From NCBI GenBank assembly GCA_022764505.1, contig JALEQJ010000041.1, forward strand, positions 1 to 45,173: a stretch of DNA of 45,173 nucleotides, read 5' to 3'. The notes below the pieces were generated by a model. It saw only the letters and a program-made list of their open reading frames with translations, had not been told where the DNA came from and did not search any database. Position numbers and translations under genes: made by a program. This stretch comes from Phocaeicola sp. GTDB taxonomy: Bacteria; Bacteroidota; Bacteroidia; Bacteroidales; Bacteroidaceae. Positions 1 through 45,173 of this stretch are shown here, piece by piece (position 1 is the stretch's first letter; each line of letters starts with the position of its first letter).

Positions 1-1
1 T

Positions 2-394
2 CCTAATGGCAATATGAATGCGCATATGGAAGTACCCGCACATTTGGATTTTTATACTAAATCTACCATAGATATTTCCATAGATGAGACGCTTACATTA
101 CGTGATTTCTTGAGTGGGATAGCAGAGATAGAAATGGAGGAGGACAATTTCTTTGCTTGTTCCAATGGAGGTAGCTTGAGAGTCTTTGTAAATAATGGTA
201 ATTTGCCTGCATCAAAACTCAAATCTTTCTTGGATACGCTTCCTGTAAGCTATGTAAAGACTTGCGAACTTATTTTGTACAAAGAACCTAATAAGTACTT
301 TGCAGGAGCTATTAATCTCCTCTTGAACATCGGAAATACAGGAACTTTCCCTACAGATACGCAGTATATTAACAGTTTACCTAAAGCGCAATGA
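2..394 (+). CDS. Plug-domain-like protein without a barrel (5' end outside window)
   Basis: The reading frame is open from the window edge; the first in-frame ATG is at 14, but residues before it (PNGN) look like the end of a carboxypeptidase-regulatory-type domain, so the real start is probably upstream. The last ~85 residues align by eye with the plug of the next gene: GGSLRVFVNN against GGGLLILING, then a conserved spacing to AGAINLLLNIG against GTVINVITKPL. The protein stops right where a TonB receptor would continue into its barrel. Its stop overlaps the next start (ATGA, 391-394), so the two are translationally coupled. It may be an outer-membrane or periplasmic partner of the downstream barrel. 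The homology is an eye alignment; the function is unknown. Confidence 0.6.
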   Translation, partial: PNGNMNAHMEVPAHLDFYTKSTIDISIDETLTLRDFLSGIAEIEMEEDNFFACSNGGSLRVFVNNGNLPASKLKSFLDTLPVSYVKTCELILYKEPNKYFAGAINLLLNIGNTGTFPTDTQYINSLPKAQ

Positions 395-2703
395 AAAGAT
401 TTTTATTCCCCTTCTTACTAATGTGGACTTGTGTTTCTTTTGCACAAATAAGCCTCAGTGGAAAAGTGAGTGAGCAAGACACAAACGAAGAAATTCCTTT
501 TGCCAATGTGGTCTTGTTTGAGATGAGAGATACTACCAAAATTTTTGTTGGTACGATGACAGATGCACAAGGTATGTATCACTTGGAAAACCTACCTATA
601 GGCAAGTATAGAATAGCTGTCAGTTACATAGGATACGAAACCTATTTGCAAGATTTGCGCCTCTCTATGCCTTCATCTGGCAATGCGATAGAGAAACATT
701 TCAATCTTGCTAAGAGTCGTATAGATATAGGAGAAGTAGTGGTGAAAGGTAATCTTACTACGCAAAAGACAGATCATAAAGTAGTCTTGTTCAATAAGGA
801 ACAAATAGCCCGTGCCACTTATGCCAAAGACCTATTATGTATCATACCAAATATAAACGAAGACCCAATGAGTGGTACACTTAAGACCCTTCAAGGTGGA
901 GGCTTGCTCATTCTTATCAATGGTGTGAAATCTACAGATGCTCAACTGAAAATGCTACCACCGGATAAGGTGTTACGCGTAGAGTATTATGATGTTCCTC
1001 CTGCACGTTATGCTTATGTAGGAACGGTTATCAATGTCATTACAAAACCCTTGGACAATGGATATGCTTTCGGTGCAGAAACCCTCACTGCTTTTACTAC
1101 AGGATTCAATAATTCCAATGCTTACTACTCTGCTACACGTGGCAAGCATAGGCTGGATATAGAGTATTATCTCAATTATAGAGACTACAAGGAAAGGGTA
1201 GATGATATTTCTTATGAGTATGTACTCGGAGATGTTCAATGCAAAGACCAAACTTTGGGCAAAGATGCTTTCGGTTATACTACGCATACACTTTCGTTCA
1301 AGTATGCTTTCGTAGATACAGAAAAACAAATTTTTCAAGCTATGTTTTCTCCTACCTATAATAAATCTTTCTCTCACACCTTTTACGAAGGAATATATCA
1401 GAAAGGAAAAACCATCAGTACACTACTCAAAGATTGGGACAAGGGAGACAAAACTATACACCCATCGTTGGACTTGTATTATTGGAAGAAATTATCCGAT
1501 AAAGATGAACTGACAGTGAACTTAAACCTCAATCATTTCCAAACTAAAGTGAATGATGACCGTACAGAACAAGAAAAGGAGACTGGACTGAAAGCCTACG
1601 AAGACTATATGAAGCAAAACAATAAGAAGCAGAGTGTCATAGGTGAAGTGGCATATTCTAACACCCTCTCTTTATCTACTCGTCTCAATATAGGTTATAA
1701 AATGGAGTATAGCCACCTATTGAGCAACTTAAAGAATCTCTTCGGTAATAGTAGATATACCTCTGATTATTTGACACAATATGCTTATGGAGAAATCTCT
1801 GGTATGAGAGGGAAGTGGATGTATAGGCTTAGCTTAGGACTGACACACATCTATAGTAATAGTGTAGAGAATAAGTACAATCGCTTACTCTTTACTCCTA
1901 AAATGATTATTGGCTATAGTGTAAATGACAATAATTCCCTGCGTCTTGTGGTGAACAGAGCGCCTATTATGCCCAGTATAGGTATGCTGAGTGATAATGT
2001 TGCTTCCCTTACAAGGGATATTATAAAAATAGGAAATCCCAACTTAACCAATGGAACCCATACACAGACTATGCTGATGAATACTTACAATAACAAGTGG
2101 TTGAACCTGACCGTAGGTGCATTCTATCAATACCTTCATAATCCCATCAATGAGTATTTCCGTACAGCAAAGAATAGATTGATGCTTACGTATAGAAACA
2201 TTTCTCATAGTCAATTTTATGGTGGTTACTTGCAGGGACAAATCAAACCTTTCGGGAATGATATAGTACACTTAAATGTTTTTGTACAACCGTATTGGGA
2301 AAAGGTAGCGATGCCAGAAGGCACGTTCACACATTTCTCTTTAGAGAATCAATTTTCTGTAAGTGTTAATTATAAGCAGTGGATTCTGAATTATGAGTAT
2401 GTAATCCCCTCTTACACTGTTTCGGGATTATTCCGCTCGCTAAGTGAGAATAATAGCAATCTGATCGTTGCTTATAAGTATAAGAACTGGCGATTCACTG
2501 CCGGGATTCTATTCGTAGGAAAAGATGCACATTATAGGACAGAAACCCTGGGTGTTTCTCCTGTGAAATATCATTCAGATCGTCGTATACGAGACAACAA
2601 TACGATGTTCGTCATTGGAGCTTCTTATCATTTCCACACAGGAAAACAGAAACAAGTATCTAGAAAACTGAAGAATGCAGACTTTACAGCTCCTTCTTTC
2701 TGA
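391..2703 (+). CDS. TonB-receptor-type outer-membrane beta-barrel protein with regulatory domain
   Basis: 770 aa. A signal peptide (MKRFLFPFLLMWTCVSFAQ) is followed by a carboxypeptidase-D-regulatory-like domain (about residues 22-105, with the FANVVLF and GKYRIAVSYIGYETY signature), a TonB plug (about 120-225, ending GTVINVITKPLDN) and a long barrel rich in alternating aromatic strands ending near the C-terminus. This fits the outer-membrane beta-barrel family commonly annotated in Bacteroidales (OMP_b-brl_3 type) rather than a SusC, since no SusD partner follows. The substrate is unknown. It overlaps the upstream plug-like gene by 4 nt and ends before a hairpin shared with a convergent gene. 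The last residues lack an obvious terminal aromatic signature (ends APSF, so a terminal Phe is present). Confidence 0.88.
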   Translation: MKRFLFPFLLMWTCVSFAQISLSGKVSEQDTNEEIPFANVVLFEMRDTTKIFVGTMTDAQGMYHLENLPIGKYRIAVSYIGYETYLQDLRLSMPSSGNAIEKHFNLAKSRIDIGEVVVKGNLTTQKTDHKVVLFNKEQIARATYAKDLLCIIPNINEDPMSGTLKTLQGGGLLILINGVKSTDAQLKMLPPDKVLRVEYYDVPPARYAYVGTVINVITKPLDNGYAFGAETLTAFTTGFNNSNAYYSATRGKHRLDIEYYLNYRDYKERVDDISYEYVLGDVQCKDQTLGKDAFGYTTHTLSFKYAFVDTEKQIFQAMFSPTYNKSFSHTFYEGIYQKGKTISTLLKDWDKGDKTIHPSLDLYYWKKLSDKDELTVNLNLNHFQTKVNDDRTEQEKETGLKAYEDYMKQNNKKQSVIGEVAYSNTLSLSTRLNIGYKMEYSHLLSNLKNLFGNSRYTSDYLTQYAYGEISGMRGKWMYRLSLGLTHIYSNSVENKYNRLLFTPKMIIGYSVNDNNSLRLVVNRAPIMPSIGMLSDNVASLTRDIIKIGNPNLTNGTHTQTMLMNTYNNKWLNLTVGAFYQYLHNPINEYFRTAKNRLMLTYRNISHSQFYGGYLQGQIKPFGNDIVHLNVFVQPYWEKVAMPEGTFTHFSLENQFSVSVNYKQWILNYEYVIPSYTVSGLFRSLSENNSNLIVAYKYKNWRFTAGILFVGKDAHYRTETLGVSPVKYHSDRRIRDNNTMFVIGASYHFHTGKQKQVSRKLKNADFTAPSF

Positions 2704-2735
2704 TAGCCTATTGATGCTGCCGTAACTTAACTCAG

Positions 2736-2770
2736 AGGGTATGTCCTAACTTATCGTTTTGACATACCCT
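2736..2770. terminator. Convergent-gene hairpin
   Basis: A perfect 10-bp inverted repeat, AGGGTATGTC (2736-2745) and GACATACCCT (2761-2770), with a 15-nt loop lies between the stops of two convergent genes. There is no strong T-run, so termination is inferred from position and symmetry. Confidence 0.55.
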
Positions 2771-2797
2771 AGTTTCTGCTTGTTACGGAGATGTTTC

Positions 2798-3574
2798 CTA
2801 TAGAGGAATCGTTAAGCCATCGTAGGCGAGGTGTACGTTTGGAGGGAGGAGTTTCTCTACTTCTTCGTGCTTACCTATTTGATGAGACATATGAATGAGA
2901 TAGGTGTTGGGGGCACCTATTTTCTCTGCAAAATGAAGTGCTTCTTCCAAAGTTTGATGAGAAATGTGTGGTTCTATGCGAAGGGCATTGACCACCAATG
3001 TATCTATGCCTTTCAGTGCTTCTACAGATGACTGGGGGAGAGAGGACATATCTGTAATCCACGCTAAATTCCCTATGCGATAGCCCAATATAGGCATCTT
3101 GGCGTGCATAATGCGTAGTGGAAGAATAGAAATACTTTGTCCTGCTTTATTGTGTACAGAGAAAGGTTCACTTTCTGTCAGGTGGTGGAGAGCAATATGC
3201 GGAACACCGGGATAAAGTTGCTCTGTGAAACAATAGGGTAGACGTTCTCGGAGTCTTTGAGCAGTTTTATCTTCGGCATAAATATGGATATCTCCAAAGG
3301 TACAATAAGGTCGTACATCGTCTATTCCTCCTACGTGATCATAATGCTCGTGGGTAATAAGAATTGCATCTATCTGTGCAAAATCATCGTAGCGTAGCAT
3401 TTGTTCTCTGAAGTCGGGACCACAGTCAATGAGTATACGCACCCCATTTATGGTCAGTAGACCGGAGCAACGCAAGCGTTTATCTCGTGGGTCTTTGCTC
3501 TGACAAGTAGGGCAAGTACAACCTATTTGTGGAACACCTGTAGAGGTTCCAGTACCCAAGAATATGAGTTTCAT
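2798..3574 (-). CDS. Metallo-beta-lactamase-fold hydrolase (PhnP-like)
   Basis: 258 aa from the ATG at 3574; a longer frame exists, but this start gives the family N-terminus MKLIFLGTGTSTGVPQIGC and overlaps the murB stop as ATGA. The metal-binding signature HEHYDHVGGIDD (about residue 80) is typical of the fold. The early CTCPTC and later C residues match the extra cysteines seen in PhnP-like members. Later histidines (HAKM, HMSHQ) complete the site. Family members hydrolyse phosphodiesters; the substrate here cannot be told from sequence. It is the last gene of a lipoprotein-murB-hydrolase operon, so its cell-wall connection is only by neighbourhood. Confidence 0.85.
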   Translation of the reverse strand: MKLIFLGTGTSTGVPQIGCTCPTCQSKDPRDKRLRCSGLLTINGVRILIDCGPDFREQMLRYDDFAQIDAILITHEHYDHVGGIDDVRPYCTFGDIHIYAEDKTAQRLRERLPYCFTEQLYPGVPHIALHHLTESEPFSVHNKAGQSISILPLRIMHAKMPILGYRIGNLAWITDMSSLPQSSVEALKGIDTLVVNALRIEPHISHQTLEEALHFAEKIGAPNTYLIHMSHQIGKHEEVEKLLPPNVHLAYDGLTIPL

Positions 3575-4602
3575 AAATAACCTTTGCTTCCTATTAAGTT
3601 CACTTCCGGGTGGAGTGTGATATGGAATTTTTTTGCAATATCCTCTATAATAGCTGTTGCGAGGTTCCAAATGTCTTTGCCGGTAGCGTTACCACGATTG
3701 ATAAGTACCAAAGCTTGTTTTTCGTAGACGCCTGCTTCTCCTAAGTTCTTTCCTTTCCAACCTGCTTGTTCTATGAGCCAACCCGCAGGAATTTTTACCA
3801 GTCCTTCTCCTGCCGGATAGTGGGGGATAGTGGAATAAGTTTCTTGGAGAGTTTGAAATAATGCTATAGGCACAATGGGATTCATAAAAAAACTTCCTCC
3901 ATTTCCTATAATGGCGGGATCGGGCAGTTTACTTTCTCTCATACCGATGATGACTTCCCTAAGGTTTTGCGCATTGAGTGCTTTACCTTCTTTTTCTAAT
4001 TGTGTGCGTACATTCCCATACTCCAATACGTATTGAGCCTGTTTCTGTAGTCTGAAGACAACTTTGGTTACGATGTATTTTCCTCTATATGCGTGCTTGA
4101 AAATACTACTTCTATACGCATATTGGCATTCTTCTACGGAGAAGATACGAGGGGTGGCTGTGGCTATTTCTATAGTGTGTACAGTCCTTATTACGTCTTT
4201 GGCTTCTACGCCATAAGCTCCTATGTTTTGAACAGCAGAAGCACCTACTTCTCCGGGAATGATAGAAAGGTTTTCTATACCATACCAGCCTTTTTCTATG
4301 CTATATACGACCCAATCGTCCCATATTACTCCTGCCCCTACAGCTACATCTATCCACTCCGCAGTTTCGCCTACGATTTCTATACCTTTTATACCGGAGT
4401 GAAGTACTGTACCGGAAAAATCTTCCATAAATAACAAGTTACTGCCTGCACCTATATGTAAAATGGGCTGTGCTTGTATAGCAGGGTCTTGGAGTACACG
4501 GCATAGCTCTTCTGTACTATGATATTCTATATAGGTAGCTGTTCTTGCTTCTATCCCGAAGGTGTTAAGCTCCTTGAGTGAGTGCTGATGGTATAGGTTC
4601 AT
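3571..4602 (-). CDS. murB: UDP-N-acetylenolpyruvoylglucosamine reductase MurB
   Basis: 343 aa, the length of the E. coli-type (type I) enzyme. It reduces UDP-GlcNAc-enolpyruvate to UDP-MurNAc with NADPH and FAD in the cytoplasm, the second committed step of peptidoglycan synthesis. Visible motifs: NTFGIEA near the N-terminus, the FAD loop GAGSNLL (about residue 52), IPGEVGASAVQNIGAYG (about 114-130), the type-I Tyr loop region YAYRSSIFK, the catalytic Ser in GNGGSFFMNP (about 233) and a C-terminal HPEVNLIG segment containing the conserved Glu. It starts 4 nt downstream of the lipoprotein stop and its stop overlaps the hydrolase start, so the three are one operon. Confidence 0.97.
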   Translation of the reverse strand: MNLYHQHSLKELNTFGIEARTATYIEYHSTEELCRVLQDPAIQAQPILHIGAGSNLLFMEDFSGTVLHSGIKGIEIVGETAEWIDVAVGAGVIWDDWVVYSIEKGWYGIENLSIIPGEVGASAVQNIGAYGVEAKDVIRTVHTIEIATATPRIFSVEECQYAYRSSIFKHAYRGKYIVTKVVFRLQKQAQYVLEYGNVRTQLEKEGKALNAQNLREVIIGMRESKLPDPAIIGNGGSFFMNPIVPIALFQTLQETYSTIPHYPAGEGLVKIPAGWLIEQAGWKGKNLGEAGVYEKQALVLINRGNATGKDIWNLATAIIEDIAKKFHITLHPEVNLIGSKGYL

Positions 4603-4606
4603 ATAT

Positions 4607-5467
4607 TTAATCGCTTAAATCTTCAAAACGGACAAGTTTCCATATACCTTTCATTTTTTCAAAGTGAAGTATATTGTTGAAACCATTTCCAAATCCTCTA
4701 AATTCTACAATTTTGGTGCGTGAGGAGGAGTTGTTTGTTTGTCCGTAGAGGATATTGGTAAGTACATCTGTGGCGATAGGAGGACGAAATGCAAACCATT
4801 GTCCTTCGTCCAAGACGGTTTCAAATATCTTAAATTCGTCTTCGGGATCTGGTGTAACAAATGCCAGCGGATTGTATAATCGCTGTCTTTGGAAAACAGA
4901 ATCTCGGGCAAACTGCACATAGAAATCCAAGAAATCTTCTCCTTCCTCTTCGTAGTCTTTTGTGGTAAGCATTTGTATAGAAGCCAAGAGCCACAAACCA
5001 TTTTTCTTTTGGAAGGTATATTGTTTCATCTGCTTGTTTTGCAAATAAATTTCTTCCACTTGCACCTTTTCTTGAGAAGTGTCTTTTTCTACCCACATAT
5101 CTTCTGCACGGTCAAAGATAATGTTATAAGCAGGCATTACGCTGAATAAGGGTAGGTATTTCCATTGCTGCGCTGTGATTTTATTGGCTTTTTGCTTTTC
5201 GAAAAAGTAGATAGGAAAAGATACTCGTTTGAGCTGAAATACAGAGTCTGTTACGAAGTTGTAAAAGAAATCGTCAAAACTATTGTCTACGGTAGCAGGC
5301 AACGTATCTGTTACGATGAGTAGACTGTCCGGAAAGCTGTCTTCTGTTCCCGATAATAAGTTTTCTTCTATGCTGAGGTCTTCTCCTTCTTGCTCCTTGC
5401 TATTTTTTTGTTGGCTACAGCTCCCGAATAGGCAGAGCATACAACAGATGGTCAGTATCTTCTTCAT
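4607..5467 (-). CDS. DUF4348-type lipoprotein with two internal repeats
   Basis: 286 aa from the ATG at 5467 (MKKILTICCMLCLFGSC), which puts a clean lipobox (LFGSC) at the right distance; an ATG 5 codons earlier is less likely. After a Glu/Ser-rich linker there are two similar halves: DDFFYNFVTDSVFQLKRVSFP with a later QKKNGLWLLASI, and DFYVQFARDSVFQRQRLYNP with a later KMKGIWKLVRFEDL. Each looks like an NTF2-like alpha+beta unit, as in the Bacteroidales DUF4348 family. The function is unknown; it is likely anchored in the envelope. It heads the operon with murB, which suggests but does not prove a cell-wall role. Confidence 0.8.
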   Translation of the reverse strand: MKKILTICCMLCLFGSCSQQKNSKEQEGEDLSIEENLLSGTEDSFPDSLLIVTDTLPATVDNSFDDFFYNFVTDSVFQLKRVSFPIYFFEKQKANKITAQQWKYLPLFSVMPAYNIIFDRAEDMWVEKDTSQEKVQVEEIYLQNKQMKQYTFQKKNGLWLLASIQMLTTKDYEEEGEDFLDFYVQFARDSVFQRQRLYNPLAFVTPDPEDEFKIFETVLDEGQWFAFRPPIATDVLTNILYGQTNNSSSRTKIVEFRGFGNGFNNILHFEKMKGIWKLVRFEDLSD

Positions 5468-5488
5468 GAATGTGTCTCGCAAACGTTA

Positions 5489-5518
5489 CAAAATTACTGC
5501 CTTTTCAGTAGATAGCAA
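5489..5518 (-). promoter_or_regulatory. Bacteroidota primary promoter for the lipoprotein-murB operon
   Basis: Minus strand: -33 TTG (5516-5518), 19 nt, -7 TAATTTTG (5489-5496), 21 nt upstream of the lipoprotein ATG. This matches the known Bacteroides sigma-ABfr consensus (TTTG, TAnnTTTG). Confidence 0.65.
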
Positions 5519-5749
5519 CATTTATGGTATATAAAAATGAGATTCCGGTAGTTTGTGAACAGGAATGCTGTTTTCTGTACGTATTTCTTCCTTTTCATAT
5601 AGTTATAAACCTATGTTGGTAGCGAGCATATTTTATTGTGATAGCAAGGCTTCTTTCTGTAGTACGGAGCATATCTTATCAGCCTCTATGGGAAAGTGCT
5701 ACTGTAGCGTGATATTTCTGTATAAAAAAGAGAGAGATAAGTAAACAAA
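5519..5749. other. Intergenic region carrying a dispersed repeat module
   Basis: No gene is seen. On the minus strand, positions 5621-5652 match 34698-34729 (plus) at 27 of 32 bases, and 5660-5680 match 34713-34733 at most positions (GATAAGATATGCT, one variable base, CGTA). The two modules occur in a different arrangement at the other site, as expected of a degenerate short dispersed repeat. Confidence 0.6.
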
Positions 5750-5781
5750 CGTGGCAAGGAAGTAAAATCTTCCTTGCCACG
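5750..5781 (-). terminator. Intrinsic terminator of the fucosidase operon
   Basis: A perfect 13-bp stem, CGTGGCAAGGAAG (5750-5762) with its complement at 5769-5781, and a 6-nt loop. On the minus strand it is followed by TTTGTTT, just after the last gene of the glycan operon. Confidence 0.85.
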
Positions 5782-5803
5782 CTATTCTATTCTCGTAGGT
5801 GAT

Positions 5804-6934
5804 TTACTGCTTTTCTTGCCACTCTAAGATGGCATCTTTTAGTGCAGTCCAGTGTTCGTCTGTCATACTATAAGAAGTAAATAAACAAATACCTTTTGCA
5901 CCCGCTTTGAGAGAGCCTATTACGGCTGTGCGCATCTCAGATGGGAGTAAACCGGAATATTCCGGGTCTATAACCTTTTCTTTCTCTCTCCAATCTTTGC
6001 AAATAAAGAGTCCGCTATAAATAGGCTTACTTTTTACGGATCGTACTTCTTCTTTTACTATTTTGGATAACCAGTTAGCTTTTTTCAGATAGAAATCATT
6101 GTAGTTCATAGGGAATAGTGCATCTACATTCCATTTGCTCCATTCCTGCCTTACCATCTTCACTGCATGAGAATAAGGACCGGGGAAGACATCGGCACTT
6201 ACTTTCTTTCCTTTAGCATGAACGGCAGCTACTATTTTATTGACGAGTTTTGTTACTACATCATTTCTCCATTGAGCCCATGCTTTTACTTTAGAGGGAT
6301 CTTTCACGTTACGTATATCTATGCCTGTTTTTTCCTTAAATTCTGCCACACATTTGTCGCAATAACAATAATCGGCTTTAGGATATTCTTCTTTCATAAT
6401 AAGTCCATATTTGTCCCAAAGTCCTCTTGCCAAAATCACATCCGGGTAGCGAATGTAGTCCAATTGGACGTAATCTACTTCTGGGATAGATGCCATTTCT
6501 TCATACTTGCTAATCAAGAATTTTTGTACTTCTTCATTGTTGGGATCAAGAAATGTGTAATAGGGGACATAGGCTGGTTTATCATAAGCGGATTCGCCCA
6601 GACGGTTCACGGCATACCAAGTGCTGTCCTTACCTGCTTGTACCAAAGTAGGAATCCAAGCATGGAATTCTAATCCCTCAGCTTTGGCGATACGTCCTAC
6701 CAAAGTAGCTTTTTCTACAGAGAAACCTGTGTTGAAACAGATACCTGTTACTCCGTGGTTTTTCCATTTGTGGAAATCTCTTTTCAGTTGGGATTCTGTG
6801 GTATTATCGTCCCAACCCAGCCATACATAAACGGGAACTTGTGCTACGAGCTGAAAGGTTGTAATCACCCAAAAGCTCAAGAAAAATATGCAACGCATCA
6901 TATAAATAGGGTCTTTTTTGAAATTAATAATCAT
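5804..6934 (-). CDS. GH10-like TIM-barrel protein (GHL10 / FenI family), exported
   Basis: 376 aa from ATG 6934, 4 nt after the upstream stop; a start at 6901 (MMRCIFFLSFWVITTFQLVAQ, a cleaner signal peptide) is equally possible. The mature part opens VPVYVWLGWDD and contains the family's barrel landmarks: VTGICFNTGF, LEFHAWIPTL, FLDPNNEEV, YVQLDYIRYPD (the acidic strand-end that would hold catalytic residues), VSADVFPGPY, DALFPMNYNDFY and GAKGICLFTSYS. These match the 'putative glycosyl hydrolase-like 10' group. The substrate is unknown. It is the third gene of an operon with an alpha-L-fucosidase and a CBM9-like protein, so a role in host or dietary fucosylated glycan breakdown is inferred. 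Confidence 0.82.
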   Translation of the reverse strand: MIINFKKDPIYMMRCIFFLSFWVITTFQLVAQVPVYVWLGWDDNTTESQLKRDFHKWKNHGVTGICFNTGFSVEKATLVGRIAKAEGLEFHAWIPTLVQAGKDSTWYAVNRLGESAYDKPAYVPYYTFLDPNNEEVQKFLISKYEEMASIPEVDYVQLDYIRYPDVILARGLWDKYGLIMKEEYPKADYCYCDKCVAEFKEKTGIDIRNVKDPSKVKAWAQWRNDVVTKLVNKIVAAVHAKGKKVSADVFPGPYSHAVKMVRQEWSKWNVDALFPMNYNDFYLKKANWLSKIVKEEVRSVKSKPIYSGLFICKDWREKEKVIDPEYSGLLPSEMRTAVIGSLKAGAKGICLFTSYSMTDEHWTALKDAILEWQEKQ

Positions 6935-6938
6935 CTTT

Positions 6939-8054
6939 TTATTGTCGTGCTTCACGGGTGAAACAACAGCCATCTTCATTTATTACATATATTTTGCCAT
7001 CGGGAGCTATGGCACGTATTTCGTAAGTATGAGAGGTTGTCTCTATCTCTATACGTATCTCTTGGGGTAATAGCAACCAATCTTTTTGTGTCAAAGGGAA
7101 CTCTTTTATTGATTGAAAATAACATTTGTGTGTCTTGTATTGTTCCTCTTGTGCGTAAAACAGCAACCATAGAAAACGTGTCAAAGACTCTCTTTCCGGA
7201 TAAACAAAATCTGTGGCTGCCTCTGTAGAGGTGGGAGATAAATATACATATCCCCATCTTTCCGGCATATGCATAGCTATCTGTCCACAAGGCGTCCATA
7301 CCCAGTTGTCTTCTGGTAAATACTTTCCTTGTTCATCTTGCTTTCGTTGATATACTCCGTCTTTGTTTATAATGTATTGCCATTGCACCCGAGAAAAATT
7401 GACTCTTAAGTATCGTCCTGCTACTAAAAAGTTCTCAAACTCGGAAGCAATAGCCTCTCTTGGAATAGCAATTTCTACTGCCCAATACCGGTCTGTATCT
7501 TTGGCATAGTTCAATGTTCCTTCTAAGTGTATCCCCATTTGCATACCGGGACAGTTCCATTGAAACTGAATAAAAGGTCGCTTTGGCGCACGATAGGGTT
7601 TTTCTAAAGACAAATCGAAAATCGTGCCTCGTGCATTGACTTCTACTTCAAAATAGTGATGCCCTTCTCCACGTGGATCTATGAATACTTCAAAATCAGG
7701 GTCATAATATACTATAGTATCTCTCTTTACCAAATTTGCCCAGATATGTGGCTCTTCTATTTCTGCATACACATAGAAGAAAGAATCGTCCCATAGCATT
7801 TTGGCACGTGTCCTATGTGTAGGAACAGGAAATTGGAAACCACTGATGTCTACAAAATCTTCTGTCCAAGATGCTTGTTGCCACGCGGTTTCGTCTGCTT
7901 TCCCATCTATCGTGAGAGGAGTGGTCAGTCTGTGTGCTACATAGCCACGAGGACGTGTAAGCATAGAAGCATACTTCTCCGATAGTGCTACCTGTCCGTA
8001 ACTGTTTGCACCGTAGCAAATGTATAATAACAACAATAGGTATTTGAATCTCAT
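6939..8054 (-). CDS. Exported CBM9-like carbohydrate-binding protein
   Basis: 371 aa with a signal peptide (MRFKYLLLLLYICYGANSYGQ). The body matches the family-9-like carbohydrate-binding fold: PLTIDGKADETAWQQASWTEDF near residue 50, RAKMLWDDSFFYVYAEIEEPHIWA, DPDFEVFIDPRGEGHHYFEVEVNARGT, YWAVEIAIPREA, and LRVNFSRVQWQ. The last ~100 residues form an additional C-terminal part without an obvious family. Such proteins bind or tether sugars and are often encoded beside glycosidases. It starts 7 nt after the fucosidase stop and ends 4 nt before the TIM-barrel gene, so it is clearly in the same transcript. Confidence 0.85.
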   Translation of the reverse strand: MRFKYLLLLLYICYGANSYGQVALSEKYASMLTRPRGYVAHRLTTPLTIDGKADETAWQQASWTEDFVDISGFQFPVPTHRTRAKMLWDDSFFYVYAEIEEPHIWANLVKRDTIVYYDPDFEVFIDPRGEGHHYFEVEVNARGTIFDLSLEKPYRAPKRPFIQFQWNCPGMQMGIHLEGTLNYAKDTDRYWAVEIAIPREAIASEFENFLVAGRYLRVNFSRVQWQYIINKDGVYQRKQDEQGKYLPEDNWVWTPCGQIAMHMPERWGYVYLSPTSTEAATDFVYPERESLTRFLWLLFYAQEEQYKTHKCYFQSIKEFPLTQKDWLLLPQEIRIEIETTSHTYEIRAIAPDGKIYVINEDGCCFTREARQ

Positions 8055-8061
8055 ACAGTGT

Positions 8062-9423
8062 TTAGTTGGCAGTAATGACTTGTCCTTCTCCTTTATATAC
8101 TTTCAGCTCGTCTTCCAATTCTACTTCCAATACGGTAATGTATTCATCGAGCAATCTTTCTGGTATATCAAAATAAATAATGCCGGGTACTTCGCTCCAC
8201 GAAAGTTTGTTGTAAAGTTTGAAAGGTATTTCTTCTCCACTGCCTACTTCTCGTATGGATTTCACGTTATTGATGATAGCCTTGAGTTGAACCTTTCCTA
8301 TAGGCTTGTAGGGGAGATATAAGTAAAGAGTTTTTTTGTCCGGACTTACTGTAGTATAGCCTGTGAAGTAGTCTCCGGGAACACCTGCACGTGTTTTGTA
8401 AACGGCTTTTTCATATTTCTTTATCCATTTCCCGAAGGCTTTGAGTACTTCTACATTTTCCGGAAGTAAACTACCATCGGCTTTGGGAGTAATATCCAAT
8501 AATAAGTTACCTCCCTTGCTCAAACAATCTACAAACATAGTAAGTAGCATTTGAGGTGTTTTGAAATTTTGGTCTTGTTTTCTATAGCCCCAAGAGTTAT
8601 TGATGGTATAGCAGAGTTCCCAATAACGAGCAGACGGACGTGAGCAGGGAACTCCAATTTCCGGAGTAGCGTAATCTCCATATCCTTGTATGCGAGAGTT
8701 TACTACTACATTGGGGTTGGTGCTTCTCAATAGGTTAATCACTCCCGTAGAGTTCCATGTAGCAGCATCTTGTTCCCAGTCTCCATCAAACCAAATAAGG
8801 TCAGGTTTCCAGAGGGTATTTACCTCTGTGAGTTGTCCCATATTGAATTTGCAGAAGCGTTCCCATCTTGCAGGGTCATCTTTTATCTTATAGCGAGTAA
8901 TATCTTTCGTATGATTAGGGTAGTCTTTATGAGACCAGTCTATCAAAGAGTAGTAAGCTCCGAATTTTAGTCCTTGCTTGCGTACCTCTTCTACAAATGG
9001 AGTGATGAGATCACGCTTGGCAGGAGAACCATCTTTGCTATTCAGCTTACTGTACTTAGTATCCCAAAGCGCAAATCCATCATGGTGTTTGGTAGTAAGA
9101 ACAGTGTAACGTGCGCCACTTTCTTTGATAAGGGAGACCCACGCCTTGGGGTCGTACTGAGCTGCCGTAAACTGTTGGGCTTGTTTCATATAGTTCTCGT
9201 AAGAAATACGTCCATTGAAGAAAGACCAGCTCTCGGAGACATCACCTACAGAGTAAATTCCCCAATGAATGAAAATACCTAATTTAGCTTCATCAAACCA
9301 CGACATACGTTTATGATACGTACTGTCTGTCTGTGCAGTACTTGTTTGTCCCCAAGCAGGAAGAATGCTTATTCCACAACTCAATAAGGCTATTGCTCCC
9401 CATTTCCTAAAGTAATTTTTCAT
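8062..9423 (-). CDS. Alpha-L-fucosidase, GH29
   Basis: 453 aa, exported (signal peptide MKNYFRKWGAIALLSCGISILPAWG). GH29 enzymes release alpha-L-fucose with retention. Visible landmarks: WFDEAKLGIFIHWGIYSV (42-59), the active-site TTKHHDGFALWD (110-121), GLKFGAYYSLIDW, and LIWFDGDWE with Asp213 as the expected nucleophile. A beta-sandwich C-terminal domain follows (about 350-453). First gene of an operon with a CBM9-like protein and a GH10-like protein. The substrate linkage cannot be decided. Mucin or milk glycans are plausible for a host-associated Bacteroidales. No SusCD pair is present in the window. Confidence 0.95.
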   Translation of the reverse strand: MKNYFRKWGAIALLSCGISILPAWGQTSTAQTDSTYHKRMSWFDEAKLGIFIHWGIYSVGDVSESWSFFNGRISYENYMKQAQQFTAAQYDPKAWVSLIKESGARYTVLTTKHHDGFALWDTKYSKLNSKDGSPAKRDLITPFVEEVRKQGLKFGAYYSLIDWSHKDYPNHTKDITRYKIKDDPARWERFCKFNMGQLTEVNTLWKPDLIWFDGDWEQDAATWNSTGVINLLRSTNPNVVVNSRIQGYGDYATPEIGVPCSRPSARYWELCYTINNSWGYRKQDQNFKTPQMLLTMFVDCLSKGGNLLLDITPKADGSLLPENVEVLKAFGKWIKKYEKAVYKTRAGVPGDYFTGYTTVSPDKKTLYLYLPYKPIGKVQLKAIINNVKSIREVGSGEEIPFKLYNKLSWSEVPGIIYFDIPERLLDEYITVLEVELEDELKVYKGEGQVITAN

Positions 9424-9451
9424 GTTTTATGCCTTTTACAGATTACACAGA

Positions 9452-9459
9452 CAAATATA
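9452..9459 (-). promoter_or_regulatory. -7 element for the fucosidase operon
   Basis: TATATTTG on the minus strand, 28 nt before the fucosidase ATG, matches TAnnTTTG. No -33 TTG at 19-21 nt; the nearest is at 16 nt. Confidence 0.45.
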
Positions 9460-9547
9460 AGGTAAATCTTCTCTCCAACCTATTTCCTTACTTGTCGCTT
9501 GCCATTATTGGGAATCTTGTTAAGGTGTGTAGCAAACAAAATAGCTC

Positions 9548-9582
9548 TTTTTACAGGGTTCTGAAAAATATTTCTGTAAAAA
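9548..9582. repeat. Inverted repeat upstream of the SRP RNA promoter
   Basis: TTTTTACAG (9548-9556) and CTGTAAAAA (9574-9582) are a perfect 9-bp inverted repeat with a 17-nt loop, 13 nt upstream of the -33 element. It could be an operator or a weak hairpin; no T-run follows. Confidence 0.4.
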
Positions 9583-9595
9583 ATAGGGAGAAGTA

Positions 9596-9625
9596 TTGTT
9601 TATATCAGAAATATGTCTACCTTTG
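9596..9625 (+). promoter_or_regulatory. Promoter of the SRP RNA - tRNA-Thr transcript
   Basis: -33 TTG (9596-9598), 19-nt spacer, -7 TACCTTTG (9618-9625), an excellent match to the Bacteroidota consensus. Transcription would start near 9630, about 35-40 nt before the SRP RNA. Confidence 0.8.
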
Positions 9626-9664
9626 CAGTCGTGTTTAGAAAACGCCTATGGCTTTTCTTATTGA

Positions 9665-9768
9665 AATACGGGTAAGTCCCATACGACCAGCTCCCTTCAA
9701 ATCCTCCAGGGCTTGATCGCAGCAAAGGTAGTTGGTTGTAGCGGTGCGATATGGTAAGCTTGCCCACC
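9665..9768 (+). ncRNA. ffs: Signal recognition particle RNA, small bacterial type (4.5S)
   Basis: About 100 nt, the size of small bacterial SRP RNA. The ends pair: GGGTAAG (9670-9676) with CTTGCCC (9759-9765), then CCATA with TATGG, then CGACC with GGTTG. At the tip is the domain IV core that binds Ffh: 5' CAGG (9707-9710) and 3' AGCA (9721-9724) around a short apical stem GC/GC. The downstream strand AAAGGTAGTTGGTTGTAGCGG resembles the usual 3' side. The apical loop here is TTGATC rather than the common GGAA tetraloop. It pairs Ffh in co-translational membrane targeting. The exact ends are estimated from the pairing. Confidence 0.82.
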
Positions 9769-9769
9769 T

Positions 9770-9843
9770 GCCTCTTTAGCTCAGTTGGCCAGAGCACGTG
9801 ATTTGTAATCTCGGGGTCGTTGGTTCGAATCCGACAAGAGGCT
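9770..9843 (+). tRNA. tRNA-Thr (anticodon TGT)
   Basis: All arms can be drawn: acceptor GCCTCTT/AAGAGGC (9770-9776, 9836-9842), D stem GCTC/GAGC, anticodon loop TTTGTAA with TGT at 9804-9806, T arm GTTGG TTCGAAT CCGAC, discriminator T. The anticodon stem CGTGA/TCTCG has a central T-T mismatch (9799 and 9811). CCA is not encoded. It reads ACA codons and, depending on modification, other threonine codons. It begins 4 nt after the SRP RNA terminal stem. Confidence 0.95.
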
Positions 9844-9848
9844 CTCAG

Positions 9849-9883
9849 AACTCTCGTAATTTCAGTATTGCGAGAGTTTTTTT
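9849..9883 (+). terminator. Intrinsic terminator of the SRP RNA - tRNA transcript
   Basis: A 12-bp stem (9849-9860 with 9867-9878, AACTCTCG/CGAGAGTT at the base) with a 6-nt loop, followed by a T-run. Confidence 0.88.
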
Positions 9884-9919
9884 ATATTTGTACTATTTCT
9901 TCAACTGTATAAAAGACCT

Positions 9920-10684
9920 ATGCTTACTTATATATCTTGCGCCAAGACTATGATAGAGAAGGCGAGTTTTGCAGAAGTATCCACTACACTACCTGTTTTT
10001 CAAGCACAAGCAGAAGCTCATGCTATGGAGCTGGCAGGAATAAATAGAGAAACTTTGGGAGCAATGCTCCGTGTAAATGAGAAGATAGCGGCAGAAAATG
10101 CTTTAAGATATGGAGCTTTCTTTACCGAAACTCCTCCTGCACTACCGGCTCTCTTTTCCTATACAGGAATGGTTTTTAAGCGTATCAATGCCAAAGACTT
10201 CTCTATAGAAGAGCTTCTCTATGCACAAGAGCATTTGTTCATTACTTCATTTCTGTATGGACTGTTGCGACCATTGGATCTCATCAAGACTTATCGCTTG
10301 GAAGGCGATGTTCGTTTGGAACAGCATAATGGAAAGACTATGTTTCAGTATTGGCAAGATGTGCTTACTGATTTTTTCATTGCAGAAATAAAGAAGAAGG
10401 GAGGAGTTCTGATCAATTTAGCCAGTGCGGAGATGAAACATTTATTTGATTGGAATAGAGTACAACGTGAAGTGCGTGTTATCACTCCGGAATTTATCAC
10501 TTATAAGAATGGAAAAGCCGCAACTATAGTTGTTTATGCCAAAATGTGCAGAGGAGAAATGACAAGATATATCTTGAAGAATAGGATAGAAACCGTAGAA
10601 GAACTTAGGAATTTCTCTTGGGAAGGCTTTACTTACAATGTGGATAGTGCTACAGATGCACCTATCTTTGAATTGTATACGTGA
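9920..10684 (+). CDS. yaaA: Peroxide stress protein YaaA (DUF328)
   Basis: 254 aa, full family length. The family reduces intracellular free iron during hydrogen peroxide stress in E. coli and binds DNA; the biochemical mechanism is not settled. Motifs: SCAKTM at the N-terminus, PALFSYTGMVFKRI, FITSFLYGLLRPLDLIKTYRLEG (about 108-131), INLASAEM (about 167), AKMCRGEMTRYI and FSWEGFTY near the C-terminus. It is monocistronic: TATATTTG (9883-9890) in the upstream gap could serve as a -7 element, and a bidirectional terminator follows. Confidence 0.95.
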   Translation: MLTYISCAKTMIEKASFAEVSTTLPVFQAQAEAHAMELAGINRETLGAMLRVNEKIAAENALRYGAFFTETPPALPALFSYTGMVFKRINAKDFSIEELLYAQEHLFITSFLYGLLRPLDLIKTYRLEGDVRLEQHNGKTMFQYWQDVLTDFFIAEIKKKGGVLINLASAEMKHLFDWNRVQREVRVITPEFITYKNGKAATIVVYAKMCRGEMTRYILKNRIETVEELRNFSWEGFTYNVDSATDAPIFELYT

Positions 10685-10692
10685 GGTCTGAT

Positions 10693-10728
10693 AAAAAAAG
10701 GAATAGACAAAAGTCTATTCCTTTTTTT
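10693..10728. terminator. Bidirectional terminator between yaaA and the Nudix gene
   Basis: A perfect 16-bp stem (AAAAAAAGGAATAGAC and its complement) with loop AAAA. A/T runs on both sides give T-runs in both directions. The Nudix stop codon lies inside the right arm. Confidence 0.9.
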
Positions 10729-11257
10729 GTGCCTCTGCAATGAAACGTGTGATGGCTTTACGAATAGATGTAAGTCCAAAACGTGCTGGTTCTAATTCAT
10801 TGATAGGAATCCAATAGATGGCTTCTACATCATCTTGTGCTTGTACCGTGAGTTCAGAGGGAACAGTGCATTTGTAGAATGCGTCCAATGTATGCACTTC
10901 AAATCCTGCGTAAGGATAGACATTAGGAAGAGAAAAAAGATAAGTACATTCTTCTATGACTATGCCTGTTTCTTCGTGAATTTCTCTCTTTATGCCCTCT
11001 TCTCCTGTTTCGTTTATGCCTATAAATCCACCGGGTAAGTCCAATGTTCCTTTAGCCGGTTCTTTGGCACGTTTGCAAACCATAAGTTCTCCTTTATTGT
11101 TTACGATGAAAGCGGCACCGGAAGCACTGATATTGAAATAATACACAAAATGGCAGTCCAGGCAGTGCTTTGCCATATCATCTTTTTCCACGAAGTGAGC
11201 AGATCCACAGCGAGGGCAAAACTGAAATATATGGAGAGGGTGCGTTTTTTTTCCCAT
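10715..11257 (-). CDS. Nudix hydrolase with N-terminal zinc ribbon
   Basis: 180 aa from ATG 11257, which is 8 nt after the fmt stop; an ATG at 11302 would overlap fmt and adds no domain. A zinc ribbon (CPRCGS ... CLDCHF) is followed by the Nudix box GGFIGINETGEEG..REIHEETG (G-x5-E-x7-REUXEEXGU, about residues 73-95). This arrangement resembles the NudC-like or ADP-ribose pyrophosphatase-like group without the long NudC N-terminal domain. It hydrolyses a nucleoside diphosphate linked to another moiety; the substrate is unknown. Last gene of the sua5-clc-fmt operon. Confidence 0.88.
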   Translation of the reverse strand: MGKKTHPLHIFQFCPRCGSAHFVEKDDMAKHCLDCHFVYYFNISASGAAFIVNNKGELMVCKRAKEPAKGTLDLPGGFIGINETGEEGIKREIHEETGIVIEECTYLFSLPNVYPYAGFEVHTLDAFYKCTVPSELTVQAQDDVEAIYWIPINELEPARFGLTSIRKAITRFIAEAQKKE

Positions 11258-11264
11258 CTTGATG

Positions 11265-12236
11265 CTATTTAATGATGATGCCTTCTTCACTGCGGAAGCC
11301 ACAAAGGAAATCGGCTATGTTCATACGTTTCTTCCCTGCCAATTGCAATGAAAGAATATTGAGAAAACCATCTGTACAAGCTATTCGCAGGAATTTTTTT
11401 CCGTCTGTTTCTATCATTCCGGGAGCTAAAGTATGTGGAGTTTCTATTTTCTCTGCTTCGTAAATCTTCAGTGTGATAGGAATTTCTCCAGGTAAACAGA
11501 GTGTAGTCCAAGCCGCAGGGTAAGGAGAAAGTCCACGAACGAAATTGTATACCTGCTTTGTGCTTTGCTTCCACTGTATTCTACAGGTTTCTTTGAATAT
11601 CTTAGGAGCCGGTTTTAAGGGTTCTTCTGTGGAAACAGCTTCTTGTGGTATAGCTTTGACCTTATCTTGTAACAGTGCATCTACTGTTTTTGTTACCAGT
11701 TCTGCACCTAAGTACATAAGTTTATCATGTACAATACCAACATTGTCTGTATCTTCTATAGGGATAGCTACTCTATCTATGATAGCTCCCGTATCTATTT
11801 CGTGCTGTAAGAAGAAAGTTGTGATACCTGTTTCTTTCTCTCCATTGATGATAGCCCAGTTGATAGGCGCTGCTCCTCTGTATTGGGGGAGTAGGGAAGC
11901 GTGCAAATTGAATGTACCTAATCGTGGCATTGCCCAAACAATTTCTGGTAGCATACGGAACGCTACTACGATTTGCAGATCTGCTTCCAAAGCTCTCAGC
12001 TCAGCAACAAATTTTTCGTCTTTCAGATTCTCTGGCTGTAGTACCTTTAGACCCTGTGCTTCTGCATATCTTTTAACGGGGCTGGGCTGTAGTTGGCTAC
12101 CATGCCTACCTATGGGTTTATCCGGCATTGTGATGATACCTACTATATTATATCCTCCTTCTACGAGTTTCCGAAGACTTTCTACAGCGAAATCGGGTGT
12201 ACCCATGTACACTATTCTGAGGTCTTTCTTATCCAT
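11265..12236 (-). CDS. fmt: Methionyl-tRNA formyltransferase
   Basis: 323 aa, typical length. It transfers a formyl group from 10-formyl-THF to initiator Met-tRNA in the cytoplasm. The N-terminal Rossmann-type domain starts RIVYMGTPDFAVESL. The catalytic Asn-His pair lies in FNLHASLLPQYRGAAPINWA (about 108-127) with the catalytic Asp in HEIDTGAII. The C-terminal OB-fold-like domain (about 205-323) begins after KIFKETCRIQW. It sits 11 nt downstream of the chloride channel gene in the same operon. Confidence 0.97.
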   Translation of the reverse strand: MDKKDLRIVYMGTPDFAVESLRKLVEGGYNIVGIITMPDKPIGRHGSQLQPSPVKRYAEAQGLKVLQPENLKDEKFVAELRALEADLQIVVAFRMLPEIVWAMPRLGTFNLHASLLPQYRGAAPINWAIINGEKETGITTFFLQHEIDTGAIIDRVAIPIEDTDNVGIVHDKLMYLGAELVTKTVDALLQDKVKAIPQEAVSTEEPLKPAPKIFKETCRIQWKQSTKQVYNFVRGLSPYPAAWTTLCLPGEIPITLKIYEAEKIETPHTLAPGMIETDGKKFLRIACTDGFLNILSLQLAGKKRMNIADFLCGFRSEEGIIIK

Positions 12237-12247
12237 AAATTCTTGTA

Positions 12248-14044
12248 TTATTCAGCAGAAAAGTCTACCAAGACTTGTCTGTAGGTATTGAGCATTTTAG
12301 ATTTGGAAATGAATCCTTTGTATTTATTGTCGGGATCTACTACAGGTAAGTTCCAAGCACCGGTATCGTCAAATTTTTGCATAATGACTTCTACACTGTC
12401 TGTAGTAAATATGCGTGCTTTGGGAGCTGTCATAAATCTCTCCACATAGAATCTATGATAGAGCTCATAGCGGAACATTATGTTTCTGATGTCGTCCAAA
12501 ACGACTACTCCCACTAATTCTTCGTGATTGTTTAGTACTGGAAATAAATTACGCTTGGATTTGGCTATAGTATTGACCATTCCTCCTAAATCCATTTGAG
12601 GGTGTACAGATAGGAAATCTGTTTCTATGATGTCTTCTATATTCATAAGACAGAGTACTGACTTGTCTTTGTGATGAGTAACCAACTCTCCTCGTTTGGC
12701 GAGGCGCATAGCATAGATACTATGCGGTTCAAACATCATAATGGTAAGGTAGGCAGAAGTGGAAACAATGAGTAAAGGGAGAAATAAGCCATAGCCACCT
12801 GTCAGCTCAGCTATGAGGAAAACACCTGTAAGCGGGGCATGCATAACGGCACTCATTAGACCTGCCATTCCCATAAGCGCAAAGTTCTTATGAGGAAGAT
12901 AGGTATTTCCTATTTGAAAGTAATTGCTCAAAAAAGCAAAAATAAAACCAACGATACTGCCAAGGAACAATGTAGGGGCAAAAGTACCTCCGCAACCTCC
13001 ACCTCCATTGGTAGCACTGGTGGCAAAAGACTTAAAAAGCACGACAAGTGCAAGATATAATACCAGCCAAGATGCATTGCCATAAAAGAAAGAACCGTCC
13101 ATCACAGTTTCCCACTCTGCTTGTGAGCTACCGTTGATGAGAATATGTATGGTGTCATAACCTTCTCCATACAGTGAGGGAAATAAGAAAATAAGTAAGC
13201 TCAGTACAGTTCCACCTATCAGAAACTTCACGTAAGGATTGGTATATTTTCTGAATATCTCCTCGAACCAGTTCATACTATAAATAAAATAGAGCGCTAT
13301 CAGCCCACACACGATACCCAATAGTATAGTATAAGGAATGCGCTCCAATAAGAAAGGCTCGTCCATATTGAAAGCAAACATAGCTTCTGAACCGGATAAT
13401 AAATAGGCTACAGAAGCAGCTGTTACGCTACTGATGAGTAAGGGAAGGAGTGAAGCCATCGTTAAGTCAATCATAATAACTTCTATGGTAAACACTAATC
13501 CCGCAATAGGAGCCTTAAAGATGCCTGCCACTGCACCTGCAGCACCACAACCTACCAATAGCATAAGTGTACGATGGTCTAAGCGAAAAAGGCTACCCAA
13601 ATTGGAACCAATAGCAGAACCGGTAAGTACGATAGGAGCTTCTGCTCCTACAGACCCCCCAAATCCGATGGTAATGGAAGAAGCCAATATAGAAGACCAA
13701 ATATTGTGTCTTTTTATTCTACTCTGTCTGCGAGAAATGGCATATAAAATTTTTGTGATACCATGACCAATGTCATCTCTAACAATATGGCGCACTACAA
13801 ATCCGGTAATGAGAATACCCAAAGCCGGATATACCAAATAGAGCCAGTTGGCACCTGTTACGTCAAATCCTTGTGTAAGCAGTTCTTTGATGTATTCTAC
13901 CAAGTGTTTGAGAGTATAACCTGCCAATGCTGTAAATACTCCGATAAGGAAGCTAAGGATAAGCAGGAATTGCCTGTCTGTAAGGTAGCGTTCTCGCCAC
14001 TTGAAGAAGCGTTGTAAAAGGTCTATACGTTGTAGATTATCCAT
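12248..14044 (-). CDS. CLC-family chloride channel/transporter with CBS pair
   Basis: 598 aa. A polytopic CLC core (about residues 20-445) contains the filter motifs in GGSVGAEAPIVLTG (with the Glu at the gating position) and GGGGCGGTFAPTLFLG (GxFxP-like). The C-terminal ~130 residues form two CBS domains (MNIEDIIETDFLSVHP... and MTAPKARIFTTDSVEVIMQKFDDTGAWNLPVVD), which in relatives bind adenine nucleotides and regulate gating. Whether it is a Cl-/H+ exchanger or channel needs the proton-glutamate position checked by alignment. It starts 3 nt after the Sua5 stop, so it is translationally linked to a tRNA-modification gene. Confidence 0.94.
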   Translation of the reverse strand: MDNLQRIDLLQRFFKWRERYLTDRQFLLILSFLIGVFTALAGYTLKHLVEYIKELLTQGFDVTGANWLYLVYPALGILITGFVVRHIVRDDIGHGITKILYAISRRQSRIKRHNIWSSILASSITIGFGGSVGAEAPIVLTGSAIGSNLGSLFRLDHRTLMLLVGCGAAGAVAGIFKAPIAGLVFTIEVIMIDLTMASLLPLLISSVTAASVAYLLSGSEAMFAFNMDEPFLLERIPYTILLGIVCGLIALYFIYSMNWFEEIFRKYTNPYVKFLIGGTVLSLLIFLFPSLYGEGYDTIHILINGSSQAEWETVMDGSFFYGNASWLVLYLALVVLFKSFATSATNGGGGCGGTFAPTLFLGSIVGFIFAFLSNYFQIGNTYLPHKNFALMGMAGLMSAVMHAPLTGVFLIAELTGGYGLFLPLLIVSTSAYLTIMMFEPHSIYAMRLAKRGELVTHHKDKSVLCLMNIEDIIETDFLSVHPQMDLGGMVNTIAKSKRNLFPVLNNHEELVGVVVLDDIRNIMFRYELYHRFYVERFMTAPKARIFTTDSVEVIMQKFDDTGAWNLPVVDPDNKYKGFISKSKMLNTYRQVLVDFSAE

Positions 14045-14047
14045 AGT

Positions 14048-14620
14048 TTATTCCCTAATGATTTTTACTTCTCCTCCAATGCCCAGCTTGATGATACTGG
14101 ACGGTTTTGCTCCTGCTTTTTCGTTTTGTCTATAGTCTACGATATAGTCCACAGCTTCTTTTATTTCGGGACTGATGTCTGCAAAGCAAGTAGGAGAGGG
14201 TGTGCCACTGATATTGGCAGAAGTAGAAACAATGGCTTTGCGAAAACGGAAACAGAGTTCTTTGGAGAATGTTTCTTGGGTAATGCGTATGCCTACACTA
14301 CCATCTTCTGCCAATAAATTGGGAGCTAAGTTTCTGGCTTTATCATAGATAATAGTGAGTGGTTTCGTACTGTAGTCTATCAGATCGTAGGCTACGGCAG
14401 GCACTTCTTGCAGGTAATAGCTCAGTTTTAGGTCGTGATCTACCAATACCAACAAAGCCTTGCTATCCATGCGTTTCTTTATTTCGTACACTCGTTGTAC
14501 TGCTTTTTCATTGGTGGCATCGCAACCTATTCCCCAAATGGTATCTGTAGGATAGAGTATTACACCACCTGTAGCCAATACTTCGCAAGCTCGCTTTACT
14601 TCGTCTTTTATATTTGCCAT
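14048..14620 (-). CDS. L-threonylcarbamoyladenylate synthase (Sua5/YciO/YrdC)
   Basis: 190 aa from ATG 14620; an earlier ATG (14653) falls at the -7 promoter box, so it is not the start. This is the short, TsaC-like form without the extra Sua5 domain. It makes threonylcarbamoyl-AMP from Thr, bicarbonate and ATP for t6A37 of ANN-reading tRNAs. Motifs: GGVILYPTDTIWGIGCDATN (about 18-37), KKRMDSKALLVLV (substrate-binding KRxxxKP-like), and STSANISGTPSPT (about 132-144). First gene of the operon with the CLC protein, fmt and Nudix. Confidence 0.92.
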   Translation of the reverse strand: MANIKDEVKRACEVLATGGVILYPTDTIWGIGCDATNEKAVQRVYEIKKRMDSKALLVLVDHDLKLSYYLQEVPAVAYDLIDYSTKPLTIIYDKARNLAPNLLAEDGSVGIRITQETFSKELCFRFRKAIVSTSANISGTPSPTCFADISPEIKEAVDYIVDYRQNEKAGAKPSSIIKLGIGGEVKIIRE

Positions 14621-14642
14621 GATTCTTTTCTTTTTTCTAAGG

Positions 14643-14674
14643 CAAAAGTACAACGGGAACTACGAGTAAACAAA
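14643..14674 (-). promoter_or_regulatory. Promoter of the sua5-clc-fmt-nudix operon
   Basis: Minus strand: -33 TTTG (14671-14674), 20 nt, -7 TACTTTTG (14643-14650), 22 nt before the ATG at 14620. This promoter decides the start codon, since transcription would begin inside the longer frame. Confidence 0.75.
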
Positions 14675-14709
14675 AAAAGGTGCATCAAAACCATAGCTTG
14701 ATGCACCTT
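14671..14709 (-). terminator. Terminator of the transglutaminase-like gene
   Basis: A 12-bp stem, AAGGTGCATCAA (14677-14688) with 14698-14709 and a 9-nt loop. On the minus strand it is followed by seven T. The T-run overlaps the -33 element of the next operon downstream. Confidence 0.85.
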
Positions 14710-14730
14710 CTTTAGATTGGATTTTGCAGT

Positions 14731-17361
14731 TTATTCTAATCGGTGAATGACTTTGAGTAATTGTTCACCCAATCCGATGGTATATCCTTCGGACTCAAAT
14801 ACTACTCTATTGAAAGTATCCCCGATGAAGATAATAGGTAGCGCACCATCATTGCTACTATTCATACTTGTCGTGATTTGTTTGCGAATTTTGTTTTGAG
14901 TATCTATACCGAAGATTACATTTTTAGGTAGATTCGGGAAGTCCTCGCGCTTAAATTTGAGGTACTCTTCTTGGCTGCCGAATAGGAATAAAATACTACG
15001 TCCCCATGCTTCCAATTCACTTTTCATTTTTTCTATATCTTTTAGTGCGTGGTTGGTAGGTTCTTTATTGGGTTCCAATAATCCTACCACGAAGTAACCA
15101 CGACCCGTAGTGGAAAGAATGGAAGTTTCTTTATCGGTATGGATAGGTAGGTAGGTTTCTTCGGAATTACAACTGCCTATGACAGAAATAGCTGTTTGGT
15201 CTGTAGGCAACACCAATGGTACAATAGTGGTTTGCTTACCTTCTTTCACTTGGAAGAAAGAAGTTTCTGCCAAAACACTTCCGTCTGCCATTCTATTCCC
15301 TGAAGTAAGCATATAATATCCGGCTTCTACAGGAGTAGCTTTTTTGAATAGACTTTCCCAAGTTCCGTCTTCCGGGTAATTCAAAAGATGGAAACTGCCA
15401 TTCTCCCATTTGGATAGAGTAAAGTGAGCGTAGTAAGCAGGGTTCTTGATGCGTCCTGTAGGAGCAAATGTGAGTTGTAAGCTACCTATGGCAAAACGTC
15501 CCTCACTTTGATTTTCAAAATTGACGAATACCGTATTTTCCCCTTGCTTATAATAAACTTTATTGTCTATCGGGTCTTGCCATGCAGGAATACCCAAAGA
15601 GCGCGCTACAGCTACAAAGAATACTTTCCGAGAGGCATCGGTAGCTATGCGACTTTCCCAAACGGCACGTGGCGAAATAAAATTATTAACGGTATTGATA
15701 TCATCTCTTATGCTAAGATTGTTTATGCACCATTTTAGTAAGCTGCCGGGCTGCCTGCGAAACTCGTTTTGTAGTGCTTGAGGTATGTTTTTTTGGAAGA
15801 AGTTTCTATAAGGTGTCAGTAGCTCCATCGCCACACGTGGGTTGAGTATTTCTTTTACCGGCATATCTACGGTGGTATGCAAGAGATGGTCCAATAGCAC
15901 ATTGGCAGGAGTATCCCTCAAGTCTTTTGGAGTAATAACTCCGAGTAACTCCAGTGCTTGTGTAGATCTTCCGGCATCTACCGCATAGCGTAAGAAGTTC
16001 TTGATTTCTTCGTGATTTCCACGTGATGCAATGAGATAGTCTGCTACCCTTGCAGTATCTAATTGTAGTGAATGTGCAAATTCTTTTGCTATCTCACGAG
16101 TAGGGAAGGAGTTTACATACGCTGTTCTGATGGCATCTTCTTCTGCCATTTGGTGAGCGTTGGCGGCTCTTTGTTCTTCTGTAACTTGCGGTTGATTGTT
16201 GTTTTCTTTAGGTGGAATGATGTGATAACTTTGGCGATAGGTTTCTCCTACTGTTTTATCCAATACGATGGTGGTGAGTGCTTCTTTTCCCGAAGTTACT
16301 TTTCCTATGCCATACTTATCTCCTTGTGTGGCGAGTATAAACAGATCTCCTAAGCCTGCACGAAGAGAAGTTTTGCCCATAGCATCAGTGCTTTTTACAG
16401 AAGCCGGATAGAACTCTGCATAATTGTAGATACGGAACTCTATATGTGCATTTGCTACAGGTTTGTTTTGTGTATCTACTACTTGCACCATATTATTTGC
16501 CGTAGAAGCATAGATGTCTGTTACGTTTATTTCTGTATAGTTTGGGGTACGTTTCATCACATCTTCGGGACCGTTGTACACACCGAAAACTTTGGTGTGC
16601 ATAAGCATACCACGAGAAGCAGGTGCATTGAACCAACCTAAATTGAGAACGGGTTCAGGTTCGCATGCACCGAGGAAATACCATTTTCCATCTGCCCACG
16701 CTTCTACCCATGCATGGTTATCGTCTGTGTGTGCCCAACGTGGGGTATAAACCTGTCTGGCAGGAATACCTACAGAACGCAATGCGGCTACAAGGAAGGT
16801 AGATTCTTCTCCACAGCGTCCATAAGCTGTTTTTACGCTGGCAAGTGATGAACTTGTTCTACTGTCCGAAGGTGTATAAACTACTTTTTCGTGGCACCAA
16901 TGATTCACTGCCAAGATGGCATCGTAACCATTTTTACCTTGCAGACGAGGAAGAATTTCTGCCGGGAATATAAGTCGGGAGCGGTCTAAGTTTTCATTAT
17001 TTACACGTATGGGGAGTACGAAGTGCCGAAAAATATAGTCGGGAATATGGCTGTTCCATATGGCAGTATTGCGCATACGGAGAGTAGAACGTACTTGTTC
17101 TAAATAAAATTCTCCACTGTAGTCTACGGCATCTGCTACGGTCATATATGCATATAGGAAGGTCAGTGCCTCTTTTTCTTCTGCTGAGAGTTTTTTGTCT
17201 TTCAGTAGCGACAGAGGATTGACAGAAGGAAACTGTTTGGCTTTCTGTGCAAAATCCTTGTACACTTGTTGCTTATAAGCAGGATCATTGCCTAATATGC
17301 CGTCTGCTAAAACAGGCATAGAGAGAATTAGGCAGAGGAGTAAGGAGAAAATCTTTTTCAT
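14731..17361 (-). CDS. Exported transglutaminase-like protein with thioredoxin-like tail
   Basis: 876 aa with a signal peptide (MKKIFSLLLCLILSMPVLA). A transglutaminase/cysteine-protease-like core lies at about 140-260: catalytic Cys in TAYGRCGEESTFLVAALRS, His in TDDNHAWVEAW and the acidic GACEPEP segment. A carboxypeptidase-regulatory-like beta domain follows (about 285-370), then a helical stretch, a second transglutaminase-like remnant (DASRKVFFVAVARSLGIPAW, with no Cys in the helix) and a C-terminal alpha/beta domain (about 745-876) with the shape of a thioredoxin fold but without CXXC. Similar large proteins occur in Bacteroidales; the substrate is unknown. No operon partner is evident; nagB lies upstream with a hairpin between. 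Confidence 0.82.
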   Translation of the reverse strand: MKKIFSLLLCLILSMPVLADGILGNDPAYKQQVYKDFAQKAKQFPSVNPLSLLKDKKLSAEEKEALTFLYAYMTVADAVDYSGEFYLEQVRSTLRMRNTAIWNSHIPDYIFRHFVLPIRVNNENLDRSRLIFPAEILPRLQGKNGYDAILAVNHWCHEKVVYTPSDSRTSSSLASVKTAYGRCGEESTFLVAALRSVGIPARQVYTPRWAHTDDNHAWVEAWADGKWYFLGACEPEPVLNLGWFNAPASRGMLMHTKVFGVYNGPEDVMKRTPNYTEINVTDIYASTANNMVQVVDTQNKPVANAHIEFRIYNYAEFYPASVKSTDAMGKTSLRAGLGDLFILATQGDKYGIGKVTSGKEALTTIVLDKTVGETYRQSYHIIPPKENNNQPQVTEEQRAANAHQMAEEDAIRTAYVNSFPTREIAKEFAHSLQLDTARVADYLIASRGNHEEIKNFLRYAVDAGRSTQALELLGVITPKDLRDTPANVLLDHLLHTTVDMPVKEILNPRVAMELLTPYRNFFQKNIPQALQNEFRRQPGSLLKWCINNLSIRDDINTVNNFISPRAVWESRIATDASRKVFFVAVARSLGIPAWQDPIDNKVYYKQGENTVFVNFENQSEGRFAIGSLQLTFAPTGRIKNPAYYAHFTLSKWENGSFHLLNYPEDGTWESLFKKATPVEAGYYMLTSGNRMADGSVLAETSFFQVKEGKQTTIVPLVLPTDQTAISVIGSCNSEETYLPIHTDKETSILSTTGRGYFVVGLLEPNKEPTNHALKDIEKMKSELEAWGRSILFLFGSQEEYLKFKREDFPNLPKNVIFGIDTQNKIRKQITTSMNSSNDGALPIIFIGDTFNRVVFESEGYTIGLGEQLLKVIHRLE

Positions 17362-17382
17362 GGATTGTTTATTTATGCAAGA

Positions 17383-17445
17383 AAAAAGCTACGAATGGGA
17401 TATAAGGCGCAAAAAGTTCTGTCTTATAGCCAACTCATAGCTTTT
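17383..17445 (-). terminator. Probable terminator of nagB
   Basis: An outer stem AAAAGCTA (17384-17391) / TAGCTTTT (17438-17445) encloses TATAAG/CTTATA. On the minus strand the outer stem ends in a T-run (TTTTTTC). It lies between nagB and the transglutaminase-like gene. Confidence 0.6.
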
Positions 17446-17461
17446 GTAGAGGTGAATGGGA

Positions 17462-18253
17462 TTATAAATTGTCCTTTTCTATATCCTTAAAGTATTTATA
17501 AGTACCATGCTTCAGTTCGTCTGTAGCGGCTTCATCACATACGATGATGCCATGTGGGTGCATTTGTAGCGCACTGATGGTCCACATATGGCAAACACTG
17601 CCTTCTATGGCGTGTCTCAAGGCACGTGCTTTTCCTATACCATTGCAGAGAATGAGTACTTCTTTGGCATCGAGTACAGTGCCTACACCTACAGTGAGTG
17701 CTGTTTTGGGTACTTTGTTTACATCATTGTCAAAGAAGCGAGAGTTTGCTACGATGGTATCTGTAGTCAGCGTTTTAATACGTGTACGTGAAGAGAGGGA
17801 AGAGCCCGGTTCATTGAAAGCGATGTGTCCATCTGGTCCTATACCTCCCAAGAATAAGTCTATACCACCTACGGCACGTATGCCGGCTTCGTATTGTGCG
17901 CATTCTTCTGTGAGGTCTGCCGCATTGCCATTGAGGATATGGATATTTTCTTTACGAATATCTATATGATTGAAGAAGTTATTGTACATAAAAGAGTGGT
18001 AGCTTTCCGGGTGTTCTTCCGGCAAACCTACGTACTCGTCCATATTGAAAGTGATGACATTTTGGAAAGAAACTTTTCCTGCTTTGTATAACTCTATGAG
18101 TGCCTTATACATTCCGAGTGGTGAAGAACCGGTAGGGAGTCCTAATACGAAAGGTTTTTCTGCTGTGGGTTTTGCTGCATTGATTTTTTGAGCTACATAA
18201 TTGGCAGCCCATTGGGATAGACGTTGATAGTCTGGTTGGATAATTACTCTCAT
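17462..18253 (-). CDS. nagB: Glucosamine-6-phosphate deaminase
   Basis: 263 aa, the usual bacterial length. It converts glucosamine-6-phosphate to fructose-6-phosphate and ammonia, feeding amino sugars into glycolysis. Motifs: [21 protein letters not shown] (phosphate binding, about 38-58), FNMDEYVGL with the proton-acceptor Asp (about 72), and [17 protein letters not shown] with the catalytic Asp/His/Glu group (about 136-152). It has its own promoter and a hairpin downstream. With the fucosidase operon nearby it suggests host-glycan use, though the genes are not linked in one transcript. Confidence 0.97.
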
Positions 18254-18322
18254 CTTTGTTAAGTTTTTTATACTTGTTCTGATAAAACCCTCATTGGGGT
18301 GTTTTCCTTTAATAATAGGCTA

Positions 18323-18353
18323 CAAAATTAAAAATGATGTACATACAAGCCAA
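18323..18353 (-). promoter_or_regulatory. nagB promoter
   Basis: Minus strand: -33 TTG (18351-18353), 20 nt, -7 TAATTTTG (18323-18330). It lies about 70 nt before the start codon, leaving a moderate leader. Confidence 0.6.
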
Positions 18354-18512
18354 GAAACTTCTTACCTTTTTGGCAGAATGATAGCTAAAAGAAGCTTCTT
18401 TTTTCGTTTTGTTTTCTTACTGATGTAGTTCGTATTCACTATGTTTTGAATAAAATTCACTGGTTGCAAAATTTCATTTTATCTTAGCTCTTGGCAAGAT
18501 GAGGCAGAGTGC

Positions 18513-18543
18513 TTGCAAAGTAGAAATGCAGGGCTTACCTTTG
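18513..18543 (+). promoter_or_regulatory. DPP IV promoter
   Basis: -33 TTG (18513-18515), 20 nt, -7 TACCTTTG (18536-18543). Transcription would start near 18550, which rules out upstream in-frame starts and supports the ATG at 18579. Confidence 0.75.
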
Positions 18544-18578
18544 TAACACGAGTGAAATTTCAAAAAAATAAGAGATAT

Positions 18579-20780
18579 ATGAAAAGACTTTTGGTAATTT
18601 GTTGTGCTTTGATAGTCTGCCTTTGGGCGCAAGCGCAATATGTTTCTATGAAGGAAATAGCTTCTGGAAAGTATAGGGAAAAGGGTGTGTATGGATTGAA
18701 CTCTATGAAGGACGGAGAGCATTATACACGGTTGAGTGATGACCACAAGCAGATCTTACGTTATGCTTTCAAGACAGGGAAGCAGGTAGATGTACTCTTC
18801 GATGTAGAGAAGGTAAGAGGAGAAAAATTGGACTACATAGACGGTTATATATTTTCTCCGGATGAGCAGTTGATACTTCTGAGAACTCAAACAAAGTCTG
18901 TCTATAGACATTCTTATACAGCAGAACACTATATATATAATATGAAGAACAATAAGATGGAACCTCTGTCTACGGCAGGTCCACAGCAAGTTCCTCTCTT
19001 TTCTCCAGACGGTACACAGATAGCTTTCGTACGTAAGAACAATATCTACTTGGTAAAGCTACTTTTTGACAACGCAGAATCCCAAGTAACCAAAGATGGA
19101 GAGTTTAATAGGGTTATCAATGGTATTCCGGATTGGGTATACGAAGAAGAATTTGCTTATAACCGAGCTTTCACTTTCAGTGCAGATAGTAAGATGATAG
19201 CTTATGTACGCTTTGATGAATCTGCTGTGCAAACTTACAATTTCCCTTTGTATAGAGGACAGTATCCTGCGCACGAAGGTTTTGCCGATTATCCCGGTAG
19301 CTATAGCTATAAATACCCTAAGGCAGGTTATGCCAATTCTAAAGTAAGTGTGCATACTTTTGATATAAAGAGTCAAGTAACTCGCAAAGTAGATGTGCCA
19401 CTTGGAGAAGAGGATTATATCCCTCGCATTCGTTTCACTTCGGATCCGGATAAACTCGCTATAGTAACTCTGAACAGACATCAAAATAAAATGGACGTTT
19501 ATATGGCAAATCCACGTAGCTTGGTGTGTAAACTTACCATCAGAGACGAAGATAGCCGTTACATCAATGAGAGTGCGTATGGAGAAATGGGTATTTATAA
19601 TGATCATATCGTGCTGATGAGCGAAAGAGATGGATACAACCATTTGTATTTGTATAATCTTTCCGGACAGTTGTTGAGACAAATTACCAAAGGTAAAGAA
19701 GTAGTACGGGATTTTTTAGGATACAATGAGGCTACGGGAGATTGCTATTATACTACTACAGATGGAAATCCATTGCAAAGCATAGTGTATAAAATAGATG
19801 CCAAAGGGCGAAAGACCAAACTTTCTCAAAGAGAGGGAACGAATAGAGCTGTATTCAGTGCCGGATTTAAGTTCTTCATCAATACTTTTTCCGATGTGAA
19901 TACACCTGCTATTGTTACAATTCACGACAATAAGGGAAAAGAAGTTGCCAAATTATTGGATAATGAGGACTTAAAGAACAGATTGGTAGCTCTGAAACTT
20001 CCTAAAAAAGAATTCTTCAAGTTTCAAACTTCGGAAGGTATAGAATTAAATGGAGTTATGATGAAACCGGTAGATTTTGATCCATCTAAGAAATATCCTG
20101 TGATATTTCACCAATATAGTGGTCCCGGCTCTCAGAAAGTATTGAATCAATGGAGAATAGGAGCAACTTCGGACGGTGGTGTTTTTGAGTCTTATTTCTG
20201 TAATCAAGGCTTTATTATGGTGTGTGTAGATGGACGTGGCACAGGAGGACGTGGCGCAGATTTTGAGAAATGCACCTATCTACAGTTGGGCGTAAGAGAG
20301 GCCAAAGACCAAGTGGAGGCTGCCAAATATATGGCTTCACTTCCTTATGTAGATGGTAATCGTATAGGTATTTGGGGGTGGAGTTTCGGTGGTTATATGA
20401 CACTGATGTCTATGAGCGAGGGTAGTGGCATATTCAAGGCCGGAGTGGCTGTAGCTGCACCCACAGATTGGCGTTTTTATGATAGTGTGTATACAGAACG
20501 TTTTATGCGTACCCCAAAAGAAAACAAGGAAGGTTATGATATGACTTCTGCTATCAGCCGTGCGGGAAAGATGGCAGGAGAATTGCTTCTTATCCATGGT
20601 ACAGCAGATGACAATGTACACTATCAGAATATGGCAGAATATACAGAAGCTTTGGTACAAGCCGGCATTCCTTACCGCTCATTGGTTTATACGAATAGAG
20701 ACCATTTTATCCGTGGTGGGAATACTACAGCTCATCTCTATGAGCAGGTAGCTCGTCACTTTTTAACTTATCTGAAGTAA
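18579..20780 (+). CDS. Dipeptidyl peptidase IV (S9 family), exported
   Basis: 733 aa from ATG 18579, close to the size of P. gingivalis DPP IV. Signal peptide MKRLLVICCALIVCLWAQAQ. An eight-bladed propeller domain (about 30-490) carries the substrate N-terminus-binding motif DWVYEEEFAYN. The C-terminal alpha/beta-hydrolase domain has the catalytic Ser602 in GWSFGGY, Asp in HGTADDNVH and His in NRDHFI, plus the FYDSVYTERFM motif typical of DPP IV. It cuts Xaa-Pro (or Xaa-Ala) dipeptides from peptides, feeding the dipeptide nutrition common to asaccharolytic Bacteroidales. Monocistronic, with its own promoter and terminator. Confidence 0.95.
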   Translation: MKRLLVICCALIVCLWAQAQYVSMKEIASGKYREKGVYGLNSMKDGEHYTRLSDDHKQILRYAFKTGKQVDVLFDVEKVRGEKLDYIDGYIFSPDEQLILLRTQTKSVYRHSYTAEHYIYNMKNNKMEPLSTAGPQQVPLFSPDGTQIAFVRKNNIYLVKLLFDNAESQVTKDGEFNRVINGIPDWVYEEEFAYNRAFTFSADSKMIAYVRFDESAVQTYNFPLYRGQYPAHEGFADYPGSYSYKYPKAGYANSKVSVHTFDIKSQVTRKVDVPLGEEDYIPRIRFTSDPDKLAIVTLNRHQNKMDVYMANPRSLVCKLTIRDEDSRYINESAYGEMGIYNDHIVLMSERDGYNHLYLYNLSGQLLRQITKGKEVVRDFLGYNEATGDCYYTTTDGNPLQSIVYKIDAKGRKTKLSQREGTNRAVFSAGFKFFINTFSDVNTPAIVTIHDNKGKEVAKLLDNEDLKNRLVALKLPKKEFFKFQTSEGIELNGVMMKPVDFDPSKKYPVIFHQYSGPGSQKVLNQWRIGATSDGGVFESYFCNQGFIMVCVDGRGTGGRGADFEKCTYLQLGVREAKDQVEAAKYMASLPYVDGNRIGIWGWSFGGYMTLMSMSEGSGIFKAGVAVAAPTDWRFYDSVYTERFMRTPKENKEGYDMTSAISRAGKMAGELLLIHGTADDNVHYQNMAEYTEALVQAGIPYRSLVYTNRDHFIRGGNTTAHLYEQVARHFLTYLK

Positions 20781-20803
20781 TATATCGATTGCGTTTTTTT
20801 ACT

Positions 20804-20845
20804 ATAAAAGCTGTGGTAAACTATTATGTTTACCACAGCTTTTAT
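20804..20845 (+). terminator. Terminator of the DPP IV gene
   Basis: A perfect 16-bp stem AAAAGCTGTGGTAAAC (20806-20821) with 20828-20843 and loop TATTAT, then TATTTTG. Confidence 0.9.
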
Positions 20846-20919
20846 TTTGTGTATTGTTTTGTTCCTTTATTCAGCTATCGCTTTTATTGGGATTGCATAA
20901 TTTTCAAATTATCAATTCT

Positions 20920-21441
20920 CTATGCTTGAGTATCCCAAAGACCTTTCATTGCAACCTCCTCTTGTCTGATACGGACAATAAGCAAGCATAGATACAATGG
21001 GAAGCCTATGGAGAGAGTTGTCCACGCGTTACAAAGTAGTGCCACACCGATGAGTTCTGGTATAATGTTCAGAAAATAGTTGGGGTGACGTACCGTACGA
21101 AACAAGAAACTACGTTCAATGCGTTGGTTGGGAACGATGTATAACTTCACCGTCCATACATCTCTCAGTTTATAGATAACGTAGAACAGTATCCCATAGG
21201 CGAAGGTCATAACTCCTATGCCGGCAAGTGATATACTATTGAAGTCAGAACCTTTGCTGTAGGCTTCGTAAAGTGCTCCAAAATAATAAGCTATGTGTGC
21301 TAATGTAAGCAATAGGGAATTGAGTTTTCCGTATTGCTTTGCTCTTTTCTTCAGCAAGAGTTTTTCATTACGAATGGAAAACGATAGGGAAACCAATCGT
21401 AAAACAAAGAAACAGATAAATGTAATAATAATGTATTTCAT
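20920..21441 (-). CDS. Isoprenylcysteine carboxyl methyltransferase-like membrane protein
   Basis: 173 aa with about five membrane segments. The C-terminal half has the family signature RTVRHPNYFLNIIPELIGVALL followed by a second helix and RIRQEEVAMKGLW, where the RHPxY and the late Glu pair form the SAM pocket in ICMT/NNMT-like integral-membrane methyltransferases. Bacterial members' substrates are mostly unknown; some act on lipids or fatty-acyl groups. It stands alone between DPP IV and ettA with its own promoter. Confidence 0.8.
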   Translation of the reverse strand: MKYIIITFICFFVLRLVSLSFSIRNEKLLLKKRAKQYGKLNSLLLTLAHIAYYFGALYEAYSKGSDFNSISLAGIGVMTFAYGILFYVIYKLRDVWTVKLYIVPNQRIERSFLFRTVRHPNYFLNIIPELIGVALLCNAWTTLSIGFPLYLCLLIVRIRQEEVAMKGLWDTQA

Positions 21442-21492
21442 ATTTAATTGTCAATTAGTTGTTTTATGAATAATGTCAGGTATTTAGGGTTG

Positions 21493-21523
21493 CAAAGGTA
21501 CGATGTTTAACACAACTGCACAA
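21493..21523 (-). promoter_or_regulatory. Promoter of the ICMT-like gene
   Basis: Minus strand: -33 TTG (21521-21523), 20 nt, -7 TACCTTTG (21493-21500), about 50 nt before the ATG. Confidence 0.7.
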
Positions 21524-21566
21524 TCCCTTAAAGTACTTATTTCGTAGATTGAAACAGCCGTATAAG

Positions 21567-21600
21567 AAAAAAGGCTATTCATTTTTGAACAGCCTTTTAT
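21567..21600 (-). terminator. ettA terminator
   Basis: AAAGGCT.TTCA (21570-21581) pairs with TGAA.AGCCTTT (21586-21597) around TTTT, and on the minus strand is followed by T residues. Confidence 0.75.
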
Positions 21601-21619
21601 GCGTAATACTGTGGAGATA

Positions 21620-23305
21620 TTACTCCATGAGTTTTCTATAGCGTACACGTTTAGGCTCTACATTGCCCATACGTTTCATCTTATTTTCTTCGTATTCTGT
21701 GTAAGAACCTTCAAAGAAGAATACTTCACTATTCCCTTCGAAAGCAAGAATATGTGTACAGATACGGTCTAAGAACCAGCGGTCGTGGCTGATGACTACT
21801 GCACAACCTGCAAAACTTTCCAACCCTTCTTCCAAAGCACGTAGTGTATTTACGTCTATATCATTGGTTGGTTCGTCCAGAAGCAATACGTTTCCTTCTT
21901 CTTTCAGTGCCATAGCAAGATGTAGACGATTTCTTTCTCCACCGGACAGAACGCCACAGAGTTTTTCTTGATCAGCTCCGGAGAAATTGAAACGGCTGAG
22001 ATAAGCACGTGCATTGACATCTCTATTGCCCATACGAATGAGATCGTTTCCACCACTTATTACTTGATAAACGCTCTTGGCAGGGTCTATATCTTTGTGT
22101 TGTTGGTCTACATACGCTACTTTTACAGTGTCTCCTACTTCAAAGTTGCCTTTATCCACTTGTTCCAATCCCATAATGAGACGGAAGAGTGTCGTTTTAC
22201 CGGCACCGTTGGGACCTATTACACCTACTATACCATTGGGAGGAAGCATAAAGTTGAGGTCGTCAAAGAGTAATTTCTCTCCATAGGCTTTTCCTACGTG
22301 TACAGCTTCTATTACCTTGTTTCCTAATCGTGGTCCATTCGGGATAAAAATTTCCAGTTTTTCTTCTTTTTCTTTGATGTCTTCACTCATAAGTTTGTCG
22401 TATGAATTCAGACGTGCTTTCCCTTTGGCTTGTCTTGCTTTGGGTGCCATACGTACCCATTCCAATTCTCTTTCTAAAGTTTTGCGACGTTTGCTGGCTG
22501 TTTTTTCTTCCATTTCCATACGCTTGGTCTTTTGCTCTAACCAACTGGAGTAATTACCCTTCCATGGAATACCTTCTCCTCTGTCTAATTCCAAAATCCA
22601 ACCTGCCACATGATCCAAGAAATAGCGATCGTGGGTTACAGCTATTACAGTTCCTTCGTATTGTTGTAGGTGTTGTTCCAGCCAGTCTATGCTTTCTGCG
22701 TCCAAGTGGTTGGTAGGTTCGTCCAATAAGAGAATGTCTGGTTTTTGTAGCAATAGGCGACATAGGGCAACACGTCTTCTTTCTCCTCCCGATAGATGTT
22801 TCACGAGCTGATCTTCCGGGGGACAACGCAGAGCGTCCATAGCTCTTTCCAATTTGCTGTCCAAGTTCCATGCATCTGTAGCATCTATGATGTCCTGCAA
22901 TTCGGCTTGACGAGCGAAGAGTTCATTCATCTTGTCTCCATCTTCGTAGTACTCTGGCAATGCGAATTTCAGGTTGATGTCTTCATATTCATTGAGTGCG
23001 TCTACGATGGGCTTCACTCCCTCCATAACAATTTCTTTTACGGTCTTATCTTCGTCAAGTTGTGGCTCCTGTGCCAAGTAACCTACAGAATATCCCGGAG
23101 AAAAAACTACTTCTCCTTGGTAGCTTTGCTCTAATCCTGCAATGATTTTCATAAGGGTAGACTTTCCGGAACCATTCAGACCTATGATACCTATTTTTGC
23201 TCCGTAGAAGAAGGATAAATAGATGTCTTTGAGCACTTGCTTATTGTTTTGGAAGGTCTTGCTCACACCTACCATAGAAAAGATAATTTTCTTATCGTCT
23301 GCCAT
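21620..23305 (-). CDS. ettA: Energy-dependent translational throttle protein EttA (ABC-F)
   Basis: 561 aa, the EttA length. Two ABC ATPase domains with no membrane part: Walker A GLNGSGKST and GPNGAGKTT, signature LSGGERRRV and LSGGERNRL, Walker B DILLLDEPTNHLD and NVLLLDEPTNDID. The linker between them (about 240-320, with KTKRMEMEEKTASKRRKTLERELEWVR) is the P-site tRNA interaction motif, and the short arm in domain 1 fits EttA rather than other ABC-F types. EttA gates the first elongation steps according to ATP level by sitting in the ribosomal E site. Single gene with a strong promoter. Confidence 0.96.
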   Translation of the reverse strand: MADDKKIIFSMVGVSKTFQNNKQVLKDIYLSFFYGAKIGIIGLNGSGKSTLMKIIAGLEQSYQGEVVFSPGYSVGYLAQEPQLDEDKTVKEIVMEGVKPIVDALNEYEDINLKFALPEYYEDGDKMNELFARQAELQDIIDATDAWNLDSKLERAMDALRCPPEDQLVKHLSGGERRRVALCRLLLQKPDILLLDEPTNHLDAESIDWLEQHLQQYEGTVIAVTHDRYFLDHVAGWILELDRGEGIPWKGNYSSWLEQKTKRMEMEEKTASKRRKTLERELEWVRMAPKARQAKGKARLNSYDKLMSEDIKEKEEKLEIFIPNGPRLGNKVIEAVHVGKAYGEKLLFDDLNFMLPPNGIVGVIGPNGAGKTTLFRLIMGLEQVDKGNFEVGDTVKVAYVDQQHKDIDPAKSVYQVISGGNDLIRMGNRDVNARAYLSRFNFSGADQEKLCGVLSGGERNRLHLAMALKEEGNVLLLDEPTNDIDVNTLRALEEGLESFAGCAVVISHDRWFLDRICTHILAFEGNSEVFFFEGSYTEYEENKMKRMGNVEPKRVRYRKLME

Positions 23306-23343
23306 ATGTATAATTTTATTGTTTAATTCAAATTCTATTTTTG

Positions 23344-23376
23344 CAAAGATAGAGAAAATACCTTCTTTCCTACAAA
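23344..23376 (-). promoter_or_regulatory. ettA promoter
   Basis: Minus strand: -33 TTTG (23373-23376), 21 nt, -7 TATCTTTG (23344-23351), 38 nt before the start codon. Confidence 0.75.
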
Positions 23377-23485
23377 CCTCTTTTCCCTACCACATAGCAA
23401 ATGAATACAAAGAGATTTTTGCATCATACTGCAATAGTCTTACAAAGTATTTAGAAAGTGATGCTATTTGTTATTTCAAGGTGAA

Positions 23486-23553
23486 GTTTATGTATTTCGT
23501 GCCGAAGTTTATATGAACTTCCATTGAGGTTTACATAAACTTTGGTGCGAAAT
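23486..23553 (+). repeat. Palindromic tandem repeat, copy 1 (22-bp period)
   Basis: Two clear units, GTTTATATGAAC (23507-23518) and GTTTACATAAAC (23529-23540), lie 22 nt apart joined by TTCCATTGAG; a degenerate third (GTTTATGTATTT) starts at 23486. The pair is flanked by ATTTCGTGCC (23494-23503) and GGTGCGAAAT (23544-23553), which pair as RNA using G-U. The same architecture recurs at 44679-44760. Confidence 0.85.
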
Positions 23554-23694
23554 AAATGTTCTGTAGTTTATAGAGAGAAGAAATAGTAAAAAAGGATTGT
23601 TATTTTCACCTGAATAGATGTTTTCCCAATATATTCTCTAATTTTGTCTTGATTGCTTATTCTATAGTTATGAAACTATTATATAACCTATAAT

Positions 23695-24378
23695 ATGAAG
23701 AAGATTATCTACATTTTGTTTGTATGTTTGTCTGTGATTGTTTTTTCTTCGTGCAAGATACAGCAGAGTTGTTTGTTTAGTAAACAGATCGTCGTTGATG
23801 TAAATGATAACTCCATTAGATGTAATGAGCATTCTATGTTGAAGATAACTCCATCTGTACTAAGTCTGAAAGAGAAAAAACTATATATAGAGGGTAGAGG
23901 ATTATCTTCGGATATGAAGACTTATATTTCTATGATTTTACGAGAAAGTTCTTCAGATCAAGATTCCTTGATAATGGCATCATATGATTTTATCCTTGTG
24001 AAAAAAGCTAAGAAAAATCAGAGAATTGATGCCAATTGTATGTATCACTACGATTTTGAAAATAGTAGTTGGGTTTGTTCATACGTGAATAGTCAGACCG
24101 GAGACGTTCCGTTCGTGGGTGAGCCTTGTACTTTCTTTAGAAAAGTATATGTGATCAACCGAAGGAATAGAATGATCATCAAAGATAATTTTGAAGATTT
24201 TTCTGTCATCTATATTATACAAGGGAAGGATAACAAAACGGATTTTTGTACAACCGCAGTTTGGAATCCATCTGATTTTTCTTCGCTTATAACAACGACG
24301 GGTTACATTAGAGAAAGAATAGATCCTATTAGCTATGATATAGCAAAGAATAAATACTTTGAAAAGGCAAAGAGATAA
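23695..24378 (+). CDS. Lipoprotein of unknown function
   Basis: 227 aa. The N-terminus MKKIIYILFVCLSVIVFSSC is a lipoprotein signal with lipobox FSSC. The mature part is mixed alpha/beta with several cysteines (positions near 26, 43, 114, 127, 142 and 184) and no family I recognise; KIQQSCLFSKQIVVDVNDNSIRC and VAVWNPSDFSS-like stretches may indicate beta strands. It is isolated: promoter sequence is only partial, the upstream DNA carries a dispersed repeat and the downstream neighbour is convergent. It appears somewhat more AT-rich than the adjacent housekeeping genes, which could mean recent acquisition, but I have not measured this. Confidence 0.7.
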   Translation: MKKIIYILFVCLSVIVFSSCKIQQSCLFSKQIVVDVNDNSIRCNEHSMLKITPSVLSLKEKKLYIEGRGLSSDMKTYISMILRESSSDQDSLIMASYDFILVKKAKKNQRIDANCMYHYDFENSSWVCSYVNSQTGDVPFVGEPCTFFRKVYVINRRNRMIIKDNFEDFSVIYIIQGKDNKTDFCTTAVWNPSDFSSLITTTGYIRERIDPISYDIAKNKYFEKAKR

Positions 24379-24425
24379 TAGGAAGATATCTTCGCACTTA
24401 ATAGCAAGTTATAGGAATATATAAC

Positions 24426-25688
24426 CTATTTATGGCATCTACGTAGAAAATAAGGCTGTGTAAAAAAGAGATAGACCAGTAAACTTCCTATCAAGAGTCC
24501 TATGCTATAATGATAAGGACGCAGTACACGTAAATAGGAGGGAGAGAATTCCACAAGGTAAGTATACGCCAAAATACCGATGGCTATGCCCATTTCTTTC
24601 AGTAGGATAAAGGTGTGAAAACCTGTGCCTCGTTCGCAATGTTCGGGTAGCAGTATCATCATCTTAAGGAAATGAGAGATAGAAAAACCAATAGAAAAGC
24701 CCAATAAGGTAGCGCAGAAATAATGTAATCCTCCCATAGAGAAATAATAAAGTCCAACGAGAGAGAGAATACTTAATAAGGTGCTGACGGCAAGGTGAAG
24801 ATGAACTTTCGTTTTCCAAAAGAAGAACCGTTTAGTCCACAACAAGATACTATATCCCAATGCTAAAAAGAAGAATGTGTATCTTTCTGCAAAGAGCTTT
24901 TGCTGTATGGAAAGCACCACATCACTATGGGTTATCGTATCAAAACAAAAAGTTTCTAAGCCTAAGTAAGAACCGATGAAAATACCTATTACTATGGGGT
25001 ACACCATCATATTGATACCCGGTAAGAGCGATTTGAAATGTAAAAAGCGATCCAGTGAACAAACAGGAACATTGAGCGGTGCCCGGAAATGCAGCTGTAT
25101 ATTGTACACCAAGAAAATAGCGATAGCATACGCCCCAATAGACACCCACCAAAAGTTATGCGTAGCATCTAAGCCGATGGACGTAAACACATCTCCCAAA
25201 CTCAATGCACCTACTGCAAAACCTAAGAACGTACCCAATATGCCGGAGATGGCAAAATAGAAATTGGCATAATTCCTTTTATCACCGGGAGATACATCTA
25301 TAGCGAATGTGCTACCACCTACCATAAGAGAAATGCCCCAAAAACCACCGTGTAGCAGGCGTAATAAGATAAGTAGCCATAGTGTAGATATCTGTGTATA
25401 GCAGAATGTACAGAAGATCATACCTATGACAGAGAGTATAAATACAGACTTTCTCGGATAGGTGTCTACCAAGTAGTTATTTATAAGTCCGAATAAGCCT
25501 ATGGATAAGATGAACAGTACGCTGATGAGAGTCGCGTATCCGGTTCCTAAGCCCCAAGTAGCTTGCAGATCTGTATAGAATACGGGAATAAGTGCATACG
25601 TAGCTATATATACCAAGACATTGGCAAATAGTAAGCTACAATAATTGCTATTCCACAGCTTCCCATTATGTAAGCCGGAAATATCCAT
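24426..25688 (-). CDS. MFS transporter
   Basis: 420 aa with about 12 hydrophobic segments. The MFS motif A-like loop GLINNYLVDTYPRKSVFI follows TM2 (about 62-79), and RLLHGGFWGISLMVGGSTFAIDV (TM4) carries the usual Arg. It is in the inner membrane; the substrate is unknown. It starts 9 nt after the panB stop, so it is co-transcribed with a pantothenate-synthesis gene. A link to pantate or pantothenate transport is only a guess from that context. Confidence 0.85.
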   Translation of the reverse strand: MDISGLHNGKLWNSNYCSLLFANVLVYIATYALIPVFYTDLQATWGLGTGYATLISVLFILSIGLFGLINNYLVDTYPRKSVFILSVIGMIFCTFCYTQISTLWLLILLRLLHGGFWGISLMVGGSTFAIDVSPGDKRNYANFYFAISGILGTFLGFAVGALSLGDVFTSIGLDATHNFWWVSIGAYAIAIFLVYNIQLHFRAPLNVPVCSLDRFLHFKSLLPGINMMVYPIVIGIFIGSYLGLETFCFDTITHSDVVLSIQQKLFAERYTFFFLALGYSILLWTKRFFFWKTKVHLHLAVSTLLSILSLVGLYYFSMGGLHYFCATLLGFSIGFSISHFLKMMILLPEHCERGTGFHTFILLKEMGIAIGILAYTYLVEFSPSYLRVLRPYHYSIGLLIGSLLVYLFFTQPYFLRRCHK

Positions 25689-25697
25689 AAGAGAGAT

Positions 25698-26519
25698 TTA
25701 GTATTGTTCTTTTTCGTTAGGAAAATCTGTAGATTTTACGTCTTGTACGTATCGAGAAATAGCTTCGGTCATAACGGTGTTTAAGTCTGCATATCTGCGT
25801 AAGAAACGAGGACTGAATTCTTTGGTCATACCTAACATATCGGAAACAACCAAGACTTGTCCGTCTACGCCTCCTCCTGCACCGATACCAATCACAGGGA
25901 TAGCAAGCTCCTGCGCTACACGTGTAGCCAGTTGTGCCGGAATCTTCTCTAAAACAAGGGCGAAACAGCCGGCTTCTTCCAAGAGGTGTGCATCTTTCAA
26001 GAGTTTCTCTGCTTCTAATTCATCTTTGGCACGTACGGTATAAGTTCCATATTTATTGATGCTTTGTGGCATAAGTCCCAGATGTCCCATCACAGGAATA
26101 CCGGCTGCAATAATGCGTCTTACACTATCTATGACTTCTGAGCCTCCCTCCAATTTCAGAGCATCTCCATGTGTTTCTTTCATCATACGGATAGCGTTAC
26201 GTACAGCATCGTAAGGGTCTGCTTGATAAGATCCGAAAGGCATATCCACTACGACCAAGGCACGCTGTACACCTCTCATCACAGATTTCCCGTGATAAAT
26301 CATTTGATCCACAGTCATAGGAAGAGTAGTTACATTGCCTGCTATCACATTGGAGGCGGAGTCTCCTACGAGGATTACGTCCATACCGGCACCATCTACT
26401 ATTTGTGCTGTAGTATAATCGTAAGCGGTGAGCATAGAGATTTTTTCTCCTCTTGCTTTCATTTCTGCCAAGCGATGAGTCGTTACTTTACGATCATCGC
26501 TATTGAGGTATCCTGTCAT
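25698..26519 (-). CDS. panB: 3-methyl-2-oxobutanoate hydroxymethyltransferase
   Basis: 273 aa, typical PanB. It makes ketopantoate from 2-oxoisovalerate and methylene-THF, the first step of pantothenate and CoA synthesis. A TIM barrel with conserved segments: [33 protein letters not shown] (the metal-binding Asp is in GDS), [41 protein letters not shown] and [20 protein letters not shown]. No panC or panD is nearby. It has a consensus -7 box and is followed by an MFS gene. Confidence 0.97.
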
Positions 26520-26537
26520 TTCTCTGTTTCGTTTTAG

Positions 26538-26603
26538 AAAATCGCTTCAAAGGTAATGCTTATATATCTCACTTGTACCAAATCCAATATAGAAAGCGAT
26601 TTT
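26538..26603. repeat. Inverted repeat around the panB promoter
   Basis: AAAATCGCTT (26538-26547) and AAGCGATTTT (26594-26603) are perfect 10-bp complements separated by 46 nt that contain the panB -7 box. The left arm abuts the box, so a regulator or looped operator is possible. Confidence 0.5.
26548..26555 (-). promoter_or_regulatory. panB -7 element
   Basis: TACCTTTG on the minus strand, 28 nt before the ATG. A TTTG (26579-26582) lies 23 nt upstream, slightly too far for the usual -33 spacing. Confidence 0.55.
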
Positions 26604-26770
26604 TACTCAAAAAAATAGTACTAATGTTCTTCTTTTTTCTCTCTGTATAGTCTGCTCTAATCTGTCGGAGACTTTAAGTACCTATAAAAGACACTTACTG
26701 AAATTTTTACAGAAATAATAAATAAGTATAAGCGTGAGCTCAATAACTTCCTGTTTGCGTATTCTTACAC

Positions 26771-26778
26771 TATCTTTG
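26771..26778 (+). promoter_or_regulatory. -7 element for the CCGxHExC - permease - protease operon
   Basis: TATCTTTG matches TAnnTTTG 26 nt before the start at 26805. No convincing -33; TTTG at 26754-26757 is only 13 nt away. Confidence 0.45.
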
Positions 26779-26804
26779 TACATTGATAGTAGAAGAAAAA
26801 TAGT

Positions 26805-27206
26805 ATGTGGATTTTTGTCATAGCCCTTTTGTGCTTATTAGCGATAGCTATGGGAATAGGATATTTTCAGAGAAAACAGCCCGAATATACACCTCCCACT
26901 CCGATAGATAATGGTTGTTGCGGACAACACGAAACTTGCGAGAAAGATAGCCTGCTGGCTGCAGTGAGTAAAGAGATCGTGTATTACGAAGACGAAGAAT
27001 TGGATAGGCATATAGGGAAATCGGAAGATGAGTACACAGAAGAAGAAATAGATGAGTTTCGTGATATACTCTATACTATGCAAGAAATAGAGGTGGCAGG
27101 TTGGTGTAGGAGTTTACAGTTGCGTGGTGTAGCTTTACCCACTGCACTGAAAGAAGAAGTCTTTCTTATACTCGGTGAACGTCGTTTAGGATTATCAGGA
27201 AAATGA
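26805..27206 (+). CDS. Small membrane-anchored protein with CCGxHExC motif
   Basis: 133 aa. One N-terminal membrane helix (MWIFVIALLCLLAIAMGIGYF) is followed by NGCCGQHETCEKDS (about 37-50), a cysteine/histidine cluster that could bind a metal, then an acidic region (EDEELDRHIGKSEDEYTEEEIDEF) and a short helical C-terminus. Similar small proteins in Bacteroidales are often labelled phospholipase, which nothing in this sequence supports. Its stop overlaps the start of a metal ABC permease by 4 nt, so a metal-related chaperone or sensor role is a reasonable inference. Confidence 0.75.
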   Translation: MWIFVIALLCLLAIAMGIGYFQRKQPEYTPPTPIDNGCCGQHETCEKDSLLAAVSKEIVYYEDEELDRHIGKSEDEYTEEEIDEFRDILYTMQEIEVAGWCRSLQLRGVALPTALKEEVFLILGERRLGLSGK

Positions 27207-28036
27207 CAGAACTCATAGAACTTTTACGATTTACCTTTTTCCAAAATGCTCTTTGGGGGAGTTTTTTGGCAAGTATTGTGTGTGGTATGATAGGTACGTA
27301 TATCGTAACACGCAGATTGGTATTCATCAGCGGAGGGATTACGCACGCTTCTTTTGGAGGCATCGGCTTAGGGCTGTATTGGGGAATTTCTCCTCTGCTT
27401 TCTGCTACTGTTTTTTCTATACTTTCTGCTTTTGGGGTAGAGTGGCTCAGTAAGCGCAGTGATATGAGAGAAGATTCTGCTATTGCTGTATTGTGGACTT
27501 TCGGTATGGCTATCGGTATCATCTTCAGTTTCCTTACACCCGGTTATGCCTCAGATTTATCTTCTTATCTTTTTGGCAATATCCTTACCATTACCTACCA
27601 AGATATTTGCCTTTTGGGAGTCTTGGTAGCAGTAGTAGGACTCTTTTTCTTTATCTTTTTGCGCAGTATTATCACCATCGCTTTTGATAGGGAGTTTGCA
27701 CGTTCACAGCGTATGCCTGTCCTGCTTTTTGAATATCTGATGATGACTTTTATTGCCCTCACTATTGTAGCGTGTCTGCGTATGGTAGGGATTGTGCTGG
27801 TAATTTCTATGCTTACTTTACCTCAAATGACTGCCAATCTCTTTACGCATAGCTTCCGCAATATGATATTTATCTCTATTCTTATTGGGTGGATCAGTTG
27901 CATAGGCGGTTTGCTCCTTTCTTATAAACTGAGCGTTCCCTCTGGAGCTGCTATTATCTTTTTTTCAATTCTTATTTATGCCTTTTTCAAGTTCAGTAAA
28001 ACCCTCTTGCAACTACAGGTAAGAAAAAAAGCATAG
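27203..28036 (+). CDS. ABC-3 family metal (Zn/Mn) transporter permease
   Basis: 277 aa with 7-8 membrane segments. The family landmarks are visible: FISGGITHASFGGIGLG early (about 37-53), DSAIAVLWTFGMAIGI, and the cytoplasmic coupling region RSQRMPVLLFEYLMMTFIALTIV with RMVGIVLVISMLTLPQMTANLF (about 195-216). It matches ZnuB/MntB-type permeases that import zinc, manganese or iron. No ATPase or substrate-binding protein gene is adjacent, so those subunits must be elsewhere. It sits in an operon between the CCGxHExC protein and an S41 protease. Confidence 0.92.
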   Translation: MTELIELLRFTFFQNALWGSFLASIVCGMIGTYIVTRRLVFISGGITHASFGGIGLGLYWGISPLLSATVFSILSAFGVEWLSKRSDMREDSAIAVLWTFGMAIGIIFSFLTPGYASDLSSYLFGNILTITYQDICLLGVLVAVVGLFFFIFLRSIITIAFDREFARSQRMPVLLFEYLMMTFIALTIVACLRMVGIVLVISMLTLPQMTANLFTHSFRNMIFISILIGWISCIGGLLLSYKLSVPSGAAIIFFSILIYAFFKFSKTLLQLQVRKKA

Positions 28037-28058
28037 ATACTTTTTAAACATATATATA

Positions 28059-29630
28059 ATGACATTATTATCCAAGAAAACTATCAGCCTGTGTGGTATG
28101 CTCCTCTGGAGTATTTCTATGCTATGGGCGCAAGGTGAAAGACGTTCTTCTGTGAAGTTGCAGACAGCCAAATACATTATTCAGGAACTTTATGTGGATA
28201 CTGTAGACGAGGATAAACTCACAGAAGCAGCTATACAAGGTATGCTCAAAGACTTGGATCCTCACTCTTCTTACGTTACGGCAGAAGATGTGCGTCGCTT
28301 CAATGAATCTATACAAGGAAACTTTGAAGGAATAGGGATTCAATACAATATGCTTACAGATACTCTATATGTTTCTCAGCTCGTAGTTGGAGGTCCCGCA
28401 GAGAAAGCAGGTATTTTGGCAGGAGATAAAGTCCTGATGGTGAATGATACTCTGATAGCCGGAGTAAAACTACGTACGGAAGACATCACACGGAAGATAC
28501 GTGGTAAGAAAGGCAGTATTGTAACACTGAAAGTACTAAGAAAGGGAGCTAAGAACTTACTTACTTTCCAAGTAGTAAGAGACAAAATACCACTTTATAG
28601 TATGGACGCGGCTTATATGGTCAATGACAGTATAGGTTATATACGTGTGAATAACTTTTCTGCTACTACGGGGAAAGAAGTGAAAGATGCTTTGATAAAT
28701 CTCAAAACGAAGGGTATGAAACACCTTATCTTTGATTTGCAAGGAAATGGTGGTGGGGTACTTGCTTCTGCACTATCTATAGGCAATGAGCTTTTACCGG
28801 AACAGGAGTTAATTGTTTATACAGAAGGTAGAAAATCGCCTCGTAGAGATTTTTATAGTACTGGTAAGACAGGAGCTTTCCGAGAAGGAAAACTGGTGAT
28901 ACTCGTAGATGACTTTACAGCTTCTGCCAGCGAAATAGTAGCAGGTGCTGTGCAAGACTGGGACAGAGGAGTGATTATAGGGAGACGTACTTTCGGGAAA
29001 GGATTGGTACAACGACCTTTTGACCTTCCCGACGGGTCTATGATACGTCTTACCGTTTCTCGGTATTATACACCTGCCGGTAGATTTATTCAGCGTCCTT
29101 ATGAAAGTAGAGAAAGTTATGCCAAGGATTTTATAGAACGATACAATAGAGGAGAGATGAGTAGTGCTGATAGTATTCACTTGCCGGACTCTATCCGCTA
29201 TACTACACTGAAGAAAGGTAGAACTGTATATGGAGGGGGCGGTATTATGCCGGATATATTTGTGCCGATAGATACCACTTACTTTACACCTTATTACAGA
29301 TACTTGAGAGATGCAGGTATCGTGAACAAGTTGAGTATGGAACTTGTGGATAAGCATAGAGCAGAATGGAGAAAAAAATATCCTACGTTCGCTCTTTTCC
29401 TAGAGAAGTTTGTAGTAACAGAAGATATGCTACACCGTATGATAGCTCTCGGAAATTCAGCAGATGTGCCTTATAAAAAAGAGGAATATGAACAATCCAA
29501 AACACTCCTGATGCACCAAATAAAAGGACTTATAGGGAGAGATCTCTGGGGACTGTCCGAGTATTTCCAAGTAACGAATGTGCTGAATCCTACTTATCTG
29601 CGTGCCATAGAGGAACTGCAAAAACCTTGA
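28059..29630 (+). CDS. C-terminal-processing peptidase, S41 family
   Basis: 523 aa with a signal peptide (MTLLSKKTISLCGMLLWSISMLWAQ). An N-terminal helical region with LDPHSSYVTAED is followed by a PDZ domain (about 85-170, LVVGGPAEKAGILAGDKVLMVNDTLI) and the S41 core with the catalytic Ser in DDFTASASEIVAGA (about 291) and the Lys in GRRTFGKGLVQ (about 316). It is a Tsp/CtpA-type periplasmic protease that cuts proteins at hydrophobic C-termini. The ~150-residue tail (from about 375) is as in Bacteroidales relatives. It is 22 nt downstream of the permease. Confidence 0.94.
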   Translation: MTLLSKKTISLCGMLLWSISMLWAQGERRSSVKLQTAKYIIQELYVDTVDEDKLTEAAIQGMLKDLDPHSSYVTAEDVRRFNESIQGNFEGIGIQYNMLTDTLYVSQLVVGGPAEKAGILAGDKVLMVNDTLIAGVKLRTEDITRKIRGKKGSIVTLKVLRKGAKNLLTFQVVRDKIPLYSMDAAYMVNDSIGYIRVNNFSATTGKEVKDALINLKTKGMKHLIFDLQGNGGGVLASALSIGNELLPEQELIVYTEGRKSPRRDFYSTGKTGAFREGKLVILVDDFTASASEIVAGAVQDWDRGVIIGRRTFGKGLVQRPFDLPDGSMIRLTVSRYYTPAGRFIQRPYESRESYAKDFIERYNRGEMSSADSIHLPDSIRYTTLKKGRTVYGGGGIMPDIFVPIDTTYFTPYYRYLRDAGIVNKLSMELVDKHRAEWRKKYPTFALFLEKFVVTEDMLHRMIALGNSADVPYKKEEYEQSKTLLMHQIKGLIGRDLWGLSEYFQVTNVLNPTYLRAIEELQKP

Positions 29631-29653
29631 TAGAGCAGGCATAGATACATAAT

Positions 29654-29694
29654 AAAAAACTCTCTTACATTTTTGTGATGTAAGAGAGTTTTTT
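29654..29694. terminator. Bidirectional terminator, protease / efp
   Basis: A 17-bp perfect stem (29654-29670 with 29678-29694, ACTCTCTTACAT core) with a 7-nt loop, A-run and T-run on the two sides, between convergent genes. Confidence 0.9.
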
Positions 29695-29715
29695 GTGGAT
29701 AAGGTGAGTATATCC

Positions 29716-30282
29716 TTATGCTTTCACACGACCTTGGTAAGAACCATCGCGTGTATCTATTTCTATGATTTCATCTTGATTGATGAAGAGAGGCACACGT
29801 ACTTCTGCACCGGTTTCTACAGTAGCAGGCTTCAATGTGTTGGTAGCAGTATCTCCCTTTAGTCCGGGTTCAGTGTAAGTAACACGTAATTGAACTTTTA
29901 CGGGCAATTCACCGAAAAGGATAGTTTCTGTAGAAGCATCGGATACTACATCTATGATCATTTCTTCTTTGAGGAAAGCTACACCTTCTATAAGCTCTTT
30001 TGCAATGGGTACTTGTTCAAAAGTTTCTTGGTTCATAAAGATATAGTCTTCTCCTTCTTTGTAGAGGTATTGGTAAGGGCGACGTTCTACACGCACATCT
30101 TCCAATTTTTCACCGATGTTAAAACGACGTTCCAAAACGTAGCCATCTACTACGTCTTTCAGTTTAGTACGCATAAAAGTGTTTCCTTTCCCTGGTTTTA
30201 CATGGAGAAAGTCAATGCAGAAATACAACTTACCGTCCATACGGATAGCTGTTCCGATTTTAATGTCTTGTGCATTTATCAT
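29716..30282 (-). CDS. efp: Elongation factor P
   Basis: 188 aa, standard length, three beta-barrel domains. EF-P enters the E site of stalled ribosomes and speeds peptide bonds at consecutive prolines. The tip of domain I reads [17 protein letters not shown] (about 28-44): the Lys in PGKG is the residue modified in EpmA-type organisms. No poxA/epmA, ymfI or earP gene is in the window. Domain II/III features are [28 protein letters not shown] and the C-terminal [22 protein letters not shown]. Monocistronic, with a promoter about 110 nt upstream. Confidence 0.97.
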
Positions 30283-30673
30283 ACTCTTGAATTTTTATTT
30301 TGTTATTAAATAGATGCGAAACCTATGGCTCTCTCTATGTATGAAGCAGACTGTTTTTGTGGTCATACTCAAGAAGACAGAAAACCTCGCCAAAGGTAAG
30401 CTAAATAGCGAAAAAACACAACAATTATTCCGTTGCTTACTCACAAAATGTAAGAAAGAGGTCTTTTCATCTCTATAAAAAAGAATCTTGCTCATCAATT
30501 GCAAGGAGATTTTTTGTTAAATAGTTGTCTGTTTCTTCTCCATTCGCTGAAAATTTATTTTGAACTTACGGTTCTTCTTTAATAAAAGTGAAATTTTACT
30601 CCCGAAAGACGTGTTCATTCTAAAATTACAGGAACTTTGTCTCCAGTATCAGCAATATGCGATCTCTCATCAG
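30283..30673. other. Divergent region efp / ECF sigma factor
   Basis: It holds the efp promoter and a hairpin with T-run on the plus strand (30484-30515; CTTGC/GCAAG core, then TTTTTT) that belongs to no recognised gene and might be a leader attenuator or the end of a small RNA. There is no good TAnnTTTG for the sigma gene. Confidence 0.5.
30391..30421 (-). promoter_or_regulatory. efp promoter
   Basis: Minus strand: -33 TTG (30419-30421), 20 nt, -7 TACCTTTG (30391-30398). It implies a leader of about 100 nt. Confidence 0.65.
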
Positions 30674-31225
30674 ATGAAACGGGAAGATAAAGAAATAAGT
30701 AAATGGGTTGAACTTTACTCACAGCCTCTATTAAATAAAGCTTTGACCATGGTGGACAATAAAGATGATGCCATGGATTTAGTACAAGAACTTTTCATCT
30801 CTGCTTCGTCTGCTTACCATACTTTTGAGAAGAAGAGTACTCCCTTAACATGGTTGCAAACTATATTGAAAAATAAAATAGCAGACTTTTACAGAACTCA
30901 GTATCGCAAACCTCAGACAATCAGTATAACCAATTTTTTTGATCAATCGGGAGGGTGGACAGATGATTCCGTTCTTAATGAGTGGTTATTGAATGGTGAT
31001 TCTGCAGAGGAACAGAAGGCTTTGATGAGTGTCTTGGATAAATGTATAGAATATCTTCCTCTACAATGGAAAACTACCGTAAAGCTTTATTATCTTGATG
31101 AGAAAAGAGCTCATGATATTTGTCGTGAATTGGATATTGCTACAACAAATTTGTGGAAAATACTTCAGCGTAGCCGTATGCAACTAAGAAAATGTCTTGA
31201 ATTAAACTGGTTTGATAAACTATGA
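30674..31225 (+). CDS. ECF-type sigma-70 factor
   Basis: 183 aa from ATG 30674, a usual ECF length; the frame is open upstream to a TTG at 30560 but the extra 38 residues match no sigma region. Region 2 is visible from WVELYSQPLLNKALTMV through DDAMDLVQELF, PLTWLQTILKNKIADFYR, and region 4 as LPLQWKTTVKLYYLDEKRAHDICRELDIATTNLWKILQRSRMQLRKCL, with a helix-turn-helix. It directs RNA polymerase to a stress regulon. Its stop overlaps the next start (ATGA, 31222-31225), and the next gene encodes a zinc anti-sigma-like protein. It has no primary-sigma -7 box upstream, which suits autoregulation. Confidence 0.88.
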   Translation: MKREDKEISKWVELYSQPLLNKALTMVDNKDDAMDLVQELFISASSAYHTFEKKSTPLTWLQTILKNKIADFYRTQYRKPQTISITNFFDQSGGWTDDSVLNEWLLNGDSAEEQKALMSVLDKCIEYLPLQWKTTVKLYYLDEKRAHDICRELDIATTNLWKILQRSRMQLRKCLELNWFDKL

Positions 31226-31506
31226 AAGTATTAATAAATAGATTGATTCATATTCTCATCATGCCATGTAGCCGAGTGCCGGCTTTGATTGAGCAACGGA
31301 ATGCAGGTGAACTCTCTTTCTTTAAGAGAATACGCCTCTATATGCATTTACTTGTATGTAAGTGGTGTAGTTCTTATGCAAAGAAAGTAGAACTAATAGA
31401 TGACTTGCTTACAAAAAAATACATGAGAGACGAAAAAAAAGAATCTTTCAAAGAAGATGAAATTCAGCGATTTAAAGATGTAGTTAAGAAAAAAATTACT
31501 CAATAA
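31222..31506 (+). CDS. Soluble zinc-binding anti-sigma (ZAS / zf-HC2-like) protein
   Basis: 94 aa with no membrane segment. The ZAS pattern is present: Cys16, then His42-x3-Cys46-x2-Cys49 (MPC ... YMHLLVCKWC), where zinc normally holds the sigma-binding helices and thiol oxidation or metal exchange releases sigma. The C-terminal half is a charged helix (KKYMRDEKKESFKEDEIQRFKDVVKK). Lack of a membrane anchor suggests sensing inside the cytoplasm rather than in the envelope. It is coupled to the sigma gene by a 4-nt overlap. The assignment rests on the motif and the neighbourhood. Confidence 0.75.
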   Translation: MKVLINRLIHILIMPCSRVPALIEQRNAGELSFFKRIRLYMHLLVCKWCSSYAKKVELIDDLLTKKYMRDEKKESFKEDEIQRFKDVVKKKITQ

Positions 31507-31516
31507 TCTTTTTATA

Positions 31517-31617
31517 CTTGTCAGGATTACGAGAATTTGCCGACTATAAAGTCAGAAAGCTCTATGATGGCTTTTGATAATTAGTAAGCACTTTCAACGT
31601 AAATAAAAACTGACAAG
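31517..31617 (+). promoter_or_regulatory. Leader with long-range inverted repeat before the DUF417 gene
   Basis: CTTGTCAG (31517-31524) and CTGACAAG (31610-31617) are perfect 8-bp complements; the second copy abuts the ATG at 31618 and so covers the ribosome-binding region. In between are small stems (GACT/AGTC; AAAGC/GCTTT). No TAnnTTTG is present. It could be an ECF-dependent promoter region or a translation switch; unproven. Confidence 0.4.
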
Positions 31618-32073
31618 ATGAATTTCGTAAAATCAATACTCTCCGGAAAGAGAGTGTCTCAAGCAGGATATTATCTTATTCTTTTAGGTTCTGCTACCAT
31701 TCTTATATGGCTTGGGATATTTAAGTTTACTTTAACAGAGGCTCTTGCTATTAAGCCTTTGTTGGAGCATCACCCTCTCACGTTTTGGGTGTACAGATAC
31801 TTCAGTTTACAAACAGTTTCCAATTTTGTGGGTATTATAGAGATTTCGGTAGGTCTCTTATTACTTCTCTCTATTTGTTTTCCCTTATTAAAACGATATG
31901 CCGGAGTGGGAATGGTTCTCATATTTCTCACTACGTTAAGCTTTTTGTTTTTTACTCCTGATATGTGGAGAGTAAAAGACGGGGTGATTATTACGGATTA
32001 TTTCATACTTAAAGATATTGCATATCTGGGGTTTGGGATAATGCTGTTCAGCCATTCAAATGATAAAATCTAA
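31618..32073 (+). CDS. DUF417 / RclC-like inner-membrane protein
   Basis: 151 aa with four membrane segments: [74 protein letters not shown]. The pattern [24 protein letters not shown] followed by GIIEISVG is that of the YkgB/DUF417 family, whose E. coli member RclC belongs to the reactive-chlorine resistance operon. The molecular activity is unknown. It lies 111 nt after the anti-sigma gene and 11 nt before an exported methionine sulfoxide reductase, which supports a role in oxidative defence of the envelope. Confidence 0.85.
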
Positions 32074-32084
32074 ATAGGAATAAA

Positions 32085-33161
32085 ATGAAAAAGGTAAATA
32101 TTTTGCTCCTCTTGCTTGTGGGTATATGTCTTATAGTTATGAAAACCAATGCTATGCAAGTAAATAAAAATATGGGAGAGGACTTGAAAAATGTCAAAAT
32201 GAAAAAAGTCATTTATTTAGCTGGAGGCTGTTTCTGGGGAACTGAGCATTTTTTGAAGCAAATTCGAGGAGTGATAAATACCGAAGTCGGTTATGCTAAT
32301 GGAATAGGTGGTCGCCCGAGTTATCAAGTAGTATCGACCGGAAAGAATAAGTTTGTTGAAACAGTTAAAGTAGAATATGATGCTGAGCAGATCAGTCTGG
32401 AGAAAATTTTGGATCTGTTTTATGAAACTATAGAACCTACAAGTCTCAATAAACAGGGTAATGATGTCGGTATACAATATAGAACGGGCATTTACTATAC
32501 GGATAAGGCTGATGAATCTATTGTAAAAGCTTCAATAAATCGTCTTGCTGCCAAGTTTTCTCTTCCACTTGCTTTGGAGTATAAGCTTCTGGAAAATTAT
32601 TATCCGGCAGAAAAGTATCATCAAAATTATTTGGATAAGCATCCTAATGGATATTGCCATATTCCTCAAAAGTTATTTCAAATGGCAAAGACTGCGAATC
32701 CAGCTTCTTCAACAAAGAAATTCATTCGTCCAGATGATGCTGCTTTGAAGAAAAGATTGTCTTCTGTTCAGTATGAAGTTACCCACAATAATGCAACGGA
32801 GAAACCTTTTCATAATGAGTATTGGAATGAATTTCGAGAAGGTATTTATGTAGATATTATCACAGGAGAACCTCTTTTTGTCTCTATAGATAAATTTGAT
32901 TCCGGTTGTGGCTGGCCAAGCTTTTCCAAGCCAATAGATAAATCTCTTATAGTAGAAAAAACAGATCGTTCACACGGTATGGTTCGGACGGAGATACGTA
33001 GTAAAACAGGAGATTCTCATTTGGGACATGTTTTCAATGATGGTCCTGTAGATAAGGGTGGAATGAGGTATTGTGTCAATAGCGCGGCTTTGCGTTTTAT
33101 TCCCAAAGAAAAAATGAAAGAAGAAGGATATGAAAATTATATCTTCTTGCTAAATAAATAA
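32085..33161 (+). CDS. msrAB: Exported MsrA-MsrB fusion (methionine sulfoxide reductase)
   Basis: 358 aa. An N-terminal hydrophobic signal ([23 protein letters not shown]) places it outside the cytoplasm. The MsrA domain (about 41-190) has the catalytic Cys49 in [10 protein letters not shown] and a recycling Cys in NGYCHIPQ. The MsrB domain (about 220-350) has [18 protein letters not shown] and the catalytic Cys (about 330) in [12 protein letters not shown]. It lacks the two CXXC zinc motifs of many MsrB proteins. Together the domains reduce both S and R methionine sulfoxide. The electron donor is not evident, as no thioredoxin-like domain is fused. It is central to the sigma operon. Confidence 0.95.
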
Positions 33162-33186
33162 TTATAAATATAATAACAGTTTGAAA

Positions 33187-34425
33187 ATGAAAAAGAAAAG
33201 TTTAAGAGCCAGTTTTTCGGCAATTGTCTTGATGAGTACGACATTATTTGTTTCTTGTCAGAAGAATGAAGAGATGAAAGCTCCGATGAAGAGCGATGTA
33301 CACACTTTTACAGTTGAGAATATTGTTACTCCCAAATTGTTTGTAGAGAGTGGTTCTTTCAAAGGAGTTGGCAGTGAAAAAGTAAATCTTCCTGTTATTC
33401 TACCAGGACAGAGTATTGATTTCAAATTTAAGGCTGGTAATGGGCAAGCATTGATGTTTGTTACTATGTATGGAAACTCCAAAGATTGGTTTTTTGCATC
33501 TGAACAGCCTGGAATAAAACTGTTTGATAAACAAGGGAAAGCTATGATAGGAGATGTGTCTTCTCAAGTAAAACTGTGGGATAATGGTACGAAAGATGAT
33601 CAGTCCGGAGCAAAAGAGTCTAAGCCTATTACAGAAGTTAAAGGTGTAGATGTATCCCGACTGATGCGTGCTGTGCTGGCGTACGAAGAAGCGACCTCAG
33701 AGTTTACGCTCTCTATTAAGAATATTTCAGGTGGTACCAAGAATGAGACTCCTTTCTCTCCTGGTGTTTGGGCTGTTTCTACATTTGATGGGAAAAAACT
33801 TCTTGCAGAAAAACCGTTCTTCTCTCCCGGAGAAAAATCTAATCCGGAAATTACAGATATTGCTCAAATGGGAAATATAGACAAGTTGAAAGCCAAGGTA
33901 GATTCAAATACCGGTATTATTACAGGAATATCTCCTGTACTTCTTGTAGTGTATCAAGGGGATAAGAATCCTATTTATGAATTAGGCAAGAAAGATTCGG
34001 GATTGGGATTGAAAGACTTGGCACAAAATGGGAACGCAAACAAATTAAAGGAAAGTTTGAAAAAAATGAAAGGTGTAAAGGGTATATATATAATAGGAAA
34101 TTCACCGATTGCTCCCGGACAAAAAGCTATGGGAGAATATAAAGCTGAAAAGGGTGATTTATTAGCCTATGCTACAATGTTCGGATTTTCAAATGACTGG
34201 TTTTATGCAAATGAGCAAAGTGTTTCCGCAGCTTTGAAAGGTGATATTACAAAGAAAACAGGGTTATTTGATTCAGGTACTGGAGTAGATCAATTCCCCG
34301 GAGCAGGAAACCGACAGGCTCTTTTCGGAGGAAAGTCTGCCGTAGAGAATAATGTAATAAGCAAGGTGGGAAATATATTCCCTGTTCCTGCTGTTGAAAA
34401 AGTATTGAAGATCACACTTAAGTAA
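33187..34425 (+). CDS. Lipoprotein with two Spondin_N-like repeats
   Basis: 412 aa from ATG 33187. Signal with lipobox: MKKKSLRASFSAIVLMSTTLFVSC. The first repeat (about 38-195) has LPGQSIDFKFKAGNGQALMFVTMYGNSKDWFFASEQPG and VKLWDNGTKDDQSG. The second (about 255-412) has IAPGQKAMGEYKAEKGDLLAYATMFGFSNDWFYANEQ and GLFDSGTGVDQFPGAGNRQALF, the spondin-domain signature (LFDAGTEVN.PG.G..QA). The ends SPGVWAVS and FTLSIKNIS also repeat. It is anchored to a membrane facing the periplasm or surface. The role is unknown, perhaps a Met-rich or redox target of MsrAB, though methionine is not strikingly enriched. Last gene of the sigma operon. Confidence 0.82.
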   Translation: MKKKSLRASFSAIVLMSTTLFVSCQKNEEMKAPMKSDVHTFTVENIVTPKLFVESGSFKGVGSEKVNLPVILPGQSIDFKFKAGNGQALMFVTMYGNSKDWFFASEQPGIKLFDKQGKAMIGDVSSQVKLWDNGTKDDQSGAKESKPITEVKGVDVSRLMRAVLAYEEATSEFTLSIKNISGGTKNETPFSPGVWAVSTFDGKKLLAEKPFFSPGEKSNPEITDIAQMGNIDKLKAKVDSNTGIITGISPVLLVVYQGDKNPIYELGKKDSGLGLKDLAQNGNANKLKESLKKMKGVKGIYIIGNSPIAPGQKAMGEYKAEKGDLLAYATMFGFSNDWFYANEQSVSAALKGDITKKTGLFDSGTGVDQFPGAGNRQALFGGKSAVENNVISKVGNIFPVPAVEKVLKITLK

Positions 34426-34535
34426 AAGCTTTATCTCAATCAAGAAGAATAAATTGTTTTGAGTAGGGTATATTGTCTTATTATGACATCGTAATTTAGT
34501 TATAGATATATATTTGAATTATTTGTAGACTGGAG

Positions 34536-34580
34536 ACCACTTGCCTCTTATATATAAGAGACGTAAGTGGTTTCTGTTTT
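34536..34580 (+). terminator. Terminator of the sigma-msrAB-spondin operon
   Basis: ACCACTT (34536-34542) pairs with AAGTGGT (34565-34571), with an inner stem CTCTTA/TAAGAG, followed by TTTCTGTTTT. Confidence 0.75.
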
Positions 34581-34697
34581 ATAGAGACATTTCATTGCTT
34601 TTCTTAATAGTTTATATTGTTCTTTTCATCATCGGTCATATATCTCCTTCTAAGGAAAAAGCTTGCTACAATTCTGCCTCGTAGAGGCGTTGATAGC

Positions 34698-34733
34698 AAG
34701 CCTTGCTATCACGATAAGATATGCTTCGTATTA
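34698..34733 (+). repeat. Dispersed repeat module (partner of 5621-5680)
   Basis: Positions 34698-34729 match the reverse complement of 5621-5652 at 27 of 32 bases, with the first 28 differing at only two. The GATAAGATATGCT part also matches a second copy at the other locus (5668-5680, minus). Confidence 0.7.
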
Positions 34734-34776
34734 TGATAAGATCATACGCTATCAGCGTAACAAACATATGCTATGG

Positions 34777-34870
34777 AATCATCATGAATAGGTATAGCAT
34801 AGATACTTTTCCTATTTGTGGATAGGAGTAAGTTTCTGTAAAATCATCATAAATAGGGATTGTATAGATA
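34777..34870 (+). repeat. Pair of 29-bp direct repeats
   Basis: Copies at 34777-34805 and 34842-34870 begin AATCATCAT and end ATAGATA, identical at 25 of 29 positions, spaced 65 nt start-to-start. The second overlaps the -33 region of the operon promoter. Confidence 0.65.
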
Positions 34871-34890
34871 GTACGATGCCCATAATTTTG
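34860..34890 (+). promoter_or_regulatory. Promoter of the LRR-calycin-TonB-HmuY operon
   Basis: -33 TTG (34860-34862), 20 nt, -7 TAATTTTG (34883-34890), with transcription about 20 nt before the ATG at 34915. The -33 lies inside a 29-bp direct repeat, a plausible place for a regulator such as an iron/heme repressor. Confidence 0.65.
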
Positions 34891-34914
34891 CTGATAGTTA
34901 TAAATCTAAAAAAA

Positions 34915-36312
34915 ATGAAAATGAAAAGAATTATTTTACCTCTCATAGCACTTTGTGTTTTGGGATTTAGTTCGTGTAGCAAAGACGATAGCTTTTCTTA
35001 CAGCTCTACAGCGTTACAGAATATGGAGCTGATGAATGTCTTAAAGTCCAAAGGTTTTACCTTTAATCAAGAAGGAAAATTGGAGTTGAATAATATAGCT
35101 ACCTCCACCATATCTCTTGACCTTAGTGGTACGAAACTCACAGACCTCACAGGACTGGATATTCTTCCCAATCTCAAAGAGGTAAAGCTCTCCGACAATG
35201 GTTATGGACCTATTTTTGATTTCGCGAAGTTACCTGCGCAAATCACAAGTGTAGACCTTACAGGGAATAATATCTACGACTTTGAAGGATTGGTAGATGT
35301 GAAAGTGGAGAACGAAGAAAGAAAAACCACCATTCTTCACAAGCTAAGCAAACTTTATCTTCCTGTTACTGCCAAATATAATATAGAAGACCTATTGCCT
35401 TTCTACGAAGCCAAAGAAAAGGACGTTGATATGCAAATGGCAGATGCTACCGGAAAAATGCAACCATATAACACGATAAGAGAAATCCCCGATCCCGCAT
35501 TTCATAGTTACTTGAAAGGTCTTTATCCAAGTATGTTTATAGATGACTCTCATTTGGATTTTTCTAAGCACTTAACACTTGCTGAAACAGGACAAAACAT
35601 TATGATGTTTTATGGTTATGAAGATATAAAATCTTTTGAGGGGATTGAGTACATTATCAATAATCCTTTTTTGGGAAGTATGAGTGTACTTTTAGGAGAT
35701 CTTGAAAACATCACTGTTACAGATGCTCCTTTGATGCCGAGAGAGAATATCAGAGGTTTAGGAATATCAGAGATTGATTTCAAGGGAGGTGTCTATTTGT
35801 CCAAAGCGACCAGTCTGGGCGCATTGTCTATCTCTCATTGCTCTAACCTGAAAGTGCTTGACTTGTCCAAAACAAAGATTTGCAACCAAGAAATTAAAGA
35901 TTTCGATGTAATGTTTTCTAATGTGTTAGACTTGCATCATTGTTCTCATTTGGAAGAGATTATTTTCCCTAATCCCGGTACTGATTGTATGGCTGGAATT
36001 ATATTAGAAGATCTGCCTAAACTGAAGAAAATAGATTTGAGTAGAATCACTGCTATAGATTATTTGTACTTATTCTTAGGTGATACAGAGGTCGTTTACC
36101 CTCAACTGAAAAACTACTTCAGCAATGGTCAAAGAAAGAAACTTGAATTAACTACCGACAGAGAAAAAGTTAATATAAGTATTTCTCAAAAAATATTTGA
36201 AACTAAAGCATTTAGAGATTTTATAAGAAAATACGGAAAGTATTGTGATGATGAATATAGTTCAAATCAAAAGTTTGGAGCAGTATCGTGGTTGTCGCTT
36301 TTAGAAGAATAA
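34915..36312 (+). CDS. Leucine-rich-repeat-type lipoprotein
   Basis: 465 aa from ATG 34915 (a second ATG at 34921 is equally good). Signal with lipobox MKMKRIILPLIALCVLGFSSC. Early leucine-rich units are recognisable: TISLDLSGTKLTDLTGLDILPNLKEVKLSDN, then ITSVDLTGNNIYDFEGLVDV. Later units are more degenerate (NLKVLDLSKTKI, KLKKIDLSRITAI). It resembles surface leucine-rich lipoproteins of Bacteroidales that bind host or partner proteins. It is anchored in the outer membrane, first gene of the operon leading to a TonB receptor and HmuY-like protein, hence possibly a capture protein for a host heme-carrier or glycoprotein. Confidence 0.8.
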   Translation: MKMKRIILPLIALCVLGFSSCSKDDSFSYSSTALQNMELMNVLKSKGFTFNQEGKLELNNIATSTISLDLSGTKLTDLTGLDILPNLKEVKLSDNGYGPIFDFAKLPAQITSVDLTGNNIYDFEGLVDVKVENEERKTTILHKLSKLYLPVTAKYNIEDLLPFYEAKEKDVDMQMADATGKMQPYNTIREIPDPAFHSYLKGLYPSMFIDDSHLDFSKHLTLAETGQNIMMFYGYEDIKSFEGIEYIINNPFLGSMSVLLGDLENITVTDAPLMPRENIRGLGISEIDFKGGVYLSKATSLGALSISHCSNLKVLDLSKTKICNQEIKDFDVMFSNVLDLHHCSHLEEIIFPNPGTDCMAGIILEDLPKLKKIDLSRITAIDYLYLFLGDTEVVYPQLKNYFSNGQRKKLELTTDREKVNISISQKIFETKAFRDFIRKYGKYCDDEYSSNQKFGAVSWLSLLEE

Positions 36313-36344
36313 GTTATTGACAGTATTAAATTCTTTACGCTAAG

Positions 36345-36800
36345 ATGATGAAACGGATATTATTTATAGCCATTATGATTTTCAGTGTGGCTCTGACAAT
36401 TTCTGCACAACAAGCCGTAAATGGAGATTATGCAGGTAAATTCACACGTATCTATATGAATGGAGAGAAGTCTGTACCTACGGAAAGTATTTTTACGGTA
36501 GTTTCTCAGACAAAATCACTGATTACTATGAAAATAGCTCCTTTCAAAATAGGAAAAATGCCGGGAACTGTGGAAGTAACAGCAGAAAACATAGTGCTCA
36601 ATTCAGATGGTACTTTCAATCAAGTTGTTGCTAATGGCATCAAAATGGAGATAAAGGGCTTTATGAAAGCAGAGTATAATGCCATAGTAACCGGTACATT
36701 GATAAACAATGTCTTGACTTATACCATTACCAGTCGTGATGCTTCTTTTATGGGGAAACCATTTTCTGCTATCGTAGGATTTAAGGGAATGAAGGAGTAA
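36345..36800 (+). CDS. Small exported calycin-like protein
   Basis: 151 aa, signal peptide MMKRILFIAIMIFSVALTISAQQ (a second ATG at 36348 is also possible). The body looks like the Bacteroidales calycin-like (lipocalin-type) domain: NGDYAGKFTRIYMN..., then MKIAPFKIGKMPGTVEV and YTITSRDASFMGKPFSAIVGFKG. The segment F-x-I-G-K-MP is shared with the next protein. Lipocalin-like folds bind small hydrophobic ligands; heme is a possible ligand given the operon, but nothing in the sequence proves it. It starts 32 nt after the leucine-rich lipoprotein. Confidence 0.75.
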   Translation: MMKRILFIAIMIFSVALTISAQQAVNGDYAGKFTRIYMNGEKSVPTESIFTVVSQTKSLITMKIAPFKIGKMPGTVEVTAENIVLNSDGTFNQVVANGIKMEIKGFMKAEYNAIVTGTLINNVLTYTITSRDASFMGKPFSAIVGFKGMKE

Positions 36801-36829
36801 CCCCGATAGATATTATGTAGAGATAAAAA

Positions 36830-36884
36830 GAGAATGTGCTTATGTATGACACTTGTTTATGAGTGGCGTATGTTGCACATTCTC
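36830..36884 (+). promoter_or_regulatory. Intra-operon hairpin
   Basis: A perfect 10-bp inverted repeat GAGAATGTGC (36830-36839)/GCACATTCTC (36875-36884) with an inner CACT/AGTG stem. No T-run, so more likely an mRNA stability or pausing element than a terminator. Confidence 0.45.
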
Positions 36885-36922
36885 CTTCCCATAAATACAG
36901 AAACCGTAATAGAATAGATCGT

Positions 36923-37549
36923 ATGAAACAGATGAAGTTTTTATTGATATTCGCAGTTCTTTTCTTTTTTGCATCTTGTTCTTCCGATGAGAACTTAGAA
37001 AAGAAGGAAACTGCCGAAACTTTGGTTACAGAAGCGAAGAGCTTTTTGAATGGTGATTTTGTACTTAGTACACACGCTACTATGAGTGGCGTAAACAAAA
37101 CCTTATTGCCACAAGGTTGCCCTACAAAATTCAATTTTAGTTGGAGTAAAACAGACAAACATAGCTTCACGATAAAGTTGAACAATTTCACCGTCGGGAA
37201 TATGCCGTTTATTATCACTTTCGCTTGCGATGTGCAAATTATGCAACTTAATTCTTGGGAAAAGAATGAATACAAAGGAAAAGGTTGGATAAAATTCAAA
37301 GGCGAAGATGGGTATGTGGTAGCCGATGAAGAAGGGCAAGGCAATACTACGGCAAAAGGCAGTATGGTAAAAGGCTATTACAACGTGAAAACACACGAAA
37401 TAAATTTCATCATAGATTACAATATGATGAATGTACGTTCAGAATGTTTCTTGCAGGTTATAGACAAAAACCGTATAAAGAACTACGATGTAGAGTTTAA
37501 GAAGTACGAAGAAGACCTTGCTGCCTATAAGAAAGAACATGGCTTATAA
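36923..37549 (+). CDS. Lipoprotein with calycin-like domain (second of the pair)
   Basis: 208 aa from ATG 36923, which gives the lipobox MKQMKFLLIFAVLFFFASC; the longer frame starts inside the hairpin region and has no signal. The mature part has FTIKLNNFTVGNMPFIITFACDVQIM, paralleling MKIAPFKIGKMPGTVEVTAENIVL of the previous protein, so both appear to be the same fold. Two Cys and a Lys/Glu-rich C-terminal helix (KKYEEDLAAYKKEHGL) follow. It is anchored to the envelope; the ligand is unknown. It lies between the small calycin-like gene and the TonB receptor. Confidence 0.75.
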   Translation: MKQMKFLLIFAVLFFFASCSSDENLEKKETAETLVTEAKSFLNGDFVLSTHATMSGVNKTLLPQGCPTKFNFSWSKTDKHSFTIKLNNFTVGNMPFIITFACDVQIMQLNSWEKNEYKGKGWIKFKGEDGYVVADEEGQGNTTAKGSMVKGYYNVKTHEINFIIDYNMMNVRSECFLQVIDKNRIKNYDVEFKKYEEDLAAYKKEHGL

Positions 37550-37560
37550 GAAAGCAATTT

Positions 37561-37600
37561 GAAAGGGAGGTGGAAAAATCGTAGCTCCACTTCCTTTCTT
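37561..37600 (+). terminator. Attenuator-like hairpin before the TonB receptor
   Basis: GAAAGGGAGGTGGA (37561-37574) pairs with TCCACTTCCTTTC (37586-37598) with one bulged G, followed by TT. It could partially terminate and reduce TonB receptor expression relative to the lipoproteins. Confidence 0.5.
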
Positions 37601-37616
37601 TGAACTTAAAAAGAAT

Positions 37617-39971
37617 ATGCAGAAGAAGTATATAATCTTATTTCTATCCTTCCTGTTTTTTTCTATACATCTTTCTGCACAGCGAAAGGTGAAAATCACA
37701 GTTTTGGAAAAAGGCACACAGCAACCCCTAATGGGTGCATATATCAGTCTGTCTACTCATAAAGAACTGACAGATGCACAAGTGGCTGTTACAGATGTAG
37801 AGGGCAAAGCGGTATTCCGATTGGAAAAAGGGAACACTCAATATTATTATAAGGTAAGTTTGGTAGGTTTTGTTCAAACTGCAGGAACAATTTCCCCTTC
37901 GGAAAAAGAGCTTTATGTGCTGTTGAACGAAGATGTGATGCAGCTGAATAGCGTGGTGGTAACAGGCTCTAAAACGGAAAGACCTGTAAAAATATCTCCT
38001 ATCACGACACAGGTATTGGGAGGCAAAGCACTTGTGGACGCCGGTTATTGCGATTTACAGCATGCTTTGCAACAAGAAACTCCGGGACTGAATATACAGA
38101 AAGTGGGCTTTGGCAACGAAATATCTATGCAGGGATTAGATGCACGTCATGTGTTATTCTTGCAAGATGGGGAACGTATGACAGGAGATATGGCCGGCAA
38201 TCTTGATTACGAACGTTTTAACCTGCATGCTATTGATCGTGTGGAAATAGTGAAAGGTGCCAGCAGTACACTTTATGGTAGTCGTGCATCGGGGGCAGTT
38301 ATAAACCTTATATCCAAAAAGACCATAAAACCATTGGATATACAAGCGGGAGTGAGATGGGCGCAAATGAACGAACGAAACTATAAGCATCCACAGCCCA
38401 AAGACTTTCTTTATATGTTTGAGAAAAACAGCGATCGTCCCAACTTACAAGCATGGGTATCGGCTGGTATGAAACAAGGGGCATTCACTTCGCAGACAGA
38501 CGTGTGGTACAGTGAAAGTGATGCTTTTTATATGTACCAATCGGAAAACGATAAAAAGATGTACACCAAAGAAGCCAATCCTTTTTTACCTCATGACATA
38601 CAGCTGACGAGCGTGGCTTCACGTCCGCCTATGGGCATAGAGGGAACGGAACACATCTCTGTGGCTCAAAAATGCTATTATGAACCAAACGAAAATCTTT
38701 CTTTGCAAGCGTATGGTTCTATGTTCTTCATGAATTCGTATGATATGATACAAGATATGGCATTTTCTCAAAGTCGTGATTTTATGGCAGGTTTGAAAGC
38801 ACATTACAAGATAAAAGATTGGCTCACGGTAAATTTGAGCTTGCATGGCGATTTCTATGATCGTTTCAAACGACATGAGCGTATAGATCACAGAAAAAAA
38901 GTCTATAAAAGCAGAATTCTTGAACCTCGTCTTACATTGACGAGTCATTATTTCAAAGGGCATAGTATGATACTCGGTGTGGAGCATACGACAGATGATC
39001 TCACAAGTGATCGTTTTGTAAATCGTAAAATGACCACACGTTCGCTTCATGAAACAGAATACTTTGCACAAGATGAATGGACGGTGAATGAACGCTTGAT
39101 ACTTTCTGCCGGTGTACGTACAAATTTCTCTAAGGCATTCGGCTTTATGTGGATGCCAAAATTGGCTGTAAAATATTCGCCGGATAATAAATGGGCTATT
39201 CGTGCCAACTATTCAATGGGTTATCGTGCGCCAAGCATTAAGGAATTGTTTTTCAATTGGGATCACTTGGGCATGTTCCAAATAAGAGGGAGCGAAGAGT
39301 TAAGACCCGAAAAAAACGATTATTTCTCTATTGGTACGGAATACAGTACAGATCGTTTCTTTATCAATGTAAATGCTTATGGTAATTTCTTTCGGAAAAA
39401 AATAGAAGGAGTGTGGCGTATCTATGATATGCAGTACAACTTTGAATATATGAACTTGAAAAGCCAACGTATGTTGGGGGTAGAGGCTATCTTGAAATGG
39501 CGCATAACAGACAACTTAACACTCAATGGTACATATAGCTATGTCAATGTGAGTAAGCAAAAGGGCATACAAGTCAATACTACATCGCCTCATGCGGCTA
39601 CGGGTAGTATTGACTATACACTTAATCGTCCCAAGTACAGACTGAAAACCATCTTTAGTGCCTCACTGATGGGTGAGAAAAACTTTGATGTACAGGATCG
39701 GGTATGGGTAGAAGAACATCAGAGAAGTTACGATGCTTATTTCCGTTGTACACTGCCTACGTACGTCCTCTGTAATCTCGCTGTGGTACAAACTTTTTAC
39801 AATAAGGTAAAGCTAACGGTAGGTATGAATAATTTGTTCAATTATGTGCCGCATACCTTAGGTTCCGGCATAACCTTATTCAATGTACCGGCTACTTGTG
39901 GAGCAAGAGGATATGTACAGTTGGAGTTCTTGATAGACGATATTGTAAAATCATTAAAACGAAAGAAATGA
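37617..39971 (+). CDS. TonB-dependent outer-membrane receptor
   Basis: 784 aa, signal peptide MQKKYIILFLSFLFFSIHLSAQ. A carboxypeptidase-regulatory-like domain (about 25-105) leads to VVVTGSKTERPVK (TonB-box-like plug entry), a plug with GLDARHVLFLQDGERMTGD and ERVEIVKGASSTLYGSRASGAVINLISKK, and a 22-strand barrel (about 240-784), ending in a hydrophobic strand. The plug is of the heme/siderophore-receptor type, not SusC. The next gene is a HmuY-like lipoprotein overlapping by 4 nt, so the pair is an analogue of HmuR-HmuY. The specific ligand is not proven. Confidence 0.9.
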   Translation: MQKKYIILFLSFLFFSIHLSAQRKVKITVLEKGTQQPLMGAYISLSTHKELTDAQVAVTDVEGKAVFRLEKGNTQYYYKVSLVGFVQTAGTISPSEKELYVLLNEDVMQLNSVVVTGSKTERPVKISPITTQVLGGKALVDAGYCDLQHALQQETPGLNIQKVGFGNEISMQGLDARHVLFLQDGERMTGDMAGNLDYERFNLHAIDRVEIVKGASSTLYGSRASGAVINLISKKTIKPLDIQAGVRWAQMNERNYKHPQPKDFLYMFEKNSDRPNLQAWVSAGMKQGAFTSQTDVWYSESDAFYMYQSENDKKMYTKEANPFLPHDIQLTSVASRPPMGIEGTEHISVAQKCYYEPNENLSLQAYGSMFFMNSYDMIQDMAFSQSRDFMAGLKAHYKIKDWLTVNLSLHGDFYDRFKRHERIDHRKKVYKSRILEPRLTLTSHYFKGHSMILGVEHTTDDLTSDRFVNRKMTTRSLHETEYFAQDEWTVNERLILSAGVRTNFSKAFGFMWMPKLAVKYSPDNKWAIRANYSMGYRAPSIKELFFNWDHLGMFQIRGSEELRPEKNDYFSIGTEYSTDRFFINVNAYGNFFRKKIEGVWRIYDMQYNFEYMNLKSQRMLGVEAILKWRITDNLTLNGTYSYVNVSKQKGIQVNTTSPHAATGSIDYTLNRPKYRLKTIFSASLMGEKNFDVQDRVWVEEHQRSYDAYFRCTLPTYVLCNLAVVQTFYNKVKLTVGMNNLFNYVPHTLGSGITLFNVPATCGARGYVQLEFLIDDIVKSLKRKK

Positions 39972-40666
39972 AATGTAGCTTATATATTCCACTTGTAGTG
40001 ATAATGATATTGACTTCCTGTGTGAAATATGATGCAGAACCATTCGCAGGAAAGGTATTGCCGAGAGTTACCGGTTATACGACAGGTGTAACGAACGACT
40101 GGCTGTATATCAATCTGTGCACGGGAGAGATTTTCAATAGAAATAAAGCGAACGAGGATATTACCGAAGGAGAGCAACGAGGACGTTTAGACTGGGATAT
40201 TGCTTTCTGTGGATATCGTATGCGTACCAATAGTGGCACATCTGGAAATGGGCAGGGAGCAGCTGCCGACTTGGGATATGGAGAGTATGATAAGTGGGTT
40301 TCCATATCACAACTGCCTACCGATCTGCAATGGGTAGTAGATGACCATTCGGTGTACATCACTATGTCCCGTAATGATTGGAATAAGTATTTGATAGCTC
40401 GTCATCTTGATTTTGAGCAGAACCCTTGGTTTGATCCTAATAAGGGACCGGCTACTACACAGACCGATGCTAACCCTGTTTTGGCAGGAGCAATGACCTT
40501 TACAGGTCCTCCACCGGTATATGCCCCATCGTTTCATACTTATGTAGTGAGAACGGCAGACGGGAAACGATACTTTAAGATACAACTCATTAGTTGGTAT
40601 AAGGCTGATGTGGAAATAGGGGATTCCGGTGGACAGATTAGCTATTATTGTGATGAATTGAGATAG
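39968..40666 (+). CDS. HmuY-like heme-binding lipoprotein
   Basis: 232 aa from ATG 39968 (ATGA overlap with the receptor stop), lipobox MKCSLYIPLVVIMILTSC. HmuY-family landmarks: WLYINLCTGEIF, the conserved strand RLDWDIAFCGYRMRTNSG followed by a Gly-rich GNGQGAAADLG, and a C-terminal YAPSFHTYVVRTADGKRYFKIQLISWY. P. gingivalis HmuY captures heme from host proteins through two histidines and passes it to HmuR; other homologues use methionines. Which residues would bind here cannot be set by eye. No HmuSTUV genes follow, so transport across the inner membrane must use other loci. Confidence 0.85.
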   Translation: MKCSLYIPLVVIMILTSCVKYDAEPFAGKVLPRVTGYTTGVTNDWLYINLCTGEIFNRNKANEDITEGEQRGRLDWDIAFCGYRMRTNSGTSGNGQGAAADLGYGEYDKWVSISQLPTDLQWVVDDHSVYITMSRNDWNKYLIARHLDFEQNPWFDPNKGPATTQTDANPVLAGAMTFTGPPPVYAPSFHTYVVRTADGKRYFKIQLISWYKADVEIGDSGGQISYYCDELR

Positions 40667-40719
40667 ATAGGTAGGAATCCTATGGGGTTTCTTAGTCTAT
40701 GTTATTGAGAAAGTATTCG

Positions 40720-40727
40720 TACCTTTG
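40720..40727 (+). promoter_or_regulatory. galE -7 element
   Basis: TACCTTTG, 46 nt before the galE start, matches TAnnTTTG. No -33 at the usual distance. Confidence 0.5.
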
Positions 40728-40773
40728 TAAGGCTTTTTAGAAAGCTATAGATATTAAACAAAGACATAAAGGA

Positions 40774-41808
40774 ATGAAGAGAAGAATTTTAGTAACAGGA
40801 GGTACGGGATATATAGGTTCTCATACTGTAGTAGAATTGCAAAACGAAGGCTACGAAGTAGTGATAGTAGATAATCTGTCCAACTCGCAAGCCAATGTAG
40901 TAGATCATATAGAACAAATCACAGGTATACGTCCTTGTTTTGAGGAAGTAGATTGCTGTGATTATAACAAACTGGAAGCTGTCTTCCAAAAATATCCTCA
41001 CATAGAAGGTGTGATTCATTTTGCTGCGAGTAAGGCAGTAGGAGAGTCTGTAGAAAAGCCTTTGTTGTACTATAAGAACAATTTGGTTTCCCTCATCAAT
41101 ATCTTAGAATTGATGCCCAAATACAAGGTGAAAGGTATCATCTTCTCATCTTCTTGTACTGTATATGGTCAGCCGGATATCTTGCCTGTTACAGAAAAAG
41201 CACCTATCAAGGTAGCAGAATCTCCTTATGGCAATACAAAACAGGTAAACGAAGAAATAGTGCAAGACTTTGTAAAATCCGGTGCACCGGTAAGTGCTAT
41301 TTTATTACGTTACTTTAATCCTATAGGTGCGCACCCTACAGCGTTAATAGGAGAGCTTCCCAATGGTGTACCTCAAAACCTGATTCCTTTCCTTACCCAA
41401 ACAGCTATTGGTATCAGAGAGAAGCTAAGCGTATTTGGCAATGATTACGATACACCGGACGGTTCTTGCATACGCGATTATATTTATGTGGTAGATTTGG
41501 CAAAAGCACACGTTATTGCTATGAACCGTATTTTGGCAGATAAGCAAAAAGAAAAAGTAGAAGTTTTCAATTTGGGTACAGGAAGAGGTTTATCCGTATT
41601 GGAACTGATCAATGCCTTTGAAACATCTACAGGTGTAAAACTAAATTATCAGATAGTAGGACGTAGAGCCGGAGATATAGTAAAAGTTTGGGCTAATCCT
41701 ACCCACGCTAATGAAGAGTTGGGCTGGCGTGCAGATACTCCTATAGAAGAAGTCTTGCGTTCTGCCTGGAAATGGCAAGAGCATCTGCGTGAAACAGGTG
41801 TGATGTAA
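40774..41808 (+). CDS. galE: UDP-glucose 4-epimerase
   Basis: 344 aa, typical. It interconverts UDP-glucose and UDP-galactose with bound NAD+ in the cytoplasm and supplies surface polysaccharide precursors. Motifs: NAD-binding GGTGYIGSHTVVEL (about 8-21), VDCCDYNKL, SSSCTVYGQP with catalytic Ser, SPYGNTKQVNEE with catalytic Tyr-x3-Lys (about 150-154), and RYFNPIGAHPTALIGE. Monocistronic, with a -7 box and a strong terminator. Confidence 0.97.
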   Translation: MKRRILVTGGTGYIGSHTVVELQNEGYEVVIVDNLSNSQANVVDHIEQITGIRPCFEEVDCCDYNKLEAVFQKYPHIEGVIHFAASKAVGESVEKPLLYYKNNLVSLINILELMPKYKVKGIIFSSSCTVYGQPDILPVTEKAPIKVAESPYGNTKQVNEEIVQDFVKSGAPVSAILLRYFNPIGAHPTALIGELPNGVPQNLIPFLTQTAIGIREKLSVFGNDYDTPDGSCIRDYIYVVDLAKAHVIAMNRILADKQKEKVEVFNLGTGRGLSVLELINAFETSTGVKLNYQIVGRRAGDIVKVWANPTHANEELGWRADTPIEEVLRSAWKWQEHLRETGVM

Positions 41809-41835
41809 AAGGTTGTATTTACACGAAATAAAGTG

Positions 41836-41878
41836 AAAGCATAGTTCTCTCCTTTAGGGGAGAGGCTATGCTTTTTTT
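41836..41878 (+). terminator. galE terminator
   Basis: AAAGCATAG (41836-41844) pairs with CTATGCTTT (41865-41873), with a G/C-rich inner stem CTCTCC/GGAGAG, and a T-run follows. Confidence 0.9.
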
Positions 41879-41957
41879 GTAGAGCGACGTATTCTTAGAA
41901 TGCAAGTTAAAAAAGTTGCAAAAAGAAGAAAAAGAGAAATTACGCCTTAGTTTTGCT

Positions 41958-41965
41958 TACCTTTG
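41958..41965 (+). promoter_or_regulatory. cmk -7 element
   Basis: TACCTTTG, 24 nt before the ATG at 41990, consistent with that start rather than a TTG at 41963. Confidence 0.55.
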
Positions 41966-41989
41966 GTCTTCCAAAACAACGTAGTTAAG

Positions 41990-42682
41990 ATGAAAAAGAT
42001 AACGATCGCTATAGATGGTTTCTCTTCTTGCGGAAAGAGTACCATGGCAAAAGATTTGGCAAAGAGTATCAATTATATTTATATAGATAGCGGTGCTATG
42101 TATAGGGCTGTAACCTTATACGCTATCCGACAAGGTTTATTAACAGATAAGAATGAAATAAACGAACAAGCACTGCTTCAAAGAATGCCTCAGATTAAGG
42201 TAAATTTCAGATTAGACCCCACTACAGGATTACCACAAACTTACTTGAATGGTGAGAATGTGGAGAGGGATATCAGAGGTATGGAGGTCTCTTCAAAAGT
42301 AAGCTTGATAGCCGCTTTGGACTTTGTACGTGCAGCACTTGTAGAGATGCAGCAAGCTATGGGCAAAGAAAAAGGCATTGTTATGGACGGCAGAGATATA
42401 GGCACTGTGGTTTTTCCGGATGCCGAGTTAAAAATCTTCGTAACAGCTCGTCCGGAAGTTCGTGCTAAGCGCAGATACGATGAATTACAAGCCAAAGGAG
42501 ATAAAACACCTTACGAAGAAATCCTAAAGAACGTACAAGAAAGAGATTATATAGATCAAAATAGAACCGTGAGTCCTTTGAGGAAAGCTACAGATGCACT
42601 TCTCTTGGATAATAGTGAAATGACTATAGCCGAACAAAAAGCATGGCTTAAGGAACAGTTTGAACGTATTGCAAATGAATAA
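41990..42682 (+). CDS. cmk: Cytidylate kinase
   Basis: 230 aa from ATG 41990. It phosphorylates CMP and dCMP with ATP. The P-loop is [19 protein letters not shown] (about 5-23), followed by [37 protein letters not shown] (about 129-150) with the CMP-binding region, and RAKRRYDEL plus [13 protein letters not shown] near the C-terminus. The ispH start lies inside its last codons (8-nt overlap). The pairing with ispH is seen in other Bacteroidales. Confidence 0.97.
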
Positions 42683-43574
42683 TATAGAAATAGATCCAGG
42701 TTCCGGTTTTTGCTTTGGAGTAACTACAGCTATAAAGAAAGCAGAAGAAGAATTACAGAAGACCGGCATATTGTATTGCTTGGGAGATATAGTTCACAAT
42801 GGCAGGGAATGCGACAGGCTTAAACAGCATGGACTGATTACCATTAACCATGAAGAATTTGCCCGACTGAAAAATGTAAAGGTCTTGTTCCGTGCGCATG
42901 GAGAACCTCCCTCTACTTACGAAATAGCTAAGCAAAACAATATAGAATTGATAGATGCTACTTGTCCTGTGGTATTAAGATTGCAGAAACGCATCAAGCA
43001 GGAGTATGATGCTACGCAACCGGATAGAGAGAAACAAATAGTGATTTATGGGAAAAATGGGCATGCAGAAGTGTTAGGGCTGGTAGGACAAACAGAGGAT
43101 AAAGCCATTATTATAGAACACTTTGAAGAAGTGAGCCGTTTGGACATGAGCAAGGATATTCGCCTCTATTCTCAGACTACAAAATCATTGGAAGAATTTG
43201 GGCGTATTGTACAGTATATCTCGGAACATATAGAACCGTCTGCTACATTTGAGTACCATGATACCATCTGTAGACAAGTAGCAAACAGAATGCCGAATAT
43301 CAAGAAATTTGCTTCTACGCACGATTTGGTTTTTTTTGTTTCCGGTAGAAAAAGTTCCAATGGTAAGGTTTTATACCAAGAATGTAAACAAGTAAACAGA
43401 AACTCACACCTGATAGATGGTCCCGATGAAATAGATCCATCACTGCTTCGTGATGCTAAAGATATAGGCATTTGCGGAGCTACTTCTACTCCTCGCTGGC
43501 TTATGGAAGCCTGCAAGGAAAGAATAGAAGAAATGTGCCAAGAGTTTTCGTCTGCAAACATTAGTATTCGTTAG
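42675..43574 (+). CDS. ispH: 4-hydroxy-3-methylbut-2-enyl diphosphate reductase
   Basis: 299 aa from ATG 42675; an in-frame TTG at 42660 is less likely. Last step of the MEP isoprenoid pathway, producing IPP and DMAPP. The three cysteines holding the iron-sulfur cluster are seen in GFCFGV (about 13), DATCPVV (about 97) and [12 protein letters not shown] (about 276), together with the conserved RAHGEPPS and GKNGHAEV segments and a Glu/His pair. It overlaps cmk by 8 nt and is 18 nt before pfkA. The presence of ispH implies the MEP rather than the mevalonate route. Confidence 0.97.
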
Positions 43575-43592
43575 AAATAATCAGAGAAAGAT

Positions 43593-44573
43593 ATGGAAAG
43601 AATGAAATGTATAGGTATCTTGACTTCGGGTGGAGATGCTCCGGGTATGAATGCTGCCATTCGTGCGGTAACTCGCTCGGCTATTTATAACGGACTGCGT
43701 GTAAAGGGTATCTATAGAGGATATAAAGGACTTATTACGGGAGAAATTAAGGAGTTTAAAACCGAAAACGTAAGTAATATCATACAGCAAGGAGGGACTA
43801 TACTGAAAACAGCCCGATGTGAGGAGTTTCATACTCCGGAAGGTAGAAAGATAGCTTACGAAACTATGCAAAGAGAAGAAATAGATGCCTTGATAGTGAT
43901 AGGGGGAGATGGTTCTCTTACAGGCGCACGTATCTTTGCTCAGGAGTATGATGTTCCTTGCATAGGTTTACCCGGTACTATAGACAATGACCTTTTCGGT
44001 ACAGATACTACCATAGGATATGATACTGCCCTCAATACGATATTAGATGCTGTAGATAAGATTCGAGATACAGCCAGTTCTCATGAACGTCTGTTCTTCG
44101 TAGAAGTGATGGGAAGAGATGCCGGTTTCTTAGCACTCAATGGAGCGATAGCGGGAGGTGCAGAAGCTGCTATCATTCCGGAGTTTAGTACAGAGGTAGA
44201 CCAGCTGGAAGAGTTTATCAAGAATGGTTTCCGAAAATCTAAGAACAGTTCTATAGTTTTGGTAGCAGAAAGTAAACATACAGGAGGAGCTATGCATTAT
44301 GCTGAACGTGTCAAAAATGAATATCCACAATATGATGTACGTGTCATTATTTTGGGACATATTCAGCGTGGAGGTAGACCCACTTCTCACGATAGAATAA
44401 TAGCCAGTCGTATGGGAGTAGCCAGTATAGAGGCACTGATGGAAGGACAGCGCAATATCATGGTAGGAATAGAGGATAATAAAATAGTCTATGTTCCTTT
44501 TGCCAAAGCTGTGAAAAAAAATAAGCCTATAGACGAAGAGTTGCTTACGGTATTGAAAGAATTGTCTATTTAA
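43593..44573 (+). CDS. pfkA: ATP-dependent 6-phosphofructokinase
   Basis: 326 aa, the bacterial PfkA length. It phosphorylates fructose-6-phosphate. Motifs: [19 protein letters not shown] (about 8-26), [12 protein letters not shown] (ATP side), [10 protein letters not shown] with Gly-Gly-Asp-Gly typical of ATP use (about 104-113), [22 protein letters not shown] (catalytic Asp), [12 protein letters not shown], and [14 protein letters not shown] (about 250-263). Third gene of the cmk-ispH-pfkA run, followed by an intrinsic terminator. Confidence 0.97.
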
Positions 44574-44607
44574 CCGAAGGTGTAACAAGCGAACAAATAA
44601 CTTAAGT

Positions 44608-44655
44608 AGAACGAGGGTGTATCAAAATATATTTTTGCAACACCCTCGTTCTTTT
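44608..44655 (+). terminator. pfkA terminator
   Basis: AGAACGAGGGTGT (44608-44620) pairs with ACACCCTCGTTCT (44640-44652), followed by TTT. Confidence 0.85.
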
Positions 44656-44678
44656 GTATCCTATCATTGGGAAGTTCT

Positions 44679-44760
44679 GTTCCGTGCTTGAGTTTATGTA
44701 AACCTCCACTATGGTTTATATAAACTTCCATTGCGGTTTATATAAACTGTGGTACGGAAT
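44679..44760 (+). repeat. Palindromic tandem repeat, copy 2 (three units)
   Basis: GTTTATGTAAAC at 44692, GTTTATATAAAC at 44714 and again at 44736, exactly 22 nt apart. Flanks TTCCGTGC (44680-44687) and GGTACGGAA (44751-44759) pair. Relative to copy 1 the flanks changed on both sides so that pairing is kept (CGTGCC/GGTGCG against CGTGCT/GGTACG). Confidence 0.85.
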
Positions 44761-45135
44761 AAAGATACTCATATTACCTTCTCTTGAATAGGTAGGAAGT
44801 TAGAAAAAATCTTATAACACAATACCTATGGCATTGTTCTTATACACGTGTATAGGCAGGGTTCCCGTTCCTCTTTGAGAATTTGCTCTACCAACAGCAA
44901 ATCCTCCGATGGGGATTACTAAAACGCAGTGGTGCAAAAGATAATACCGTAGTGGGTTGCACTAAGACTTACAAAAAAACAAGTTAATAGCGTAGTGGGT
45001 ACCATTATGAATAGTCTCTAATCCGATAAAGGAATACGTGAGTTCGGGATAAGAAAGTAGGTATAAAAAGCGGTAATCTCGCTTATTTTTTGTAACTTTA
45101 TATTTATAAACCAGTTAGTTACAATCAAAAAAGCG

Positions 45136-45173
45136 ATGATTACCATAGACAAAGTTATTGAAATCTTCTGTGC
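45136..45173 (+). mobile_element. 5' end of a probable IS982-family transposase
   Basis: The ATG at 45136 opens MITIDKVIEIFCA, cut by the window end after 12 codons. The N-terminus resembles IS982-type transposases of Porphyromonas and Bacteroides (short opening residues, then KVxEIF). The evidence is too short to be certain. The non-coding stretch just upstream (45060-45135) should hold the left inverted repeat. Confidence 0.5.

What the first reader, a model, noticed from the sequence alone, without database searches (positions are those of the whole stretch)
30560..34425. Self-contained ECF sigma / soluble ZAS / DUF417 / MsrAB / Spondin_N stress operon
Seen: an ECF sigma factor overlapping a soluble zinc-binding anti-sigma-like protein (Cys16, His42-x3-Cys46-x2-Cys49, no membrane helix), then a DUF417 (RclC-like) membrane protein, an exported MsrA-MsrB fusion, and a lipoprotein with two Spondin_N-like repeats, closed by a terminator. 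Known: ZAS domains can release sigma on thiol oxidation, RclC is in E. coli's reactive-chlorine operon, and Msr enzymes repair methionine. Inference: a single regulon that senses oxidant and repairs the envelope, with the Spondin_N lipoprotein as an unexplained effector, possibly a new module.
Basis: partly seen in the sequence, partly recalled or inferred. Interest (0 to 1): 0.85.

Follow-up and report, generated by a model that had tools for sequence, protein, structure and literature searches.

The report
Oxidant-response operon with spondin-like lipoprotein
A small bacterial stress operon whose own sigma factor very probably switches on envelope repair genes and a spondin-like outer lipoprotein, most likely against immune or salivary bleach-like oxidants; its core is of a known kind, the lipoprotein is a new recurring part.

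Summary
The five genes are real: ECF sigma (start corrected to 30674), soluble ZAS anti-sigma, DUF417, exported MsrAB, spondin lipoprotein. A conserved promoter-like site, GTCAGGATT-N12-CGACTATA (31520-31548), lies between the anti-sigma and DUF417 genes. It fits the published Neisseria sigmaE -35 and spacing exactly and its -10 at 6 of 8 bases.

The same site precedes the spondin gene where that gene is unlinked. In six Chryseobacterium genomes it marks a sigma-ZAS-DUF417-MsrAB operon (6 of 6) and the distant spondin gene (5 of 6). Of 22 strict sites in 18 genomes, 20 are at module genes. In a 395-genome scan 19 of 23 sites lie at MsrA/MsrAB, sigma, DUF1223, spondin, Met-rich-peptide or MNIO-enzyme genes. 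So the single-regulon inference is well supported by sequence. That oxidants are the signal is inferred from Neisseria and Haemophilus relatives; nothing was measured.

Sigma/ZAS control of MsrAB plus a membrane protein is known; the spondin lipoprotein as a recurrent target appears new in the papers searched. The module is patchy (spondin in 1 of 61 congeneric genomes) and probably moves between lineages. In 11 loci the -35 strand can pair with bases at the next start codon: a possible read-through lock, weakly supported.

The parts
30674..31225 (+). ECF sigma factor, 183 aa (ORF open from TTG 30560)
   Evidence: Sigma70_r2 E 1.9e-13, best NCBIfam TIGR02943 7.1e-29 below cut-off; start by comparison with orthologues
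31222..31506 (+). soluble ZAS anti-sigma factor, 94 aa, C16-x25-H42-x3-C46-x2-C49
   Evidence: NF052368 E 4.9e-10, below cut-off; conserved ligand positions; no TM stretch
31520..31548 (+). predicted sigma-dependent promoter: -35 GTCAGGATT, spacer 12, -10 CGACTATA
   Evidence: Only match in the window with up to 3 mismatches, itself exact; 0.13 expected; conserved in relatives; fits the Neisseria sigmaE -35 and spacing (passage)
31517..31524 (+). 5' arm (CTTGTCAG) of an inverted repeat overlapping the -35 box
31610..31617 (+). 3' arm (CTGACAAG) directly before the DUF417 start codon
31618..32073 (+). DUF417 (RclC-like) membrane protein, 151 aa
   Evidence: PF04224 E 2.8e-27; NF040476 RclC 1.6e-11, below cut-off; hydrophobic stretches
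32085..33161 (+). exported MsrA-MsrB fusion, 358 aa; MsrA domain about 32211-32660, MsrB domain about 32757-33104
   Evidence: PF01625 3.6e-56, PF01641 1.6e-47; N-terminal hydrophobic stretch
33187..34425 (+). lipoprotein (lipobox Cys24) with one partial and one fuller spondin-like domain, 412 aa
   Evidence: NF038123 1.5e-58; A1 alignment
34532..34574 (+). terminator-like hairpin followed by TGTTTT
   Evidence: fold z -3.85; not listed by the simple scan

Best explanation
A self-contained, horizontally moving ECF regulon for oxidant damage of the envelope. The cytoplasmic ZAS protein holds the sigma factor; oxidation of its zinc-ligand cysteines (inferred; HOCl or HOSCN most likely) frees it. 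The sigma then transcribes DUF417-MsrAB-spondin from the promoter at 31520-31548 (inferred from conservation; not measured). MsrAB reduces methionine sulfoxide in exported proteins. DUF417 contributes HOCl/HOSCN resistance as RclC and RcrB do, by an unknown route. The spondin lipoprotein sits on the outer membrane, perhaps outward, and most likely binds or shields envelope partners during the stress rather than acting as a methionine sponge. Shown here: gene content, conserved order, shared promoter-like site, distribution. Inferred: signal, release, transcription, localisation, the roles of DUF417 and spondin.
For: Five-gene order in 4 of 54 genome loci (P. gulae, P. crevioricanis, P. macacae, Bergeyella cardium), without MsrAB in 4, sigma-ZAS-spondin in 2; the other 44 are Chryseobacterium. 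Same five genes in rotated order in L125. Motif within 250 bp upstream of spondin in 36 of 54 and in the ZAS-next gene gap in 7 more; all 43 sites in 813 kb are at these places; three control patterns gave 0 and a fourth 1. 22 strict sites in 18 genomes, 20 at module genes. 395-genome scan: 19 of 23 sites at genes of this kind. ZAS spacing 26-4-3 equals RsrA and MseR. L126 joins spondin, sigma, ZAS, DUF417, a Met-rich peptide (by eye), a cytochrome b561 and an MsrP-like protein. DUF417 proteins RclC and RcrB act in HOSCN and HOCl resistance.
Against: No expression data. Neisseria sigmaE did not answer to H2O2, diamide or singlet oxygen; the H. influenzae rpoE2 deletion had wild-type oxidant resistance in vitro. 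The backward control pattern gave 15 sites in the 395 genomes by my count of the listing, so single sites can be chance; the own genome has a second exact match to the looser pattern, inside secA. The 44 Chryseobacterium loci are close kin, not independent. The window sigma gene has no such site of its own. Of the 10 non-Chryseobacterium loci 4 lack MsrAB and 2 lack DUF417 and MsrAB.
Confidence: 0.8

Rival explanations
1. Same regulon, but the inducing signal is not an oxidant: a metal (copper, cadmium, gold) or other envelope stress, as in regulons where such sigma factors control bufferin copper sponges.
For: Neisseria/Haemophilus regulons hold the DoxX cluster with DUF2063 and UPF0276 proteins, which resembles the core of bufferin copper-chelating clusters; the motif stands near MNIO-enzyme genes in L169 and L170; H2O2, diamide and singlet oxygen failed to induce in Neisseria.
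Against: No MNIO gene lies in the window operon, which holds MsrAB and DUF417; the H. influenzae relative responds to HOCl.
Confidence: 0.2
2. The spondin lipoprotein is a sacrificial methionine sink recycled by MsrAB, like MrpX.
For: Linked to MsrA or MsrAB under another regulator type (L128, L041); Met residues in the tether of many relatives.
Against: Met content of the mature protein is only 2.6% in the window and 2.6-5.5% in 22 rows; a separate Met-rich peptide exists beside it in L126.
Confidence: 0.1
3. The spondin gene is a passenger adhesin or surface protein with no role in the oxidant response.
Against: In Chryseobacterium this subfamily is unlinked and still carries the same site as the sigma operon; a mere passenger would not.
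Confidence: 0.1

Closest known systems
Neisseria meningitidis sigmaE (NMB2144) / MseR (NMB2145) regulon
   Same: ECF sigma with downstream soluble ZAS of identical Cys/His spacing; msrAB and a DoxX-type membrane protein as targets; -35 and spacer fit the consensus exactly, -10 CGACTATA agrees with CGTCTAAH at 6 of 8 bases
   Different: There msrAB is at another locus, the operon holds a DoxX-like gene and three further hypothetical genes and is autoregulated; no spondin or DUF417 is reported in the passages read
Haemophilus influenzae RpoE2/HrsE
   Same: Soluble 67-aa ZAS-type anti-sigma, periplasmic MsrAB as target, HOCl and H2O2 raise rpoE2
   Different: In most strains msrAB is separated from rpoE2 by a DMT transporter gene; DoxX cluster elsewhere; no spondin in the text (0 occurrences)
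Azospira SigF/NrsF-MrpX-YedY1/YedZ1 and Brucella BcrS/AbcS-BcrXQP
   Same: ECF control of methionine sulfoxide repair under HOCl
   Different: Membrane NrsF-type anti-sigma, Met-rich peptide, MsrPQ-type reductase (Azospira details recalled or as cited)
E. coli RclC and UPEC RcrB (DUF417)
   Same: DUF417 membrane protein in HOSCN/HOCl resistance
   Different: rclABC is controlled by RclR and has RclA and RclB as partners; the NCBIfam RclC model is far below cut-off here

Membership tests
ECF sigma / ZAS anti-sigma pair (RsrA-MseR-HrsE type) | Cys/His-x23-26-His-x3-Cys-x2-Cys in a soluble protein encoded directly after the sigma gene | tested here: met
   C16, H42, C46, C49; 4-bp overlap; no TM stretch; spacing from PMC2893595 and PMC7907618
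ECF sigma / ZAS anti-sigma pair (RsrA-MseR-HrsE type) | ZAS binds and inhibits the sigma factor | not testable with these tools
   Needs binding assay
ECF sigma / ZAS anti-sigma pair (RsrA-MseR-HrsE type) | Score above curated cut-off of an anti-sigma family | tested here: not met
   NF052368 39.1 of 50 bits; the relative in L126 passes with 51.8
Neisseria sigmaE-type regulon | Promoter GTMAGBWTT, spacer 12-13, CGTCTAAH | tested here: inconclusive
   -35 and spacer met exactly; -10 is CGACTATA, 6 of 8
Neisseria sigmaE-type regulon | Sigma gene autoregulated | tested here: not met
   No site upstream of sigma in the window; sites before sigma exist in L126, L168, L175 and L176
MsrAB fusion | MsrA and MsrB domains above cut-off in one exported chain | tested here: met
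   signal-like N terminus
RclC equivalog (DUF417) | NCBIfam RclC model above cut-off | tested here: not met
   44.4 of 275 bits; DUF417 itself passes
Spondin-domain lipoprotein | NF038123 above cut-off; lipobox cysteine | tested here: met
   198.3 bits against a cut-off of 40; Cys24 invariant in 22 rows
Spondin-domain lipoprotein | Spondin fold | not testable with these tools
   Structure prediction switched off; no PDB sequence relative at E up to 1

The most novel reading that the evidence does not exclude
The promoter doubles as an RNA lock. In read-through mRNA from the sigma-ZAS genes the -35 strand (CUUGUCAG) pairs with CUGACAAG just before the DUF417 start and hides it; mRNA begun at the sigma promoter lacks that arm and is translated. 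Effectors would then be made only from sigma-started mRNA.
Probability: 0.25. Interest if true: 0.75.

Novelty: new variant of a known kind. Interest (0 to 1): 0.6.

Why it matters
It gives the bacterial spondin-domain lipoprotein, for which I saw no stated function in the papers listed or read, a likely regulon and a testable role, and it suggests that a Neisseria-like sigma/ZAS promoter code runs through Bacteroidota, linking MsrAB, MsrP-like systems, Met-rich peptides and MNIO (bufferin-type) genes. Oral and airway Bacteroidota, which meet neutrophil HOCl and salivary HOSCN (my knowledge), share it.

Tried and rejected
Pfam Spond_N over the own genome gave nothing at E 0.001; NF038123 was used instead. 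Sacrificial-methionine role: Met content ordinary. P. gingivalis PG0985 as the counterpart: its operon holds a DUF4252 protein, so it is another sigma (passages). Plasmid-borne relatives: only 3 records, none covering 80% of the query. Solved structures: none for spondin; only a chance match for ZAS. A convergent RNA lock in Chryseobacterium operons looked likely from single folds (z -0.4 to -4.5 in 6 operons), but 11 operons do not exceed a shuffled-promoter control (0 of 11 at 3 or fewer of 60), so it is dropped. For the 11 other loci the same test reached 3 or fewer of 60 shuffles in only 2 of 11, the orphan spondin promoters reach it in 10 of 32, and the two groups do not differ (p 0.16). 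Also against the lock: RNA from +1 still folds in 2 of 11 loci (L057 z -2.05, L094 z -2.89), and RNAalifold's covariation term is slightly unfavourable (+0.38). The remaining support is the 8-pair helix (85 of 88 pairs; shuffled arms 0 of 5000; 3' arms swapped among loci 261 of 20000) and the fold z-scores (-1.6 to -4.0 in 11 loci; there the L054, L057 and L060 stretches were off by a few bases). One search was a first run of the arm count with wrong arms or starts for several loci; one search replaces it.
Full report
What is there. The five genes are present and co-directional between efp (29716-30282, minus strand) and a set of lipoprotein-like genes. The sigma gene most likely starts at 30674 by comparison with orthologues, the spondin gene at 33187. 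Sigma and ZAS overlap by 4 bp; ZAS to DUF417 leaves a gap of 111 bp; a terminator-like hairpin follows the spondin gene at about 34532-34574 (not listed by the simple scan).

Proteins. Sigma: Sigma70_r2 E 1.9e-13, region 4 under cut-off (19.8 of 25.7 bits). ZAS: Cys16, His42, Cys46, Cys49. Its spacing equals that of MseR (Cys4, His30, Cys34, Cys37) and RsrA (11, 37, 41, 44) as given in PMC2893595 (passages). DUF417: Pfam E 2.8e-27; the RclC equivalog model is far below cut-off. MsrAB: both domains strong, N terminus signal-like. Spondin lipoprotein: NF038123 E 1.5e-58, only cysteine the lipobox one, Met 2.6% of the mature protein. Its tether CQKNEE is acidic after the cysteine and resembles in part the surface export signal C-X-K-(D/E)2 of PMC5080379 (passages); a surface position is therefore possible, not shown.

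Conserved neighbourhood. A scan of the one-genome-per-species collection (84,980 species) for close relatives of the spondin protein gave 54 loci, all with Bacteroidota names. In 54 of 54, with up to 7 kb of flank, I looked for the other genes. Full order in 4: Porphyromonas gulae, P. crevioricanis, P. macacae, Bergeyella cardium. Without MsrAB in 4: Prevotella OH937, Hoylesella oralis, H. pleuritidis, Segatella buccae. Sigma-ZAS-spondin in 2: Tannerella forsythia, Riemerella columbipharyngis. The other 44 are Chryseobacterium, with spondin away from the operon (L089 has another sigma-ZAS pair beside it; L076, L098 and L100 have a more distant sigma gene in the locus). In L125 (same order as the window's genome) the same genes stand as DUF417-MsrAB-spondin-sigma-ZAS. 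In L126 (same class) spondin, a Met-rich secreted peptide (judged by eye; no family above cut-off), an AhpC/TSA protein, a thioredoxin, sigma, ZAS, cytochrome b561, an MsrP-like molybdopterin protein (MsrP model 84.3 of 207 bits) and DUF417 lie together. In 7 of the 28 rows that one search printed, spondin stands by a pair of the same two clusters, which in L128 are a histidine kinase and a response regulator by Pfam; in L128 MsrA and in L041 MsrAB stand there too. None of the seven holds the motif.

Promoter-like site. The gap between ZAS and the next gene holds GTCAGGATT-N12-CGACTATA (31520-31548). In the window it is the only match with up to 3 mismatches (0.13 expected). The Neisseria sigmaE consensus in PMC2893595 is GTMAGBWTT, spacer 12-13, CGTCTAAH (passage). 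In an alignment of 16 gaps most motif columns are invariant or nearly so, while mean column identity is 43%. In the 54 loci the motif is within 250 bp upstream of spondin in 36 and in the ZAS gap in 7 more; there is no other site in 813 kb; of four control patterns three gave no site and one gave one elsewhere. Of the 11 that have neither, two have gap sites that miss the strict pattern (L054, L056) and nine are Chryseobacterium with one or two mismatches. In 18 whole genomes a strict pattern gave 22 sites in 15 genomes, 20 of them at module genes (9 by identity with sites, 11 by gene context); two lie elsewhere (L140, L151); the backward control gave 5 sites by my count. In six Chryseobacterium genomes one site lies in the gap of an unlinked sigma-ZAS-DUF417-MsrAB operon (6 of 6; in G883 several of these genes, and its spondin gene, are split by frame breaks) and one before spondin (5 of 6; the sixth, L089, has one mismatch). 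In the window's own genome a looser pattern gave two further sites, one exact inside secA and one with a mismatch inside another coding frame. G634, which holds L125, has no strict site; by eye GTCAGTATT-N12-AGACTAA stands before its DUF417 gene.

Unbiased scan. In 395 Bacteroidota genomes (window's included) the motif occurs 23 times in 17 genomes; the backward control occurs 15 times by my count of the listing. Context: 6 in the ZAS gap of a sigma-ZAS-DUF417-MsrAB operon (window included; for one, L174, DUF417 was not called in the script), 1 before spondin, 4 before MsrA or MsrAB, 3 before sigma genes and 2 before DUF1223 genes divergent from them (DUF1223 Pfam-checked for one genome), 1 between ZAS and a Met-rich peptide (by eye), 2 near MNIO-enzyme (PF05114) genes; 19 in all. 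Of the other 4, two are before thioredoxin-like or Omp28-like genes (L159, L171) and two have no visible link (L172, L173). The clustering at such genes, more than the raw number, is the evidence; I did not look at the genes around the control sites.

Spread. Spondin (this protein as query) occurs in 1 of 61 congeneric genomes, 3 of 201 of a family sample and 10 of 395 of a class sample, each count including the window's own genome; DUF417 in 2 of 61, the second very weak (E 8.5e-4). The wider spondin domain is in 26 of 296 phylum genomes. A tree of 25 spondin proteins puts the window in a starred group of 4 with Prevotella OH937, P. gulae and P. crevioricanis, while P. macacae falls outside it (the tool warns of long branches for L094, L097 and L125). 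Horizontal movement among host-associated Bacteroidota is the simplest reading. That the named species outside Chryseobacterium are mostly oral or airway organisms is my knowledge, not a tool result.

Known systems. Neisseria sigmaE/MseR controls msrAB and a DoxX operon (PMC2893595 and PMC3240639, passages); H. influenzae RpoE2/HrsE controls msrAB and the DoxX cluster, and rpoE2 responds to HOCl and H2O2, though its deletion kept wild-type resistance in vitro (PMC7907618, abstract, passages and section 24). Brucella BcrS/AbcS uses a membrane anti-sigma (PMC8315932, passages). RclC is needed for HOSCN and RcrB for HOCl resistance (PMC12096828, passages). The bufferin link is from PMC12452194 (abstract start and passages). 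Melnyk 2015 was not held; its content is recalled or cited by others. I saw no paper on spondin-domain lipoproteins in such regulons in the listings (14 of 16 shown; 10 of 57; 30 of 46; 12 of 52); the only bacterial spondin passage read, in PMC6316408, puts two such genes by a two-component pair and an L-amino-acid oxidase.

RNA lock, speculative. In 11 loci the -35 arm can pair with the bases at the next start codon (85 of 88 pairs). RNAalifold on 10 of them finds the helix, with one of 8 pairs changed on both sides in two sequences, but a covariation term of +0.38. In the window RNA from the -35 on folds better than shuffles (z -3.55, 0 of 200) and RNA from just after the -10 does not (z 0.85); over 11 loci the first has z -1.6 to -4.0, and the second is clearly folded in 2 of 11. 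A stricter test against shuffled promoter segments is not convincing and the control group is mixed. I hold it at 0.25.

Verdict.

Noticed in passing
L055:3266-3721: In this P. crevioricanis record the DUF417 frame has an early in-frame stop, leaving a 111-aa downstream frame; sequencing error or decay.
   Followed up: no
L169, L170: The same motif stands close to genes for MNIO (bufferin-type) RiPP enzymes, in L170 with a peroxiredoxin-like gene, suggesting bufferin-like clusters in Bacteroidota under a similar sigma.
   Followed up: partly
L165/L175, L176/L179: Divergent sigma and DUF1223-type genes with the motif on both strands in the shared intergenic region; a cytochrome b561-like gene follows DUF1223 (Pfam-checked in L176).
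   Followed up: partly
L128, L129, L033, L036, L037, L043, L041: Spondin-domain lipoprotein gene next to a response regulator and histidine kinase pair (Pfam-checked for L128 only), without the sigma motif: another regulator for the same kind of effector.
   Followed up: partly
L004, L034 (G254): A protein of about 1000 aa with several spondin-domain matches in one chain.
   Followed up: no
window 34816-37549: Downstream genes: LRR protein, calycin-like barrel, DUF4903; beyond the hairpin and not part of the operon.
   Followed up: no
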